Shown here piece after piece: positions 1 through 64,000 of a stretch of 64,000 nucleotides of DNA. The translations under genes and the position numbers were made by a program. The notes beneath the pieces were generated by a model, which saw only the letters and a program-made list of their open reading frames with translations, did no database searches and was not told the DNA's origin. Every line of letters begins with the position of its first letter. Positions within the stretch are counted from its first letter, which is position 1. Origin of the DNA: Blastocatellia bacterium (GTDB lineage Bacteria; Acidobacteriota; Blastocatellia; Chloracidobacteriales; Chloracidobacteriaceae); the NCBI GenBank assembly GCA_019695185.1, contig JAIBAN010000003.1, positions 1-64,000 of the forward strand, in the 5' to 3' direction.

Positions 1-10
1 ACCCCTCAAT

Positions 11-62
11 GGCCGCCTGAAGGCGGAACTCAAAACCGCCGCCTGAAGGCGGAACTCAAAAC
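11..62. repeat. Two tandem CCGCCTGAAGGCGG palindromic units
   Basis: Two copies of a unit made of the palindrome CCGCCTGAAGGCGG followed by AACTCAAAAC lie immediately before the first gene. The same unit recurs near 16.2-16.3 kb, 24.2-24.3 kb and 41.46-41.53 kb, always between genes, so it is an interspersed family. The palindrome could form a short hairpin in RNA. Confidence 0.85.
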
Positions 63-64
63 CT

Positions 65-802
65 ATGACTGAGATTTTTCCGGAGCCGCCCATCACCTGC
101 CACATCACCGAAAATGGCGTTGCCCATGTTTTCGTTGCCGGAGAGGTCTTTTCCCTGCTTACGTTGGCTGCTTTTGAAGATAGTCTGGCTGAAATTGAAT
201 CCCGACCGGAGATCCGGGCAGTTTTGCTGCGCGGAAGCCAGGAAGCCTTCCTGGGTGATTTTGACCCGGCTGAAGTGAACGAGCTGACCCCGCTTTCGGC
301 CAAGCGGTTGGCGCAACGCGGGCACCTGCTGACCGAAAAACTGGAAGACCTGGGGAAACCCGTGCTGGCGGTGCTGGACGGCCCGGTCATTGGATGTGGT
401 GCCGAAATCGCTCTCGCTTGCTCAATTCGGCTGGCAACCAAAACCTCCTGGTGGACTTTTCCCGCCGTGGGCAACGGGTATCTGCCTGCGTTTGGCGGCC
501 CGCAACGCTTGGCTCGTTTGATTGGACGGGGACGGGCACTGGATTTTCTTTTGACCGGGCAAGTGGTCACCTCGTCCGAAGCCTATCGGATTGGTTTGAT
601 TAACCACCAATACCCTTCGGTTGAATCGCTTGGAACAGCAGCCGAAGCCTTGGCCAACCATCTTGCCTCGCAACCCCCTCGGGCGGTGCGCTATTGTCTG
701 GAGGCTGTCCGTCACGGCCTCGAAATGCCCCAACATGAAGGATTGATGCTTGAAGCCAATCTCTTTGGATTGTGCTTTGCAAAAGGAAGGAACGATGGCT
801 GA
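65..802 (+). CDS. Enoyl-CoA hydratase/isomerase (crotonase) family protein, altered active site
   Basis: A 245-residue crotonase-fold protein. The second oxyanion-hole segment is clear (GCGAEIALACS, about residues 110-120), as is the GGPQRLARLIG helix. The first oxyanion segment, normally of the form SAGAD, reads FLGDFD (62-67). Where mitochondrial enoyl-CoA hydratase has its two catalytic glutamates, this protein has Ala134 (FPAVG instead of QPE-type) and Asp160 (ALDFLLTG). Family membership is firm, but classical hydration of enoyl-CoA is doubtful; a hydrolase, isomerase or non-catalytic role is possible. It is followed by a tandem-heptamer gap and purD and shows no pathway context. Confidence 0.8.
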   Translation: MTEIFPEPPITCHITENGVAHVFVAGEVFSLLTLAAFEDSLAEIESRPEIRAVLLRGSQEAFLGDFDPAEVNELTPLSAKRLAQRGHLLTEKLEDLGKPVLAVLDGPVIGCGAEIALACSIRLATKTSWWTFPAVGNGYLPAFGGPQRLARLIGRGRALDFLLTGQVVTSSEAYRIGLINHQYPSVESLGTAAEALANHLASQPPRAVRYCLEAVRHGLEMPQHEGLMLEANLFGLCFAKGRNDG

Positions 803-812
803 AGGCAAGGAT

Positions 813-924
813 TGAGGACTGAGGACTGAGGACTGAGTGTTTTTGACCTGGGTTTGCCATCCAGGCAAAGTTACCCACACTTCCACCGGTTTTCAGTTCT
901 CAGTCCTCAGTCCTCAGTCCTCAG
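813..924. repeat. Inverted pair of tandem heptamers (GGACTGA / TCAGTCC)
   Basis: Downstream of the crotonase gene, about three and a half GGACTGA units (813-837) are followed by roughly 55 bp of unrelated sequence. Then come four TCAGTCC units (893-924), the exact reverse complement. The arms could pair in RNA or cruciform DNA. The same family recurs at 12.34-12.45, 19.36-19.46, 33.09 and 37.03 kb. Confidence 0.85.
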
Positions 925-935
925 CACTGTAACAT

Positions 936-2207
936 ATGAAAGTTCTGGTACTTGGTGGTGGCGGTCGGGAAGCCGCGCTGGTTTGGAAGTTGCACCAAAG
1001 CCCGCGTGTCTCGCAAGTCTTTTGCGCGCCTGGAAATGCCGGAATTGCCCAACATGCCAAATGTGTTGAGGCCGACCTCAAACGTCCGGAAAAACTGGCC
1101 CAGCTTGCCTTGGAATTGGGAATTGATTTGACCATCTGCGGGCCGGAAGTCTCGCTGGTGGCGGGTGCGGCAGATGCCTTTGCCCGGCACCGGTTGAAGT
1201 TTGTCGGTCCTTCCCGTGCTGCTGCTCAACTTGAAGGCAGTAAGGTTTTTTCCAAGGAATTCATGTCGCGCCACCATATTCCGACCGCCATGTTTTCCGT
1301 TTGCGATTCGGTCGAAGCCGCAGAAGATATTTTGACCAACAATTTTCACGGCTTTCCGATTGTCATCAAAGCCGATGGACTGGCTGCCGGAAAAGGCGTC
1401 GTGATTGCCCAGGACTTGGCCGAAGCCCGCGCCGCCGTGCAGATGATGATGGTCGAGAAAAAACTGGGCGAAGCCGGTTCGCGCATCCTGCTGGAAGAAT
1501 GTCTGACCGGGCATGAAACCTCATTCCTGATTTTCACTGACGGGCGCACCATTCGTCCCCTGCCCCCGGCCCGCGATTACAAACGGATTTTTGATCATGA
1601 TGAAGGCCCCAACACGGGCGGAATGGGTTCAGTTTCCGCCCCTGGCCTGCTGGATGAATACTTGCAGGGTAAATTGTTGCGCAAGATTGCCGAACCAACC
1701 CTGGCTGCGTTGCAGGCGGAAGGAATTGTCTATCGGGGCGTACTTTATATCGGCCTCATGCTGACCGAAGCCGGGCCACGGGTGTTGGAATACAACGTCC
1801 GGCTGGGTGACCCGGAAACCCAGGTCCTGCTGCCCCGCCTCAAAACCGACTTGGTTGATATCTGCGAAGCCATTGCGGACGGAACCCTGGACCAACTCAA
1901 CATTGAATGGTCGGACGAAGCCGCAGTCTGTGTTGTCATGGCATCGGGCGGTTATCCCAATACATACACACCGGACCAGCCTATCTCAGGACTCAAGGAT
2001 GCCTGCCAGGTATCAGGAGTTCATGTTTTTCATGCCGGAACTTCGCGGGACGACCTGACAGGGAAATATCTGACTGCCGGCGGGCGTGTCCTGGGGGTGA
2101 CAGCCACCGGCCAAACCGTGGCCACCGCCCGCGAACGAGCCTATACAGCGGTTTCCAAAATACAATTCAGCGGCCAACAGTTTCGTCAGGATATCGCCCT
2201 GGAATAA
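936..2207 (+). CDS. purD: Phosphoribosylamine--glycine ligase
   Basis: GAR synthetase, the ATP-grasp enzyme that joins glycine to 5-phosphoribosylamine in purine synthesis. The 423-residue length is normal. The N-terminal Rossmann-like loop GGGGREAAL has Ala where most PurD proteins have His. The ATP-grasp lysine region IKADGLAAGKGVV and the C-terminal signature RLGDPETQVLLPRL are intact. The gene stands alone rather than in a pur operon. The ATG follows directly on the TCAGTCC repeat arm, with no strong Shine-Dalgarno visible. Confidence 0.95.
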   Translation: MKVLVLGGGGREAALVWKLHQSPRVSQVFCAPGNAGIAQHAKCVEADLKRPEKLAQLALELGIDLTICGPEVSLVAGAADAFARHRLKFVGPSRAAAQLEGSKVFSKEFMSRHHIPTAMFSVCDSVEAAEDILTNNFHGFPIVIKADGLAAGKGVVIAQDLAEARAAVQMMMVEKKLGEAGSRILLEECLTGHETSFLIFTDGRTIRPLPPARDYKRIFDHDEGPNTGGMGSVSAPGLLDEYLQGKLLRKIAEPTLAALQAEGIVYRGVLYIGLMLTEAGPRVLEYNVRLGDPETQVLLPRLKTDLVDICEAIADGTLDQLNIEWSDEAAVCVVMASGGYPNTYTPDQPISGLKDACQVSGVHVFHAGTSRDDLTGKYLTAGGRVLGVTATGQTVATARERAYTAVSKIQFSGQQFRQDIALE

Positions 2208-2420
2208 ACCTGCACCCGCCACCTGACAAGATTCAGAACAGAGGAACCGGAGTCCGAAAAGCAACTCTGTTCCGGAGCATTGTGGAAAAACAGCCAAAAG
2301 CTGAAGAGTAAGGTTGAAACTTCGGCGACGTATCTTTATCCTGCACTCCGCACATCCAACTTTTCCAAGGAAACATTCTAAAAGTTCAGTTTCCGGTGTC
2401 AGCCGGATTGTTTTGCCCGT

Positions 2421-3374
2421 GTGAAAAATTACCTCAGCCGAACCCAAAAACTGAATTTACCGCACTTGGCCAGCCAGCGGGTTTTGTGTCCGAGCATTGT
2501 TTTTCTGCGCGGAGACAAACTGGGGCTGGCTGTTCGGCTGGCGCAGGAAATCACGGCCATCGGACGCGGGACGGATGCCACCCTTCGCCTGGATGGCGAT
2601 GATGAGGCGTCGCGCCTCCACGCTCAGGTTCGGATTGCCGAGGGACCGGGAAACACCCGTCAGTTTTGGTTGATGGATTTGGGGAGCACCAACGGCACGA
2701 TTCTCAATGGCGTGCTGCTTGAGAAATACAAAGAAACACTGTTGCAGGACGGCGATAAATTTTCCGTCGGACGGCATATTCTCAAGTTTGCCATGCTCGA
2801 TGACCTCGACGAGGAATACCATCAGCGGGTGCATGAACTGATTATGCACGACGACCTGACCGGACTGCTCACCCGCAAGAGTTTCGGAATTGAGTTGGAA
2901 CGCGAACTGGCCCGCTCCATGCGCCATAATCACCAGTTCTGTATCCTGATGATGGACATTGACTTCTTCAAAAAGGTGAACGATACCTTTGGTCATCTGG
3001 TGGGCAGTCAGGTTTTGGCCGAAGTCAGCCTGGTCATCAAAGGAACCCTGCGTGATTCGGATATTGCCGGACGATACGGCGGCGAGGAATACATCGCGCT
3101 GTTGCCGGAAACGAACAAAATCCGGGGCGTGGAAGCCGCCGAACGCATCCGCCAGGCGATTGACCGCCAGCCGTTTACGGCATCAGTGCATGATGCCAAT
3201 GCCAAAAACCACATTACAATCAGCATCGGAGTGGCCAGCTACCCGTATGACGGCACCACTGCAACGGATTTGATTGACAATGCCGACCTTGCGCTCTATC
3301 ACGCCAAACAGCAGGGACGCAACAAGGTGATTGGGTACAATCCCAACATTACCCATATTCCGCTGAAAGCCTAG
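2421..3374 (+). CDS. FHA-GGDEF protein, probable diguanylate cyclase
   Basis: 317 residues. An N-terminal FHA domain (IGRGTDATLRL, SRLHA, DLGSTNGTILNG; about 45-115) should bind phosphothreonine peptides. It is followed by a GGDEF domain with the substrate region DDLTGLLTRKSF, the metal site MMDIDFFKKVNDTFGH and the signature GGEEY in place of GGDEF. The FHA signature residues are intact, which suggests that cyclic-di-GMP synthesis responds to a Ser/Thr kinase. The start is a GTG; no ATG lies close by in frame. It stands alone, followed by a repeat-containing gap. Confidence 0.88.
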   Translation: MKNYLSRTQKLNLPHLASQRVLCPSIVFLRGDKLGLAVRLAQEITAIGRGTDATLRLDGDDEASRLHAQVRIAEGPGNTRQFWLMDLGSTNGTILNGVLLEKYKETLLQDGDKFSVGRHILKFAMLDDLDEEYHQRVHELIMHDDLTGLLTRKSFGIELERELARSMRHNHQFCILMMDIDFFKKVNDTFGHLVGSQVLAEVSLVIKGTLRDSDIAGRYGGEEYIALLPETNKIRGVEAAERIRQAIDRQPFTASVHDANAKNHITISIGVASYPYDGTTATDLIDNADLALYHAKQQGRNKVIGYNPNITHIPLKA

Positions 3375-3440
3375 CAGGTGACAAGTGACAGGAAAAAACT
3401 CTTTCTGCCAGCGACCAATCACCTGTCACCTGTCACTGTC
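3375..3440. repeat. Inverted GTGACAG-type heptamers
   Basis: Directly after the FHA-GGDEF stop codon, CAGGTGACAAGTGACAGG (3375-3392) is mirrored by TCACCTGTCACCTGTCAC about 27 bp later. It has the same layout as the GGACTGA element with a different unit sequence. It could act as a terminator-like hairpin. Confidence 0.75.
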
Positions 3441-3519
3441 TGTGCAACATCCCCCCACACCTCCCCAAAAGCTGATAGCTGATGGCTGACGACTGAAAGC
3501 AGGGACGCTGAAAGCGCTT

Positions 3520-4866
3520 ATGACAACTTTGTACGCCTCCAAATGGGTGTTACCGGTTTCTGCTCCGCCCATCACAAACGGTGCCGTGGCAGTCCACAAC
3601 GGGGTCATAACAGCAGTTGGACCCGAACCGGAAGTCCGGGAGAAACTGGCTCAGGAAGGTCCCTTTCAGACCGTCAACCTGGGCGAGGCGGCTCTTTGTC
3701 CGGGGTTTGTCAATGTCCATGCCCATCTGGAACTGACCGTCATGCGGGGACTGCTGGACGACTTGAGTTTCCATGCCTGGATTCGCAAATTAACCCAATT
3801 ACGGGCTGAACGCCTGCGTCCGGTGGATTTGCAGGTTTCCGCCCGGTGGGGTGTGGTGGAAGCGCTTCGTTCCGGAGTCACCACCATTGGAGACACCGGC
3901 GATTCCGGCGCAGCCATGGATGCCATGGTTACCGGCGGCTTGCGCGGCACGGTTTTTCAGGAAGTTTTTGGAATTGAAATGCTCAAGGCCAAACGCAGCC
4001 TGACCGACCTCAAACGCAAGGTCAATGCCATGCGCCGCCAGGAGAATTCCCTGGTGAAAGTCGGCATTTCCCCTCATGCGCCCTACACGGTTTCAAAACT
4101 GCTGTACCAGTTGGTCACCGAATACTCCGAAGAGGAAAAACTCCCGGTGTGCATCCATGCGGCTGAATCCCTGGCCGAAGAGGATTTCATGCGTCAGGGA
4201 ATGGGGCCGATTGGCGAGGCCCTGCGCAAACGCGACATCAAATGGGATGCGCCCGGCGTTTCCACCATCCGGTATTTGAGCGACCTTAACGTGCTGCGGG
4301 TCAAGCCGCTGCTGATTCATTGCGTGCGGGCCACCGAAGAGGATATCGGCCTGCTCGCCCTCTGGGGCGCGCGGGTTGCGCATTGCCCGAAATCGAATGC
4401 CAAATTTGGCCACGGCATAGCCCCGGCCCTGCAAATGCGCAAACGGGGCGTGACGGTCGGCCTGGGAACCGACAGTGTGGCCAGCAACAACGTGTGTGAC
4501 CTGATTGACGAAGCCCGCTTCACTGGGCTCCTGCATCGCGCCTCGCAAGGGGATGACCGGTTGCTTCCGGCCTCTGAATTACTGGAATGGATGACCCTCG
4601 GTGGAGCCCGCGCCCTGGGATTGGAAAACCGGATTGGAACCATTGATGTCGGCAAAGAAGCCGACCTGACCGCCGTTTCGCTGGCCGGGGCCCACAATCA
4701 ACCGGTGCATGACCCGGCGGTGGCGATTCTGGCTTCCTCCTCAGCCCGCGATGTGGTTTTGACGATGGTCCGGGGGCGGGTTGTCTTTGACGGCCAGACC
4801 GTCCAAACCTTTGATGAAAACCGCCTTCGCAACCAGCTTCAGGACGCGGCGGCACGACTTATCTGA
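3520..4866 (+). CDS. Amidohydrolase (TRZ/ATZ, aminohydrolase-type)
   Basis: 448-residue metal-dependent amidohydrolase of the cytosine deaminase-like superfamily. Visible metal and catalytic motifs are VNVHAHLE (HxH), GISPHAPYTVS, IHAAESLAEE (His plus the usual catalytic Glu), LIHCVRA and LGTDSVASNN (metal Asp). The composite barrel edge at both ends (LYASKWVLP; GTIDVGKEADLTAVSL) is typical. Relatives deaminate S-adenosylhomocysteine, methylthioadenosine, aminofutalosine or triazines; the substrate cannot be decided from sequence alone. There are no menaquinone or methionine-salvage genes beside it. Confidence 0.85.
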   Translation: MTTLYASKWVLPVSAPPITNGAVAVHNGVITAVGPEPEVREKLAQEGPFQTVNLGEAALCPGFVNVHAHLELTVMRGLLDDLSFHAWIRKLTQLRAERLRPVDLQVSARWGVVEALRSGVTTIGDTGDSGAAMDAMVTGGLRGTVFQEVFGIEMLKAKRSLTDLKRKVNAMRRQENSLVKVGISPHAPYTVSKLLYQLVTEYSEEEKLPVCIHAAESLAEEDFMRQGMGPIGEALRKRDIKWDAPGVSTIRYLSDLNVLRVKPLLIHCVRATEEDIGLLALWGARVAHCPKSNAKFGHGIAPALQMRKRGVTVGLGTDSVASNNVCDLIDEARFTGLLHRASQGDDRLLPASELLEWMTLGGARALGLENRIGTIDVGKEADLTAVSLAGAHNQPVHDPAVAILASSSARDVVLTMVRGRVVFDGQTVQTFDENRLRNQLQDAAARLI

Positions 4867-4868
4867 GA

Positions 4869-4976
4869 CAGTTTTGAGTTTTGAGTTTCGAGTTTTGAGT
4901 TGAATCAGGTTGGCCCGAACTCCCAAGACTCCCAAGACTCCCAAGACTCCCAAGACTCCCAAGACTCCCAAGACTG
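4869..4976. repeat. GTTTTGA heptamers plus six CTCCCAAGA nonamers
   Basis: The gap before thrB starts with GAGTTTTGAGTTTCGAGTTT-type heptamers (4869-4902). About 15 bp later come six perfect tandem copies of TCCCAAGAC (4921-4974). The nonamer ends 8 bases before the thrB start. The same nonamer recurs around 47.34-47.47 kb and 62.66-62.72 kb. Confidence 0.9.
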
Positions 4977-4982
4977 AAACCT

Positions 4983-5900
4983 ATGCAGACTTTTACCATT
5001 CAGGTTCCGGCTTCGACCGCCAATCTGGGACCGGCGTTTGACACCATGGGCCTTGCACTCGGCCTCTATCTGACCGTGCGTGGCAGCTTTGGTCCTGAAA
5101 TCGAACAAGGGCGGATTCTCACCACTGGAAACGCTGCCGGAAATATTCCCGCCAACCCGGAAGAAAATCTGATTTGTCAGGTTGCCACTCGGACGGCAAC
5201 AGCCTGCGGCGTGAACCTGCCACCACTGGCCCTTGAAATTGTCAATGACATCCCGCTCAGTGGAGGTCTGGGAAGCAGCGCGGCAGCCATTGTGGCCGGT
5301 GTCTCCATTGTTGAGGCAATACGCGGAGAGGAATTTTCTCCGTCAGAGTTTTTGCGCCACGCCATGGTCTTTGAAAACCATGCCGACAATCTGGCTCCGG
5401 CGCGTTTTGGTGGATGGATGACCCTGTGCACCTTTGACGACGGGCAACCGGTCTTTTTCAAGCAGCGGAGCTGGCCTGCAACCGTCAAAATCGTGGTGGT
5501 TCACCCTCATTTCCCGCTTTCCACCGAAAAAATGAGGGCGGCGTTACCAACGGCAATTCCACGTGGTGATGTTATTTTTCAAATGCAGCGGGTGCTGTTG
5601 CTCACAACTGCATTGGAAGAAAACCGTCCTGATTTGCTTCGCGCTGCCTTGCAGGACCGCCTCCATCAACCTTTTCGGGCACCCCATGTGCCCGGCCTGG
5701 AAGACATTCTCAAGCTGAACCTTCCCGGCCTGTTGGGAACCGCTCTCAGTGGGGCCGGCCCTTCGGCCCTGGCCCTGGTCACCGACCATGCGGAGGAAGT
5801 CGCCAGTGCCATGCAGACCTGCTTTGCCCGCCACGGACACAGTTCAACCCCCTATTTGCTGAAGGTGGACCCGGAGGGCAGGAAATTGACTCAGGAATGA
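4983..5900 (+). CDS. thrB: Homoserine kinase (GHMP kinase)
   Basis: Phosphorylates L-homoserine, the step before threonine synthase. The 305-residue length fits. It begins with the family signature PASTANLGPAFDTMGLAL (Ala where Gly is usual in GPGFDT) and has the GHMP ATP loop PLSGGLGSSAAAIVAG and the C-terminal ALSGAGPSALAL motif. The partner gene thrC is in this window (53722-54900) but almost 50 kb away on the other strand, so the thr genes are not clustered. Confidence 0.93.
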   Translation: MQTFTIQVPASTANLGPAFDTMGLALGLYLTVRGSFGPEIEQGRILTTGNAAGNIPANPEENLICQVATRTATACGVNLPPLALEIVNDIPLSGGLGSSAAAIVAGVSIVEAIRGEEFSPSEFLRHAMVFENHADNLAPARFGGWMTLCTFDDGQPVFFKQRSWPATVKIVVVHPHFPLSTEKMRAALPTAIPRGDVIFQMQRVLLLTTALEENRPDLLRAALQDRLHQPFRAPHVPGLEDILKLNLPGLLGTALSGAGPSALALVTDHAEEVASAMQTCFARHGHSSTPYLLKVDPEGRKLTQE

Positions 5901-5942
5901 AGGTGAAAATTGGGATTGAACTTCAACCCAAATGAGCAACCG

Positions 5943-6491
5943 CTAAAATGAATTTTCCAGAAACTCCCAGGCTCTTTGGGAGGAACTCCGCGAATAGACG
6001 GCTCGAATCTGTATATTCCGAAACCCATTCCGGTGAAACATGTCCTTGGCCTGGACCAGGGCTGCATTCTGGTTTTTTTGATTGAAGGAAAACAGGTCCG
6101 AAATTTCCACCCGGCGGCATTCTCTCCGTTCAGCGTAAAGCGAGTCTGGCTTTTTTAACTCGGTCTCCAACTCGTCCAACTGATTGAAGTGGTGAATCTC
6201 CACTCCCCGACTGAGACTGGTGATGGCTTTTTTCTCAATCACAAACCAGCGGCCCTGCTCATCCACAATGACCCGCAGCGTTTCAGGAACGGCCACATGC
6301 ACACATGAGACCGCGGTTGCCGCATTCAACCTGATGATAATCTGCGCGTGCGCCAATAGTCCTAACCCCAGAGCCAGCCCAAAGACCAGCAACCGGGGAA
6401 TCATTTTTTGAACGGTTTCCCGGCTGGGAAGTGTTACCTCTCGCCGCAGGATTTTATTGACGGTGTCGGTTCGAATCAGTTTGACATTCAT
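5943..6491 (-). CDS. Secreted protein of unknown function (third gene of trio)
   Basis: 182 residues. The N-terminus VKLIRTDTVNKIL continues into a hydrophobic segment, IPRLLVFGLALGLGLLAHA, ending in a plausible signal-peptidase site. The mature part has no domain I recognise. Its start codon overlaps the stop of the upstream gene (ATGA at 6488-6491), so it is the last gene of a three-gene minus-strand operon. The leader resembles that of the gene before it (KLIRMD, IPRLL), suggesting shared ancestry of at least the N-termini. Confidence 0.7.
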   Translation of the reverse strand: MNVKLIRTDTVNKILRREVTLPSRETVQKMIPRLLVFGLALGLGLLAHAQIIIRLNAATAVSCVHVAVPETLRVIVDEQGRWFVIEKKAITSLSRGVEIHHFNQLDELETELKKPDSLYAERRECRRVEISDLFSFNQKNQNAALVQAKDMFHRNGFRNIQIRAVYSRSSSQRAWEFLENSF

Positions 6492-7072
6492 AGGTGAGCC
6501 ACAGGGTAGAGGTTAGGCGGGGCATAGAAATGGACATGGGCGAGCCAGTCCGCATCCTGGAAAACTGACCTATCCCCTGGCTTTTGCTCAAAAACGGGAA
6601 TGTCCACTCTGATATGCCGGTCGGAATCGCGGGGGGAAAGATAGATGCGGATGAGGAGCGTTTGACCTGGATACAAACAATGGAAAGATTTCCTCCCATC
6701 TGAGCAAAAGGCAGGGGGAACCCAACTCAAGCTGGATTGACCAAAGGCAGGGCCATATACCGTATGTCGCCACCAGCGGGTATCCACCCAATGACTGAAG
6801 CCACCTGAATTTTTCAGCCGGATATTGGCGTAGCCTCCCGCCTTATCAAGTGTCATGCCTTCGTACCGGACTGTGATTTCATCAGTGTGATACCGTACAG
6901 GGGGTGGAGGCGGAACAGGTGCCATTTCAGAAGGGATAGGTGCAGGTTTCAGCTCAGAAAGCAGCAGCACATCAGAGGCCCACACCAGATTTATTCCTAA
7001 TTCCAGTGCCAAGACAAAGCCCAACAACCGGGGAATTATTTTTTTGCCGGGATCCATCCGAATCAGTTTCAT
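6488..7072 (-). CDS. Secreted protein of unknown function (second gene of trio)
   Basis: About 194 residues from the ATG at 7072; a TTG at 7096 would overlap the upstream stop and add eight residues. It has a signal peptide (IIPRLLGFVLALELGINLVWAS) and a proline-rich linker (PVPPPPPV). The following beta-rich region resembles the product of the next gene upstream: ITVRYEGMTL matches VTVLFDGLTK, and CLYPGQTLLI matches ILHPGQSLTF. No known domain is recognised. It is part of a tight three-gene operon with overlapping ends. Confidence 0.7.
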   Translation of the reverse strand: MKLIRMDPGKKIIPRLLGFVLALELGINLVWASDVLLLSELKPAPIPSEMAPVPPPPPVRYHTDEITVRYEGMTLDKAGGYANIRLKNSGGFSHWVDTRWWRHTVYGPAFGQSSLSWVPPAFCSDGRKSFHCLYPGQTLLIRIYLSPRDSDRHIRVDIPVFEQKPGDRSVFQDADWLAHVHFYAPPNLYPVAHL

Positions 7073-7092
7073 AGGAATGATACAGCTCAGGT

Positions 7093-7614
7093 TCAATCAA
7101 TCCGGGGGAGTTGAATGGTATCACTTTGACTGGTCAACTGCGTATCAAAACCGGGTTCGCCCAAGTGGTCCATATCTACCATCAAAACATTCATGCGAAT
7201 CAGTTTCCGTGAATTCTCTTTGGCAACCAGTTCCTGAAACGTCAAAGATTGTCCTGGGTGCAGAATTCGGTAGCTCATATTAAAAAATGTATTCCCACAA
7301 ATAAATTTGGAGCGAAGTTCCCATTGGCCAGCATTTCGAAATTCCCAGTCCGTAAAAGGATGTTGAAACTCGTCCAGGCAAATGGCTTGACTGCGGTTGG
7401 TCATATTCACTATGCGAAACTGCCCGTAGGTTTCGTTATTTGATTTGGTGAGACCATCAAACAAAACCGTAACGGTGTCTTTGCGATAGGATAGATTCAC
7501 TTTGGTTTCGGTGGGAATGGTCAGGAAAGCTAGAAAATCAACCGCTTCAACCAATCCAATTCCCAGACCACAGGAAAGTGTCGCGCACAACAAACCCAGC
7601 AGATGTTTTTTCAT
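7093..7614 (-). CDS. Secreted protein of unknown function (first gene of trio)
   Basis: 173 residues from the ATG at 7614, chosen because it starts a normal signal peptide (MKKHLLGLLCATLSCGLGIG); the ORF extends further upstream without a better start. It is paralogous in its core to the next gene: DTVTVLFDGLTK, a Cys-rich middle, ILHPGQSLTF and RMNVLMVDMD. Its stop lies just after a possible TTG start of the downstream gene. It is divergent from the Uma2 gene at 7793, with a 178-bp gap that must hold both promoters. Confidence 0.7.
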   Translation of the reverse strand: MKKHLLGLLCATLSCGLGIGLVEAVDFLAFLTIPTETKVNLSYRKDTVTVLFDGLTKSNNETYGQFRIVNMTNRSQAICLDEFQHPFTDWEFRNAGQWELRSKFICGNTFFNMSYRILHPGQSLTFQELVAKENSRKLIRMNVLMVDMDHLGEPGFDTQLTSQSDTIQLPRID

Positions 7615-7792
7615 ATCGGTACTCAGGAAGGAAACCTTGGCAATGGTGACTGTCGCTCCAATTGCGGGGTTAGACACCAGCCAGGCGGAATTGTTCCGGG
7701 TTAAAAGTGCTCCCTCCTTTATTTGCATTCACTTTTTGCGGACGGCGCAGTACCATTCGCCATTCAATACATTCCATGTGCCAGAGCGGCTT

Positions 7793-8353
7793 ATGTCATC
7801 ACTTCCGCAAAAACGACTTTTTACCGTTGCCGAATATTACCGAATGGCTGAGGCCGGCGTTCTTACCCAACAGGACCGGGTTGAGTTGATTGAAGGGGAA
7901 ATCGTTCGTATGAGCCCAATCGGAAGCCGCCATGCCGGACGCTTAAACCGGCTGCTTGCCCGTATCAACGCCCAATTGAATGAAGAAATCATTGTGAGTG
8001 TTCAAAACCCGCTACGCATCAGCGATTTTTCCGAACCGGAGCCGGACATGGCGGTGCTCAAATATCGGGAGGATTACTACACGGAAAGTCATCCAACCCC
8101 GCAGGATACGCTGCTTGTGATTGAGCTTTCAGACACAACCCTGGCCTATGACCGGAAAACCAAAGTTCCGCTCTATGCAAGGGCAGGCATTCCGGAAGTT
8201 TGGATTCTGGACCTCAACACTGACACCATCGAAGTTTTCAACGAACCGGTGCGGGGCAAATACAAAACCCGAAAATCATTTCAGCGCGGGGAAACACTGG
8301 TCTCGCCGCAACTTCCGAAGCTTCACCTGACAGTTGATGAAATTTTTGGCTAA
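7793..8353 (+). CDS. Uma2 family protein (PD-(D/E)XK-like fold)
   Basis: 186 residues, starting at the ATG that gives the usual Uma2 N-terminus (FTVAEYYRMAEAGVL). Conserved features are VELIEGEIVRMSPIG, the PD element EPEPDMAVL (Asp85), VIELSDTTLAYDRKTK (Glu111, Asp120, Lys122/124), Tyr128 and GIPEVWILDLN. Uma2 proteins have a restriction-endonuclease-like fold, are often present in many copies per genome, and have no settled function. This is one of three in the window and is the shortest, lacking the C-terminal coiled coil of the other two. Its stop is 22 bp before the next gene. Confidence 0.88.
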   Translation: MSSLPQKRLFTVAEYYRMAEAGVLTQQDRVELIEGEIVRMSPIGSRHAGRLNRLLARINAQLNEEIIVSVQNPLRISDFSEPEPDMAVLKYREDYYTESHPTPQDTLLVIELSDTTLAYDRKTKVPLYARAGIPEVWILDLNTDTIEVFNEPVRGKYKTRKSFQRGETLVSPQLPKLHLTVDEIFG

Positions 8354-8375
8354 ACCACCGAGGGAGGAAAGGGTA

Positions 8376-8732
8376 ATGGCTGCAACAACCGATTCCAAAG
8401 GATTTGAACAGGTTTATCTGCCGCAAACATTTGCGGAGTTCTGGCCGCTCTACCTGAGCATGCACAGTCGTCCGCTGACACGGGTGCTTCACCTGTGCGG
8501 AACGCTGCTCCAGATTCCGATTATCACGTATGCCGCCCTGACCGGACGCTGGTGGGTGCTGGCAGCCATTCCCTTTGTTTCATATGGGTTCGCCTGGTTT
8601 TCTCACTTTATGGTCGAAAAGAACAAGCCCGCCACCTTTGGACGTCCGCTCTATTCACTCATTGCCGATTACAAAATGGTCGGGCTGATGCTGAGTGGGA
8701 AGTTGTGGCGGGAAACCATTACCAAGAATTGA
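8376..8732 (+). CDS. DUF962 / Mpo1-like membrane protein
   Basis: 118 residues. The start at 8376 is chosen over an upstream ATG because GGAGGAAAGGG precedes it. It carries the family's small membrane core with conserved histidines: WPLYLSMHSRPLTRVLHLCG, two hydrophobic segments (QIPIITYAAL, WVLAAIPFVSYGFAWF) and HFMVEKNKPATF. Yeast Mpo1 is an Fe-dependent alpha-dioxygenase of 2-hydroxy fatty acids, and bacterial relatives are mostly uncharacterised. It is probably co-transcribed with the Uma2 gene 22 bp upstream. Confidence 0.85.
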   Translation: MAATTDSKGFEQVYLPQTFAEFWPLYLSMHSRPLTRVLHLCGTLLQIPIITYAALTGRWWVLAAIPFVSYGFAWFSHFMVEKNKPATFGRPLYSLIADYKMVGLMLSGKLWRETITKN

Positions 8733-8873
8733 GAATTGAGAATTGAGAATTGAGAATTTAAGAAGCCCGTCTCCAAAAGTGATTTGTAGCATTATGAAGA
8801 AATCGCAGGCTTTCTTTTAGTTTCTGACTCTCAATTCTCAATTCTCAATTCTCAATTCTCAATTCTCAATTCT
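8725..8873. repeat. Inverted pair of tandem heptamers (GAATTGA / TCAATTC)
   Basis: Four GAATTGA units begin inside the last codons of the DUF962 gene (8725-8758). Six TCAATTC units (about 8830-8873) end right at the stop codon of the convergent LOG gene. The spacer is about 70 bp. The element fills the whole gap between two convergent genes, which suits a bidirectional terminator. Confidence 0.9.
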
Positions 8874-8874
8874 T

Positions 8875-9714
8875 TCAGTAGAACGGCGATTCCTCAATCT
8901 CCTCGCCGTAGAGTGCTTCCAGACTGTCGCGCAAAATCTCAAAAGCGTCCATCGGCGTATCGGCAAAGTGGAACAGCTTCATATCATCTTCGGAAATCAT
9001 GCCCCACTTGACCAGTGCCTCAAAGTTGATGATTTCCCGCCAGTATTCCCGCCCGTAAATCACAATCGGAATCGGTTTCCGCAGCTTTTTGGTTTGAATC
9101 AGCGTGAGTACTTCCAACAGTTCGTCCAGCGTGCCAAATCCGCCCGGAAAAATCGCCAGTCCTTTGGCGAGGTATACAAACCAGAATTTCCGCATGAAAA
9201 AGTAGTGGAACTCAAACGACAGTTCATTGGAAATGAAATGGTTGGGGAACTGCTCAAAAGGCAGGCTGATGTTGAGCCCAACCGATTTGCCGTTGGCCAG
9301 CGAAGCCCCCCGGTTGGCGGCTTCCATAATACCCGGACCGCCACCTGAACAGATAAAAAACCGGCGTTGTTTTTCCTTTAGTTTTTTGGACCATTCCGTC
9401 AACAGGCGGGCCAGTTCGACTGCATCCTCATAGTAACGTGCCATCCGCAGGTCCCGGTTAAGCTTGTCCAGACGGCGTTCACCCTCAGGTTTTTCATTCT
9501 CCCGTTCCAGGTCAGCCAGCACCTGTTCCCGCGAACGGATGCGCGCCGACCCAAAAAATACAATCGTGTCACGGACTTTATAGCGGCGAAACCGGGCCTC
9601 CGGCTCCAGATATTCGCTTAAAATCCGGATGATGCGCGCCGTGGGGCTTTTTATAAATTCCGGATTGTCAAAGGCTTTCATCAGATGATGTATTTTTTGA
9701 GTGGAATCGGACAT
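8875..9714 (-). CDS. LOG family (TIGR00730) protein
   Basis: 279 residues from the ATG at 9714; the ORF runs on to 10101 but that extension overlaps an inverted-repeat region and is not protein-like. The Rossmann-type core has VFFGSARI, the SGGGPGIMEAANRGA nucleotide/phosphate motif and the PGGFGTLDELLEVLTLIQT signature. Characterised LOG proteins are cytokinin-type nucleoside 5'-monophosphate phosphoribohydrolases; many bacterial members were mis-named lysine decarboxylases. The long N-terminal helical part (ENEKPEGERRLDKLNRDLRM) is a subfamily feature. Confidence 0.88.
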   Translation of the reverse strand: MSDSTQKIHHLMKAFDNPEFIKSPTARIIRILSEYLEPEARFRRYKVRDTIVFFGSARIRSREQVLADLERENEKPEGERRLDKLNRDLRMARYYEDAVELARLLTEWSKKLKEKQRRFFICSGGGPGIMEAANRGASLANGKSVGLNISLPFEQFPNHFISNELSFEFHYFFMRKFWFVYLAKGLAIFPGGFGTLDELLEVLTLIQTKKLRKPIPIVIYGREYWREIINFEALVKWGMISEDDMKLFHFADTPMDAFEILRDSLEALYGEEIEESPFY

Positions 9715-10108
9715 GCGGGTTATTTCTCCAGATTGAAAAAGTTGAGGGTCAGCCAAAAACGCGGATTCCAGGGACGGCCAACTGACTGGCAAGCACAACC
9801 GGGGACTTCTGTGGAAGAAAGTAAACGCAAGGCCCGGTTTGTGTCCAGTCAAGGTGACTGATTCAGATTCGGCAACCGACTCGGAAAAAGCTTTTGTTTT
9901 ACGCGCCGCCTTCCTCCACAATCGAAAACCGAAGCTCCAGACTTCAGAGTGTGGTTGGAAATTCAAAAAATGTGGCGCGATTTGTGTAATCGCGCTTGGA
10001 AAAACTATTTGGTTCTGCAAATTGAATAGAAAAGAAGGGTAAAGCGCGATTACACAAATCGCGCCACAATTCCCAAACACGCTCTCATACCGGGAATCCA
10101 CTTTGCCT
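9715..10108. other. 394-bp divergent intergenic region with nested inverted repeat
   Basis: This gap separates the LOG gene (minus) from the sigma-54 activator (plus). No convincing ORF is present. The only structure I see is the nested palindrome at 9971-10068. Confidence 0.7.
9971..10068. repeat. 27-bp perfect inverted repeat, each arm itself palindromic
   Basis: The left arm (9971-9997) begins TGTGGCGCGATTTGTG; the right arm (10042-10068) is its exact reverse complement; the spacer is 44 bp. Each arm contains GCGCGATT-TGTGT-AATCGCGC, a perfect 8-bp stem with a 5-base loop. The layout resembles paired REP units (BIME) or a very small mobile element. An operator for the adjacent regulator is the other reading. 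Confidence 0.85.
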
Positions 10109-11827
10109 ATGCTGCCTGAAGAATTGAAGCTTTTTGACTTGCTGCGCCACGACGAGGCAGCCGGAACGATTCACATCAAAAACCGCCGGGTCCTCCTGAT
10201 TGACGCAGATGCCTTTGGCCTGCTCCGGAAAGGAATCATTGAACAGGTTGACGCTTTACAGGCACGCCGGATTCTGGCTGGTTTTGGATATGCACGCGGA
10301 TTTCGGGATGCCTTGACCTGCAAGGATTTGTTTGCTCCGCCAGGCGCACGGGAATGGGCTCAGGCCGGAATTCACCTGCATGCCCAGGAAGGGTTTGTTT
10401 CCCCCCGACCCAGCTATTACCGAATTGAGCCGGAAGCAGGCATCTTTGAAGCCGAAGGCGAATGGGTCAATTCCTTTGAAGCGGAGCAACATCTGAAACA
10501 CCTGGGTCCCTGCGAAATACCGGTCTGCTGGACCCTGATTGGATATGCCAGCGGCTTTCAGTCCGCCGTTATGGGCCGCGAGGTGTTTTTCATCGAAACC
10601 GAGTGCATTGGCAAAGGCGATGCCCGCTGCCGGTATCTGGGTACCACCGAGGTCGGAGCCCAGAGCCGGTTTTCACAACTCCTGCCCAAGCTTTACAAAA
10701 CCGCCGACCCCGAAGCAGCCATTGCCGGAGTCCGTCGCCAGCGGGCTGATTTGCAGTTGCTGGTAACTGAGCTGGAACAACGCTCCAAAGAACTGGCCGC
10801 CCAGCAGCAACGGGTCCGCGAACTGGAAACCCAGTTGACCTATTTGCAGGAAGCCATCAAGGAAACCTACAACTTTGAGGAAATGATTGGCTCCAACCAG
10901 GCATTCCAAAAAGTGGTGCGGGATGTCGGACAAGTTGCCAAATCCGACGCAACCGTTTTGATTTTGGGTGAAACCGGAACCGGCAAAGAGTTGCTGGCGC
11001 GGGCCCTCCATGCCCGCAGCCTGCGTGCGGCCAAACCGCTTGTAACGGTCAATTGTGCCGCATTACCGGCAGGTTTGGTGGAAAGCGAGTTGTTCGGCCA
11101 TGAAAAAGGATCCTTTACCGGAGCCATCCAGCGCAAACTGGGCCGGTTTGAGCTAGCCCACGGAAGCACCATTTTCCTCGACGAGGTGGGTGAAATTCCC
11201 CTTGAAACCCAATCCAAGTTTCTCCGTGTGCTCCAGGAAGGGGAATTTGAACGGGTCGGCGGCAGCCAGCCAATCCATACGAATGTGCGTGTCATTGCCG
11301 CCACCAACCAACCGCTTGAAAAACTGGTTGAGGCGGGAAAATTCCGGGCCGATTTGTATTATCGCCTGAATGTCTTTCCCATCACCCTGCCGCCGCTCAG
11401 GGAACGGGGTGGTGACGTGCTTCTGCTGGCCAGTTTCTTTGTTCAGAAATTCCGGGCCCGGTTCAAAAAACACATTACCTCCATCAGCACCGAATCACTG
11501 GAAAAGCTCAAACGGTACCGCTGGCCGGGAAATGTGCGGGAACTCGAACACGTGATTGAACGGGCGGTGCTAATTTCCCAAAGTGATGTTTTGACGGTTG
11601 ACCTGCCCTTGAGCGCCGAACCGGTGGCACCGGTGCTTCCGGCTTCGGTTCCAACTGCTTTGGTGACACTGGAGGAGAACGAACGCGCTTATATTGCCAA
11701 AGTCCTGGAACATACGGGCGGACTGATTGCCGGCAAAGGCGGTGCCGCAGAGATTCTGGGATTGCCCTCGACAACCCTCCGCAGCCGAATGCAGAAACTG
11801 GGACTGCTTCCCAACAAAAAGGGATAA
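10109..11827 (+). CDS. V4R-domain sigma-54-dependent transcriptional activator
   Basis: 572 residues from the ATG at 10109 (a TTG two codons upstream is possible). An N-terminal XylR-N/V4R ligand-binding region (about 1-185) ends with the Cys-rich V4R signature ETECIGKGDARCRY. A coiled-coil linker follows (205-255), then an AAA+ domain with Walker A GETGTGKE (287-294), the sigma-54 contact loop GSFTGA (334-339; GAFTGA is canonical) and FLDEVGEI. A Fis-type helix-turn-helix (AAEILGLPSTTLRSRMQKLGL) closes the protein. It should activate a -24/-12 promoter in response to a small molecule, often an aromatic, bound by V4R. No obvious target operon adjoins it. Confidence 0.92.
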   Translation: MLPEELKLFDLLRHDEAAGTIHIKNRRVLLIDADAFGLLRKGIIEQVDALQARRILAGFGYARGFRDALTCKDLFAPPGAREWAQAGIHLHAQEGFVSPRPSYYRIEPEAGIFEAEGEWVNSFEAEQHLKHLGPCEIPVCWTLIGYASGFQSAVMGREVFFIETECIGKGDARCRYLGTTEVGAQSRFSQLLPKLYKTADPEAAIAGVRRQRADLQLLVTELEQRSKELAAQQQRVRELETQLTYLQEAIKETYNFEEMIGSNQAFQKVVRDVGQVAKSDATVLILGETGTGKELLARALHARSLRAAKPLVTVNCAALPAGLVESELFGHEKGSFTGAIQRKLGRFELAHGSTIFLDEVGEIPLETQSKFLRVLQEGEFERVGGSQPIHTNVRVIAATNQPLEKLVEAGKFRADLYYRLNVFPITLPPLRERGGDVLLLASFFVQKFRARFKKHITSISTESLEKLKRYRWPGNVRELEHVIERAVLISQSDVLTVDLPLSAEPVAPVLPASVPTALVTLEENERAYIAKVLEHTGGLIAGKGGAAEILGLPSTTLRSRMQKLGLLPNKKG

Positions 11828-11842
11828 CCCTACACGATTTCG

Positions 11843-11873
11843 ACACGAAATATCGCTTTGACACGAAATATCG
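11843..11873. promoter_or_regulatory. Two direct copies of ACACGAAATATCG, 18 bp apart
   Basis: Identical 13-mers at 11843-11855 and 11861-11873 lie just after the sigma-54 activator stop and 180 bp before the STAS gene. The reverse-complement core CGATATTTCGT occurs as another pair with the same 18-bp period at 12968-12997. The core CGAAATATCG is close to palindromic. The equal spacing suggests a dimeric binding site, or paired ends of a small element. Confidence 0.55.
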
Positions 11874-12053
11874 TATCCCTCAGCAAACCAGAAAACCGGT
11901 TCATTTGATTCCGTCTGTAAAAAAATGAAATCATGCTCAACCTCTTCCTTTGTTTAGGGTGAAGAATTGTAAGGAGAGACCCGAATCACCTGACCCATGT
12001 GCAACTTTGGCCAGGGATTTGCTCTTCTCAAGCAGCACTGGAGGTAACTGCTT

Positions 12054-12329
12054 ATGGCAATTCGAATCACACAAGTCTATTCACCGGAATCGAGCGATGT
12101 CCAACTTCGTATCGAAGGTTCAATGAACAGCACCGATGCTGATTTGTGCGCTCACATTTGCCGTGGGGTGCTCGAAAAAGCGGTCGGGAGGGTGATTATT
12201 CAGCTTGAAAATCTGGTTTTTCTCAATCAGCAAGGGGCTGACATTCTGTGCTGGATGAAACGCCAGCCCAATGTCAAATTGGAGGGCTGCGGCCCCTTTA
12301 CCAATCACATGCTTGAATTATGCGGATAA
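12054..12329 (+). CDS. STAS-domain protein lacking the phospho-serine
   Basis: 91 residues, nearly all one STAS fold: IRITQVYS, LRIEGSMNSTDADL, VIIQLENLVFLNQQGADILCWMK. In SpoIIAA-type anti-anti-sigma factors the equivalent loop is DSSG with a phosphorylated serine; here it is NQQG (58-61), so the usual kinase switch cannot operate. It could be a constitutive partner or bind something else. An AGGTAACTGCTTATG context gives a weak ribosome-binding site. No anti-sigma kinase adjoins it. Confidence 0.75.
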   Translation: MAIRITQVYSPESSDVQLRIEGSMNSTDADLCAHICRGVLEKAVGRVIIQLENLVFLNQQGADILCWMKRQPNVKLEGCGPFTNHMLELCG

Positions 12330-12339
12330 AAACAACTTC

Positions 12340-12448
12340 AGGACTGAGGACTGAGGACTGAGGATTTTTTATACTACCCCCATCGTTGGCTGACTTTTCC
12401 AAATCTGCTTGAGACTCCACTCGGCCCTCAGTCCTCAGTCCTCAGTCC
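12340..12448. repeat. Inverted pair of GGACTGA / TCAGTCC heptamers
   Basis: GGACTGAGGACTGAGGA follows the STAS gene, and CTCAGTCCTCAGTCCTCAG precedes the stop of the convergent cupin gene, with about 65 bp between the arms. As at 8.7 kb, the element occupies the whole gap between convergent genes. Confidence 0.85.
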
Positions 12449-12452
12449 TGAT

Positions 12453-12830
12453 TTATGCCGACCACGGCAACGGAATCACCTCCCCGGTTTCCGTTTCAAC
12501 CCGCACCGGCGACATGCCGAGCGTTGCCACCAAAAACATGTCCTCATTTCCTGTATTGACGATTTGATGAACGGCGTTCGGCGGCACCACCAAGGTGGAT
12601 TGTGGTCCAAACTCAACGGTTTCACCTTCAATTGTCACAATCCCGGAGCCACGCAGCACCACAATCACCTCCTCACAATCGTGCCGGTGAACCGGCGTTC
12701 CCGCTTGCGGTTCAATGGTTTGCATCCAGGTTTCCATGGTTTGAAGTCCGTGCGGGCGTCCGGCAATCGTTTGGTGATGCAGGCCAGGCAGAGAAAAAGC
12801 TTCGATTTCGGAATGTTGAATAACCGGCAT
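12453..12830 (-). CDS. Cupin-domain protein
   Basis: 125 residues from the ATG at 12830, the start that gives a plain single-domain cupin. Cupin motif 1 is PVHRHDCEEVIVVLRGSG with metal-binding His, His and Glu; motif 2 is PPNAVHQIVNTG with the third His. It is small and cytoplasmic, and the enzymatic or sensory role cannot be told. The N-terminal HHQTIAGRPHGLQTMETWMQ resembles cupins that act as small-molecule binding or isomerase units. It converges with the STAS gene and diverges from the efflux operon. Confidence 0.85.
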   Translation of the reverse strand: MPVIQHSEIEAFSLPGLHHQTIAGRPHGLQTMETWMQTIEPQAGTPVHRHDCEEVIVVLRGSGIVTIEGETVEFGPQSTLVVPPNAVHQIVNTGNEDMFLVATLGMSPVRVETETGEVIPLPWSA

Positions 12831-12967
12831 ACAGTCAATCCTTTCAGAGAAAAAAATTGAAATAAAAACGTCCGCTGCATGAGCAAGCGGCATGTGTGTT
12901 CGTCTTAAACCCATCTGACTGGATTCTTGTTTCGGAATTTTTTGGAAACCGGCCATTTCTCTCGGCA

Positions 12968-12997
12968 CGATATTTCGTATCAGCACGATATTTCGTG
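12968..12997. promoter_or_regulatory. Two copies of CGATATTTCGT, 18 bp apart
   Basis: Copies at 12968-12978 and 12986-12996 are the reverse complement of the paired motif at 11843-11873 and have the same period. The second extends to a near-perfect palindrome, CACGATATTTCGTG. It lies about 200 bp before the efflux operon start and 140 bp before the cupin start. Confidence 0.5.
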
Positions 12998-13089
12998 CCT
13001 GAAATCTTTTGGAGCAGAAGCCTGAAATCGTCTCAATAAGTGTTTTTCCGAAGGTCAATTCGATATAAATCAATCGGTTAGCAGGCAGG

Positions 13090-13104
13090 TCCGGAAATTC
13101 CGGA
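13090..13104. promoter_or_regulatory. 15-bp palindrome upstream of emrAB-like operon
   Basis: TCCGGAA-A-TTCCGGA has perfect 7-bp arms around one central base, 93 bp before the membrane-fusion gene. Size and position suit a dimeric repressor operator, a common way to control multidrug efflux genes. No regulator gene of that type is adjacent. Confidence 0.4.
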
Positions 13105-13196
13105 GCAGTTTGGCCCGAAAATTGTTCTTTCTCTGGTTACCGATCAGGTCTGGTCATTTTGGTCAGCGTAGAAATCGGAAAAAGGAGAATCGAGCA

Positions 13197-14627
13197 ATGG
13201 CTACTTATTCAAAACCGGAGATTGAAAACCAAGAGCCCGCCCCCCAGGAGGTCGAAGCCGAACTGGAACGACTGGCGGTGCTGCACCAAAACGAAAACCC
13301 GGATGTGGCAACCAAACGGATTGACCGTCCCTGGTTTCGTCGCCGGGGTGTAGTGCTGGGATTGGCAGGTACCGCTTTGGTTTTAGGAATCATCTTTGGG
13401 GCGCGGGTGATGACGCACGCCTTTAGCCACGAAACGACCGATGATGCTTTTATTGAAAGCCGGGTGGTGCAGGTCAGCCCCAAAGTAACCGGCCATATTG
13501 CAAAACTTTATGTGACGGACAACCAGATGGTTCACAAAGGTGACCTGCTGGCTGAAATTGACCCTCGTGATTATCAGGTGAAACTGGAACAGGCCAAAGC
13601 CCAACTTGATGCGGCCACCGCCAGGCTGCAAACGGCTCAAATTGGCGTTGAAGTAACCACAGCCACAGCCAGCGGCAGTTTGCAGCAGGCAGCTTCGGGA
13701 GTGGATGGCGCAAAATCGCTGGTGCAGACCTCGCAGGCTCAAATCGCCACCGCCCAGGCCAAACTGGAACAGGCCAAGGCTCAGATTGTTACGGCACAGG
13801 CCAACCTGGAACAAAGCCGGGCTCAATTGACGGCAGCCGAAGCCGAAGCCCAACGGGCCACTACGGATGCGGAACGGTATCAAAAACTGTTTGAAAGCGG
13901 TGACAGCTCCCGCCAGCGCTGGGATTTGGCGGCAACGACGGCCCAAACAGCCAACGCCCAACGGGATGCCGCACGCATGAAGGTGGCGGCGGCGGAAGCC
14001 CAGGTTAACGAAGCCCGTGCGAGCGAAGCCTCCGCCCAGGCTGGGCTGCAACAGGCTCAGGCCCAGGTGTTGGGGGCGCAGTCGTTGGTTGGTCAGGCTG
14101 CCGGACGGCTGGCCTCGGCCCAGGCGGCTCCGCATCAGGTGGCGGAACAGCGTTCCCAAACCACTACGGCTGCGGCGGATGTGGCACAGGCCAAAGCTGC
14201 GGTGGAGCAGGCTGAACTGATGATGTCCTACACGAAAATTTACGCCCCGGAAGATGGCCGGGTGACCCGCCGCGCAATTGAAGAAGGAACTTTTGTTCAA
14301 ATCGGACAACCGTTGCTGGCGGTTGTTTCCAACGATTTTTGGGTGGTTGCCAATTTCAAGGAAACCCAATTGAACCGGATGCGTCCGGGACAGCCGGTGG
14401 ACATCGAGGTTGACGCCTATCCGGGAAAAACGTTCAAAGGGCATGTGGACAGCATCCAGGCGGGAACCGGTGCCCGGTTCAGCCTGCTGCCGCCGGAAAA
14501 TGCAACCGGAAACTTTGTCAAAGTGGTCCAGCGGGTCCCGGTCAAAGTGGTGTTTGATACGCCGCCTGACCCGCAATTCCCGCTTGGTCCGGGGATGTCG
14601 GTGATTCCGGAGGTGAAAACCCGATGA
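13197..14627 (+). CDS. HlyD/EmrA-type membrane fusion protein of an efflux pump
   Basis: 476 residues from the ATG at 13197, preceded by AAAGGAG. It has a cytoplasmic N-terminus, one membrane segment (GVVLGLAGTALVLGIIFGA), the EmrA signature TTDDAFIESRVVQVSPKVTGHI, a lipoyl/barrel-sandwich half and an unusually long Ala/Gln-rich coiled-coil hairpin (about 130-350, with repeated QAKAQ and QAQAQ blocks). The second lipoyl half follows (SYTKIYAPEDGRVTRR), then a beta-barrel. It couples an inner-membrane transporter to an outer-membrane channel. The next gene overlaps it by 4 bp and is the matching transporter. Confidence 0.92.
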   Translation: MATYSKPEIENQEPAPQEVEAELERLAVLHQNENPDVATKRIDRPWFRRRGVVLGLAGTALVLGIIFGARVMTHAFSHETTDDAFIESRVVQVSPKVTGHIAKLYVTDNQMVHKGDLLAEIDPRDYQVKLEQAKAQLDAATARLQTAQIGVEVTTATASGSLQQAASGVDGAKSLVQTSQAQIATAQAKLEQAKAQIVTAQANLEQSRAQLTAAEAEAQRATTDAERYQKLFESGDSSRQRWDLAATTAQTANAQRDAARMKVAAAEAQVNEARASEASAQAGLQQAQAQVLGAQSLVGQAAGRLASAQAAPHQVAEQRSQTTTAAADVAQAKAAVEQAELMMSYTKIYAPEDGRVTRRAIEEGTFVQIGQPLLAVVSNDFWVVANFKETQLNRMRPGQPVDIEVDAYPGKTFKGHVDSIQAGTGARFSLLPPENATGNFVKVVQRVPVKVVFDTPPDPQFPLGPGMSVIPEVKTR

Positions 14628-16210
14628 GCAGCCAATCCACTCCAGTCGCAACCACGGGCGACCAGGAATGGTCGCCTTCGTTCAACCCCTGGCTGATTGC
14701 CATTTCGGTCATGCTGGCCACCTTTATGGAGGTGCTCGACACTTCAGTGGCCAATGTGGCCCTGCCTCACATTGCCGGCAATCTTTCCGCCAGCACCAGC
14801 CAGGCCACCTGGGTTTTGACCAGCTATCTGGTTTCAAATGCCGTGGTACTGCCGGCCACCGGCTGGCTGAGTTCGTTTTTTGGCCGGAAGCGCCTATTGC
14901 TCGTCTGTATTGGGGTTTTTACTTTTTCATCGTTTTTATGCGGTGCGGCCACCAGCCTCGAAATGCTGATTTTCGCCCGCATCCTGCAAGGTATTGGCGG
15001 CGGGGTGCTGCAACCGATTGCGCAGGCGGTGATGCTGGAAAGTTTCCCGCCTGCCCGGCGGGGCGTGGCCATGGCCGTCTATGGAATGGGAATCATCGTG
15101 GCTCCCATCATTGGGCCGACGCTCGGTGGCTGGATTACCGATAACTATTCGTGGCGCTGGACGTTTTACATCAACCTGCCGGTGGGGATTATCGCCGTGC
15201 TCATGTCGCGGACGTTTTTAGAGGATCCACCCTACATTAAGAACGCGCCACGGGTCAGCATTGATTATATTGGATTTGGACTGTTGACGCTCTGGATTTC
15301 AGCCTTGCAAATCATCCTCGACAAAGGACAGGAAGAAGATTGGTTTGCGTCAAGCTGGATTGTCTCCCTGACCGTCTTTTGTGTGGCCAGCTTTATCGCC
15401 TTTATCATTCACGAACTGCGCACCCCTGAACCGATTGTCAATTTGCGGGTGTTGCTCAATCGGAATTTTGCGGTGGGAACCGTCCTGATTGGCGTGCTGG
15501 GGCTGGTGCTGTACGGCACCACTTCGCTAATTCCGCTCTATCTGCAAAACCTGATGGGTTACTCGGCAGTGGAAAGCGGCATGGCCGTCAGCCCCCGTGG
15601 CCTGGGAGCCATGCTCGCCATGATGATTGTCGCCCGCGTCATTGGGAAACTGGATGGGCGCAAGCTGGTCCTGTTTGGCTTTACCCTGCTGGGAATTGCC
15701 AGCTATTGGCTGAGTTACATCAATTTGGGCATTTCCCAAAGAAACCTGCTGCTTCCGGTGATTATCAGCGGAATTGCCATGGGATTTATTTTTGTCCCGC
15801 TTTCGACGATTGCCACCGGAACTTTGCGCCAGGATCAAATCGGGAACGCCACCGGTATTTACAGCCTGATGCGCAACATCGGAGGCGGTATCGGGATTTC
15901 CATTGTCACCACCCTGCTCGCACGGGGCTCGCAAACCCATCAGGCCGTCCTGGTTTCGCATTTGACGCCGTATGATGCCACCTACCAGAACTATCTCACG
16001 GCAGTGCAGCAAACCTTTGCCAGAGTTGGAAATCCGGCCACAGCCCTGCAACAGGCTTACGGTGTGATTGGCGGTGTTTTGGCGAAACAGGCGACCCTGC
16101 TTTCGTTTGTGGATGCCTTCCGCTGGCTGGCCATACTTTGTTTGATTTGCGGCCCGCTGGCATTTCTGCTGAAGCGCGTGACCAAGCGCGGTCCCATTGC
16201 AGCACACTGA
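14624..16210 (+). CDS. EmrB/QacA (DHA2) family drug:H+ antiporter
   Basis: 528 residues with about 14 hydrophobic segments. Family signatures include MEVLDTSVANVALPHIAGNL in helix 1, the helix 2-3 loop with FGRKRLLL, and helix 5 motif C (GIIVAPIIGPTLGGWI). The ATG overlaps the membrane fusion gene stop (ATGA), so the two are translationally coupled and form a pump. Relatives export hydrophobic drugs or uncouplers. No outer-membrane factor gene follows; one must be supplied from elsewhere. Confidence 0.93.
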   Translation: MSSQSTPVATTGDQEWSPSFNPWLIAISVMLATFMEVLDTSVANVALPHIAGNLSASTSQATWVLTSYLVSNAVVLPATGWLSSFFGRKRLLLVCIGVFTFSSFLCGAATSLEMLIFARILQGIGGGVLQPIAQAVMLESFPPARRGVAMAVYGMGIIVAPIIGPTLGGWITDNYSWRWTFYINLPVGIIAVLMSRTFLEDPPYIKNAPRVSIDYIGFGLLTLWISALQIILDKGQEEDWFASSWIVSLTVFCVASFIAFIIHELRTPEPIVNLRVLLNRNFAVGTVLIGVLGLVLYGTTSLIPLYLQNLMGYSAVESGMAVSPRGLGAMLAMMIVARVIGKLDGRKLVLFGFTLLGIASYWLSYINLGISQRNLLLPVIISGIAMGFIFVPLSTIATGTLRQDQIGNATGIYSLMRNIGGGIGISIVTTLLARGSQTHQAVLVSHLTPYDATYQNYLTAVQQTFARVGNPATALQQAYGVIGGVLAKQATLLSFVDAFRWLAILCLICGPLAFLLKRVTKRGPIAAH

Positions 16211-16218
16211 AAAGGTCT

Positions 16219-16338
16219 GAGTTCCGCGTTTACGCGGCAGTTTTGAGTTCCGCCTTCAGGCGGCTTTTGAAAAAAAATCAAAGACCAGCCGCGTAAACGC
16301 GGAACTCCAAACTGCCGCCTGAAGGCGGAACTCCAAAC
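16219..16338. repeat. Inverted dimer of two palindromic units
   Basis: In order: CCGCGTTTACGCGG, then CCGCCTTCAGGCGG, about 20 bp of spacer, then CCGCGTAAACGCGG and CCGCCTGAAGGCGG, each followed by or following an AACTC/GAGTT tail. Both palindrome types therefore occur in both orientations around a short loop between convergent genes. The same two units appear together around 24.2-24.35 kb. Confidence 0.85.
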
Positions 16339-16345
16339 TTTTTTC

Positions 16346-17641
16346 TTACCTTGTAAACCTTCTCCAGTTAAATGATTTCTTCCGGCGGCGGTCCATTTCG
16401 TATTGGGCTGAATCATAGAGTGCCTGCACGTCGGGATGGAGCCGGGTTGGGTTTTCCGCCTCTTCAAACAATGGCTGGAGCCGCCCGTTGGCATGGACAA
16501 ATGCCGTCCGCAGTGGAACCGGGCGTTCCGGGTGATAAACCAGCCGACAGGAAACGCCACGGGTCCACGAAACCCAATCCGCCAGTTCCTGAGCATTGCC
16601 AACAGTGGCCGAGAGCATGAGAATCCGGGCGTCCGGCGGGCTGTAAATGATGGATTCCTCCCACACCATGCCGCGTCCCGTGTCGCCCAGGTAATGCACC
16701 TCATCAAACACCACCAACCGGGTCAGAGAACCCTTTGAAAGCGCGATTTCGACACCGTTCATCGCATCATAAAGGCCATTGCGGTAAATCTCCGTCGTGG
16801 CAATTTTAAGCGGTGCATCGGGGTTGACACGACGGTCACCGGTAATGATGCCGACGTTTTCCGGTCCGAAAATCTGGCTGAATTCACGAAACTTATCGTT
16901 GGAAAGCGCTTTGAGCGGCGAGGTGTACCAGGCACATTGCCCTCGCTCCAAAACACCACGAATCGCCTGTTCGGCAATCCAGGTTTTCCCCGAACCGGTC
17001 GGAGCCGAAACCATCACATCCATTCCCTGATTGAGCACCAAATCCACTGCTTCCAATTGAAAATCGTCGGGCCGAAAGGCAACCGGTTCCGGCGTCCCGA
17101 TTCCGGCCAGCAGGCGTTGCACCTCTTCGCGCCGTTTGCGCTCAAGCATCAGTTTCTGAAAATCGAGCGGCGAGGAATCGCGTAGCGCACGCCGTTCCCG
17201 CTCAATTTCGGAAATCAGGGAAACTACATTTTCCAACCCCATCGCCAGCAACCGGACGACCGAAGCTGTCGGAATCAAAAGCGGCTGGTTGCCGTGCTGG
17301 TAAGACCGGGTGAGTAATTGCAGCAGCAAGTCCACCTGTTCCGGAGTGATTTCCTCATGGTAATGCGACATCCAGTCCCGAATTTTCCGGGGTGACAGAT
17401 GAACGGTTTCCATCAACAGATGGGCGACTTTGGGATGGGCTTGAGCCAGCGCGACAACTTCCGTAAGCAGGTCTTCGCGGCTGAGTTTGGCAACTCCCCG
17501 AACTGCCGGGGCGTCGTCCGGTTCGCCATCGTTTTTCTTTTTCCCAGTCCGGCGTCTGGCGGAATTGGACAAAACAAAACGCAGTTGTCCGACATCCAAG
17601 GTTTGAGCGAGGTGCAACAACTCGGCAGCAGTAATTTTCAA
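16346..17641 (-). CDS. Superfamily 2 helicase, N-terminal half only
   Basis: 431 residues from a TTG at 17641, preferred because AAAAGGAG stands 7 bases upstream; a GTG at 17701 lacks such a site. The first RecA-like domain is complete: Walker A APTGSGKTW, motif Ia YTSPLKALSND, TTEIYRNGL, a DEVH box (VFDEVHYLGD) and motif III LMLSATVGN, as in Ski2-like helicases. The reading frame stops shortly after, and motifs IV-VI of the second RecA domain are absent. Only the palindrome cluster and the convergent transporter gene follow. It is either a truncated helicase or a one-domain ATPase. Confidence 0.75.
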   Translation of the reverse strand: MKITAAELLHLAQTLDVGQLRFVLSNSARRRTGKKKNDGEPDDAPAVRGVAKLSREDLLTEVVALAQAHPKVAHLLMETVHLSPRKIRDWMSHYHEEITPEQVDLLLQLLTRSYQHGNQPLLIPTASVVRLLAMGLENVVSLISEIERERRALRDSSPLDFQKLMLERKRREEVQRLLAGIGTPEPVAFRPDDFQLEAVDLVLNQGMDVMVSAPTGSGKTWIAEQAIRGVLERGQCAWYTSPLKALSNDKFREFSQIFGPENVGIITGDRRVNPDAPLKIATTEIYRNGLYDAMNGVEIALSKGSLTRLVVFDEVHYLGDTGRGMVWEESIIYSPPDARILMLSATVGNAQELADWVSWTRGVSCRLVYHPERPVPLRTAFVHANGRLQPLFEEAENPTRLHPDVQALYDSAQYEMDRRRKKSFNWRRFTR

Positions 17642-17770
17642 GTAGAAGCTCCTTTTGGAAAGATTTGCAGGGCCGCAGGTTTCGAACCCTTTGCGTTGCA
17701 CGGACGACTTGAGTCAGGCATCATGCCGTAGGTTTCTGCGAAGAAGCAACGGGTGCCGAAAGGACAGACT

Positions 17771-18898
17771 ATGTTTGAGTCATCAATCAAACTCGGAACC
17801 ATCATGGGCATTCATGTGCGGCTCAGCCGTTCGTGGATACTTGTCTTTGGGGTGACGGCGCTTTTGATGTCGGAATATGTCCGGATGGAATTTCCGGCCT
17901 GGAATCCCTTTCAGCGTTACCTGTGGGGCCTGGCAGCCAGCCTGTTGTTTTTCTTTTCCGTTCTGTTGCACGAACTGGGCCACAGTCTGGCAGCCAGGTT
18001 CTTTGGCATTCGTGCCCAGTCCATCACCTTGCACCCCTTTGGCGGCATTGCCAAACTGGCCCGTGAAGCCCTGACGCCGGTGGAGGAATTCTGGATTGCC
18101 CTTTCCGGTCCCGGTGTCAACCTTCTGTTTGGCGGACTCCTGGCTGTGCTTGGTCTGTTGACCGCCACAACCTATAAAGGTGTCAGCTTTCTGATGCATG
18201 AGGTCAGTACCATCAATTTTGTCTTTGGTGCCTTTAATCTGCTTCCCGGATTTCCGCTTGATGGCGGACGGACCTTTCGCGCACTCATCTGGTGGCTGAC
18301 CAAGGATTACCGGAAAGCCACCCAGTACGCAGCGGTTTCCGGCCAAATCCTGGCTGCCCTGTTCATGATGTTTGGCATCTTTTTTGTTTTTGAAAAACAA
18401 GGACTGGGTTTCATTTGGTTTGTCATGGGGCTGTATCTGTTGAGCGCCGCCCGCACCGGCTACGAACAGGCAGAATTGCGGGAACTGCTGCGCACCATTA
18501 CGGTCAACGACCTTGGCTGGGAGGAGTTGCCCCAGGTTTCCAAAACGCTTTCCCTGCTTGAATTTTTGGCCCAATTTGATTTTGGAATGCGGGACCGTTC
18601 ATTTTTGGTGATGGATGGGCAGGTGATTGTCGGCGTCGTCAGTTTACAGGAGGCCCGACTGGCCCACGAACAAAACCAACTCACCGGCGAACCAATTCCA
18701 ACCCTGGCTGACCTGATGACCCCGATTGAACGGTTTGAGCGCATTTCACCCCAAACTGACTTGGGCAGCGTCGTGGAAAAAATGGAATACAGTGAGGTTT
18801 CCCTGCTGCCGGTTGTAGCCAACAACGAGTTTCAGGGATTTGTGGGCCGTGAAGCGATTACGAACATTGTGCGCCAACGATTTGGCCATGAAACCTAG
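17771..18898 (+). CDS. Site-2 protease-like M50 metalloprotease with CBS pair
   Basis: 375 residues from the ATG at 17771, with AAAGGAC upstream. About six hydrophobic segments are visible. The zinc motif HELGH (67-71) and the second active-site motif LLPGFPLDGGRTFR are intact. After the membrane part comes a CBS-type region (about 250-370; VNDLGWEELPQVSK, DLMTPIERFERISPQTDL, SLLPVVANNEFQGFVGRE). CBS-linked S2P proteins cleave membrane-embedded substrates, with the CBS pair probably sensing adenine nucleotides. The substrate is unknown and no anti-sigma gene is adjacent. Confidence 0.92.
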   Translation: MFESSIKLGTIMGIHVRLSRSWILVFGVTALLMSEYVRMEFPAWNPFQRYLWGLAASLLFFFSVLLHELGHSLAARFFGIRAQSITLHPFGGIAKLAREALTPVEEFWIALSGPGVNLLFGGLLAVLGLLTATTYKGVSFLMHEVSTINFVFGAFNLLPGFPLDGGRTFRALIWWLTKDYRKATQYAAVSGQILAALFMMFGIFFVFEKQGLGFIWFVMGLYLLSAARTGYEQAELRELLRTITVNDLGWEELPQVSKTLSLLEFLAQFDFGMRDRSFLVMDGQVIVGVVSLQEARLAHEQNQLTGEPIPTLADLMTPIERFERISPQTDLGSVVEKMEYSEVSLLPVVANNEFQGFVGREAITNIVRQRFGHET

Positions 18899-18900
18899 CT

Positions 18901-18992
18901 GAGTGACAGGTGACAGGTGACAAATGACAAGTCAATCTTTAGAGCCTGTTCTCAAGTTTTTTCCTGTTACTTGTCACTTGTCACTTGTCACT
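18901..18992. repeat. Inverted GTGACAG / CTTGTCA heptamers
   Basis: GTGACAGGTGACAGGTGACA follows the protease stop. About 40 bp later comes TTACTTGTCACTTGTCACTT. It is the same unit family as at 3375-3440, with tandem repeats in both arms. Confidence 0.8.
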
Positions 18993-19090
18993 TTGCTGAA
19001 AGGTCAACCAACCTGTCCGGGATTTGCAACATCGGTAACAGTACATTCATTCAACCTCTGCATTTTCATCATTTCGGAGAAATATTGCTT

Positions 19091-19354
19091 ATGAAGGCTC
19101 AAACTAAATGGTATCTCACGCTGGTATTTGGATTTCTGGCCTTGATTGGAGCTGGTCAGGTGGCAGCGGCCAATGCCAAATATACGGTTTATTGCGCAAA
19201 CGGAAAAATTGAAATTGACAGCCGCTCGCTGGAGCAGATGAAAGCCGCGCGTGGCAACAATGTTTGTGTTTTGGCTGATTTTACCGCCCTGGGCGATGCC
19301 GAAAAATATGCCTCTCAGCAAGGCGGCAAAGGCAGCCCCTGTAAATGCCGATAG
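19091..19354 (+). CDS. Small secreted cysteine-containing protein
   Basis: 87 residues from the ATG at 19091 (GGAGAAATATT upstream). A clear signal peptide (WYLTLVFGFLALIGAGQVAAA) is followed by a short mature protein with four cysteines, two in the C-terminal SPCKCR. The YTVYCANGKIEIDSRSLEQM stretch resembles small periplasmic proteins of unknown role. I do not recognise a family. Confidence 0.7.
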   Translation: MKAQTKWYLTLVFGFLALIGAGQVAAANAKYTVYCANGKIEIDSRSLEQMKAARGNNVCVLADFTALGDAEKYASQQGGKGSPCKCR

Positions 19355-19360
19355 AGAACA

Positions 19361-19464
19361 GAACTGAGGACTGAGGACTGAGTTGGCACCTCAAAAATCT
19401 AGGTTCCCCCTTTACTCTTACCATTTGCCAGGAAGGAATCACTCAGTCCTCAGTCCTCAGTCCT
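19361..19464. repeat. Inverted pair of GGACTGA / TCAGTCC heptamers
   Basis: GAACTGAGGACTGAGGACTG lies just after the small secreted protein gene. CTCAGTCCTCAGTCCTCAG lies just before the stop of the convergent aminotransferase gene. The loop is about 55 bp. The placement repeats the pattern seen at 8.7 and 12.4 kb. Confidence 0.85.
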
Positions 19465-19470
19465 TTGGAT

Positions 19471-20634
19471 TTATCCTCCTCCCAGTCCCTGCACCGCTTC
19501 CAGCAGCACATCAATATCCGCTTCCGTATTAAATGCCCCAGGACTCACCCGCACCGTCCCCAACGGTAAGGTTCCCAAACGGTGATGCGTTGCGGGCGCG
19601 CAATGCAAACCCGGACGGACAGCCACACCAAACGAATCATCCAGCACGATTCCGATTTCCTGGGGGTCAAATCCTTCGAGCGTAAAGGAAAGCACGCCTA
19701 CCCCCCGTTCCGGGTCGGTAGGGCCAAAAATCGAAATTCCTTCAATTTCACACAGCCCTTCCGCCAACCGGGAAAGCAGTCTCATTTCATGTTGATGGAT
19801 GTGCTCGATTCCCCGGCTGGTCAGATACTCCAGTGCCGCGCCCAAGGCCGCAATGCCAACCGTGTTGGGCGTACCGGACTCAAGCCAGTAAGGAAACTCC
19901 ATCGGCTGCAATTCCGCCAGCGAGTTCCCGCCTGTCCCACCCTCGCGCCAGGGTGTCAGTTCGGCCCGTTCACCCACATACAGAAATCCGGTTCCGGGCG
20001 GTCCCATCAGACCTTTGTGACCGGCAGCAGCCAGCAAATCAATGTTGGAAAATTTCACATCCACCGGAATCACGCCCATGGTTTGGGCAGCATCCACCAG
20101 AAAAAGCAGGCCGTTTTCACGGGCGATGGCTCCGATTTCTTCAATGGGCTGCACCGTTCCAATCACATTCGACGCATGAGACAGAATCATTAGTCGGGTG
20201 CGGGGCGTAATGGCACGGCGAAAATCATCCGGGTCCACCAGTCCCCGTGCATCAAACGGAAGCACCGTTACTTCAATCCCACGGGTTTCCTGCAACCGCG
20301 CCAGCGGACGCATTACCGAATTATGCTCCAAACCGGAAGTAATGACGTGGTCACCGTCCTCCAACACGCCTTTGATGGCCATGTTCAAGCCGTCACTGGC
20401 GTTAAAGGTAAAGACGACCCGTTCGGGGGTGGTGGGGGCACCGATGAGGCGAGCCAGCTTGAGGCGGACTTCGGCAAGGGTTTTTTCCGCTTCCAGTGCC
20501 GCCCAATGTCCCCCCCGTCCGGGATTCCCCCCGACCTGGCGTAAAAAAGCACCGAGGGCAACATAGACATTTTCCGGTTTGGGGTGACTGGTGGCGGCGT
20601 TATCGAGGTAAATCATGGTATTTGCGGCGTGCAT
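19471..20634 (-). CDS. Class V aminotransferase, cysteine desulfurase family
   Basis: 387 residues; an ATG six codons in (20616) begins exactly at the conserved MIYLDNAATSHPKP and may be the true start. It has the PLP site AAAGHKGLMGPPGTGF with the Schiff-base lysine. The C-terminal RPGLHCAPATHHRLGT carries a cysteine where cysteine desulfurases place their catalytic one. It matches the subfamily with a short active loop (TIGR01977 type). No iscU, sufE or tRNA-thiolation gene is adjacent, although mnmA, which needs a persulfide donor, is 17 kb away. Confidence 0.88.
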   Translation of the reverse strand: MHAANTMIYLDNAATSHPKPENVYVALGAFLRQVGGNPGRGGHWAALEAEKTLAEVRLKLARLIGAPTTPERVVFTFNASDGLNMAIKGVLEDGDHVITSGLEHNSVMRPLARLQETRGIEVTVLPFDARGLVDPDDFRRAITPRTRLMILSHASNVIGTVQPIEEIGAIARENGLLFLVDAAQTMGVIPVDVKFSNIDLLAAAGHKGLMGPPGTGFLYVGERAELTPWREGGTGGNSLAELQPMEFPYWLESGTPNTVGIAALGAALEYLTSRGIEHIHQHEMRLLSRLAEGLCEIEGISIFGPTDPERGVGVLSFTLEGFDPQEIGIVLDDSFGVAVRPGLHCAPATHHRLGTLPLGTVRVSPGAFNTEADIDVLLEAVQGLGGG

Positions 20635-20806
20635 CTTGTGATGTTGTAATATGTGATTTGGGGTATTTTACCCACCATTCAAACAAAAACCACTGCCTGA
20701 TACCATCTCAAACCCTCCTAAATTATTGAAATTCCTGCCAAACTGCCTGATTGACGGGATTCGGGTGCGGATTTTTTCCAATCGGGGCAACTTTTGGGAA
20801 ATTTCA

Positions 20807-20846
20807 TGTTACAAACATGTAAACTTTGTGTTACAAATATGGAAAC
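20807..20846 (+). promoter_or_regulatory. Direct repeat TGTTACAAAYATGKAAAC, 22-bp period
   Basis: TGTTACAAACATGTAAAC (20807-20824) and TGTTACAAATATGGAAAC (20829-20846) differ at two positions and lie on the same DNA face, two helical turns apart. They stand 53 bp before the 52-aa ORF and on the far side of the aminotransferase promoter. They are a likely binding site for a transcription factor. Confidence 0.5.
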
Positions 20847-20898
20847 AGTTCTAAAGTCTCTTTAGGCTGGATTTCACTTTGTGAGGAGGTTACCCGAC

Positions 20899-21057
20899 AT
20901 GGTCAACAAGCTTCGTACATCTTTCGCGGTTCGTGCTCTCAACGCAGAGCAAGGACAGGACCTGTCGTCGAATGTTCTTTCCAACTTCCTGGAGTTAGGT
21001 CTGGCAATGTTCGGCGGTTTCTTCATTTTGCTGCTTGTCATGGTGTTTGACCGGTAA
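20899..21057 (+). CDS. 52-aa membrane protein, possible Flp/type IVb pilin relative
   Basis: A short ORF with a strong ribosome-binding site (GAGGAGG, 8 bases before the ATG). The product begins MVNKLRTSFAVRAL, continues with NAEQGQDLSSN and then has one hydrophobic helix (LELGLAMFGGFFILLLVMVF) ending in DR. A charged N-terminus, a QGQDL-type element and a single transmembrane helix recall Flp pilins (which read GQDLIEYAL). However, the invariant Glu-Tyr pair is missing and the order is not exact. I regard the gene as real and the pilin link as tentative. Confidence 0.65.
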   Translation: MVNKLRTSFAVRALNAEQGQDLSSNVLSNFLELGLAMFGGFFILLLVMVFDR

Positions 21058-21316
21058 GCCGCAACTTTCTCCCCAAGTGAGGTCACGCCCAGGTTGCGCT
21101 CAATCCAGCCCGCGTCCATTCGCTCAAGCCTCTGAGCGCATCCTGTGATCTCCAATCCGAATTTCCTCCCGCTCCTCTTTCTCCTGTTCCAGCACTTCCT
21201 TTATCTTCCTGCCAAAATACCGGTGTTGTGTTTTTCGCCATGAAAAATACCAAGCCTCCGGCCCCAGGTTTTTTCCCATTTCACAGTTCCCGATCCGGCT
21301 TGTGCCGAAGGTTCTT

Positions 21317-22180
21317 ATGGTTTCTGATATTTCAAACCGGATTCTGGTCACCACTGCCGGTTTGACGGATGAAGGAACCCGTCGCTCCGTCAATGAAGAT
21401 GCCTTTCTGGTAGGGGATTTATCCAAAGCAAATTGGAGCAATTCCGCCGCCGTGCAGCAATTTCAGATGGACGATGCGGGCTTGCTGCTGGCTGTTTCGG
21501 ATGGCAGTGGTTCCTGGGAAGGAGTCTCCCGTTGTCCGGTGATGCTCGATTTTTTTTGGAAACAGGTGCGCAAGTTGTTTACCCCGCAGGACGTGCTCTC
21601 GACGCTCCGCCTTGCACTTGAAAAAACCAGTTTCGAGTTTTATCAGCGGTTTGCCGCACAGGAACATCCGGATTTCCTGGGCGGAACCTTAACCGCACTG
21701 CTGTTTCACCGACGGTTTGCTTATGCAGTCCATGTCGGGGACTCACGGTTGTATCTGCTGCGCAGCAACGAGTTCCGTCAGATTTTGAAGGACCAGACTC
21801 TGGCCCAAAGCATAATTGACCAGGGGCAGCGCCGACCGGAGGACATCGCCGCCTGTCACTTCAAAAATGTGATCCTTCAGGCTGTTGGAGCCACCGAATA
21901 TATTAAGGTTTCACTGGGGCAAATGGCCTTGCGGCAAGGCGACAGATTCCTTTTATGTTCAGACGGATTGTGGGAAGAGACACCTGATGCAGCCATGAAA
22001 AGCTATCTGGCAGAGGCTTCGGATGTCGGAGCAGCCTGTTCCAGTCTGGTTCAGCATGCCATCGGCCAATCCGGAACCGACAATATCACCGCAGTTGTGG
22101 CGGAAGTCACTGGTGAGGATTTGCCGTTGCCCCAGGACGGGGAAACCATCGAGCAGACGATATGGGTGCGGTGGGAATAA
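21317..22180 (+). CDS. PP2C-family Ser/Thr protein phosphatase
   Basis: 287 residues from the ATG at 21317 with GAAGG upstream; a GTG at 21302 is possible. PP2C metal and structural motifs are present: RRSVNEDAFLV, AVSDGSGSWEG (DGMGG-type loop), HVGDSRLYLLR, LLCSDGLWEE and GTDNITAVVAEV. It reverses Ser/Thr phosphorylation and could oppose the kinases implied by the FHA proteins in this window. It is cytoplasmic, with no membrane segment. No kinase is adjacent. Confidence 0.9.
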   Translation: MVSDISNRILVTTAGLTDEGTRRSVNEDAFLVGDLSKANWSNSAAVQQFQMDDAGLLLAVSDGSGSWEGVSRCPVMLDFFWKQVRKLFTPQDVLSTLRLALEKTSFEFYQRFAAQEHPDFLGGTLTALLFHRRFAYAVHVGDSRLYLLRSNEFRQILKDQTLAQSIIDQGQRRPEDIAACHFKNVILQAVGATEYIKVSLGQMALRQGDRFLLCSDGLWEETPDAAMKSYLAEASDVGAACSSLVQHAIGQSGTDNITAVVAEVTGEDLPLPQDGETIEQTIWVRWE

Positions 22181-22186
22181 AAAAAA

Positions 22187-22273
22187 TTTGGAGTATGGCA
22201 ACGGCCTGTCGGTTTTTTTTCTTAAAAGTCCCCCTCGACTTTCAAGCGCGAGAAACCGGTGCCACACTCCAAA
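22187..22273. terminator. Long imperfect inverted repeat between convergent genes
   Basis: TTTGGAGTATGGCAACGG (22187-22204) pairs at 16 of 18 positions with CCGGTGCCACACTCCAAA (22256-22273). An eight-T run lies in the loop at about 22213-22220. It fills the gap between the PP2C gene and the convergent YHYH gene and probably terminates one or both transcripts. Confidence 0.5.
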
Positions 22274-22285
22274 TGTCAAGAAAAC

Positions 22286-23989
22286 TCAATCTTTGATAAC
22301 AATCGTAATCGTCACGGTCTGGGTCAGGCCCTGGTCGTCCTTGCTGGTAAACAACAGGTCATAGGAACCGGCTGGCGAGAGTTTTGTGCTCTTGACCTTG
22401 AAATCAACGCAACCGCCGGAAGTCGTCAGAGTGGCGGGCGTGATTTTCAGCCTGGCCGGAAGCGTAGTCGGTGGTGTGATTGTGACTTTGCCGGAATATC
22501 CCTGGGCCAGTGCGACACACATGGCGCTTTCGCTGCTTTTTCCCCGATTCAACGTAATCACCGGGTCATGGGGCTCCAGTGTGAAGGTGGCGGTATTGAT
22601 GGTTTCAACCACCGAAAATGAATTTTTCTTGCGAATCACAGCAGGGCTGTTCCCGCCTGAAAATTCCAGATGCACATCATAGACATTGGTTCCGTCATCA
22701 GCCGGAATTGTGACCTGTGCCGTCACCAGCATCCCGTTGCGGGTCACATTGGTGCCCACGTAGGGACCAAATGCAACTTTGCTCGGAATTGATTCAGGAA
22801 CACCGACGTTGGCCAGTTCCACTGTGATGACCTGGGTGCTCCCCAGTTCCACCGCCGGGGGCTTGACCGAGGCAATCATGGAATCATAGGGACTGCTGCC
22901 CACCACTTCGGCTTTCAGGGCGCTCCCCTGACCAACCCGAATCATGGGATTGTTCGAGGTTTCGGGCGTGCCGCGATAGGCTCCGAGAATAAAGGGAAAC
23001 TTGTTGGGCGTGACGTGGTAATGATACCCCCGGACCGTATCCGTATGGCCGTTGCACTCATCAAGAGCACTTTCCCCCTTGAGGTCACGGGCCATGACGC
23101 CTTTGCTTTCATACGGGCCGTAAATCGGAAATCCATCAAAGGCAAACCCGATGACCGGCGAATGAGCCTGCCCTTTGTCTTTGAACGGTGAACGCGAACA
23201 AACCGGATATTTGTGATAGTGATAGACGCCACGCTGGTCCGGATGCCCGCAACAGGCGTCCAGCCATTCTTCGGAATAACCGTCAACTGCCACCTGTCCT
23301 TCGGCATTGAATGGATTGAAAAATGGAATTCCGTTCAAGGCGACACCGATTGGCCCCATGGGCAAGCCGGTGATGCGGTCGGCAACAGCCGGATTGGTGG
23401 GAATCCGAAACGTGAAATTCTGCTTGCGAATCGAATTCGGATTCCGACTGTTGGGAAAGGTCGCAGTCGGGTGATTGGGCCACCCCTGACTTAACACGGT
23501 GAGAACCGTATCATCGGCACTCACCCGCAGGTCGCTCACCCCGTCGCGGTCACTGTCCAGATTGAGGTTGGCTGAAAAAGGGTCTTTGACAACGGTCAGA
23601 GTCACTGTCGCCGGAGCACTGTCACGTTCGCCGTCATTCACCTGATAGATAAACGTGTCGGTTCCTTCAAATCCGGGGGCTGCCGTGTACCGCAGGTTCG
23701 GAGCCGTGCCGCTTAATGTTCCATGCGCCGGGAATTTCACTGTAATGTATCGAAGCTGATTGCCGTCCGGGTCGCTGCCTTTGAGCAGAATCGGTTTGGG
23801 ATAAGAGCCAAATGCCACTGCCCCAAAGTCGGCTGCCGTCGGTGGATTGTTGTTTGGTCCCAAGGGCTTGAAGGATTTCCCTGCGGCGGCAGTGCAGGCC
23901 AGCAATGGCGCAACCAACAACACGATGGTTGTCAAAAACAGGCTGGCACGAAATAGAAAACCTTTCCGCCGGGAAAAAAACTGCTTCAT
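22286..23989 (-). CDS. YHYH-domain lipoprotein with Ig/cadherin-like domain
   Basis: 567 residues from the ATG at 23989 (GAGAGGGG upstream). The signal peptide ends in a lipobox (APLLAC), so it is probably a lipoprotein. An Ig/cadherin-like tandem-repeat domain follows (NNPPTAADFGAVAF to YQVNDGERDSAPATVTLTV, about 45-135). The YHYH domain has two signature elements, GVYHYHKYP and GYHYHVTPNKFPFILG, with the conserved GFAFDGFPIYGPYES between them. C-terminal beta domains complete it (FTLEPHDPVITLNRGKSSES). YHYH proteins are extracellular and uncharacterised, and their histidine clusters suggest metal binding. It stands alone, convergent with the phosphatase gene. Confidence 0.85.
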   Translation of the reverse strand: MKQFFSRRKGFLFRASLFLTTIVLLVAPLLACTAAAGKSFKPLGPNNNPPTAADFGAVAFGSYPKPILLKGSDPDGNQLRYITVKFPAHGTLSGTAPNLRYTAAPGFEGTDTFIYQVNDGERDSAPATVTLTVVKDPFSANLNLDSDRDGVSDLRVSADDTVLTVLSQGWPNHPTATFPNSRNPNSIRKQNFTFRIPTNPAVADRITGLPMGPIGVALNGIPFFNPFNAEGQVAVDGYSEEWLDACCGHPDQRGVYHYHKYPVCSRSPFKDKGQAHSPVIGFAFDGFPIYGPYESKGVMARDLKGESALDECNGHTDTVRGYHYHVTPNKFPFILGAYRGTPETSNNPMIRVGQGSALKAEVVGSSPYDSMIASVKPPAVELGSTQVITVELANVGVPESIPSKVAFGPYVGTNVTRNGMLVTAQVTIPADDGTNVYDVHLEFSGGNSPAVIRKKNSFSVVETINTATFTLEPHDPVITLNRGKSSESAMCVALAQGYSGKVTITPPTTLPARLKITPATLTTSGGCVDFKVKSTKLSPAGSYDLLFTSKDDQGLTQTVTITIVIKD

Positions 23990-24378
23990 AGGCACCCCTC
24001 TCTCCAATCAAAAGCTGAGGCGCAACCGATTTTCCAACCCGGCGGCCTGTTGACGACGCAACCCTACCAAGCCAACGTAAAGCTTTTATTTGGAAGAACC
24101 GGGAAAATGTAAAGGTCTCGTAAAGATGGTTGTTTCAACCTCAAATCAGGTCTATATCTGAGTTCTGAGTTTTGAGTTTTGAGTTCCGCGTTCTGAGTTT
24201 TGAGTTCCGCCTTCAGGCGGCAGTTTGGATGACAGCCTTGAGCCTGATTGGTATTTGAACAAGAACCATTTCAAAACAACAAAACCGCCGCGTAAACGCG
24301 GAACTCCAAACCGCCGCCTGAAGGCGGAACTCAGAACGCAGAACTCAGAACTCAGAACTCAAAACTCCCTCTCAGCCT
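23990..24378. other. 389-bp divergent intergenic region, mostly repeats
   Basis: It lies between the YHYH gene (minus) and the response regulator (plus). The left part (to about 24158) is unique and must hold the YHYH promoter. From 24159 on it is an inverted repeat cluster of GTTTTGA-type heptamers and the two palindromic units. No credible ORF is seen. Confidence 0.7.
24159..24370. repeat. Composite inverted repeat: heptamers plus both palindromic units
   Basis: GAGTTCTGAGTTTTGAGTTT heptamers and CCGCCTTCAGGCGG lie on the left. CCGCGTAAACGCGG, CCGCCTGAAGGCGG and three GAACTCA heptamers follow on the right, ending 9 bp before the response-regulator ATG. It shows that the heptamer and palindrome families are found in the same composite element. 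Confidence 0.85.
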
Positions 24379-25116
24379 ATGCCCGAAAACGATGCCAAAA
24401 TTCGCCTTTTGATTGTGGATGACGACACCAAGCTCTGTCGGTTGGTGCGCGATTACCTGGCCCCAATGGGATATCTGGTCGAAAGCGCCCATACCGGGCC
24501 GGAGGGCTTGGAAAAGGCAGTGAGCGGAGCCTTTCAAGTGGTGATTCTGGATTGCATGCTGCCGGGCATGGACGGTTTTGAAGTGTTGCGGCGGTTACGG
24601 CGGACCTCGACGGTACCGGTCCTGATGTTGACGGCGTTGGGTGATGAAGCTGACCGGATTGTCGGACTTGAAATCGGCGCGGATGACTATTTGCCGAAAA
24701 CCTTTTCAACCCGCGAGTTGCTGGCCCGGCTGCGGGCTGTCACCCGGCGTTCGTTTTTGACTGCCGAACAGCACATGCGGGTGGAACCGGCGGCGGAAGA
24801 ATCGTTGACCATCCGCGAATTGCGTGTGATTCCGCCGTCACGCACCGTCACCATCAATGGTGAGGTCTTAAACCTGACGCCGCTTGAATTTGACTTGCTG
24901 TTGTGTCTGGTCCGGTCACCCGACCGGGTGTTAAGTCGTGACCGTCTGTTGGACGAAATCAGCGGACGGGATTACGAAGTCTTTGACCGTTCGATTGATG
25001 TGCATATTTCAAGCCTGCGGCGCAAATTGGGTGATGACCCCAAAAATCCCCGTTTTATCAAAACCGTGCGCACCGCAGGGTATCTGTTGATGCGCGAAGC
25101 CGACCCGTTGACGTGA
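24379..25116 (+). CDS. OmpR-family response regulator (CpxR-like)
   Basis: 245 residues. Receiver domain with the acidic pocket VDDD (13-16), phospho-acceptor Asp58 in LDCMLPGMDG and the switch lysine Lys107 (DYLPKTF). A winged-helix DNA-binding domain follows (NLTPLEFDLLLCLVRSPDRVLSR to SSLRRKLGDDPKNPRFIKTVRTAGYLL). The histidine kinase gene begins 7 bp downstream, so the pair is one operon. The CpxR likeness comes from the overall pattern and the partner kinase; the signal is unknown. Confidence 0.93.
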   Translation: MPENDAKIRLLIVDDDTKLCRLVRDYLAPMGYLVESAHTGPEGLEKAVSGAFQVVILDCMLPGMDGFEVLRRLRRTSTVPVLMLTALGDEADRIVGLEIGADDYLPKTFSTRELLARLRAVTRRSFLTAEQHMRVEPAAEESLTIRELRVIPPSRTVTINGEVLNLTPLEFDLLLCLVRSPDRVLSRDRLLDEISGRDYEVFDRSIDVHISSLRRKLGDDPKNPRFIKTVRTAGYLLMREADPLT

Positions 25117-25123
25117 GTTCTTC

Positions 25124-26554
25124 ATGCGTATTCGAATTTCGCTCTTTTGGAAAATTCTCTTTTGGTTGGGTGTCAATCTGGTCGTGTTGGGCATTGCCTT
25201 GCCGGTGCTTTTCAATCTTCAGTTTCATCTGTCACCCAATGCCCGGCTGGCAGGTGATTATGGTGACCGGATTGATGCAGTGGCGCGCCTGATTGCGGCT
25301 GAAATCGAAGGGAAAAACCAAACTGAACGGGATGCGGTTTTGCAGCGGTACCGCGATGCCTACCGGGTTGAATTCTACCTCTATACCAATACCGGCATGA
25401 TTCTGGCCGGACCGGTGGACCCGCTGCCACCCAAAGTCATGCTTGAAATCAAACGCCCGGCCCCGGCTCCGCCGCCTCGCCCCCCACGCAATGGAGAACC
25501 GCCGCCAGCCCCGCGCCATCCTATTTTTACCGTCACCACAGCCGACCCGACTCGTTATTGGGTGGGGATTCGGATGCCCCTCGGTGACCCCAGCCAGGCC
25601 CCGCCGGTCCGCGCCACGTTGCTGGCTGCTTCGGAATCCATGTCAGGTCACGGGCTGTTTTTTGACCCCAAACCCTGGGCCATCATCATTGTGGTGGTGT
25701 TTGGGATTTCAGTTTTGGTCTGGCTGCCGTTTGTGCATGGCCTGACCCGTTCGATTCGACAAATGACGGCTGCCACAGAAGAAATAGCCGAGGAACGGTT
25801 TGCTGTGCGGGTGGACCAAAGCCGCTCAGACGAACTGGGTCGTCTGAGTGCCGCCATCAATCATCTGGCCGCCCGGTTGTCCGGGTTTGTCACCGGACAA
25901 AAACGATTTCTGGGCGACATTGCCCACGAATTGAATTCTCCCTTGGGGCGGATGCAGTTTGCCCTGGGTATTCTGGAACAGCGGGTGACTCCGGCTGACC
26001 GGGATTATGTGGCGGATGTGCAGGAAGAAGTCCAAACCATGTCACGGCTGGTCAGCGAATTGTTGACTTTTGCCAAAGCCGGAATTCGTTCGGCGGAACT
26101 CATTCTGGAACCGGTTTCACTGCACCCGTTGGCAGTTCGTACCGTGGCCCAGGAGGCAGCCGATACACAGACACCCGTGCATATCGAAATCGGAGATACT
26201 GTCACTGTTTTGGCCCAACCCGAACTGCTCGCCCGCGCCCTGGGAAATCTCATTCGCAATGCCCTCCGTTATGCCGGAGCCAGCGGCCCGATTTTTATTA
26301 CGGCAACCCAAACCGGCTCGCAGGTGCGGGTGGTTGTGCGGGACAACGGCCCCGGCGTCCCGGAATCCGAGGTCGGACGCCTGTTTGACCCGTTTTACCG
26401 GTTGGAACGTGACCGCGCCCGGCAGACCGGCGGAGCCGGGTTGGGGTTGGCCATCGTCAAGTCCTGTGTCGAAGCCTGTCGCGGCACCGTCACGGCCAAA
26501 AACCTTTCCCCATTTGGGTTTGAAGTGACCATCACGCTCCAGGCAGTGAAGTAA
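25124..26554 (+). CDS. Membrane sensor histidine kinase (CpxA-like)
   Basis: 476 residues. Two membrane segments (WKILFWLGVNLVVLGIALPVLF and AIIIVVVFGISVLVWLPFV) bracket a periplasmic domain containing a Pro-rich stretch (about 110-130, PAPAPPPRPPRNGEPPPAP). A HAMP domain follows, then the H-box FLGDIAHELNSPLGR with His268. The ATPase has an N-box with LIRNALRYA, VRDNGPGVP and GGAGLGLAIVKS. It autophosphorylates and passes the phosphate to the regulator encoded 7 bp upstream. The Pro-rich linker is unusual, and no accessory sensor gene is nearby. Confidence 0.93.
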   Translation: MRIRISLFWKILFWLGVNLVVLGIALPVLFNLQFHLSPNARLAGDYGDRIDAVARLIAAEIEGKNQTERDAVLQRYRDAYRVEFYLYTNTGMILAGPVDPLPPKVMLEIKRPAPAPPPRPPRNGEPPPAPRHPIFTVTTADPTRYWVGIRMPLGDPSQAPPVRATLLAASESMSGHGLFFDPKPWAIIIVVVFGISVLVWLPFVHGLTRSIRQMTAATEEIAEERFAVRVDQSRSDELGRLSAAINHLAARLSGFVTGQKRFLGDIAHELNSPLGRMQFALGILEQRVTPADRDYVADVQEEVQTMSRLVSELLTFAKAGIRSAELILEPVSLHPLAVRTVAQEAADTQTPVHIEIGDTVTVLAQPELLARALGNLIRNALRYAGASGPIFITATQTGSQVRVVVRDNGPGVPESEVGRLFDPFYRLERDRARQTGGAGLGLAIVKSCVEACRGTVTAKNLSPFGFEVTITLQAVK

Positions 26555-26776
26555 ATCAAGTGAACCCTTTTCTGCGGCAACTTCCTCTGTCGACAGCGTT
26601 TTGCGGCATCTGATACAAATCACCTTTCACACTTCGCACACCATCGAAAAAAGTTGGAGCTTGGATTTTCAGGCGGGTACACGGCAGAACTGCTGAAAAA
26701 CAGTCCTGTCTGATTGACGCCTGCAAGTACAACTCCGGCCTTTTCCTCAATTTCGAACTCCCATCAAGGAGCCGTC

Positions 26777-29700
26777 ATGCCAAGTTGTCACCTTCGTCGG
26801 ATTGTTTTTGGATTGTTGCTTGCCGGTGGATTCTTTTGGTACAGCACCCAGCTCGCGGCCCCGGTCCGGGCCCAGTCAAGCGCGGTCACCGGGGGAATTG
26901 TCGGACGGGTCACCGACATCCAGGGCGGAAGTCTGGGTGGAGCGGTCGTTTCAGCCCGTCACATTGACACCAACCTGAACCGTGAAATCCAGACCGACGA
27001 AGCCGGAGAGTTCCAGTTTTTGCAGCTTCCGCCCGGCAATTACGAAGTTAAAACTGCCGTGGACGGATTTGCGGCCCAAACCGTCAAACTCACCCTCACC
27101 ATTGGCACCACCGGTCTGGTGCGGTTTCGCCTGAATGCCGCCGGAGCCAGCGAAGTGATTGAGGTGCAGGGTAACCAAACCGAAAAAACCACTGAAAGCA
27201 GCACCGTTTTGACCCGCCGGCAGATTGACAGCCTGCCCATCAATCGGCGGAATTTTCTGGATTTCGCCCTGACCACGCCGCGTGCCACTGCGGACGGTCT
27301 GGGCGGGCAGGGAGTGTTGGCAACTTCGGGAATTTCCTTCAACGGTCAAAGTGCCCGCGCGAACAACATCTCGATTGACGGGCTGGACAACAACGACCGG
27401 GCGACCGGGGCTGTCCGGACCACCTTCAGCCAGGAGGCAGTGCAGGAATTCCAGGTGGTTTCCGACGGCTTTTCCGCTGAGTTCGGGCGAGCCACCGGCG
27501 GGATTCTCAACATTGTGACGCGCACCGGAACCAATGATTTTCACGGCAATCTCTTTTTCTTCAACCGCAACGACACCATCAGCGCCCGCGATGTCTTTAT
27601 CCGGGAAAAAGCACCCTTTACCCAAAACCAGTTTGGCGCAACGCTTGGAGGTCCCATCAGACCCAATCGGGTGTTCTTTTTCACTTCGTTTGAACGACTG
27701 ACCACGCAGCAAAACAATATCGTCACCATTCCGGAAGGGATTGAGCGCGCCGGAAATGCCGCCGGTTTCCGCATTCGCAACGGCCCCTCGCCGTTCTCAG
27801 TCGGAAAATCCGTCTTTCTGGCCCGCACCGACATGCAGCTCAGTGCCAATGACTCCCTGTGGGTGCGTTATAACAGTGGCTTTACCAACGACAGCGCCTA
27901 TGAGCCTTTTGGCGGATTTACCGCTCCTTCTGCCGGAGGTCGCCAGAAACTGACCGAAAACACAGTTGCCGTGGGAAACACCTATGTCAGCCTGGGGCAG
28001 AATCTGGTCCAGGAAACCCGGTTTCTCTACAGTTGGCGCGACCAAAGCATTTTGCCTTTTGACGGTGGCCCGGCGGCTCAGATTGATTCCGGAGCCGGTT
28101 CCGTCCGCGCCGGGCGGGCCAACCTGCTGCCCAACTTTCGGGACGAACAGATTGCCCACCTCATCCATAACCTGACCCTGGTTCGAGGTGCACATCAGTT
28201 GAAATTCGGTGGTGATTACCAGATGTTCCGGGGCCTTAGAACCAGTACGCCGATTTTGTTTGGCGGACTTTTCAACTTTGGCGGGCTGGGATTAAGCCGG
28301 ATTCTGCCCATCCCCAACCTGCCTGCGATTTCAGCAGAAGCCTGTCTGGACCCACAACGACGAACCCCGCAGGAACGTGAAGCCCTCAATCGCCTGTCCG
28401 TGCTGCTGCCGGAAATTTATCCAACCTTTCCGAAAAACATTCCGTTGGCGGATATTCCATTGCCGATTTCCTATCTGCAAGGATTTGGCAAACCGGTATT
28501 GAAATCAACCAGCACCTATTCGGTGGCGGCCTATGTTCAGGATGAATACAAGGCAAGGTCCAATCTGCTGCTCAAAGCCGGCCTGCGCTACGACCTGAAC
28601 CGCATTTTCGCCCAGCCGGACAACGCCGGAAACTTCAGCCCCCGCCTTGGTTTGGCCTGGCAGCCACAGCGGATTCCGCGACTGGCAGTCCGGGCCGGAT
28701 ATGGACTGTTTTTCGGCGGTTCGATTGCAGCCAACAATATTTCTTCGAAATTGCTCGAATCCGGGCAAATCGTGGTGCGCGGCATTCCCTTCCCGTTTTC
28801 CATCCTGCCGCTGATGCTGCCGAACGAACGTTTTCCGGAGTCGGAAATGCTACCCCAGGGGCTGCCGTTTATTGCCCAACTCGGAAATACCACCAGATTC
28901 CAGCCTGACTTGCGGAACAGCTATTCACAACAGGCCAACCTGACCCTGGGCTATGCCCTCACGGACTCGTTGACACTTTCGGCGGCTTACACCTATGTGC
29001 GCGGTATCAAACTCCAGTCGGTACGTGACATCAATCCGATTATCCGGTTTGAGCGGGATTTGGTCGTCAGCGCCATTACGGGCCGGGTGGACCCGACCCA
29101 GGGAACCGTCTATGAAATCGAATCAGCTTTTGACAGCTACTATCATGCCTTCACTTTGGCACTGGAAAAACGGCTGACCCGGCGGGCCAACTTCCTGGTT
29201 CATTACACGCTGTCCAAAACCATTGACAACGCCTCGGATATTTTCGTCGGCACGGTGGAGGTCGGAAACACGCTCCAGCCGGGACAGGAACGCGGGCTTT
29301 CCCTCCAGGATGCCCGGCAGCGGCTGACGGCCAGCGGGATTTGGAATCTGGATTACACCAACCATCCGCTGTTGCGTGGATTCCAGATTTCGGCCATTTT
29401 CAACGCCCGCACCGGGCCACCTTACAACCTGCTGGCAGGGATTGATTTGGATAACAGTGGTGATACTCCGACTGGGGACCGCCCGCCGGGATTGGGTCGC
29501 AATGTGGGCATTGCCCCCGGTTTTATCGCCCTCGATGTGCGCCTGTCCCGTTTGTGTCACATTGGCGAAAAAGTCCGTCTGGAAGCCCTGGCTGAAGGGT
29601 TCAATATCCTGAATCGAACCAACATCAGTGAATTGAACCGGGTCTTCCCTCCGGCAGTGCCGCTGCCGGGTCAGAATCCGACATTTCCGCTGCCGCCCAA

Positions 29701-29791
29701 AGACGGCAGCCGTTATTCGGCTCCGCCCAACCGCTACCGGAATGCCTATGCCCCGCGTCAGTTCCAGTTTGGCGTACGGATTACGTTCTAA
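26777..29791 (+). CDS. Oar-like TonB-dependent receptor with carboxypeptidase-regulatory domain
   Basis: 1004 residues from the ATG at 26777 (CAAGGAG upstream). A signal peptide ends near AAPVRAQS. A CarboxypepD_reg-like beta-sandwich follows (GGIVGRVTDIQGGSLGGAVV to LRFRLNAAG, about 35-130). The plug has TVLTRRQIDSLPINRRNF, FNGQSARANNISIDGLDNND and EFGRATGGILNIVTRTGTNDFHGN. A 22-strand-type barrel ends in FQFGVRITF, with the terminal Phe needed for BAM recognition. Such proteins are abundant in Acidobacteriota and are thought to import large organic ligands or take part in surface functions. It follows the two-component pair by 222 bp, so regulation by that system is possible. Confidence 0.92.
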   Translation: MPSCHLRRIVFGLLLAGGFFWYSTQLAAPVRAQSSAVTGGIVGRVTDIQGGSLGGAVVSARHIDTNLNREIQTDEAGEFQFLQLPPGNYEVKTAVDGFAAQTVKLTLTIGTTGLVRFRLNAAGASEVIEVQGNQTEKTTESSTVLTRRQIDSLPINRRNFLDFALTTPRATADGLGGQGVLATSGISFNGQSARANNISIDGLDNNDRATGAVRTTFSQEAVQEFQVVSDGFSAEFGRATGGILNIVTRTGTNDFHGNLFFFNRNDTISARDVFIREKAPFTQNQFGATLGGPIRPNRVFFFTSFERLTTQQNNIVTIPEGIERAGNAAGFRIRNGPSPFSVGKSVFLARTDMQLSANDSLWVRYNSGFTNDSAYEPFGGFTAPSAGGRQKLTENTVAVGNTYVSLGQNLVQETRFLYSWRDQSILPFDGGPAAQIDSGAGSVRAGRANLLPNFRDEQIAHLIHNLTLVRGAHQLKFGGDYQMFRGLRTSTPILFGGLFNFGGLGLSRILPIPNLPAISAEACLDPQRRTPQEREALNRLSVLLPEIYPTFPKNIPLADIPLPISYLQGFGKPVLKSTSTYSVAAYVQDEYKARSNLLLKAGLRYDLNRIFAQPDNAGNFSPRLGLAWQPQRIPRLAVRAGYGLFFGGSIAANNISSKLLESGQIVVRGIPFPFSILPLMLPNERFPESEMLPQGLPFIAQLGNTTRFQPDLRNSYSQQANLTLGYALTDSLTLSAAYTYVRGIKLQSVRDINPIIRFERDLVVSAITGRVDPTQGTVYEIESAFDSYYHAFTLALEKRLTRRANFLVHYTLSKTIDNASDIFVGTVEVGNTLQPGQERGLSLQDARQRLTASGIWNLDYTNHPLLRGFQISAIFNARTGPPYNLLAGIDLDNSGDTPTGDRPPGLGRNVGIAPGFIALDVRLSRLCHIGEKVRLEALAEGFNILNRTNISELNRVFPPAVPLPGQNPTFPLPPKDGSRYSAPPNRYRNAYAPRQFQFGVRITF

Positions 29792-29892
29792 AAGGTCAAA
29801 TTTTTACAATACGGATTTCCTGCGTCTGCATAAACTGAACGCCTCAGACGTGCTCGACCACTTTTGTTTTGAAATCCGAAGGAGTGCAGAAC

Positions 29893-30336
29893 ATGACGCA
29901 ACCCGTAAAACCAATTCCCGACGGCTACCACATGGTTACGCCGTACCTTACCGTTCCCGATGCCGAAGCCACCATTGCTTTCCTGCAAAATGCTTTTGGG
30001 GCTGAGGTTACGTTCCGCATGAATGGCGCGGATGGCACCGCCCAGCATGTTGAACTGCGAATGCGCGACTCCATGCTGATGCTTTCCCAGGCACGGGGTG
30101 AATGGAGTCCCCTGCCAGCCTCGTTTTATCTTTATGTGACGGATGTGGATGCCGTTTACCGGCAGGCACTGACAGCAGGAGCGCAGTCCATTGCCGAGCC
30201 GGTCAATCAGTTTTACGGCGACCGGAGCGGTGGGGTCAAAGACAGTGCCGGAAATTCCTGGTGGATTGCGACCCACGTCGAGGATGTGGACATGGAAGAA
30301 ATGGAGCGACGGGCCCAGGCCGCAGGAAAAGTGTAA
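29893..30336 (+). CDS. VOC (glyoxalase/PhnB-like) family protein
   Basis: 147 residues from the ATG at 29893 (GGAG 8 bases upstream). One vicinal-oxygen-chelate fold of two beta-alpha-beta-beta-beta modules: TPYLTVPDAEATIAFLQNAFGAEVTFRM and FYLYVTDVDAVYRQALTAGAQ. The closing element DRSGGVKDSAGNSWWIATHVEDV is typical of the PhnB-like branch, whose members often keep few metal ligands. Substrate is unknown. The gene ends in a charged helix (DMEEMERRAQAAGKV). Confidence 0.88.
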   Translation: MTQPVKPIPDGYHMVTPYLTVPDAEATIAFLQNAFGAEVTFRMNGADGTAQHVELRMRDSMLMLSQARGEWSPLPASFYLYVTDVDAVYRQALTAGAQSIAEPVNQFYGDRSGGVKDSAGNSWWIATHVEDVDMEEMERRAQAAGKV

Positions 30337-30357
30337 CTGTGAGTGGTAAACGATAAA

Positions 30358-30396
30358 TGGTGAATGGAATGGTTGAATCAACCATTCCATTCACCA
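30358..30396. terminator. 39-bp perfect palindrome between convergent genes
   Basis: The arms TGGTGAATGGAATGGTTGA (30358-30376) and the exact complement (30378-30396) flank a single central A. It lies between the VOC gene and the convergent VIT-vWA gene. An RNA copy would form a 19-bp stem from either strand. There is no strong T-run, so it may block readthrough or protect 3' ends rather than be a classical intrinsic terminator. Confidence 0.55.
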
Positions 30397-30417
30397 TTCA
30401 CCAATTTCCAATATTGT

Positions 30418-33006
30418 TTAGAGCATGGGGGCAATGTAGCGAACTGCCTTCAACTCGGCCAAAGCCTCCAGTTTCTCGATGGCAATCCGCCCGACCACCA
30501 GTTTGGCGGTTTTGGTTTCGGCCACCACCTCAAATCCAAGTTTCTTCAAGGCATCCATTGTTTCCGGTGTCAGGTCAGCCAGCCGGACCTGAATTTCAGC
30601 CTTGCCGTTTTTGACGAAACTGGCTTCTTCAGCAGTCGGAGTGGTCACTTTTTTCTTGAGACGTTCGACGATGGCAGCCACCGAAGCGTGAAATTTCGTC
30701 GTTGTGGTTTTGGTTACGTCTTTGGGTTGATTGACCGGGCCATTCGAATCGGTTCCATCCAGCAATACATTGGTTGAGCTTGCCCGTTGTCCGTTGATGG
30801 CCACCGTCTTGGAATCGGTAGCGGATTTTGTGACTGGCTGGACTGCCCCCGCCGAAGCCGGTTTGGCTGGGTCCACTTTTCTCTTTTGACCTGAATGGTG
30901 GGGAGTTGACGGTAATTCTTGGATTTGTCGCTCCGTAACTGTATTGCTCAATTGTGCGTTTCCACCGCTGCCGTTTCCAATCAGGCCAGGCGTCAAGGTT
31001 ATCAGTTGCAATGATTGCCGCCCATTGACTGGTGTTTCTTCATTTTCATCACCGGGAAGAACTTTTTGGCTGACACCTTCAGGAAGCTCGACCGGCACAT
31101 CCACCTTGCGCGGCGTGCCGCCGTCGGTGATGACGAGTTCCTCCACCGCCACAAACGAGGTGAACTGCGTCAGCAACCCGTATTCCAACCCCATCTGCGT
31201 TATCGTTTCCTGCACGTTTCCCTTCATGGCGTGCTGCTGCGCTCCGCCGGGGTCCTGGTTCATGAGGTCGTCAATCCGCGCCCGCGCCCAGAGTTTCGCC
31301 AGTACGTCGTGCTGCGGTTCGCGTTCCGGCAGTCCAAGCTGGATGTCGCGGGTCATTTCCCGCCCGAACATTTTCCCCCGCAGCCGCGCCACTCCTGCGC
31401 CCTTGCCCGTGTAGCGTCCGAAAATCACCACCGGCTTGGCGCTGAAGAGGTCCGGGATTCGCTTCGGATAGACATCCGCCACCGGCAGCCCGCTCCAGTC
31501 CACGCTGATGTCGGTCAGGAGCGGGTTGCGCACCCGTTCGTGAAACCGGCGGGCGGCGGCGGAACCGTCATCCGTCAGGCTCACAAATTCCGCCTCGCCC
31601 CGGCCTGCTTCCGCCATTTTTTCCAGCAGGAAGCGGTTGACCGAACTCCCAATCCCAAAGGAAAACACCCGCGCATTCGGATGTTTCTGAATTTCGCCAA
31701 TGATTTCGAGGTCGTTGCCCACATACCCGTCGGTCATAAAACAGACAATCCGAAGGTGGCCCTGGGCGTCCGAGGGGTCGAGTGCCGCCCGGATGGCCTT
31801 CATCATTTCAGTCCCGCCCCCGCCGCTGCGGGATTTGAGAAACTCCTGGGCTTTGGCCAGATTGGCCGCCGTGGCCGGCACCGGTTGCGGAAAGAGAATA
31901 TGGGTGTCGCCGGCAAAGGTAATCAGGTTGAAGGTATCCTGCGGATAGAGCCCCTCCAGCGCCAGCTTCATGCATTCCTTGGCTTTTTCAATCGGAAAGC
32001 CGTCCATCGAGCCCGACGTGTCGAGCACAAACACCAGTTCCTTGGGGTTCACGTCCGGAGCCCGGACCACCTGCGGCGGTTGCAAAATCATGGTGAAAAA
32101 ACCACCCTGCCCGCCCCGGTGGAGCAGCACCGCATCCTCGATTTTTCCACCCGCCACATCATAGCGAAGGATGAAATCGCGGTTCGGAATGTCGGCCAGG
32201 TCGCGCAACCGCACCGTGGCCTGCCGGGGACTGGCGCTTTCGCTCAGAATCTCATGCGTGGTGGAGCGAATGCCCGTCAGCGGCACCCCGGCGTCAAGCG
32301 TGATTTCCAGCGAAATGTCATGGCCGGCCCGCGTTCCGGCGGCTGCCACCGGCGGCGCAATCCGGCTCGCATCGGGCACCTGGGTCGTGTCCGGCGTCTT
32401 CCGCTGGGCGCTGCTCCCGGTCGGAGTGCCGGGGTTGTAGCGCGGCCCGACCACCATCGGAAACACGAATTCATAGGTGCCCGCTTCATATTTGAGCGTC
32501 TCGACATAGCTGATTTGTATCGAAACCGCCTCGTTCGGCAGGATGTTGGCCACCGCCTGGGTGAAGATGTTGGGCCGCTCCTGGTCCAGCAACGCTGCCG
32601 CCTGCCCCGCGTTTTTGGCCGCTTCATAGATGGCCTGGGCTTCCTCCCGCCGTTTGATTTTGCCCTGCACCACCCGTTCCCCGATGCGCATCGTCATCCG
32701 GTCCACCGCCGCGTTGTGCGGCAGCGGGAAGGTATAAACGGCTTCAATTTTTTCGGCAAAGGGATTGACGAATTCCTGGGTGACGGTCACCCGCGACAGA
32801 AAGCCGCTGATTTCCGCTTTGACATCCGTGTGTTTGAGCGGGCAGGGCCGCACCGCTCCCTTGCCATCGGTACTGAGCAACGCTCCCGAAGCAATCTGGG
32901 GGCCTGCCGCCACTGTGCTGGCTTGGCCCGATTGAGTTTGTACAGCCAATAAAATCGCCCAGGTCAGAAATGACAGGGCAAAAAATGAAAAGACTCCGCG
33001 ACGCAT
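30418..33006 (-). CDS. Secreted VIT and von Willebrand A domain protein with TonB-plug-like insert
   Basis: 862 residues. A signal peptide is followed by a VIT domain (about 55-185; VTVTQEFVNPFAEKIEAVYTF, GKIKRREEAQAIYEAAKNAG). A vWA domain carries the intact MIDAS DTSGS (329-333) with MTDGYVGND further on. Around residues 668-757 the sequence changes character: LITLTPGLIGN, TVTERQIQELPS and INGQRASSTNVLLDGTDSNG closely match plug-domain segments of Oar-type TonB receptors, such as the one at 26777. The protein ends in an alpha/beta module (LADLTPETMDALKKLGFEVV). VIT-vWA proteins are probable metal-dependent adhesion or assembly proteins; the plug-like insert is unusual. Confidence 0.85.
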   Translation of the reverse strand: MRRGVFSFFALSFLTWAILLAVQTQSGQASTVAAGPQIASGALLSTDGKGAVRPCPLKHTDVKAEISGFLSRVTVTQEFVNPFAEKIEAVYTFPLPHNAAVDRMTMRIGERVVQGKIKRREEAQAIYEAAKNAGQAAALLDQERPNIFTQAVANILPNEAVSIQISYVETLKYEAGTYEFVFPMVVGPRYNPGTPTGSSAQRKTPDTTQVPDASRIAPPVAAAGTRAGHDISLEITLDAGVPLTGIRSTTHEILSESASPRQATVRLRDLADIPNRDFILRYDVAGGKIEDAVLLHRGGQGGFFTMILQPPQVVRAPDVNPKELVFVLDTSGSMDGFPIEKAKECMKLALEGLYPQDTFNLITFAGDTHILFPQPVPATAANLAKAQEFLKSRSGGGGTEMMKAIRAALDPSDAQGHLRIVCFMTDGYVGNDLEIIGEIQKHPNARVFSFGIGSSVNRFLLEKMAEAGRGEAEFVSLTDDGSAAARRFHERVRNPLLTDISVDWSGLPVADVYPKRIPDLFSAKPVVIFGRYTGKGAGVARLRGKMFGREMTRDIQLGLPEREPQHDVLAKLWARARIDDLMNQDPGGAQQHAMKGNVQETITQMGLEYGLLTQFTSFVAVEELVITDGGTPRKVDVPVELPEGVSQKVLPGDENEETPVNGRQSLQLITLTPGLIGNGSGGNAQLSNTVTERQIQELPSTPHHSGQKRKVDPAKPASAGAVQPVTKSATDSKTVAINGQRASSTNVLLDGTDSNGPVNQPKDVTKTTTTKFHASVAAIVERLKKKVTTPTAEEASFVKNGKAEIQVRLADLTPETMDALKKLGFEVVAETKTAKLVVGRIAIEKLEALAELKAVRYIAPML

Positions 33007-33086
33007 AAATCATTCTCACTTTGGTAGGACTGGATTGCTGGTGTGGTTCCATAGTCGCTACCAAACAAGAATGGTTCCCATAAAAA

Positions 33087-33119
33087 AAGGACTGAGGACT
33101 GAGGACTGGGGACTGAGGA
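33087..33119. repeat. Single-sided GGACTGA heptamers
   Basis: About four GGACTGA units (one degenerate, GGGGACTGA) lie upstream of the VIT-vWA gene. No reverse-complement arm is seen here, unlike most other copies. Confidence 0.75.
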
Positions 33120-33139
33120 ATGGCAGGATTCAGATGGGT

Positions 33140-33664
33140 TTATGGTCCATGCACACAAACTTCCATCTTGCGGGGAATGTAATTGGCGGCAATAAACTGG
33201 AAGTCCGGGTCTTGTTCGACCAAGGCAAAAAAGGCTTCCAGGGTTAAGTCATTTCGACGGATAGATTTTCCGGCGACTTCATCCCGGTCTTCGGTGGCGT
33301 TGTAAGTAAACCTACACTCTACGTCTGTCATTCCAGAATATTGTGCTTCGAGTTTTTCATCTTCAAAGAGGTCAACAAATTGGTAATAGATAAGTGTTCG
33401 CCTGAAAATGACCTGCAACTCAGGCAGTGTTCTGTACTCAGGGAAGTATGTTTCAAATCCAAAATCTTCTTCATACCAATTACCCCCCACTTCCAACCTT
33501 GCAAAATCAAGCCGCCGGTTTCCCACCTGAACGGTGCAAAATTTCTTGAAAACCTCCCAAACCGGTTGCAGACTTGTCTGGTCCGGATTGATATTGGCCG
33601 CTTCCAGCATCCGTTCCAGGTACTCACCGGCGGCTTGAGGGTCAGGCAGTTTCGGGTCTTTCAT
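33140..33664 (-). CDS. Hypothetical protein
   Basis: 174 residues, acidic, with no signal peptide or membrane segment. It contains repeated aromatic/acidic stretches (NWYEEDFGFETYFPEYRTLPEL, ALVEQDPDFQFIAANYIPRK). I do not recognise a family. It begins 2 bp after the stop of the gene upstream on the same strand, so the two form an operon. Confidence 0.6.
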   Translation of the reverse strand: MKDPKLPDPQAAGEYLERMLEAANINPDQTSLQPVWEVFKKFCTVQVGNRRLDFARLEVGGNWYEEDFGFETYFPEYRTLPELQVIFRRTLIYYQFVDLFEDEKLEAQYSGMTDVECRFTYNATEDRDEVAGKSIRRNDLTLEAFFALVEQDPDFQFIAANYIPRKMEVCVHGP

Positions 33665-33666
33665 CC

Positions 33667-34521
33667 CTACTTTTCTCCTACCACTTTGTAAATTTCCTCT
33701 TGGTCAAGTGAAGCAATGATTTCCCTGAGTTTCCCAAGTGACGGGGTAAATGAATCCTCGGCAAACAGCTCAAGAGTCTTGGCACCTTCCTTGAGATAGG
33801 TCAACTCATCATCAATCCGGCCAATATCACTGGTCGAATCAATTCCCTGCGGTAAAAGCGGGTGGGTCACGGCAAAACGGGCTGCGACATAATAGGCCCC
33901 GTCTTTGGTCAACCCTTGGAAACAATAGGTCAGTTCTTCATTATTGAGCGGGTTGAGATACATTTCCTGGCTGTATTGAGTCAGGTAAAAGACCCCTTCC
34001 ACATCCTTGAAATCAACATACCGGGCTTTGCTGATAAATGACTTTCCGGCGTTGTTAAAAGGCAGTTCATAGGTAAGTTGCTGCCTATCGAAAGGGAATG
34101 ATTTCCGCGCCAGCAATTTTCGCATTTGTTGTGCTGAACCATAGGTGGTTGGGTATGTGGTGGCAAAATCAGGCGCGGTCAGGTCGGTCAACGGAATAAA
34201 AGCAATAAAACTGTAGGCCGGAAAATAATACCTCGGCCCGCTGTCGAAGCCCGGCAGTGGGCGTTTGTCCTCCAAACTGAAAACAATATGGGCCGGTGTA
34301 TCAGCCGGAAAACCACCGGCATCAAGCACGGTCGTTCTGGACCTCGGATGTCGTTCAACCATACCATAATCGTTGGGGTCAAACCGGAAGGGTACATCCA
34401 GCACTTTGGCTGGTTTGATGCGGACATGTTCAACTTCCGGCTGAGGCAGGTTGAACCAGGAAGAGAAAAACAGAAGCAGTGCTGCCACAAAAGGCAAAAG
34501 TGAATAGCCCATCATAGACAA
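33667..34521 (-). CDS. Hypothetical membrane-anchored or secreted protein
   Basis: 284 residues. An N-terminal hydrophobic segment (LLPFVAALLLFFSSWF) acts as a signal peptide or anchor; the rest is a soluble, mixed-charge domain with many aromatics (RYYFPAYSFIAFIPLTDL, YLTQYSQEMYLNPLNNEE). No known domain is recognised. It is the first gene of a two-gene minus-strand operon and is divergent from the secreted protein gene at 34624, with a roughly 100-bp shared promoter region. Confidence 0.6.
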   Translation of the reverse strand: MSMMGYSLLPFVAALLLFFSSWFNLPQPEVEHVRIKPAKVLDVPFRFDPNDYGMVERHPRSRTTVLDAGGFPADTPAHIVFSLEDKRPLPGFDSGPRYYFPAYSFIAFIPLTDLTAPDFATTYPTTYGSAQQMRKLLARKSFPFDRQQLTYELPFNNAGKSFISKARYVDFKDVEGVFYLTQYSQEMYLNPLNNEELTYCFQGLTKDGAYYVAARFAVTHPLLPQGIDSTSDIGRIDDELTYLKEGAKTLELFAEDSFTPSLGKLREIIASLDQEEIYKVVGEK

Positions 34522-34623
34522 ATCTCGCGTTTCATGAGTTTCCCGGCTGTTTTGTCTGCTTGCCCGGAAAAACAGGGTGAGGCATTTTCAGCACCTAAAT
34601 TTATTCAAGGAAGGATACTTGTT

Positions 34624-35331
34624 ATGTTTCGTACTTTTTGGATTGGAATTTTATTGACGGGGTTACTGATTGTCCCCTCAATCGCACAAACCCCAAAAAC
34701 AAAACCTGAAACAATCCCGATGACACAATTGGTGGAGCGTTTTCTTCAGCAACCGGATTATGCGGCTGACCAGACTCTCACATTGAACGGAAAGGCTTCC
34801 CACAAAAAATATGCTCAAAAAGGAAAGAAAATTCGGGAGGTGTTCTACCTGTTGGAGGATGTGGAAAACCTCAAAGATGAGTCTTTTCGGCAATATCCAT
34901 TGATTGCCCTGCGGGGAATTCAGCCAACCCCTGTCTTTCTGGATCCACAAACGAAGGTTTATGCCGATGTCCAGGCAAATGTCCCCGTTTCACCAGTGGA
35001 CATGGCAATGCTGTTGCGAAATCTGCCAGCGGAAGTAAAGCAATCCAATGCCGTCAAGCTTGAATCAGTGACGATTGCTGGTTTGAAGGCCACTCATTAC
35101 CGCGTGGCTTTTCCAGGTGAGAAAGCAGGATTGCATTTTTATGTTTCCGATGACCCAAGTGGGTTGTTGCTGAAGTTTGAGTCAGACCCGGAAACGGGAC
35201 TCCAGGGAAGTTTTGTCTGCTCAAATATTTCGTTTGAGATTCCGGATGAATGGTTCCAGATTCCGAGCGATTACCGAAAAGTTGAGCTGAAAACGCTGAT
35301 GTTGGATGTGAAACAAAAAGCGACCCGGTAA
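34624..35331 (+). CDS. Secreted protein of unknown function
   Basis: 235 residues from the ATG at 34624 (AAGGAAGGATA upstream). The signal peptide (MFRTFWIGILLTGLLIVPSIAQ) ends at an Ala-Gln cleavage site. The mature part has a beta-rich layout (SVTIAGLKATHYRVAFPGEKAGLHFYVSDDPSGLLLKFE) somewhat like LolA/LppX-type or DUF4412-type periplasmic lipid-binding folds. That likeness is only a suggestion. The protein at 61631 has a similar 'fit to a lipoprotein carrier' feel but no alignable core. Confidence 0.6.
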   Translation: MFRTFWIGILLTGLLIVPSIAQTPKTKPETIPMTQLVERFLQQPDYAADQTLTLNGKASHKKYAQKGKKIREVFYLLEDVENLKDESFRQYPLIALRGIQPTPVFLDPQTKVYADVQANVPVSPVDMAMLLRNLPAEVKQSNAVKLESVTIAGLKATHYRVAFPGEKAGLHFYVSDDPSGLLLKFESDPETGLQGSFVCSNISFEIPDEWFQIPSDYRKVELKTLMLDVKQKATR

Positions 35332-35338
35332 CCGGATT

Positions 35339-35710
35339 TCAGCCAGTCACCTGCCATTGTTGGCGAAACCGTTCATTCAACTGACAGGCCAAATCGTAAC
35401 TTTCCAAGTTTTCGGCAGTGCGGATTTCCTGCCGATGCTCGAAAACATAGGCAATCAGGTGAACAGTTTCCTCCAGTGACTGAACCTGATACAACGGGCC
35501 AGGGCCGGGAATCAAAATCGGAGGGGTTTCAACCACCCAACACCCCTCCTCCTGCCATCCATAACAAATCCAACCACCTACTTCCAACCCTAGCGATTCG
35601 TCATAGTTTATCTCGCCCAAGACCCGGATTTGTTTTCGATAGGCAGCGGGATTGATTTGGGCGACCAATCCCAGCTTTTGCAAAAAAGGTTCGACCTCAG
35701 CCAGTTCCAT
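35339..35710 (-). CDS. Hypothetical protein
   Basis: 123 residues, soluble and acidic, with no recognised domain. Notable segments are GWICYGWQEEGCWVVETPPILIPGPG and a C-terminal helix with LACQLNERFRQQW. It is the last gene of a minus-strand pair, 11 bp after thiO, so it is probably co-transcribed. It could be an accessory of the upstream gene or unrelated. Confidence 0.55.
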   Translation of the reverse strand: MELAEVEPFLQKLGLVAQINPAAYRKQIRVLGEINYDESLGLEVGGWICYGWQEEGCWVVETPPILIPGPGPLYQVQSLEETVHLIAYVFEHRQEIRTAENLESYDLACQLNERFRQQWQVTG

Positions 35711-35721
35711 AGATTGCGTTC

Positions 35722-36846
35722 TTATGCTGAAAACCGCCGGGGGGAAAACGACGCAACCGGTACTGCCGGGTCTTCACCAACAATCAGGGAGGCAATGATT
35801 TCCGCTGTGATGGGCGTCAGCAAAATCCCGTTGCGATAGTGGCCGGTGGCACAGAACAGCCCTTTCAGGTCGGTTTCACCAAGAATCGGCAATTGGTCTT
35901 CCGCCAAAGGGCGCAGCCCCGCCCAGGTCTCGAGCAGTGGCATCTGGGCCAGTCGGGGCACAACTTCAATGGCTCCGTTCAAGAGTGCGGCGACACCTCC
36001 GGCAGTAACGGTTTTCTCATATCCGCCATCTTCGACAGTGGCACCAATCACCAGCCTGCCGTCACGGCGCGGAACCAGATACGCCTGCTCAGTGCGAATG
36101 ACATGGCGGAGCAAGGTTGGCGGCTGCATGTCGAGCGCCAGCATTTGTCCGCGAATGGGGCGCACGCTGGCCTGCGGCAGCCGCAGGAGTTCGCGCGGCA
36201 TCTGGGCTGCCCAGCTTCCTGCGGCATTGACCACCACCGGAGCCGACCAGCGTTCCAGGCCGACCTCAACGCCGGTTACCCGGTCCCGTTCAATGCACAC
36301 CTTGAGATTGGCGGCGTTGCAGTGGATTTCGACTCCGGCTGCATAAACAGCGGCAATCAGTGCTCGTGTCAGACGGCGGTTGTCCACCTGCCAGTCATCC
36401 GGGAGCCAGACGGCTCCGGTGATGCGTTCGGAAAGGTGCGGTTCGCGGCGGCGGGTTTCCTCAGCAGCTATGAATTCGGCCCGTAATCCTGCTTTTTGTT
36501 GCCAGTCCGCAAATTTCCGGAGTGGTTCCGGGTTTTCCGCAAACGTCGGGAGCAAGGTGCCTTCAGTACGCAATTCGACATCAATTCCGGTTTCCTGCTG
36601 GAGGCTGGAGGCAAAATTCCGATACAAAGCCCGGCTGGCCAGACAGAGGTCAAGCATGACGCCTGGTCCAGCAGCCTCAGCCTGGGGCGCGAGCATTCCC
36701 GCTGCTGCCCAGGAGGCCTCGCCGCCCGGCTGGGCATTGCGTTCAAAGAGGGCCACCTTTTGGTTTGCCTGGGCCAGCTTGCGGGCAATCGCCAGCCCAA
36801 TCACGCCGCCGCCAATGATGATGACATCTGTTGTATGAAGTTTCAT
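35722..36846 (-). CDS. thiO: Glycine oxidase ThiO-like FAD enzyme
   Basis: 374 residues from the ATG at 36846, where the FAD-binding motif begins almost at once ([19 protein letters not shown]). Family landmarks include [23 protein letters not shown], the substrate region [10 protein letters not shown] and the C-terminal FAD contact [15 protein letters not shown]. ThiO makes dehydroglycine for the thiazole ring of thiamine. No other thi gene is adjacent and I see no TPP riboswitch upstream. A general D-amino-acid oxidase is the alternative, but the TGHYRNGI signature favours ThiO. Confidence 0.85.
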
Positions 36847-37027
36847 AAGGTTTTGGTTTGGTTGAAAATATGGGCTTTGGCAGTTGGAACGGCAACGACT
36901 CCGTTGCAGGTCCGGCCAGACAAAGAGACGTGCAGGATATGGCACAGCCGGAACCAAATCAAATCAGCCGAACGTCTCAGCCAGGTTTTCATGTGCCTTG
37001 GACAGTCCATTACCACGAACATCACAA

Positions 37028-37085
37028 CCTCAGTCCTCAGTCCTCAGTCCTCAGTCCTCGGTCTTCAGTCCTCAGTCCTCAGTCC
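37028..37085. repeat. Tandem TCAGTCC heptamers, single orientation
   Basis: About eight TCAGTCC units, two of them degenerate (TCGGTCT, TCAGTCC with a neighbouring T), lie about 55 bp before mnmA. There is no matching inverted arm nearby. Confidence 0.9.
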
Positions 37086-37140
37086 TTTACACCGGTTCCG
37101 GGCATTCTCAATTCCGAAAATTCATTTATACTGTCCGGCT

Positions 37141-38319
37141 ATGGAACACCTGGAAAAAATCGCAGTCGCAATGAGTGGAGGCGTGGACAGCTCGGCAGTC
37201 GCTGCCCTGCTCAAGGAACAAGGTCAGGAAGTCGTCGGGCTTTCCATGCAGTTGTGGAACCAGCGCCGCATCAATGTTGGTCCGGATGGCGAACCGCTGC
37301 CCTCAAAATGCTGTTCGCTGGACGACCTCTATGATGCGCGGACGGTTTCCGCCCATCTGGGAATTCCCTTTTACGTGCTCAATTTCGAAGAGGATTTTGA
37401 GAAACACGTAGTGGCTCCGTTTGTGGCCAGCTACCTCAACGGCAATACGCCCAGCCCCTGTGTGGCCTGCAACAGCCGGCTCAAATTCCGGACGCTGGTC
37501 CGGCTGGCTGAGGAAATCGGAGCCTCCAAGGTGGCCACCGGGCACTATGCCCGTGTGCAGTTCAACGAAACCACCGGACGTTATGAATTGCTCAAAGGGA
37601 AGGACCTCAACAAAGACCAGTCCTATTTTCTGTTTGAACTGACCCAGGACCAACTGGCACGGGCCAGCTTTCCGCTGGGCGAGCTTTCCAAGCCGGAAGT
37701 CCGCGACATTGCCCGCCGCAACGGGTTGCCGACGGCGGAAAAATCGGAAAGCCAGGAAATCTGCTTCATTCCGGACGGCAATTATGCCCGTTTCATCGAA
37801 CGCTACGTGGCCGAAGCCGGAGGCAGCGTCAGTGCAACCCCGCAATCACCGGTGGCCCCGGCGTTGGTCCAGTTGGGTTTGCGCCGGACGGTTCCGCAAG
37901 CCGGAGAAATTGTCCATGTGGATGGCCGGGTGCTCGGCAAACATGACGGAACCCACCGCTACACGATTGGCCAGCGGCGTGGCATTGGGTCGTTTGGTGA
38001 CGGTCAGCCGCTCTATGTGGTTGGTATTGATGCCCTCAAACGGCGGGTTGTTGTGGGAAATGCCGACCATCTGCCAGGCAAACAACTGATTGCCGCACGG
38101 GTCAACTGGATTCAGATTCCGGAACTCACCGAGCCACTGCGGTGCAAGGTCCGGATTCGCTATCGCCACGCGGAAGCTGATGCCGAACTGCATCCGCTCC
38201 CGGATGGAAATGTGCGGGTGGTGTTTGATGAACCACAGCGAGCCATCACGCCCGGTCAGGCCACTGTATTTTATGACGGCGACAAGGTGGTTGGTGGTGG
38301 CTGGATTCTGGCCGACTGA
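37141..38319 (+). CDS. mnmA: tRNA-specific 2-thiouridylase
   Basis: Thiolates uridine 34 of Lys, Glu and Gln tRNAs using ATP and a persulfide. 392 residues. The ATG at 37141 puts the PP-loop SGGVDSS at residues 12-18, where it belongs. The two catalytic cysteines sit in [10 protein letters not shown] (about 105) and [11 protein letters not shown] (about 207). The C-terminal [12 protein letters not shown] and the beta-barrel are complete. The reading frame is open far upstream but nothing there looks like protein. It is a lone gene; its sulfur donor could be the cysteine desulfurase-like protein at 19471. Confidence 0.95.
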
Positions 38320-38370
38320 GTTTTGAATTTTGAGTTTTGAGTTGTTTGTTTTGAATTGTTTGTTTTGAAT
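38319..38370. repeat. GTTTTGA-type heptamers
   Basis: TGAGTTTTGAATTTTGAGTT followed by TTGTTTGTTTTGAATTG repeats fill the short gap between mnmA and the next gene. It is degenerate and in one orientation only. Confidence 0.6.
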
Positions 38371-38396
38371 TGAAAGCGCAATACCAGGAGGTTGTT

Positions 38397-39251
38397 ATGC
38401 CCGAATCAGTGCAAACCGTTGCGGAAACTCCGCCTGAAGTTCAGGAAATCATTGACCGGTTGCCTGATACGTCTCAGATCTACAGCGAAGAACCGGAAGC
38501 AACCGGACTTTCGCCCGAAGTCCAGGAAATCATCAACCGGCTGCCTGACACTTCACAAGCGTACAGCGAGGAACCCGAAATGGAGAGTTCACTTCATTAC
38601 CTGCAATTGTTGTTGCTCGTGACCAGTCTTGAATGGTTATGGCGGGAGCAGGAAGACTTTTTTATTGGTGCCAACCTCAGCATTTATTTTAGTGCCAAAC
38701 AACTGAAAACACGTGACGTTCGAGGACCGGATTTCTTTCTGGTCAAAAATACGGAAAAGCGCCCCCGGAAATCATGGGTGGTATGGGAAGAGGGAGGCCA
38801 ATATCCTGATTTGATTATTGAATTACTCTCGGCTTCAACCGCCAAAACCGACCGGGAAACCAAAAAGAAACTGTACCAAAATCGGTTTCGAACCCCGGAA
38901 TATTTCTGGTTTTCACCTGAAACTCTTGAGTTCAAAGGGTTTCACTTGAAAGACGGAGCATACAAACCAATTCGGCCCAATGCACAAGGTCACCTCTGGA
39001 GCCAGGCACTGGATTTGTACCTGGGAGTCCAGGACGGCAAACTGAGGTATTTCACCAGTACCGGCCTGTTGGTTCCAACGCCGGAAGAAGCTGCAATCCA
39101 GGAAATCCACCGGGCACAGGAAGCATTCGCCCAAGCGGAACAGGAAGCCCAACGGGCGCAACAGGAAGCTCAACGGGCACAACAGGAAGCTCAACGGGCC
39201 GAAAAACTTGCTGCTCAACTGCGGGCTCTGGGAATTGAACCTGAAGCCTGA
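38397..39251 (+). CDS. Uma2 family protein with N-terminal duplication and coiled-coil tail
   Basis: 284 residues (AGGAGG 7 bases before the ATG at 38397). The N-terminus holds two copies of a 27-residue block (PPEVQEIIDRLPDTSQIYSE at 12-31 and SPEVQEIINRLPDTSQAYSE at 39-58). The Uma2 core follows: RGPDFFLVKN (the PD), LIIELLSASTAKTDRETKKK and RFRTPEYFWFSP. It ends in a Glu/Ala/Gln coiled coil with AQQEAQRAQ repeats and LRALGIEPEA. The Uma2 protein inside dnaE ends with LRALGIDPEQ, so the two share their tail. Function unknown; the fold is that of PD-(D/E)XK nucleases. Confidence 0.85.
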   Translation: MPESVQTVAETPPEVQEIIDRLPDTSQIYSEEPEATGLSPEVQEIINRLPDTSQAYSEEPEMESSLHYLQLLLLVTSLEWLWREQEDFFIGANLSIYFSAKQLKTRDVRGPDFFLVKNTEKRPRKSWVVWEEGGQYPDLIIELLSASTAKTDRETKKKLYQNRFRTPEYFWFSPETLEFKGFHLKDGAYKPIRPNAQGHLWSQALDLYLGVQDGKLRYFTSTGLLVPTPEEAAIQEIHRAQEAFAQAEQEAQRAQQEAQRAQQEAQRAEKLAAQLRALGIEPEA

Positions 39252-39277
39252 TTTCCGTCAAAAGGCAGGAGACTCAA

Positions 39278-39640
39278 ATGACCGAAAGAACAAAAAAAAC
39301 ACTCAAATCAATTGGTATCAGCCTGCTCTTTTGGCTTTTGTTTTGGGGAGGGAAGGGTTTGTTTTATGACTCCGCCAGCTATTTTTACGTTTTAGCAGCA
39401 ACAGAGTCCATTCCACATGGAACCGGCAGAGCAGCAGTCAATGGCCGTTTATTTGGGTTTCAGGCTACTGAAGTGGCTGATATAAAAAAAGAGCACTGCG
39501 GGTATTGTGGAGGACCTGGAGATGTCCCAAATGCCAAAGTGTACCGGTATGTTTTCAAAACTTCCCGGCAGGAACTGCGATGTTATTTGTGGTTTGACCA
39601 GCAAGACCGACTTTTTTTAATCGGACCCGACTACGAATAA
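39278..39640 (+). CDS. Small membrane-anchored hypothetical protein
   Basis: 120 residues. There is one membrane segment near the N-terminus (SIGISLLFWLLFWGGKGLFY). A soluble part follows with a CGYCGGPGD element, whose paired cysteines could bind metal, and a C-terminal beta region (RQELRCYLWFDQQDRLFLIG). No family is recognised. It lies 26 bp after the Uma2 gene and is probably co-transcribed with it. Confidence 0.65.
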   Translation: MTERTKKTLKSIGISLLFWLLFWGGKGLFYDSASYFYVLAATESIPHGTGRAAVNGRLFGFQATEVADIKKEHCGYCGGPGDVPNAKVYRYVFKTSRQELRCYLWFDQQDRLFLIGPDYE

Positions 39641-39655
39641 CCCAAAAACCAAAAC

Positions 39656-40501
39656 TCAAAACGCTTTGAAAATGAACCGCTCGACGGCTTCAGCCAAGCC
39701 TTCCTCAGTGTTTGAGGCCGTTGGGTGAAAACCCATTTCCTGAAGCGGTGGCTCGGCGTTTCCCATCAAAACCCCGTAACCGGCGTAGGTGAGCATTTCC
39801 ACATCATTGAAATTGTCTCCGACTGCCATCACGGCTTCCTGCTCAATTCCATAAAATTCCGCCAGAAACTCAACCGCCGTTCCTTTTGAGGCCAGCGGAT
39901 TGAGCAAATCCAGAATCGTCATATCGTTTTTCGGATACGCAGTCACAAGCAGCCGGGCGGCATCGGGCAGGGTGTCGGTCAGGAGTTGGGCCAATTCAGC
40001 CATCGGAGCGCTTTTTCCGATAAACATGACCTGAATGACTGCCTTGCCGACTTCATCAAAGAGGCTGTCCACATAGCGGACATACTTTTTGTTGATTTCC
40101 AGATAGCGGCGGAGCGGTGCGTTTCCTTCGGAAATGCCGTCAGTCAGAATCAGGCCGTCGCCCTCCGGGTCAATCATTGTGAGGGTGTCAGCTTCGTAGC
40201 GTTTGCCAAACTCGATAAGGGTTTGTGCAACTTCACGTTCCAGTGCGTGATAGGCGTAGATGGATTTCGTTTCGAGGTTTTTAATCAAAGCTCCGTTGTG
40301 GGTGACAATGGGCGTTGAAATCCCCAAGTCCTGGGCCACCGGACGCACGGAATGGAACCGTCGCCCGGTGGCCAGCACCAGGTGGACGCCGTATTCGGTT
40401 TCGGCTCGGGTCAAGGCACGGCGGGTGCGGTCCGTCACTTTTCCATCGGGGGTCAACAGCGTGCCGTCCACATCCATGGCCAGCATTTGAATCGGTTTCA
40501 T
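39656..40501 (-). CDS. HAD superfamily Cof-type phosphatase
   Basis: 281 residues from the ATG at 40501. HAD motif I is MDVDGTLLTPDG (two Asp), motif II lies in LVLATGRRFHSV, and motif IV is AVGDNFNDVEMLTYAGYGVLMGNA. The large C2B-type cap and the late ASNTEEGLAEAVERFI are typical of the Cof family. Members hydrolyse sugar phosphates, FMN or similar metabolites; the substrate cannot be read from sequence. It converges with the previous gene. Confidence 0.92.
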   Translation of the reverse strand: MKPIQMLAMDVDGTLLTPDGKVTDRTRRALTRAETEYGVHLVLATGRRFHSVRPVAQDLGISTPIVTHNGALIKNLETKSIYAYHALEREVAQTLIEFGKRYEADTLTMIDPEGDGLILTDGISEGNAPLRRYLEINKKYVRYVDSLFDEVGKAVIQVMFIGKSAPMAELAQLLTDTLPDAARLLVTAYPKNDMTILDLLNPLASKGTAVEFLAEFYGIEQEAVMAVGDNFNDVEMLTYAGYGVLMGNAEPPLQEMGFHPTASNTEEGLAEAVERFIFKAF

Positions 40502-40668
40502 AGACTGCGAATCTACCACTCAAAAAAACGAGCCTGCAACGGCCCCTTCCTGCCGGAAATGAAATTTGCAACTGTTGGTTGTGGGCACCAACGGGGCAAC
40601 GTATACTGCCGGGACATTTGTTTCCCGCATTGTGGCAGACGGGACCAATATAATTATAAAGCTGTGCT

Positions 40669-41307
40669 ATGGCCCGAAGTATTCGACGACAACTCTTTTT
40701 CTTTGTTCTCCTGACGATTGTACTTTCAGGCAGTTATTTCGGTTATACCTACTGGCGGATTCACCGGTATGATGACTTGATTGCACGGGTGGCCAAAACC
40801 TATCGGCTGGACGCCAAACTGGTCCGGTCCGTGGTGTATGAGGAATCCTATTTCGACCCCAGTGCCAAAAGCCGGGTCGGAGCATTGGGACTGATGCAAA
40901 TCACGCCGGTGGTGGTGACAGAGTGGGAACAAACCAGCGGAGACACGGCAGAACCCCGCAAGTTTGTTCAATATTGGGTCAAAAAATACCCCCATGTTGC
41001 ACCCAATAAAAATAACCCATCCTCGGGTGAACTGCTGACCAACCCGGAAATCAATCTTCATATCGGTTGCTGGTATCTGGACCACCTGCGCCAGCGTTTT
41101 ACCGATGAAACCCAAAAACTGCCCATGATGCTGGCCGGATACAATGCTGGCCCCAGTCAGGCCGAGCGGTGGAGGGATGTAGTCCGCTCAAAATCAACTC
41201 TGACCGAAGACGAATATATTCAGCGGATTGATTATCCGGAAACCCAAAATTATGTCCGCCGCATCATGACCCGGTACCGGAAAAAAAATACCGTTTTTGA
41301 TTTTTAA
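40669..41307 (+). CDS. Lytic transglycosylase (SLT family)
   Basis: 212 residues. One N-terminal membrane segment (QLFFFVLLTIVLSGSYFGYTYW) anchors it. The SLT domain has the catalytic Glu in VVYEESYFDPSAKSRVGALGLMQ and the signature LAGYNAGPSQAERW. It cleaves the glycan strand of peptidoglycan to 1,6-anhydro ends. The small size and single anchor resemble MltE/EtgA-like enzymes that open the wall for machines. A pilus/secretion cluster begins 1.7 kb downstream, which is suggestive only. Confidence 0.92.
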   Translation: MARSIRRQLFFFVLLTIVLSGSYFGYTYWRIHRYDDLIARVAKTYRLDAKLVRSVVYEESYFDPSAKSRVGALGLMQITPVVVTEWEQTSGDTAEPRKFVQYWVKKYPHVAPNKNNPSSGELLTNPEINLHIGCWYLDHLRQRFTDETQKLPMMLAGYNAGPSQAERWRDVVRSKSTLTEDEYIQRIDYPETQNYVRRIMTRYRKKNTVFDF

Positions 41308-41454
41308 CCAATAAAACCGGGGATTTCGGGTTTTTGCCGATTTCCGGTCCGAATTTTGAGGTTGGCCGATGCCTCCGTGCATTAAAACACACAGCCACAA
41401 TCAATCGTCACGGACGCGACCTTATCAAAACCGAAGACCATCAAAACCCGAAAA

Positions 41455-41546
41455 CAGCCGCCTGAAGGCGGAACTCAGAACTGCCGCCTGAAGGCGGAAC
41501 TCAGAACTGCCGCCTGAAGGCGGAACTCAAAACCCAAAACTCAACA
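41455..41546. repeat. Three tandem CCGCCTGAAGGCGG units plus CTCAAAAC heptamers
   Basis: GCCGCCTGAAGGCGGAACTC occurs three times in direct order, followed by CAAAACCCAAAACTCAAC, ending within a few bases of the next ATG. It is one orientation only, unlike the inverted sets at 16.2 and 24.2 kb. Confidence 0.9.
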
Positions 41547-41548
41547 CC

Positions 41549-42829
41549 ATGCCTTCACTTGTGTATCCGCTACCCGCCCGCCCGCGTCTGCGCCACCTCA
41601 ACGTGATTCCGGTTGAGCTGAACGGCGAGCGCCTGATTGCCATCCAGGACCCGCAACAGTTCACTGAGCCCATTGCTGTCTCAGAAGCACTGGGAGTGAT
41701 TCTGCTGTTGTGTGACGGGCTTCATACACCGCAGGCAATTCATCAGCTTTTGGTTTCCCGCCTGGGAGCCAAAATTTCATTGCCTGAAGTACTCGCCCTG
41801 CTGGAAAAACTGGATGAATGGCTCTTGCTTGACAGTGACCGCTTTGCCGCCCATTCCCGCCGTATCAAACAGGAATTCATTTCCGCCCCGGTTCGGCCCG
41901 GTGTTCATGCCGGGGCCAGTTACCCGGCGGAACCCAAGGCCCTGCAAGCGCGGCTTGATGAGATTCTGGCTGCCGCACCTGAAACGGAGATTCCGGAAAA
42001 AAAACTGGTCGGACTGATTGCCCCGCACATTGATTTGCGGGTGGGCGGACGGGCGTATGCCCCGGCCTACCGAACCTTGCATCAAGGTTTGACCGAACGG
42101 CTGGAAACCGGTCAACCACTCACGGTCATCATTCTGGGAACCTCGCATTATGGCGGTGAGGGCCTGTTTATCGGTTCACGCAAAGATTTCGAAACCCCGC
42201 TGGGGCGCATCGGCTGTGATACGGAGTTTTTAGACCGGCTGGAAACCCGCCTGGGAAATTCCATCAGTGCCGATGACACAGCCCATCGGCAGGAACATTC
42301 CATCGAATTTCAGGTCGTCTTTCTGCAACATCTGTTCGGCCCGCAGATTGCCGCCGGACAGTTGAAAATCGTGCCCTTGCTGGTCACCTCGTTTCAGGCC
42401 CTGCTGGATGAAAATTTTCCCCAAAAGAAAGCGGATGAACGTGCTTATCAGGCTTTTGTCGCAGCCCTGCGGACCACATTGACGGACCCGGCCTCCGGCC
42501 AGACCTGCCTGCTGGTGGGAGGAGACTTGGCCCATATTGGCCGCAAATTTGGCGACCCGTTTGATGCAGTTGAAATGCTTGACCAGGTAGCCAAGGCAGA
42601 CGCCGAACTGTTGGAGGTGGTCTGCACCGGCAATGCCTCGGCCCTCCTGGCTCACATCGCGCGGGACCAGGATGCCCGCAAAGTCTGCGGCTTTCCTCCC
42701 ATGCTGACCCTGCTGGATGTTTTGGATACATTTGGGAACTGCGAAGGCCGCATGCTCCATTATGAGCAATGGCACGAGGAAGCCACTTCATCCGCCGTGA
42801 CCTATGCCAGTTGGGCATTCTTTGCCTGA
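41549..42829 (+). CDS. MEMO1-family protein with N-terminal PqqD-like domain
   Basis: 426 residues. Residues about 20-105 look like a PqqD-type winged helix (IAIQDPQQFTEPIAVSEALG, LLLCDGLHTPQAIHQLL, LPEVLALLEKLDEWLLL). The MEMO domain follows (VRPGVHAGASYPAEP, GLIAPHIDLRVGG, LGTSHYGGEG, HRQEHSIEFQVVFLQ, LVGGDLAHIGRKFG), keeping the three His and the Asp of the copper/iron site of this family. In many bacteria MEMO is 'AmmeMemoRadiSam protein B', next to AMMECR1 and a radical SAM gene. Neither adjoins it here. A PqqD-like domain usually binds a peptide or delivers it to a radical SAM enzyme. Confidence 0.82.
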   Translation: MPSLVYPLPARPRLRHLNVIPVELNGERLIAIQDPQQFTEPIAVSEALGVILLLCDGLHTPQAIHQLLVSRLGAKISLPEVLALLEKLDEWLLLDSDRFAAHSRRIKQEFISAPVRPGVHAGASYPAEPKALQARLDEILAAAPETEIPEKKLVGLIAPHIDLRVGGRAYAPAYRTLHQGLTERLETGQPLTVIILGTSHYGGEGLFIGSRKDFETPLGRIGCDTEFLDRLETRLGNSISADDTAHRQEHSIEFQVVFLQHLFGPQIAAGQLKIVPLLVTSFQALLDENFPQKKADERAYQAFVAALRTTLTDPASGQTCLLVGGDLAHIGRKFGDPFDAVEMLDQVAKADAELLEVVCTGNASALLAHIARDQDARKVCGFPPMLTLLDVLDTFGNCEGRMLHYEQWHEEATSSAVTYASWAFFA

Positions 42830-43039
42830 CCCAAGAGAAAATGAAACTTCACCAACCTGATTGCGTGCAAAGAAACATCACCGCAACGTACAACCAACAC
42901 GACTTCTGCACAGTTCATGGTTGCCTGCGGTTTACCAAGCGCGATATGCTTGGCGGTCACTTTTGGGCATGCCTGAACAGCCGGTTTCGACCATTAGGCC
43001 AGGGTTGTGCCGCATACCTCGATACAGTTTGAGAAACTT

Positions 43040-43786
43040 GTGAAATCATCGTCGTTACCACTTCGTCAGATTAATCTCTCCCGCGACCCGTTTCGCAACC
43101 GGCGGCTGTTTTGGCTGTGCTGGATGGTGGGCACTCTCATTTTCGGCGGCGGCATCCTGCGTGGTTATGAAAATTTGAGCCAGGAACGTCAGCTTCTGAC
43201 CCAAAACAAATCCCGCAATGAACGCGAAGAACGAAAACTGGGCGAACTGCGCAGCAAAGCCACCGCTATCCCAGCTCAGGCACTTTTGACCCCTGACCAG
43301 GAAGACACCATGCGCTCTGCTGTCACGATAACCCAGAAACGCAGTTTTTCCTGGTCGCGGCTGATGACGCAACTTGAACATTCCCTGGCGAAAGAGGTGC
43401 GGGTGAAATCCATCGCCTTTCAAAAAGGTGGAAGTCGGGTTGAGTCAACCGAGGTCACCCCGGAAGCCCCCCTGCCGCTGGTTTTAACGGTGCGGGCCAA
43501 CAAAACCGAAGCCGTGACAGAGTTTCTGCGCGCGCTCGACAAACAGAATGTGTTCCGGCTGGAACTCAAGTCGCAAAGCAAATCACAGGAACAAGGCGGT
43601 AATGGTGAGTATGAATTTGAATTGATGGGGTCATACAATCCACAGGCAGCGGACCTCAAACCTCCGGTTAATGAAGAAAAACTGGCCAATGTCACCCCTG
43701 CTGCCAACCGGCCTGGGGTACCACCCGTCAAGTCCAACGGCAAATCAGCCCCACCGGCTAAACAGAAAGCACGAAAATCCTCATGA
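43040..43786 (+). CDS. pilN: PilN-like type IV pilus / T2SS assembly protein
   Basis: 248 residues from the GTG at 43040, at LVKSSSLPL; another GTG at 43007 would add 11 residues. A short cytoplasmic segment, LPLRQINLSRDPFRNRR, carries the PilN motif INLL-like element that binds PilM. One membrane helix (FWLCWMVGTLIFGGGIL) and a coiled coil follow, then a ferredoxin-like domain (MTQLEHSLAKEVRVKSIAFQ, EFLRALDKQNVFRLEL). A low-complexity Lys/Pro tail ends it. It forms the inner-membrane alignment complex with PilO, whose gene overlaps it by 4 bp. The pilM gene that usually precedes it is not here. Confidence 0.82.
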   Translation: MKSSSLPLRQINLSRDPFRNRRLFWLCWMVGTLIFGGGILRGYENLSQERQLLTQNKSRNEREERKLGELRSKATAIPAQALLTPDQEDTMRSAVTITQKRSFSWSRLMTQLEHSLAKEVRVKSIAFQKGGSRVESTEVTPEAPLPLVLTVRANKTEAVTEFLRALDKQNVFRLELKSQSKSQEQGGNGEYEFELMGSYNPQAADLKPPVNEEKLANVTPAANRPGVPPVKSNGKSAPPAKQKARKSS

Positions 43787-44475
43787 AAAAGCTGCTTGCC
43801 AAACTTCCTCAAGCCAGTCAGTTTGATGCCCGGAAGACCTCGTTCCTGCGCCTTCAGGAGTATGCCGGGATTGGCATTCTGCTCATTCTTGGTGGCATTG
43901 CCGGTTATAGCCTTACGCTCTCCGCACCGGTTCATTCCGAAGTGTTGACCCTGGACAAAAAGTATAAAGAAACACACGCCGAAACTGACAAACTGCAAAA
44001 TGAAATCAAAAAGCGCGAATATGAAACCCAAAAGGTCGGAGAAGCACTAAAAAAACTCAAGACTTTTGAGGAAGATTACCTGCGCGAGCGACGGGCCGGA
44101 CAGTTGGCTTTGCTGGATGAACTCAACGAATTGGGTCGCAAAACATCCGTGCAGATGTCAAACGAAATCACCATGAGTGAAGCCCAAGAGCCGCTACCTG
44201 AACTCGGAAAACAGAAGGGGGCTGACAAAATTTCGGCCAATGAGAAAGAGAAATTCGTTGTCTTTCCGACGGTCAGTGTCAAATTTGACATCAGCGGGCC
44301 TTACGCCAACGTGCGCAAGTTCATCAAAGAGCTGGAACGTAGCAAACAGTTTATTATTCTTGAATTGCTGGAGGTGTCGCAGGAGACCGGCAATGCCTTC
44401 AAATTGGGCGGTGCCCCGACCGACATGGTGCATGTTGATTTGACATTGACGGCTTTTTATCGGCGGGAAAAATGA
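43783..44475 (+). CDS. pilO: PilO-like type IV pilus / T2SS assembly protein
   Basis: 230 residues. One membrane segment (YAGIGILLILGGIAGYSLTL), then a long coiled coil (about 60-125; KKYKETHAETDKLQNEIKKREYE) and a ferredoxin-like domain (FVVFPTVSVKFDISGPYANVRKFIKELERSKQFIILELLEV). Its ATG overlaps the pilN stop (ATGA). The PilO-type element RFISELE is here KFIKELERS. With PilN it forms the periplasmic heterodimer of the assembly platform. Confidence 0.85.
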   Translation: MKKLLAKLPQASQFDARKTSFLRLQEYAGIGILLILGGIAGYSLTLSAPVHSEVLTLDKKYKETHAETDKLQNEIKKREYETQKVGEALKKLKTFEEDYLRERRAGQLALLDELNELGRKTSVQMSNEITMSEAQEPLPELGKQKGADKISANEKEKFVVFPTVSVKFDISGPYANVRKFIKELERSKQFIILELLEVSQETGNAFKLGGAPTDMVHVDLTLTAFYRREK

Positions 44476-44480
44476 AGCTG

Positions 44481-44565
44481 GAGTTTTGAGTTCACTTCTG
44501 TTTTTCCCAAGGAGTGCTGTTTCAATCCCTTTAACTCAAAACTCAAAACTCAAAGCTCAAAACTT
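44481..44565. repeat. Inverted GTTTTGA / CTCAAAA heptamers inside the pil cluster
   Basis: GAGTTTTGAGTT (44481-44492) just after pilO is mirrored by four CTCAAAA units (44533-44560), 20 bp before the next gene. It shows that the heptamer families also invade intra-operon gaps. Confidence 0.8.
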
Positions 44566-44580
44566 CAACATAGGTGTTTT

Positions 44581-45687
44581 ATGGGTATTGTTTTGGATCA
44601 AAAAACGAAGGGTATTCTGGTCGGCGGCTTGTTTCTGGGCTCCTTGTCACTGTTCCTCTATAGCCTTTGGGGCGGCACAGACTCACCCACTGCGGCTCCC
44701 ACCGCCGCCCCCCGAAAAGACCTGATTCCGGCCTCCAAACTCGACGAACAGGCAGCCAGAGGTGAATTTCCCACCGCTCCGGTAAAGACTGTTCAACCGG
44801 GCGTTCCCAAAGACAGCGTGATTGGTCAAATGGTTGAACTGCGCTTTCCACAATCCCGTGATACGGCCCTGAATGCCGACATGCGCAATCTGTTTGCCTA
44901 TCCGCCGCCGCCGCTGCCCAAACCCGGAAAAGCACCTGACCCTCCCACCATTTCGCTGCAATACTCCTCGCCCACCAGTATTTTTGCCCGCACCGACCAG
45001 CCGTTTGAACTGACGGTTCGCGGGGCACAATTTCGGGAGGGGATGCAGATTTTCTTTGACGGGGCGCAACTTGCCAGCCGATTGGTAAATGAAAACGAAC
45101 TGCACGCCACCATTCAGCCGGGCATGTTTTCCAGTGCCCATTCCGCTCGGATTGAAGTCAAAGACCCCAGTAATCCGGTCAAATTTTTCTCAAACCAGTT
45201 GAACTTTCAGATTCAGGAGCCGCCCAAACCCGGCGCGCAGTATATCGGATGGGTCGGTGACAAAGGCGGGCGCAATCCCAAAGCGTTGTTGCTGGTTCAG
45301 GGCCGTTCCGGTGAAGAACGGCAACTGATACCCATTGGCGAAGTCATTGAAATGCGGTTCAAAATTACAGCCATCAACCCGGAAAAAGTTCATCTGGTGG
45401 ACACGTTGCTGAGCGGGGTCGGTTATGATTTGCCGTTGCAGGGATTAAACGGTTCCACCGGGGTCACACCGCCAATGGCTGCCAGCGCCAATTCATCCCA
45501 GCCCTATGTCAATTATGAAACCGCCGGGGAAGCCCCCCCGGAACGGGGACGGCCTTTTGTACAGGCGAACGGGCAGGAAATCAGAGGGCAGCGAATTGAC
45601 AATCAGGGCCGGGCTCTGACCCGCGAAGAGATTTTGCGGAACCAGGAAGAAGTTCGGAAATCAAAGACCTCCCGTGTCAATCAATAA
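44581..45687 (+). CDS. PilP-like periplasmic pilus/secretion protein with IPT/TIG-type domain
   Basis: 368 residues. One N-terminal membrane segment (KGILVGGLFLGSLSLFLYSLW), then a Pro/Ala-rich linker. An IPT/TIG-like domain follows (SPTSIFARTDQPFELTVRGAQF, LHATIQPGMFSSAHSARIEV), with a C-terminal region (YIGWVGDKGG, LLLVQGRSGEERQLIPIGEVI) that resembles the small HR domain of PilP/GspC proteins. PilP/GspC proteins link the inner platform to the outer secretin. Position after pilO supports that role. The TIG domain is not part of textbook PilP. Confidence 0.7.
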   Translation: MGIVLDQKTKGILVGGLFLGSLSLFLYSLWGGTDSPTAAPTAAPRKDLIPASKLDEQAARGEFPTAPVKTVQPGVPKDSVIGQMVELRFPQSRDTALNADMRNLFAYPPPPLPKPGKAPDPPTISLQYSSPTSIFARTDQPFELTVRGAQFREGMQIFFDGAQLASRLVNENELHATIQPGMFSSAHSARIEVKDPSNPVKFFSNQLNFQIQEPPKPGAQYIGWVGDKGGRNPKALLLVQGRSGEERQLIPIGEVIEMRFKITAINPEKVHLVDTLLSGVGYDLPLQGLNGSTGVTPPMAASANSSQPYVNYETAGEAPPERGRPFVQANGQEIRGQRIDNQGRALTREEILRNQEEVRKSKTSRVNQ

Positions 45688-45727
45688 CGTTTCTTTGGTA
45701 CGTTTCCCCACTTGGTTGAGGTGATTT

Positions 45728-46507
45728 ATGAAACAACCTGTGCCACATCGGACAAGCAAAAAAAGATGGCGGGAATACCTGTCTCAAAAGGGTTATGCCT
45801 TGTTGGGACTGATTATCTCGTTGGCAATTTTCGCCATTTTCGTCACGATGACGGCCCAGGACCAGCAGGCACGGGTGCAGCGGGCGTTGGAAGCCGAGTT
45901 TCTGCATCGCGGAAACGCCGTTGCCGAAGGAATTGCCCGTTACAACAACGGTGGCAGGCTGGGGCCACTCAACCCAGGCGGTTTGTTTGTCACCAAACTT
46001 GAAGACCTCAAAAAAGGGGTGGACATCAACGGTAAGCTGTTCCATTTCATTCGTCCGTCGGCCTTGCAGGACCCCATGTTTCATAGTGAAGAATGGGAAC
46101 CGGTGCGCGTCGGAGACCCTCGGATTCGCCAATATTTGCAGGAATATGCAGCCTATTATCGCCAGCCTATCCCGGTCAGCTATCAGGCCCTGACAAATTC
46201 GGTTGATTTTGAGGATGAAGACGATGACGACGATGATGACGACGATGATGACGATGATGGGGGAACCAACCAGACCGGAAGTCAGGGAGCCGGTGTTGGA
46301 ACCAGTACCTTTGGGGGAACCGGAACCGGGTCACAGCAACAACTGCTTCCCATTGTCGGGGTGATTAGCAAATCGAAGAAACTGGCATTTGCCCAGCAAT
46401 TGGGACGTGACAAAAAATATAACGAAATGTTGTTTTTGTATTTGCCGCCGCCCATGATTGTCCCCGAAGCCACCCTTCCCAACGGGAACGGCGAACAGAA
46501 GAACTGA
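45728..46507 (+). CDS. Pseudopilin-like protein with 13-residue poly-aspartate run
   Basis: 259 residues. The N-terminus SQKGYALLGLIISLAIFAIFVT has a class III signal: cleavage after Gly22 would give a mature protein starting YALLG. Tyr replaces the usual Phe at +1, and Gly27 replaces the conserved Glu at +5, so it is a minor-pilin or GspK-like variant. A globular domain follows. Then comes VDFEDE plus 13 Asp (codons 46220-46258), a Gly/Thr/Gln-rich linker and a C-terminal domain (GVISKSKKLAFAQQLGRDKKYNEMLF). The Asp run may bind calcium or act as an acidic spacer. It is the last gene of the cluster; no secretin or ATPase gene follows. Confidence 0.75.
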   Translation: MKQPVPHRTSKKRWREYLSQKGYALLGLIISLAIFAIFVTMTAQDQQARVQRALEAEFLHRGNAVAEGIARYNNGGRLGPLNPGGLFVTKLEDLKKGVDINGKLFHFIRPSALQDPMFHSEEWEPVRVGDPRIRQYLQEYAAYYRQPIPVSYQALTNSVDFEDEDDDDDDDDDDDDDGGTNQTGSQGAGVGTSTFGGTGTGSQQQLLPIVGVISKSKKLAFAQQLGRDKKYNEMLFLYLPPPMIVPEATLPNGNGEQKN

Positions 46508-46518
46508 CAAGGCAACCG

Positions 46519-46611
46519 GGTGACAGGGTGACAATCCTTCTCTTGGTTGTCTTGTTTACTTGACTGCCTTCAAACCATTCAAACCCTTCAGACAGGGTCA
46601 CCCGGTCACCC
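46519..46611. repeat. Inverted GGTGACA / TCACCCG heptamers
   Basis: CCGGGTGACAGGGTGACAAT lies after the pseudopilin gene. CAGGGTCACCCGGTCACCCC closes the gap and runs into the stop of the convergent pcm gene. The loop is about 60 bp. Confidence 0.75.
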
Positions 46612-47310
46612 CTTCAGTTCGGAAAAACCGTGCCGGCCAATCAGAGGAACAAACTTGACGGAACCGTGCATTTCCTGACGAAAACCTGATTCGGTTCGGG
46701 AAATGCGAATCAGGTGCTGTTCTTTATCATCCCCAACCGGCAGAACCAAATGTCCTCCCACAGCAAGCTGGTCCACCAGCGGTTGCGGCACCTCAGGCCC
46801 GGCGGCGGCGGCCAGAATCCCGTCATAGGGGGCAAATTGGCTCCATCCCCCCGTTCCATCAAAATTCTTCACAGTCGTATTGTGAAATCCCAAAGTTCGC
46901 ATCCGTGTCTGAGCCAATCGGGCCAGGGCCGGAATCCGTTCAATGGAAAAGACCTTGCCGGCCAACAAGGCCAAAACCGCTGTTTGATAACCGGAACCGG
47001 CACCAATTTCCAGAACCCGGCAGCCGGGTTTCAGTTCCAGCAACTCGGTCATCCGGGCCACAATATAAGGTTGTGAAATCGTCTGCCCGGCAGCAATCGG
47101 AAGGGCATGGTCGCCGTAGCTTTCCGACCGCAACGCCTCATCCACAAAAAACTCACGCGGAACCGTGCCGATGGCCTCCAGCACTGTTTCGTCACGGATT
47201 CCTTTTTCGCGCAATTGTTCGACCAAACGCTGCCGCAAACGGATGTAGCGAATGTCGGAAACGTATTCAGGATTGTCAGGCACATTGAGTGCTGATTTTG
47301 GGGGAGCCAT
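46606..47310 (-). CDS. pcm: Protein-L-isoaspartate O-methyltransferase
   Basis: Repairs isoaspartyl residues in aged proteins by SAM-dependent methylation. 234 residues. The start region RQRLVEQLREKGIRDETVLEAI is typical, followed by VPREFFVDE, the substrate motif ISQPYIVARMTELLELKPGCRVLEIGAGSGYQTAVL (SAM site) and the late motif VPQPLVDQLAVGGHLVLPVG. The usual GDG of the VxxxDGxxG element is NFDGTGGW. It converges with the pilus cluster, so it is not part of that operon. Confidence 0.93.
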   Translation of the reverse strand: MAPPKSALNVPDNPEYVSDIRYIRLRQRLVEQLREKGIRDETVLEAIGTVPREFFVDEALRSESYGDHALPIAAGQTISQPYIVARMTELLELKPGCRVLEIGAGSGYQTAVLALLAGKVFSIERIPALARLAQTRMRTLGFHNTTVKNFDGTGGWSQFAPYDGILAAAAGPEVPQPLVDQLAVGGHLVLPVGDDKEQHLIRISRTESGFRQEMHGSVKFVPLIGRHGFSELKG

Positions 47311-47334
47311 AAGTCTCTTTGTCTGGGGAGTCTT

Positions 47335-47475
47335 GAGGGTCTGGGAAGGCTTGGGAGTCTGAAGAAGTGAACCGTAACAGGTAAATAGTAACAGGATTGT
47401 TTCTTGTCACTTGTCACCTGTCACTTGTTTTTGACTCCCAAGACTCCCTAAACCCTCAAGACTCCCAAGACTGTT
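47335..47475. repeat. Nested inverted repeats: CTCCCAAGA nonamers around GTCACTT heptamers
   Basis: CTTGGGAGTC-type nonamers (degenerate) on the left and GACTCCCAAGACTCCC on the right enclose an inner set ending in TTGTCACTTGTCACCTGTCACTTG. Two repeat families are thus nested in one intergenic element, between pcm and the cNMP-binding protein gene. Confidence 0.75.
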
Positions 47476-47477
47476 TT

Positions 47478-48143
47478 TTACCTTTCAAACCAATCATCCA
47501 ATGACTTCTCGGCCCTCAGGTAGCCATCCAATGCCGCCACCATATCACCATGACTGGAAAGCAGTTCGTGGGCGGTGGCTGAGGCGCGGTCCACCAAAGC
47601 CGCCTTCTCGGATGAATTGGTCAGGAATCCGTCGCTCAGACCGCTCAAATTGTCGCGGATGGAGCACAAAAAGCGGAACGTCCGGATAAAGGCATCCCAG
47701 GTACGAATACTCGGCAGTTCCCGCGAAGCCTGGGCAATGCCTTTCAGAAGTTCACCCATCGAGGTTTGAATGACCGTGTAGTTTTTGTTGGCTGAGATAA
47801 TCAGGACACAGTGTTTGCCAATTTGACTGATGATGGTATTAAAGATCATTGGCGTAATCGAAGGGTCGCCGCTGTCAAACAGTTGTTTGACCAGAACCGC
47901 CGAATATTCCGTCACCACAGTATTGTCTTCAAGCGCATAGACCGTGGCGGTCCGGCGCGGACTTTGACCTTCCAGGGTGAAAATTGCCGTCTCGCCCAAA
48001 ATCATTTTGGGGAGGACTTGACCGATGATACCTTTTTCCGTTCGGACGCCAAGTTTTCCCTGGTCCACAATGGCGATATTGCGGGCCGGGTCACCCGCCT
48101 CCCAAAGCAGCGCATCTTTTGATAGCATCAGCTTACGATTCAT
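47478..48143 (-). CDS. Cyclic nucleotide-binding domain protein, no DNA-binding domain
   Basis: 221 residues from the ATG at 48143 (GGAGG about 9 bases upstream). The N-terminal 120 residues fit a cNMP-binding fold: KDALLWEAGDPARNIAIVDQGKLGV, and the phosphate-binding-cassette-like stretch ILGETAIFTLEGQSPRRTATVYAL with a Gly-Glu and an Arg. The C-terminal half is alpha-helical with no helix-turn-helix that I can see. It is divergent from an adenylate cyclase gene 234 bp away, so it may be the cAMP effector of that enzyme. Loss of the DNA-binding domain means it acts on proteins rather than promoters. Confidence 0.8.
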   Translation of the reverse strand: MNRKLMLSKDALLWEAGDPARNIAIVDQGKLGVRTEKGIIGQVLPKMILGETAIFTLEGQSPRRTATVYALEDNTVVTEYSAVLVKQLFDSGDPSITPMIFNTIISQIGKHCVLIISANKNYTVIQTSMGELLKGIAQASRELPSIRTWDAFIRTFRFLCSIRDNLSGLSDGFLTNSSEKAALVDRASATAHELLSSHGDMVAALDGYLRAEKSLDDWFER

Positions 48144-48313
48144 GCCGAAACCTCCATGAGATTTTTTAGGGCAAGAGTGGCTTGGATATCGCCGAAATGC
48201 GGTGTCCGGCGTAGCGAAACGCACTGTTTGCAATGTATGGTGTGTGAAGCTTGTGTGGGCGCACGGTTGAACGCAATGCGTGTTTCCTGGTAACAATATA
48301 TCCGCTCAAGTTT

Positions 48314-48329
48314 CTTGTGCAAGCACAAG
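48314..48329. promoter_or_regulatory. Palindrome CTTGTGC-AA-GCACAAG in divergent promoter region
   Basis: Perfect 7-bp arms with a 2-base centre, 48 bp before the cyclase ATG and about 170 bp before the cNMP-binding protein start. It is a candidate operator for the divergent pair. The arms contain a TTGTG reminiscent of CRP half-sites (TGTGA), but the spacing is not that of a CRP site. Confidence 0.45.
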
Positions 48330-48377
48330 GACGGACAGCGTTTTTTTCCCAAATTCGGCTGAGGAAAGTCCGCACCC

Positions 48378-49991
48378 ATGGCCTACCTGATCCTCAATCC
48401 CGGCGCAACCGACAATAAAATCTTTGACCTCAAACCGGGTCGCAATCTCATCGGACGCTCTGAGGGCAACGATATTGTGATCCTGCACGCCAGCCTTTCC
48501 CGCCGCCATGCCTGTATTGAAGTGATGGGCGACCAATGTACGGTGGTTGACCTCGGAAGCAGCAACGGAACCTTTGTCAACGATGCGCCGGTTAGCCAGC
48601 CCCGTATGCTCCAGGATAAGGATTCAGTCCGGTGCGGCGATGTGACATTTGTTTTTGTGCAGGGCTTGATGAGCTTCGTTCAGGGGCACACCATTGTCAA
48701 ACAAATTGCCCCTGAGGCCACCCGTGTCATGATGAAAGACCTGATTGCCGAAGGGCAACAGGCACTTGCCGGGGCGCTTAAACTCAAAAACCGGGAATCT
48801 GACAAACGGGCGACCGACAAGCTTCACATCCTGCTCAAAGTGACGGAAATCCTTTCCTCCCCCGAAGATATCGAGCGCCTGCTGCAAAAAACCCTCGAAC
48901 TGCTGTTTGACATTATGAATGTTGACCGGGCCGCGATTCTGATGGTCAACCCCGTTTCCGGAGAACCGGAACTGAAAGCCATGAAAACCGGGCAGCGGTT
49001 GAGTGAAAAACCCTACAGTCGCAACATTATTGACCATGTGCTCAAACAGGGGGTGGGGGTGCTGTCCTCCGATGCCCGGCTGGACCCGCGTTTTTCCAAG
49101 GCCGAATCCATTGTGTCGCAATCCATCCAGGCCCTGATGTGTGTTCCGCTCAAACCCCGTGACAAAGTGATTGGCGTGCTGTATGTGGATAACCTCTCGA
49201 TGGCAAACCTGTTTTCCGAAGAAGACCTGGAATTCCTGACCGGGTTTGCCAATCAGGCAGCAATTTCGATTGAAAACTCACAGCTCTATAAGCAAATCGA
49301 AGATGAGGCGGTTTTACGCAACAACTTTCTGCGTTTTTTTCCGCCCACGGTGATTCAGGAAATTTCCCACGCCAAAGATATCTTTCTGGGAGCAATTGAA
49401 ACGGAAATCACGGCCCTCTTTTCCGACATCAGCGGTTTTACCGAAATGTCTTCCAAAATGGAGCCACGGGCCATTGTTGACCTCTTAAATGCCTACTTCC
49501 CGCCAATGGCCGAAGTCGTTTTTCACCAGGGAGGAACCCTCGAAAAATATATCGGCGACGCCTTGCTGGCCGTCTGGGGTGCGCCCATCCGGAACGATGA
49601 CGACGCTGACCGGGCGGTCTGGGCCGCCATTCACATGCAACACCTGCTCGGCAAGTTTAACGAGGAATGGGCCAAACCACGGAACCTGCACCTCCAGATT
49701 CACATTGGGCTCAACACAGGCAAAGTGGCGGCTGGGAATATCGGTTCGAAAGATTATATTCAATATGCCACAATCGGAGACACCACCAATGTGGCCAGCC
49801 GGATTTGCAGCGCCGCCGAATCAGGGGAAATTTTAATTGCTGAAAGCACGTTTCAGCGGCTGGTGGACAAATCGCTGCCGCTGGAACCGTTACCGCCGGT
49901 TTCCGTCAAGGGCAAGGACAAGCCGCTCTCCCTGTATCGGATTGATTGGAAAAAACTGGATAAAATTGACCTTTCAACCACCATGATGTGA
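48378..49991 (+). CDS. FHA-GAF-class III adenylate/guanylate cyclase
   Basis: 537 residues. FHA domain (about 20-80; RNLIGRSEGNDIVI, LSRRHACIE, DLGSSNGTFVND), GAF domain (about 150-310; IERLLQKTLELLFDIMNVDRAAILMV, LMCVPLKPRDKVIGVLYVDN) and a class III cyclase domain (about 335-515). The cyclase metal aspartates are in LFSDISGFTEMS and YIGDALLAVWGAP, and the transition-state Asn-Arg pair is in TTNVASRI. The substrate-selecting positions were not assessed, so ATP against GTP is open; the adjacent cNMP-binding protein favours cAMP. FHA input suggests control by Ser/Thr phosphorylation. Confidence 0.92.
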   Translation: MAYLILNPGATDNKIFDLKPGRNLIGRSEGNDIVILHASLSRRHACIEVMGDQCTVVDLGSSNGTFVNDAPVSQPRMLQDKDSVRCGDVTFVFVQGLMSFVQGHTIVKQIAPEATRVMMKDLIAEGQQALAGALKLKNRESDKRATDKLHILLKVTEILSSPEDIERLLQKTLELLFDIMNVDRAAILMVNPVSGEPELKAMKTGQRLSEKPYSRNIIDHVLKQGVGVLSSDARLDPRFSKAESIVSQSIQALMCVPLKPRDKVIGVLYVDNLSMANLFSEEDLEFLTGFANQAAISIENSQLYKQIEDEAVLRNNFLRFFPPTVIQEISHAKDIFLGAIETEITALFSDISGFTEMSSKMEPRAIVDLLNAYFPPMAEVVFHQGGTLEKYIGDALLAVWGAPIRNDDDADRAVWAAIHMQHLLGKFNEEWAKPRNLHLQIHIGLNTGKVAAGNIGSKDYIQYATIGDTTNVASRICSAAESGEILIAESTFQRLVDKSLPLEPLPPVSVKGKDKPLSLYRIDWKKLDKIDLSTTMM

Positions 49992-50205
49992 AGGTTGGGT
50001 CTGGGTTCAGGGTTCAAGGTTCAGGGTTCAGGGTTCAGGGTTCAGGGTTCAGGGTTCAGGGTTTTCGAATACTGAATGTTCGGGATTTTGATCTGGTCCG
50101 TAAATTCTCAATTCTCAACCTCCAACGAAAACCCACCCTCAACGCCTGAACCCTGAACTCTGAACCCCAGCCCCCAGACCCTGAACCCGGAACCCGGAAC
50201 CCGGA
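49992..50205. repeat. GGGTTCA heptamers with partial inverted copies
   Basis: At least seven GGTTCAG units run from about 50005 to 50062. CTGAACCCTGAACTCTGAAC and CCGGAACCCGGAACCCGG lie further on (50145-50204), a degenerate reverse-complement arm. It ends 6 bp before the next start codon. Confidence 0.85.
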
Positions 50206-50210
50206 AAGTT

Positions 50211-52100
50211 ATGACCTCACCGCTCCGCTGGAAAACACGTTACAAATCCAAACGGGTTACGGCTGAAACCGCCGTGGCCGGAATCAGGCGCGGGCAACGG
50301 GTTTTTATCGGGTCCGGAGCGGCTGAACCGCAGTTGCTGGTCATGGCACTGGTCAAACGGGGATTTGAGCTGGCTGATACGGAAATCATTCATTTGCAGA
50401 CGCTGGGCATCGCACCTTACACGGATTCCTCGTTTACCAATGTTTTCCGCCACAATGCGCTCTTCATCGGCCCCAACGTCCGCAGCGCCGTTTTTGAAGG
50501 TCGAGCTGATTACACACCGATTTTTCTTTCTGAAATTCCCCGCTTGTTTCGTTCGCGCCGCCTGCCCCTGGATGTGGCCTTGATTCAGGTCAGCCCGCCG
50601 GACGCGCATGGGTTTTGCAGCCTGGGGGTTTCGGTGGATATTGTCAAAGCAGCGGTTGAAAGTGCCCCGGTTATCATTGCCGAAGTCAACCCCAACATGC
50701 CACGCACCTTTGGCGACAGTTTTCTGCATGTGGACCGATTGACCCACCTGGTTGAAACCACTATGCCTCTGTTGGAATCGGTTCCGGCAGAAACCGACGA
50801 GGTTTCCCAGCAAATCGGCATCAATGTGGCCAAACTGGTGGATAACGGAGCCACCCTCCAGGTCGGCGGGGGGCGAATTCCCAATGCCGTCCTGCAAGCC
50901 CTGGGTGACCGGCGGGACCTGGGCATTCATACCGAGTTTTTTTCCGATGGCCTGCTCGACCTGATTGAATCCGGTGCCGTGACCGGGGCGCGCAAGGAAT
51001 TCCTGCCAGGGAAAATTGTGACCAGTTTTTGCAAAGGAACCAACCGGCTCTATCGCTTCGTCCATGACAATCCGCTGGTTGAGTTTCATCCTTCGGATTT
51101 GGTCAATGACCCGTTTCGGATTGCCCAAAATCCGAAAATGGTAGCCATCAATTCGGCCATCGAAGTGGATTTGACCGGTCAGGTCTGTGCCGACAGCATT
51201 GGATTCCGGTTTTACAGCGGGATTGGCGGGCAGGTGGATTTTATGCGCGGAGCGGCACGCTCCCCTGGCGGAAAGCCTGTGATTGTGCTCCCCTCCGCAA
51301 CCAAAGACGGACAGATTTCGCGGATTGTGGCCCAGCTTCACGAAGGGGCCGGGGTTGTCACCACCCGTGGCGATGTGCATTTTGTCGTGACGGAATATGG
51401 AATTGCCGATTTATGGGGAAAATCCGTGCGGGACCGCGCCCTCGCGCTGATTTCGATTGCTCATCCCAAGTTTCGGGCGGAACTGTTGGAGGCCGCCAAA
51501 CGCCAGCATCTGGTTTACCAGGACCAACTGCTGCCCCCTCCCTTTATTTCTCCGGCTGACTGGTCCGCTCATGTGACTTTGCCCGACGGAACTCCGGTTT
51601 ACCTGCGACCGATTCGTCCGACTGATGAAACCATGATGAAGGATTTGTTCTATTCCCTTTCGGAACAAACGATTTATCAGCGGTTTTTCCGCCCCATCAA
51701 AGCCATGCCGCACCCGACCCTGCAAAAACTGGTCAACCTCGACTATCGGAAAGAAGTTGCCATTGTGGGAACGGTTTGTGATACGCCGGAATGTCGGTTT
51801 GAACCGGACGGCGAGCGAATTATTGCTGTTGGACGCTATGTGGTTGACCCGGAAACCAAACTGGCAGACATGGCTTTTGTGGTGCAGGATGCCTTTCAGG
51901 GCCGGGGGCTGGGAACCATTCTGCTCCAGCATTTGGCCAAAATCGCTCAAGTCCAAGGAGTGGCCGGTGTTTCGGCTGACATTCTGGCAGCCAACAAACC
52001 CATGCTGCATGTCTTTCACAAACTGGGATACAAAATGGAAACAACTCTTTCCGGCGGGGTTTATCACGTTGAGTTTCATTTGAACGGAACGCGGAATTGA
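50211..52100 (+). CDS. Acetyl-CoA hydrolase/transferase fused to a GNAT acetyltransferase
   Basis: 629 residues. Residues about 1-430 are a CoA-transferase of the acetyl-CoA hydrolase / 4-hydroxybutyrate CoA-transferase type (GIRRGQRVFIGSGAAEPQLL, VSPPDAHGFCSLGVSVD, LQVGGGRIPNAVLQAL, HTEFFSDGLLDLIESG, the CoA-binding GIGGQVDFMRGA). A GNAT domain occupies the C-terminus (about 455-625; YLRPIRPTDETMMKDLFYSLS, VVQDAFQGRGLGTILLQHLAK with the acetyl-CoA loop Q/RGxG). The transferase could supply or shuttle acetyl groups while the GNAT part modifies or senses. This fusion exists in several bacteria but its role is not settled. Confidence 0.9.
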   Translation: MTSPLRWKTRYKSKRVTAETAVAGIRRGQRVFIGSGAAEPQLLVMALVKRGFELADTEIIHLQTLGIAPYTDSSFTNVFRHNALFIGPNVRSAVFEGRADYTPIFLSEIPRLFRSRRLPLDVALIQVSPPDAHGFCSLGVSVDIVKAAVESAPVIIAEVNPNMPRTFGDSFLHVDRLTHLVETTMPLLESVPAETDEVSQQIGINVAKLVDNGATLQVGGGRIPNAVLQALGDRRDLGIHTEFFSDGLLDLIESGAVTGARKEFLPGKIVTSFCKGTNRLYRFVHDNPLVEFHPSDLVNDPFRIAQNPKMVAINSAIEVDLTGQVCADSIGFRFYSGIGGQVDFMRGAARSPGGKPVIVLPSATKDGQISRIVAQLHEGAGVVTTRGDVHFVVTEYGIADLWGKSVRDRALALISIAHPKFRAELLEAAKRQHLVYQDQLLPPPFISPADWSAHVTLPDGTPVYLRPIRPTDETMMKDLFYSLSEQTIYQRFFRPIKAMPHPTLQKLVNLDYRKEVAIVGTVCDTPECRFEPDGERIIAVGRYVVDPETKLADMAFVVQDAFQGRGLGTILLQHLAKIAQVQGVAGVSADILAANKPMLHVFHKLGYKMETTLSGGVYHVEFHLNGTRN

Positions 52101-52151
52101 AGCCGGTCTGTTTCAAAGCCTGAATTTTTTCCCAATGAAAGGAATCTTTCA

Positions 52152-52592
52152 GTGACCACATCGTTTTCAAAAACGTTTTTTGCCCGCTGGGGCGATATGG
52201 ATTTCAACGCACATTTTCGTAATACAGCCTTTTTGGACACGGCAGGAGACGTTCGGATGCTCTATTTTGCCGAACATGGCTTTCCCATGAGCGAGTTTGA
52301 GCGCCTCAGAATCGGCCCGGTGATTTTACGGGATGAGCTTGATTATTTTCGGGAAATCCGCCTGCTTGAATCTTTTACGGTCACCATGGTGATGGCCGGA
52401 CTCACCCCTGACGCAGGCCGTTTTTTCCTGCGCAACGAATTTTTTCGTCCTGACGGAAAGCGGATTGCCCAGGTCACCAGCCACGGAGGCTGGCTTGATT
52501 TGACCACCCGCAAACTGACCGCACCGCCGGAAAAACTGGCCAGCCTGCTTCATTCCCTGGAAAAAACCTCGGACTTCCGCACCCTGGAGTAA
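52152..52592 (+). CDS. 4HBT-like acyl-CoA thioesterase
   Basis: 146 residues from a GTG. A single hot-dog domain: FFARWGDMDFNAHFRNTAFLD, with the Asp and His/Asn region of 4-hydroxybenzoyl-CoA thioesterase-like proteins, then DELDYFREIRLLESFTVTM and RNEFFRPDGKRIAQVTSHGGWLDL. It hydrolyses acyl-CoA, with specificity unknown. It starts 51 bp after the CoA-transferase fusion gene and could share its transcript. Confidence 0.85.
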   Translation: MTTSFSKTFFARWGDMDFNAHFRNTAFLDTAGDVRMLYFAEHGFPMSEFERLRIGPVILRDELDYFREIRLLESFTVTMVMAGLTPDAGRFFLRNEFFRPDGKRIAQVTSHGGWLDLTTRKLTAPPEKLASLLHSLEKTSDFRTLE

Positions 52593-52703
52593 CCCAGCAC
52601 TCCCAACTGGAGCGGAGTCAGCGTTACGCCTTCCGGCGTGATGTTTGATAAATTCTTGAAAAATAAAGAAAAAAGCTCACCCCTGAAGGCGCAACTCTGA
52701 CTT

Positions 52704-53660
52704 TTAGGTGGTACGCAGTTCGTGGGCAACTTCGCGGGCGGTTTGGCGGGCTTTTTCAATATCTTCGGGTGCATAGGAAATTGCCCCGACCACGGCGTGG
52801 CCGCCGCCGCCGTAGCGTTCACAAATGTTAGCCAGATTATGGGTCCGGTCCTGACCGTTCCAGGGGTTGTACCCGATGGAAACCTTTGAACGCAGTTTTC
52901 CACGGCTGACCCCGACGCTGTAACGGGCCTGTGGAAACAGACAGTAGGCAATGAATTTATTGTAGCCTTCGATGTCATGCTCGCTGACATCAAAAAGCAC
53001 CACGCCGTTGGAGCACTCTCCGGCATTGCGGATGATGTCCACCGCCTGATTGTGCCGCTCAAGGAGCGGTTGAAACACCGCCTGTACCCGCGCATCACCG
53101 GCAACTTCCGCCAGGGAGTGGTCTTGCAGCAGCGTGATGATGTGGTGAAGCAGCGCCGCATCCCGGCCCGATTCAATCACCAGCGCAATCTGGGTGGCTG
53201 GGGATTTGAGACTGATGGCATTTTCCGCCGTTTCATATTGCGCCCCGTCAATCAAATCGGCCCAGGCAATCATGTCCGCCAGTTCAGGCATGGGGCAATT
53301 GAACTTTTCCCGTGCAATGTCGGCAATAAACTTGGTACAGGATTTATAATACGGGTCGTAAAACTTGCGCCCACTGTGGTCGGCCCGGAAATGCCCCTCA
53401 TCTTCCGGACACAGGAACGCGCTTTGATGGTGGTCAAACCACCAGGTCAGATTTTCGTGGCTGTTGTATTTGAAATCCACAATGGCATGGATGTCGGCGT
53501 CAAACACATCGTCGTCGAACATCTTGCCCGGCTTGTGGGTCAGGCCGTGATAGGTAAATTCGGCCTGGGCATCAAACGCCTGACGATAAAAGCGGGAAAA
53601 AACGGCTGCCGAGCACGCCCCGTCAAAACAGTTATCGTGATAAAGAACTTTGACTTTCAT
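52704..53660 (-). CDS. DHH/DHHA1 phosphoesterase
   Basis: 318 residues. DHH domain motifs: YHDNCFDGACSAAVF (motif I, Asp), AIVDFKYN (motif II) and WWFDHHQSA (the DHH triad). The DHHA1 part ends in CERYGGGGHAVVGAISY, the RGGGH-like nucleic acid or nucleotide loop. Relatives include oligoribonuclease NrnA, cyclic-di-AMP phosphodiesterases and small RecJ-like exonucleases; the substrate cannot be chosen here. It is the last gene of the long minus-strand run that begins with dnaE. Confidence 0.88.
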   Translation of the reverse strand: MKVKVLYHDNCFDGACSAAVFSRFYRQAFDAQAEFTYHGLTHKPGKMFDDDVFDADIHAIVDFKYNSHENLTWWFDHHQSAFLCPEDEGHFRADHSGRKFYDPYYKSCTKFIADIAREKFNCPMPELADMIAWADLIDGAQYETAENAISLKSPATQIALVIESGRDAALLHHIITLLQDHSLAEVAGDARVQAVFQPLLERHNQAVDIIRNAGECSNGVVLFDVSEHDIEGYNKFIAYCLFPQARYSVGVSRGKLRSKVSIGYNPWNGQDRTHNLANICERYGGGGHAVVGAISYAPEDIEKARQTAREVAHELRTT

Positions 53661-53721
53661 AGCTGTGTGAGAGAGCTTCCAGTGTATCCGGTTTTAGTCG
53701 AAATTTTGCGAACCGCACAAT

Positions 53722-54900
53722 TTACACCATTCCCGCATAGCTCTCCAAATATTTAACGCCGGCCCCGGTGTTGAAGATAACCACTGTTTCCTCCGGCTGG
53801 ACCAGTCCTGCCGCCCGTAATTCCCTGAGGGCCGGCAGACAGGCGGCTCCCTCCGGTGCAACAAAGAGACCTTCCAGGGCTCCGATTTCACGTGTTGCGG
53901 CCAACAGCTCCGCATCCGTGACGGCAATGGCCCGGCCTTGCGAGGCATAGAGCGCATCCAGAATCAGCGTATCCGCCAATGGTCGCGGCACGCGCAACCC
54001 TGACGCGGTGGTGGCGGCATTCAAAAATTCATCAGCCCGGCGCTCGCCTTTTTCAAACGCCCGGACAATCGGCGCGCACCCGGCAGCCTGGACCGAAATC
54101 ATGCGCGGACGTTTGGAATCAATCCAGCCCATGGCTTCCATTTCGTCGAAGGCTTTCCACATGCCGATGAGTCCGGTTCCGCCGCCGGTTGGATACAAAA
54201 TGACATCCGGCAGGGTCCAGTCGAGCTGTTCGGCGAGTTCGTAACCCAGGGTTTTTTTGCCTTCAACCCGGTACGGCTCTTTGAGTGTGGACATCTCAAA
54301 CCAGCCTTCGGCCTCCTTGCGGGCGGCAATCATTTTGCCGCAGTCGGTAATCAGTCCGTCCACCAGCGTCACAAATGCGCCGGTCTGTTCGCATTCGATG
54401 ACGTTGGCCTTGGGTGTGTCCTGGGGAATGAAAATATGCGCTTCCATTCCGGCCCGCGCAGCATAGGCGGCCATCGCCCCGCCTGCATTTCCGGCGGAAG
54501 GAACGGCCAGCTTCCTGATACCAAGCTCTTTGGCCATCGAAACGGCGGTGGTCATGCCCCGTGCCTTGAAGCTCTGCGTCGGGTTGACCGACTCGTCTTT
54601 GATGAAAAGCCGTTCCAGTCCGACTTTGGCCGCCAGCCGGGGAACCGGCAGCAGCGGTGTGTCGCCTTCCCCCAATGTCACGATGTTTTCGTCATGCACC
54701 ACGGGCAGCACTTCCCGAAACCGCCAGAGCCCGCCGCGTCGGGTTCGGAGGGATTCTTTGGTGAGTGTCTCGCTCGCCCGTTTCAAATCGTAGCGGGGAA
54801 AGAGCGGCTTGCCGCATGCAGTGCAAAGATTGTGAATTTTTCCGGCTTCGTACTGCGCCGGACAGGCGGTGCATTCAAGATGAGTAAGAGTGGTTGACAT
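53722..54900 (-). CDS. thrC: Threonine synthase
   Basis: 392 residues from the ATG at 54900. The N-terminal zinc-ribbon-like element has [23 protein letters not shown]. The PLP-dependent fold type II part has the Schiff-base lysine in [15 protein letters not shown], the phosphate loop [18 protein letters not shown] and [14 protein letters not shown]. It converts O-phosphohomoserine to threonine. A same-fold threonine dehydratase or cysteate synthase is less likely. It sits between the GNAT and DHH genes in the minus-strand run. Confidence 0.9.
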
Positions 54901-54923
54901 GGATATACGTGAAAGACTGAGGT

Positions 54924-55388
54924 TCAAAAATCCCGGAGCCGGGCTTGGCGAAAGTCGTCAGCCGCAACAAATCCGAAACGTTGATAAAGTGACAGGGATT
55001 CATCGCTGGGCGAAACCAGCAGCAGTTCAAAATCTTCCGTCCGAGCCCAGGAGCAAACCGTTTCGAGCAACTGCTTTCCAACGCCCTGGTTACGCCGGGC
55101 AGGAACTGTATAAAAATTCGTCAGGTACCCCATCCGGTCCGCAAGCCGACATGGACGCGGAACCAACGGGATTTGGCAGACAAAGACATGGGCCACAATG
55201 TCGGCTCCGTCCTTTGCCACCCAGAAGGTCCAGGTTCCGGCTTCCGCAGCTTGATGCAAAAATGCAAGGCAGGCGGTGCAAAATTCGGATTGACTGACGG
55301 TTGGTGTTTCCCCACCCTCAGCCCGAAAATCCCAGCGAAGCGCTGCCAGTTGGGGAAAATCATCCGCTGTTGCACGACAGAAATTCAT
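54924..55388 (-). CDS. GNAT family N-acetyltransferase
   Basis: 154 residues, single GNAT domain. The acetyl-CoA pyrophosphate loop is in FYTVPARRNQGVGKQLLETV, and the closing motif is SPSDESLSLYQRFGFVAADDF. The N-terminus (RATADDFPQLAALRWDFRAEGGE) is that of small GNATs acting on amino-acid-like or antibiotic substrates. The substrate is unknown. It starts 15 bp after the dnaE C-terminal gene ends. Confidence 0.88.
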   Translation of the reverse strand: MNFCRATADDFPQLAALRWDFRAEGGETPTVSQSEFCTACLAFLHQAAEAGTWTFWVAKDGADIVAHVFVCQIPLVPRPCRLADRMGYLTNFYTVPARRNQGVGKQLLETVCSWARTEDFELLLVSPSDESLSLYQRFGFVAADDFRQARLRDF

Positions 55389-55403
55389 GACTCACTTGAG
55401 CAA

Positions 55404-56723
55404 CTATTGAAACGCCACTTCACAGCCGGTGCAAATCTGGCGGATTTCGGTGACCAGTTCCGGGCTGGCTTTCACCCGGACAAAACTGTTGGGGCGTACC
55501 ACCGCAATCGCCCCGGATGAAAGCTGGACTTCAAAGGTCACAGCGCATTCGCCCCGATGCCGGTCAAAGAGTCCATAAAGTCTATCCACCCGTTGCTCAT
55601 TCAATTGACCTGCCGGGAAGTACAGCTTCATGGCGGCGGCGGAACGTTCCCGCAGCCCGGCGAGCGGCACCACTTCGTCAGCAATGATTTTCGAGGGACC
55701 GTCTTCCGTAAATTCCAATTTTCCGGTCACCAGCACGGCCTGCGTATCGGAAACCCGTCCGTTGAGTTTTTTGAAGGTTTCCGGCCAGGCAATGACTTCG
55801 ATGGAACCCAGTTCGTCTTCCAGGGCAAAAACACAAAACCGGTCGCCTTTTTTGGTGGTTTTGACCACGTATCCCACCACCATGCCTCCCATTTTGACAA
55901 TCGTGCCGGGTGCATTGGAGGCCAGCGTTTCAAACGAAGCCGAGGCGAATTGATTGAGCAGTTCGCGGTATTCGGCCAGCGGGTGTCCCGTGATATAAAA
56001 CCCCACCGTGGCTTTTTCACCCGCCAGTTGTTCTGCCGGAGTCCAGTCGGCGACCTGCGGAAGCGCCGTTTCCTCGCTCGGCATGGTGGCTTCAAAAGCA
56101 CCAAAAAGCGAAACCTGCCCGCTTTGCCGGTCGCGTTGGGCGCGGGCTCCGTTTTCAATGGCACCGTCAATGGCGGCAAATTTCTGCGCCCGTGTGCCGG
56201 GAAGCGTATCCATTCCCCCTGATTTGATGAGGCTTTCCAGCACCCGCCGATTGAGCGACCGGCTGTCCACCCGTTCCGTCAGATTGTGGAGCGAGGTAAA
56301 CGGCCCCTCCTTTTCGCGGGCTGCCACAATGGCATCCACGGCAGCTTCGCCAATGCCCTTGATGGCCATCAAACCAAAACGGATTTTGTCGCTTGTCGAA
56401 GTAAACGTGTGGTAGCTGACATTCACATCCGGCGGCAGAATCTCGATTCCGGCGGCGCGGGCCCGTTCGATGTATTTGGCCACCTTGTCGGTGTTGTTCA
56501 ATTCGTTGGAAAGCACCGCCGCCCAGAAATGCGCCGGGTAATGGGCTTTCAGATAGGCCGTATGATAGGCCAGCACGCCGTAACAAACCGAGTGGCTGTT
56601 AGCCGTCAACACGCCGTTCGCAAGGTAGTTGTGGTGGGGTGCCGCCATTGTCATGTTGTAGGTCTTTTCCACCCCAACCGGCGTCACCCGTTTGATTTTG
56701 ACTTTTTCAAGGTGCATACGCAT
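55404..56723 (-). CDS. dnaE: DNA polymerase III alpha subunit, C-terminal part with split-intein C-half
   Basis: 439 residues. Residues 1-42 are a split-intein C-half; the extein begins at Ser43 (SHSVCYGVLAYHTAYLKAHYP) and continues to the C-terminus: NDKVAKYIERARA-type fingers, GIGEAAVDAIVAAR (helix-hairpin-helix), the OB-fold (VKMGGMVVGYVVKTTKKGDRFCVFALEDELGSIEVIAWPE) and the tau-binding tail. This gene alone cannot make an active polymerase: the PHP and catalytic palm lie in dnaE-N upstream. Its ATG overlaps the stop of the Uma2 gene (TAATG), so its translation depends on ribosomes leaving Uma2. Joining to the upstream product requires protein trans-splicing. Confidence 0.95.
   Translation of the reverse strand: MRMHLEKVKIKRVTPVGVEKTYNMTMAAPHHNYLANGVLTANSHSVCYGVLAYHTAYLKAHYPAHFWAAVLSNELNNTDKVAKYIERARAAGIEILPPDVNVSYHTFTSTSDKIRFGLMAIKGIGEAAVDAIVAAREKEGPFTSLHNLTERVDSRSLNRRVLESLIKSGGMDTLPGTRAQKFAAIDGAIENGARAQRDRQSGQVSLFGAFEATMPSEETALPQVADWTPAEQLAGEKATVGFYITGHPLAEYRELLNQFASASFETLASNAPGTIVKMGGMVVGYVVKTTKKGDRFCVFALEDELGSIEVIAWPETFKKLNGRVSDTQAVLVTGKLEFTEDGPSKIIADEVVPLAGLRERSAAAMKLYFPAGQLNEQRVDRLYGLFDRHRGECAVTFEVQLSSGAIAVVRPNSFVRVKASPELVTEIRQICTGCEVAFQ
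56598..56723 (-). other. Split-intein C-half (IntC) of dnaE
   Basis: 42 residues: a basic start (KVKIKRV), block F (TYNMTMAAPHHNYLANG) with its His, and the closing LTAN before the +1 Ser. The residue before the final Asn is Ala; His is canonical, but the cyanobacterial Npu DnaE intein has Ser there and works. Net charge is positive (six Lys/Arg against two Glu), opposite to the N-half. Confidence 0.93.
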
Positions 56724-57436
56724 TACATCTGTTCCGGGTCAATTCCCAAAGCCCGCAGTTTTTCCTTCAGGCGCTCATTTTCCTGTTGCGCGGCTTCCTT
56801 TGCCTGTCGTTCAACTTCGGCACGTTCACGCTCGGCTTCAACTTGTGCCAAGGCAATTTGGTGTTGAGCTTCAAGTTCCTGATAGGTCAAAAAACACCTT
56901 CCATCAGGCCGGTGAATGATAAGGGTTTCCGGAGTCCGTTCAAACCGGATGCCCAAACGCGGGCTGACCCAATCAGCCATCACCGGAATTTTTACCAATC
57001 GTTCAGTTTCCCGCAGCCAGCCCCAAATTGTGTTGGTGTCCGGGTCATAAATGTAATACTCTGCTACCCCGTGGCGCTCATAAAATGCTTCCTTGTCAAT
57101 CATTTCACGAACTGTGTTCCCAGGAGAGAGAATCTCAAACACCACCTGCGGAGCAACGCCCTCTTCTTCCCATTGTTTATAGGAACCACGATGTCCTTTG
57201 GGCCGGCCAAGTGCAACCAGCACATCCGGTGCCACCCATGTTTTAACTTGCCCGCGCACCGGATACCACAACAAGTCACCCGCCACAAAGTCATGGGGCA
57301 ACAGAGCGTCGAGCCCTTCTTTGATTGTCACAATCCATTCGAATTGTTTGGTGTTGTCGGCCATCGGTACCCCATCGCTTTCCGGATAGTATTCCGCCTC
57401 ATCAATGATTGGTGGAGATTGCGTCAATGCACCCAT
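56723..57436 (-). CDS. Uma2 family protein inserted between split-intein halves of dnaE
   Basis: 237 residues from the ATG at 57436 (GTGAGG 6 bases upstream). The ORF is open further but that part overlaps the dnaE-N reading frame. Uma2 core: FVAGDLLWYP, VAPDVLVALG (PD, Asp71), VVFEILSPGNTVREMIDKEAFY (Glu101, Asp114, Lys115, Tyr119) and GVAEYYIYDPDTNTIWGW. It ends in a coiled coil (about 185-230) and LRALGIDPEQM. The fold belongs to the PD-(D/E)XK nuclease class, and the residues that would form the site are kept. It lies 28 bp after the IntN stop, and its own stop overlaps the dnaE-C start. I infer a homing-type or gene-maintenance role from this position; catalysis is not known for Uma2 proteins. 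Confidence 0.93.
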   Translation of the reverse strand: MGALTQSPPIIDEAEYYPESDGVPMADNTKQFEWIVTIKEGLDALLPHDFVAGDLLWYPVRGQVKTWVAPDVLVALGRPKGHRGSYKQWEEEGVAPQVVFEILSPGNTVREMIDKEAFYERHGVAEYYIYDPDTNTIWGWLRETERLVKIPVMADWVSPRLGIRFERTPETLIIHRPDGRCFLTYQELEAQHQIALAQVEAERERAEVERQAKEAAQQENERLKEKLRALGIDPEQM

Positions 57437-57464
57437 AACTGCCTCACTTTTGATGATTGCCTGG

Positions 57465-60400
57465 TTAAACCGCCGCCCCAGCCTGTGCAGGCTGTGCGCT
57501 CTTTCCCGCCAGCGTGGTTTCACCTTCTGCTGCAATCTGCAAATCCAAACCTTTTTCCAGAATTTCCCACAACGGGAGAAATCCCTGTTCCGTGTAAAAC
57601 TTGTGGTCAAGGGTGCAACGGAGCGTCCGCCCGTCTTCCAGTTCGATTTCGACCACTTCCTTTTCGCCTGTTTCAAAAGCTTCAACGATGTCGTTGACGA
57701 AAATCTGTGAGCCGTCAAAGCTGAAGGTTTTGGTGGTGGCGACTTCCCGGCTGGCAATCTGGGACAGTGTCACCTGCGCGCCGGTTTCGGCATCGGTAAT
57801 CGGTGTGTCTCCGGTCAAGCACTTATTAAAGGCATAATCCGCAAAGCCTTCGAGCGATTGCCAGAGCTTTTCCAGCTTGTCGCGGTCATGCCCGCGTTCC
57901 TCGGCCTGCTTGAAGAACTTGGCTTTGTGGGCGTCCAGTTCCTCGCGCTTTTTCTTGCCCATCGCGCGGCGCACAAGGTCGGCTTCACCAAGCGAATAGC
58001 CGGCCAGCCGCTGGAAGATGGCCATGATTTGTTCCTGATACGTACAGTTGTGAAGTACGATGTTATTGCCAACGAAATTGTGGATGCCTTCGACTGTAAT
58101 GTCGTAAACCAATTCAATGCCCGCTGGTTTGATTGAGGTAATCTTCTCCCAACGAATATTAAGGTTGTTTCTGGTGTGTTGAAGCAGTAAAGCTTCAGCC
58201 ACGGAACGCACAACCTGGACTGCGATTCGTGGAATTTGCTTGTTTTTGGGTCGAAAATGTTGCGGATTGAGTCCGTAAGCCCGTCCTAATCCTTTCAATG
58301 AGCCAACCCAGACTTTTGACAGTTCCTCAAAAAAGACTTGGCGCGAGACGGAGTCTTTTGATTCGACGCTTCCCAGCGGCGGAGCCGGTACAGATTTTGA
58401 GACCAAATGCGGGACGATCAAGTCCATAAATCGTGAAAGATCATAGACACTCACTTGGTAGGCAGCCGTTTCACCTTCTCGCCGATCACTTTGATAATGG
58501 GAAGTATAAATGACTGAGCAAATCCCCAAACGGAGCAACAGCGTTTGGACATCCAGGGCCAACTGTTTGGAAATGGTTTTATAGTGGTAGATTTTTTTTC
58601 CAAGATGTCCGTCACAATCCCATAACGAAGCCAGAAAGAAGGCAATACAGCGGGAATTTAACCCAAAGACGAAACCCGGAATAAATTTATTCTCAGATCG
58701 GCACCCTCCCTTTTGAAACTTCATTCCCAATTCACGTAGCCAAGCCAGCACTGAGTTTGGTTCGTGATAAAACTTTTTCTCTGTTCCGACCACACCAACT
58801 CGTGTCACACCGCGAAGCTGCTGAAGCATTCTGGCTTCAACCCGCTCAAACGCCTGCAAACAACGCTGATATTCTTTGATGAGCGCTTCGTCTTTGGATA
58901 TGAAATCACAACAGGCTGTCGAACTTAACGAACCATCCGCGATTAAGTAAGCCAGGACCCGAAGCTTTCGAAGATCATATTCTTGCTCATTGGCGACCAG
59001 AATTTGACGCGGTGTAGCAATAAAATCCCCAGGCTGCAACTCTTTCACCGATTGCCAGCCGGTTTCCGTGAGAACTTGGTGGTCATCTGTGAGTTTGACT
59101 GAGGTGCCATTGTGTAACTGCACCTCGACCACCTCACGCAAGCCGTTTGCGAAGAAGTGGGTAACTCGTGCACGACTCGGCTTTAACTCTGAATCAACCC
59201 CTTGTATGTAAAAAGCCCCTACCTTGTCTTTGAGTTCATCAATTCGATACCGATTTCCGGTAATTGCATCGAAAACTACGGTTTCCCCGGTCACACACAC
59301 ACCAAATGTGTTTCCCAGAATGTCTTTTAATTCAGGAAAATCAAACTTAACCTTTCGTCTGCCATGACGCCGTTCAATGTAATCATCCACCATTCCTGAA
59401 TCGAGCGGGCCGGGCCGATAGAGCGCATTCAAGGCAATAATGTCATCCAAACCATCAGGCTTGAGCCGCCGGGTGATTTCCTTGATGCCGTCGCCTTCAA
59501 ACTGAAAGATGGCTTCCGTTTCGCCGTCGGCAAAGAGTTTGAGCGCCGCCGGGTCGTTGAACGATACGGCGGAGAGGTCCGGAGCCTGTCCTGTTTCGCG
59601 GCGGATGTTGGTCAGACAGTCCTCGATGATGGTGAGCGTCGTCAGGCCCAGGAAGTCCATCTTGAGCATTCCGGCTTTTTCGAGGTCGTTCATGTTGTAC
59701 TGCGTCGCCAGCACCTCGATTTCCCCGCCCCGCTCCTTGTCCTTGGCCTTGGTTTTGAAGACCGGCACCAGTTCATGGACGGGTTTCGGCGAAATCACGA
59801 CTCCGGCGGCGTGAATCGAGGAATGCCGCGAACAGCCCTCCAGCCGTTGCGCCAGTTCAATCATTTCCTTGAAGCGGGGGTCTGAATCGTGGGCCTGCTT
59901 GAGTTCCGGAACGGTCTTGAGGGCCTCGGCAATCGGAACGTTGCGCCCGCGTTGCGGCGGCGGAATCATCTTGGCGATTTTTTCAACTTCCTTGTACTCG
60001 ATTTCGAGCACCCGCCCCACGTCCTTGATGGCTGCCCGCGAAGCCATCGTCCCAAAGGTGGCGATTTGCGAAACGTTTTCCCGCCCGTAGAAATTCCCCA
60101 CGTAATCAATCACTTTGCCGCGCCCGCGCACACAAAAGTCCACGTCAATATCGGGCATTGAGACGCGTTCCGGATTGAGGAACCGTTCAAAGAGCAAATC
60201 AAACTGAATCGGATCCACATCGGTGATTTTCATGGCATAGGCGACACAGCTCCCCGCAGCGGAACCCCGCCCTGGCCCAACGGGAATGCCGTTTTCCTTT
60301 GCGTAGCGGATGAAATCCCACACAATCAGAAAATAGCCGGGAAAGCCCATCTTCTTGATGGTGTCAATTTCCAGGTTGAGCCGTTCGGAATAGGTTTCAA

Positions 60401-61391
60401 GGGGATATTTGAGCGCCCCGGCCTCGGCCAGCGGACGCAACTGGACCATCCGCTCCTCCAGCCCCGCACGGGCCACTTTTTCAAAAAAGCTGTCGAGGGT
60501 TTCCCCTTCCGGCACCGGATAGGCGGGCAAATGGTTTTTGGCCTTGGGAAACTCAAACTGGCACATTTCAGCAATCCGCATGGTGTTGCGGAGCGCCTCC
60601 ATGTTCTGATTTTCAAACAGATGCCACATCACTTCGGCGGATTTCACGTAATGCCCCGGACTATAGTGCATCGAAGCCTGATTGATAGTTCGTCCGGTTT
60701 GCAGGCACAACAGCGCTTGATGTGCCCGAAAATCGTCTTTCGTCAAAAAATGGGCGTCGTTGGTGACCACGAGCGGAACGTTCAACTTGCGGGCGATGTC
60801 AGTCAACCCGGCATTTACTTTGGATTGCTGTTCCTCGAACCCGTCGTGACACTGAAGCTCCAGAAAATAATTTCCCTGCCCGAAAATTTCGTTGTACTCG
60901 CCAACTTCACAAAGTGCCTGTTCCGCTTTTTCCCGCAGGATGAGCGACGAGGGCACGCCCGACATACAGGCCGAAAGCGCCACCAGCCCTTCGCTGTGCT
61001 CGGAAAGCAACTCCTTGTCCATCCGGGGTTTGTAGTAATAGCCCTGGGTGTAGGCCAAGGAACTGAGCTTGACGAGGTTTTCATAGCCCTTCTGGCTTTT
61101 GGCCAGCAGAATCAGGTGGTTTGAACCCTTTTCGCCTTCGGTGTTGGTGCCCCGGTCATGGCGCGAACCACGTGCCACATAGGCTTCCATCCCGACAATC
61201 GGACGGACCCCGGCCTTTTTCATGGCGTTATAAAACTGCATGGCACCAAACATGTTGCCGTGGTCGGTGGCAGCCATGGCGGTAAATCCAAGCTGGGCCG
61301 CATAGTCAGCCAAGGCGTCGTGCTGGATGGCTCCGTCAAGCAGGCTGTAATCCGTATGAAGATGCAAGTGGACAAATTCTTTGCGTGACAT
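57465..61391 (-). CDS. dnaE: DNA polymerase III alpha subunit, N-terminal part with a full intein and a split-intein N-half
   Basis: 1308 residues. Extein 1 (1-698) has the PHP domain ([22 protein letters not shown]) and the catalytic palm ([15 protein letters not shown] with two Asp; the third Asp in [13 protein letters not shown]). It is interrupted after GNTFGV by a 417-residue intein. Extein 2 (75 residues, [36 protein letters not shown] to FADYAFNK) is followed by a 118-residue IntN and a stop. With dnaE-C, the exteins total 1170 residues, a normal DnaE. No break in the polymerase sequence is apparent at either junction. It is the first gene of a run continuing through Uma2, dnaE-C, GNAT, thrC and DHH. 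Confidence 0.95.
   Translation of the reverse strand: [1308 protein letters not shown]
57468..57821 (-). other. Split-intein N-half (IntN) of dnaE
   Basis: 118 residues starting [14 protein letters not shown] at Cys1, immediately after extein FNK. It has the block B TxxH ([12 protein letters not shown], Thr70-His73) and ends [18 protein letters not shown] plus ten residues, then stops. It is strongly acidic (21 Asp/Glu against 8 Lys/Arg), as expected of an N-half that captures a basic C-half. It contains no endonuclease domain. Confidence 0.93.
58047..59297 (-). other. Cis-splicing intein with LAGLIDADG endonuclease in dnaE
   Basis: 417 residues, starting Cys1 ([18 protein letters not shown]) and ending [14 protein letters not shown] before the +1 Cys (CTYQEQ). 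Block B is [15 protein letters not shown]; block C/DOD motif 1 is [11 protein letters not shown]; block E/DOD motif 2 is [13 protein letters not shown]. Both acidic residues of the nuclease site are present, so it may still home. The insertion point is in the conserved YQEQ motif of DnaE. Confidence 0.95.
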
Positions 61392-61591
61392 GGTTTTGTG
61401 AGAGTGGGTTTATTTCGTGGTCTTACCTTGTGAACCCGTCACTGTACCGCAGGCAATTCCGGAATCCAACCGCCGAAAGCAGAAAGCAGGAAAAACCCGT
61501 TGCATTCCACAGGCAGGAACTTACGGTGTGAGAAACTGCTTTTTGGGGAAAAACGAAACCAGCAGGCAGGTGGCGAAGGTGAAAGAAAGGA

Positions 61592-61633
61592 AGAAAGGCA
61601 GGCTGGTGGCAGCCTGCCTTTCTAATTTTTTTA
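61592..61633 (-). terminator. Hairpin terminator of the 61631 gene
   Basis: A perfect 14-bp stem (AGAAAGGCAGGCTG and its complement) with a GTGG loop lies just after the stop of the minus-strand gene. On the minus strand it is followed by TTCTTCCTTTCTTTC. On the plus strand the hairpin is followed by seven T, so it may also stop transcription coming the other way. Confidence 0.65.
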
Positions 61634-62491
61634 GTTGCCGGTCGTGACCCGATAGGATTTGGGGTCAATCGCCTGGCCAAACTCAAATTTGTCCAAGTTC
61701 ATCTGCCAGTCCAACTGCTGACTGCCGCTGGTTCCATTGATGATAATCTCAAGTTTATACGTGTGCGGCAGCATCAAGCCGCCCTCTTCCTTAAAGTCTG
61801 AAAAATCCTCAATCAGCCGGTTCCGTTGTTCCCGTTGTTGGGACGAGTTTTCGGGCGTTGTTCCCATCTGCGCAGAAATCAGAATTTCATACTCAGTGCG
61901 GACATGCCGGAAGGTTTCCGTGTCAAAGAACAGCTTGATCTTAAACGCACTTAATTTTTTCGGGAAATAATTGAGCACATGCAGTTCGCGCCCGTTGATT
62001 TTTTTGGTTCCGCCATATTGGATTTTGGCCTGACGTTTGTCGGCATACAACAGCCCCCAATTGGCGGAAAGGGCTCCACCAATCAGGCTTTCGCCAAACA
62101 CTTCATTATTGGCATAAATAAAATCGGAAAGTGGCGGGCGACGGGCATTGAGGCCCGCAGCCGCTGTGAATTTTTCGCCGTCAAAACCCATTTTTTCATG
62201 AGGGTATTGCGGGGTATCAAAAATCATAGCCAGTAAATTTTTATTTTCTTCGGAAGCCAGTACGGTTTTACCGTTTATTGTGGCGGAATTGCCGACCCGC
62301 AGAAAAAACTGTGATTGCCCGTTGATGATGCGGCTGGCCTTGCGGTTTTCGGCTTTGCCGAGTGATTCAAGATGTTTGGCAATAATTTCTTCCGGTTTCG
62401 GTTTTTCTCCAGCCGAAACCGAGGTGACGGTTACCAGCATGAGCAACATTGCCCATACCACGAGCTTGGTTCTTTTCAAGAGGGGGGACAT
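61631..62491 (-). CDS. Secreted protein of unknown function
   Basis: 286 residues from the ATG at 62491 (AAGGAAC upstream); the ORF extends 22 codons further without a better start. Signal peptide SPLLKRTKLVVWAMLLMLVTVTSVSAG. The mature protein begins EKPKPEEIIAKHLESLGKAENR, a layout common in Acidobacteriota secreted proteins with a lipoprotein-carrier-like beta fold (ISAQMGTTPEN, LMLPHTYKLEIIINGTSG, LDWQMNLDKFEFG). No known domain can be named with confidence. It is upstream of dnaE on the same strand, but a terminator hairpin separates them. Confidence 0.65.
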   Translation of the reverse strand: MSPLLKRTKLVVWAMLLMLVTVTSVSAGEKPKPEEIIAKHLESLGKAENRKASRIINGQSQFFLRVGNSATINGKTVLASEENKNLLAMIFDTPQYPHEKMGFDGEKFTAAAGLNARRPPLSDFIYANNEVFGESLIGGALSANWGLLYADKRQAKIQYGGTKKINGRELHVLNYFPKKLSAFKIKLFFDTETFRHVRTEYEILISAQMGTTPENSSQQREQRNRLIEDFSDFKEEGGLMLPHTYKLEIIINGTSGSQQLDWQMNLDKFEFGQAIDPKSYRVTTGN

Positions 62492-62840
62492 AAATTTTGG
62501 GTTCCTTGATGAAAGTGGGTGCATTGGGAGTGTGCGGGAAAGAGCCCTTCGATTCAAGTTTCACCCTGACAAGTTGCTTTTTCAAAACCCCCTCGAAGTC
62601 TGGGGCATCACAAATCTGACAGAGTGACAGAGTGACAGGGTGACAAAATTTTCTTGACGCTCAAGACTCCCAAGACTCCCAAGACTCCCAAGACTCCCAA
62701 GACTCTCAAGACTCCCAAGACTGTTTGAGAAGCAGCAGGGTGAAATGGTACAAATGCGCCTCTCACGGACCTGATTGCCGGACGTGACAACTTCACCCAA
62801 AACTTCTGTTCTTCACTGACACTTCACTCAATAAAACCCT
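62492..62840. other. 349-bp divergent intergenic region, largely tandem repeats
   Basis: It lies between the secreted protein gene (minus) and pepA (plus). It contains AGTGACAG heptamers (about 62616-62645) and CTCCCAAGA nonamers (62660-62722). The remainder, about 120 bp before pepA, is unique and should hold its promoter. No ORF is credible. Confidence 0.7.
62616..62722. repeat. GTGACAG heptamers followed by six to seven CTCCCAAGA nonamers
   Basis: GACAGAGTGACAGAGTGACA is followed, 15 bp on, by a run of CTCAAGACTCCCAAGACTCC-type units with one degenerate copy. It is one orientation only. It mirrors the mixed heptamer-nonamer elements at 4.87-4.98 kb and 47.3-47.5 kb. Confidence 0.85.
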
Positions 62841-64000
62841 ATGAACATTCACATTCTCTCGGACATTCAACAGACGGCAGCCGATGTGCTTATCGTCCCG
62901 GTTTTCGAATTTGAGGCCGCCACCAGCGACGGCTTGAAAGCATTTGATGAAGCGGTTTCCGGAGCGCTCTCCGACGTGCTCGGAACGGACGAAATGCACG
63001 GCACGGCAGGCGACCTTGTGTTTTTGCACTCGGCTGGCACATTGGCGGCCAAACGACTGCTGCTGGTCGGGGTTGGTGAAGAATCCGCTTTTTCAACCCG
63101 GCGGATGCGTCAACGGGTCGGGCAAGCCGCCCGCGTGGCCGCCCGGAAAGGCGTGACCTCACTCGCTGTTGCAATGCGGGGCAACCTGCCGGCAGATGCG
63201 GCTGCCTCGGCAATTGTTGAAGGCGTCATGCTGGGATTGTTTGACCCGGCCATCTACCGCAAAAAGGATGAAAATGCCAAACAGGTTGAATCCTTAACCA
63301 TCTGCGTGAACGCCGAAGCAGTTGAGGCGGCGGAACGGGGAGCCAGCCAGGGTCGAATTCTTGCGGAAGGCACGAATTTTTCCCGCACCCTTTCAGTCGA
63401 GCCAAGCAATAAAATCACTCCCACCACGCTGGCTGAAAATGCCCAGCGGATGTGTGAAGCCAACGGACTTTCGATTTCCGTGCTGGGTCCGGAAGAAATG
63501 CGGGCCAAGGGGATGGGGGCGTTGCTGGGCGTCGGCCAGGGAAGTGACGAGCCACCCCGGTTGATTGTCATGCATTACAAACCGGAAAATCCTACTTCGG
63601 ACAAGCGGTTGGCGTTTGTCGGCAAAGGCATCACCTTTGACACGGGCGGCATTTGCATCAAGGGCCGCGAAAACATGTGGGAAATGAAATACGACATGTC
63701 CGGCGGGGCAGCAGTGGTCGGAGCCATGCAGGCCATCAGCCAGTTGAAGCCGGGAGTTGAGGTCTTTGGTGTGGTGGCTGCTGCCGAAAACATGCCTTCC
63801 GGAAAATCCTACAAACCCGGTGATGTGCTGCATTCTTACGACGGGCAAACCATCGAGGTGATTGACACCGATGCCGAAGGCCGCCTGGTGCTGTCGGATG
63901 CCATCGCCTATGCCCGCCAGGACCTGCAAGCAACCCACATTGTTGATTTGGCAACCTTAACCGGCGCGGTGATGATTGCGCTTGGCACCGAACGGGCCGG
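62841..64000 (+). CDS. pepA: Leucyl aminopeptidase (M17), cut by window end
   Basis: The first 386 residues are visible; the family is about 500. The non-catalytic N-terminal domain is followed by the catalytic domain: LSVEPSNKITPTTLAENA, FVGKGITFDTGGICIKGRENMWEMKYDMSGGAAVVGAM (metal and catalytic Lys) and VIDTDAEGRLVLSDA. The last motif, NTDAEGR in the family, has Asp for the Asn. It removes N-terminal residues from peptides and needs two metal ions. The C-terminal part lies beyond position 64000. Confidence 0.93.
   Translation, partial: MNIHILSDIQQTAADVLIVPVFEFEAATSDGLKAFDEAVSGALSDVLGTDEMHGTAGDLVFLHSAGTLAAKRLLLVGVGEESAFSTRRMRQRVGQAARVAARKGVTSLAVAMRGNLPADAAASAIVEGVMLGLFDPAIYRKKDENAKQVESLTICVNAEAVEAAERGASQGRILAEGTNFSRTLSVEPSNKITPTTLAENAQRMCEANGLSISVLGPEEMRAKGMGALLGVGQGSDEPPRLIVMHYKPENPTSDKRLAFVGKGITFDTGGICIKGRENMWEMKYDMSGGAAVVGAMQAISQLKPGVEVFGVVAAAENMPSGKSYKPGDVLHSYDGQTIEVIDTDAEGRLVLSDAIAYARQDLQATHIVDLATLTGAVMIALGTERA

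Follow-up and report, generated by a model that had tools for sequence, protein, structure and literature searches.

The window analysed here, a 64,000-nucleotide stretch (positions 1 to 64,000) of contig JAIBAN010000003.1 from a Blastocatellia bacterium, carries dnaE as two minus-strand genes with a uma2 gene between them; ORF translation gave the order dnaE-N with IntN, uma2, and IntC with dnaE-C. The dnaE-N ORF (61391-57465, minus strand, 1308 aa) shows Pfam and NCBIfam matches for the PHP domain, the polymerase domain and a LAGLIDADG intein that is contiguous, and finally for the N-terminal half of a split intein, IntN (57465..57821, minus strand, 118 aa). It is followed by uma2 (57436-56723, minus strand, 237 aa; PF05685, E 9e-15) and by a third ORF (56723-55404, minus strand, 439 aa) that comprises IntC (56598..56723, minus strand, 42 aa) and the dnaE-C extein with its HHH and OB-fold domains (55404..56597, minus strand; PF14579 and PF01336). 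The gap of ~740 nt between IntN and IntC is filled by the intact uma2, whose stop codon overlaps the IntC start codon in TAATG. The first, contiguous intein (58047..59297, minus strand, 417 aa), which the first-pass annotation did not mention, is complete, bears LAGLIDADG motifs (PF14890, PF14528) and is inserted at FGV|CTYQEQ; it is shared by two of the related genomes described below, G003 and G033, and is absent from G014 and G025. A tandem array with the 9-base unit GACTCCCAA occupies an intergenic position in the window (62647-62731).

The two ends of the second intein are distributed over the two dnaE ORFs. IntN starts with CLTGD at 57821, and Cys1 and the TxxH region (TLDH) lie together on the dnaE-N ORF, where TIGR01445, the profile for the intein N-terminal region, has its best stretch at aa 1191-1267 of the product (NCBIfam). 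On the other ORF, IntC ends in HNYLANGVLTAN, with the terminal TAN directly followed by the +1 Ser at 56597; this combination of a terminal Asn and a nucleophilic +1 residue was recognized by eye and by homology. No TIGR01443 match was listed for the IntC piece, which was assigned from its translation and its 60-82% identity to relatives, and IntN is 57-60% identical to four relatives. The break therefore falls inside an intein inserted in DnaE at FNK|SHS, and another ORF parts its two halves. The first-pass annotation had described a fractured dnaE with a split intein and a free-standing gene in the break, which the ORF positions and family searches bear out, and recomputation returned the same 1170 aa for the joined exteins and the same charges for the halves (IntN -13, IntC +4). 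Only one dnaE was detected in the genome: the window assembly (8.33 Mb, 99.7% complete) gave a single PF07733 match and no second intact copy.

The protein encoded in the slot is an ordinary Uma2. It matches PF05685 at 55 bits (curated cut-off 27), and the predicted fold of its AlphaFold model (mean pLDDT 83.7) matches 9y1l, 6okh, 1wdj and 3ot2, the last two being the matches that place it in the restriction-endonuclease-like D/E/K fold of Uma2. P70, D71, E101 and K115 are invariant in 17 sequences of its subfamily, and DUF820 has been classed as PD-(D/E)XK (PMC1913061). With a Uma2 gene that has no LAGLIDADG match, the window slot contains no ORF of a homing-endonuclease family. The uma2 ORF is intact, and dN/dS is well below 1 where dS is unsaturated (it is saturated against several paralogs), a rough sign of purifying selection; given an intact ORF under apparent constraint, the slot Uma2 may have a function.

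The window genome (G000) contains 15 Uma2 matches; besides the slot gene, the window itself has two other Uma2 genes, both on the plus strand (7829-8335 and 38589-39245). The closest paralog of the slot gene (69%) is found on another contig (C122; locus L088, 6950-7621) flanked by def, encoding peptide deformylase, and by an FGE-type gene; the junction shows a TGATG overlap. In G003, which belongs to the sister genus, def and the FGE-type gene (L108) are ~30 nt apart without a Uma2 gene. Members of the slot-Uma2 subfamily occur in 6 of 396 sampled genomes of the phylum, at unrelated, scattered loci, none of them adjoining dnaE, and some copies show a similarly tight overlap with the next ORF. 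From the paralog in a junction that is empty in G003 and from the scattered copies, we conclude that this subfamily disperses and enters gene junctions generally, the dnaE slot being one such junction. LAGLIDADG_3 matches in long frames were also seen in G000 (C81:82091, C17:23714, C11:109984, C95:76355, C69:1873 and C7:143537), none at a listed Uma2 gene, and the genome appears intein-rich.

When an IntN profile was searched over 162 genomes of the class (match threshold E below 1e-30), the intein was found in 15, the window genome included. Its presence at the identical site in 14 other genomes argues that the arrangement is not due to chance. The split form occurs in 13 genomes besides the window genome, two-contig assemblies among them, and the content of the slot varies. 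Five of the 15 carriers (G025, G033, G147, G150 and G151) have a free-standing LAGLIDADG gene there (PF14528 matches). This gene begins, out of frame with IntN, at an ATG within the 3' end of the IntN sequence, and its stop overlaps the IntC start; both overlaps are identical in all five. An AlphaFold model of the LAGLIDADG protein reached a pLDDT of 65.8, too low for a fold search. In G014, the slot gene is deleted to a 22-codon remnant that keeps the first and last codons (MPRTAWNKRLTPEIEERITRYL and the stop), and the halves are still split. G003 has a contiguous intein within a single frame of 1702 codons. Seven Chloracidobacterium-type genomes have their dnaE halves far apart (in G004, for example, on one contig at 1.12 Mb and 2.56 Mb), which resembles the full trans-splicing of cyanobacteria, though at another site; at the corresponding loci (L033-L039 and L062-L068), each distant dnaE half has its own intein half. 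Uma2 occupies the slot in the window genome only (1/15). The homing-endonuclease analogy drawn in the first-pass annotation is thus borne out by the five relatives with a LAGLIDADG gene in this slot, but not by the window slot, and among the 15 carriers of the class the genome search that it proposed for related fractured dnaE genes with an adjacent Uma2 returned none besides the window.

No viral carrier of the LAGLIDADG gene or of IntN was found, and elsewhere in the phylum the LAGLIDADG gene was found only in the dnaE slot of G025 (396-genome sample, without the other four carriers). The intein is absent from G017, G021, G029 and G040. The site reads FNR|AHS in G021, G029 and G040 (L043, L044 and L045), with Ala (GCG) where the intein needs a +1 Ser, Thr or Cys and the surrounding motif otherwise conforming to the conserved FN(K/R)SHS; this is possibly an intein-resistant allele.

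The trees of exteins and inteins disagree. In the extein tree, G000 and G003 are paired (100/99) and adjoin the Chloracidobacterium-type genomes, with the three genomes of family f4 far off; in the intein tree, the f4 inteins stand beside that of G033 from family f3 (90/91) on short branches. The f4 DnaE exteins are very distant from that of G033 despite the nested inteins. This conflict, together with the patchy presence of the intein in f3, indicates that the form with the LAGLIDADG gene has moved horizontally. In G003, the tail of the contiguous intein matches the start of the endonuclease region of G014 and G025 in register at 20-21 of 40 nt, a level that about 0.3% of background windows equal; the likeness is weaker against the G033 endonuclease start, and against the f4 copies it does not reach significance. 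This in-register likeness suggests, without proving, that the G003 intein was re-fused.

Alternatively, the Uma2 insertion itself could have split a mini-intein that was contiguous, as the one in G003 is, without a LAGLIDADG gene ever having occupied the slot; since G003 is the sister, the ancestor of G000 and G003 could have had such an undivided intein. Consistent with such a course, no LAGLIDADG trace was detected in the window slot with position-controlled windows, and a second Uma2 copy did enter the def-FGE junction. Two candidate traces, a frame likeness of RLGRRFNQAII to RLTPEMEQLII and a gapped test (12/1000 against G014), both failed in the position-controlled windows. However, split inteins are also found in the Chloracidobacterium-type genomes, which belong to the same family, so the split state is probably older; the G003 tail hints at re-fusion; and two working halves would have to result at once from inserting a gene into an essential ORF. 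We thus consider a break made by Uma2 unlikely, and the relatives lead us to infer that the window slot once held a LAGLIDADG gene.

A role of the slot protein in homing or maintenance, as put forward in the first-pass annotation, is not supported. A Uma2 of the PD-(D/E)XK type could have replaced the earlier nuclease, cutting intein-free dnaE and so favouring the fractured allele; it sits in the same slot as the relatives' LAGLIDADG gene, its fold and motif residues are kept, and its ORF is intact and constrained. Such a nuclease would be expected to recur at one insertion site across lineages, but Uma2 was seen there once, its nearest paralog stands at an unrelated junction, and nothing indicates that the Uma2 form has spread horizontally. 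No tie between the Uma2 subfamily and the dnaE site was found in the 15 related inteins or the 396 sampled phylum genomes, and the idea that Uma2 regularly accompanies this intein was rejected. We regard the nuclease role as improbable; if true, it would give a Uma2 protein a biological role for the first time. That the locus is an assembly error or a set of decayed, non-functional dnaE pieces seems hardly credible: the assembly is a draft of 222 contigs and the exact arrangement is known from one genome only, but all ORFs are intact and tightly spaced, no other dnaE was found, and the split intein recurs in other genomes.

We therefore favour, as the probable explanation, a fractured dnaE of the kind that combines a split intein with a homing endonuclease, which would bear the footprint of a LAGLIDADG gene and has its slot now held by a likely Uma2 passenger. 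Most likely, a once contiguous intein became split through an intein-borne LAGLIDADG gene lying out of frame, and this gene would be what is still in place in the five relatives. In the window lineage, the slot is held by a member of the dispersing Uma2 subfamily, which also entered another junction of the same genome. The passenger is most likely co-transcribed with dnaE, with dnaE-N, uma2 and IntC-dnaE-C on one transcript, and the minus strand of the slot showed no terminator-like site; translation of IntC-dnaE-C would be coupled to that of uma2 through TAATG. IntN (-13) and IntC (+4) are predicted to associate and trans-splice at FNK|SHS to give the 1170-residue polymerase, while the first intein would splice in cis. 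Coupling to the essential dnaE would shield whichever gene sits in the slot against frameshifts and nonsense mutations.

One bacterial class thus displays, in one essential gene, every stage of intein presence: an empty site, split with an endonuclease, endonuclease deleted, slot reused, halves apart, and contiguous (perhaps re-fused). With this range, how split inteins arise and what becomes of them can be tested directly. DnaE split inteins from outside the cyanobacteria, at a different site, are also possible protein-ligation tools, and Uma2 genes entering gene junctions provide a comparative case and a lead on a numerous, unexplained family.

Fractured genes that combine split inteins with homing endonucleases encoded by free-standing genes were reportedly described by Dassa et al. 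in 2009. The published endonucleases of fractured genes are reportedly Vsr/EDxHD-like and come from environmental or phage sequence. Five relatives here resemble those systems in having a gene broken within an intein and an endonuclease gene between the halves; unlike in the published systems, their slot gene is LAGLIDADG and lies in bacterial chromosomes, and the window departs further in that its slot gene is Uma2, a candidate passenger rather than a member of a homing-endonuclease family. The work of Dassa et al. is cited in PMC3229294 and PMC12350094. The family of the slot gene is likewise familiar, as the window Uma2 shares with Uma2 (DUF820, PF05685) the profile match, the PD-(D/E)XK-type fold, the motif residues and the many copies per genome, a multiplicity also reported for Thermosynechococcus (PMC9403480); unlike described Uma2 genes, it lies between split-intein halves. 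PMC9403480 covers the split intein and Uma2 separately, and no literature joining Uma2 to a split-intein slot was found in a search that had most subscription papers outside its reach. The abstracts of papers that mention both inteins and Chloracidobacterium contained no report of such an intein, and a fractured dnaE in this group is not reported in the searchable literature, most subscription papers again lying outside it.

The host protein is the same as that of the cyanobacterial split DnaE inteins (Ssp, Npu), and the closest solved relatives of the joined IntN and IntC are DnaE inteins (best E 4e-13). The cyanobacterial split site, Y|CFN, is presumably three residues upstream of FNK|SHS. 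The insertion point therefore differs from the cyanobacterial one; the halves, moreover, flank a gene instead of lying far apart, except in the Chloracidobacterium-type genomes. The dnaE of Desulfonema ishimotonii is similarly non-cyanobacterial, intein-bearing and encoded in two adjacent frames, but according to its authors no split intein divides it (PMC6390638), whereas the break in the window lies within one.
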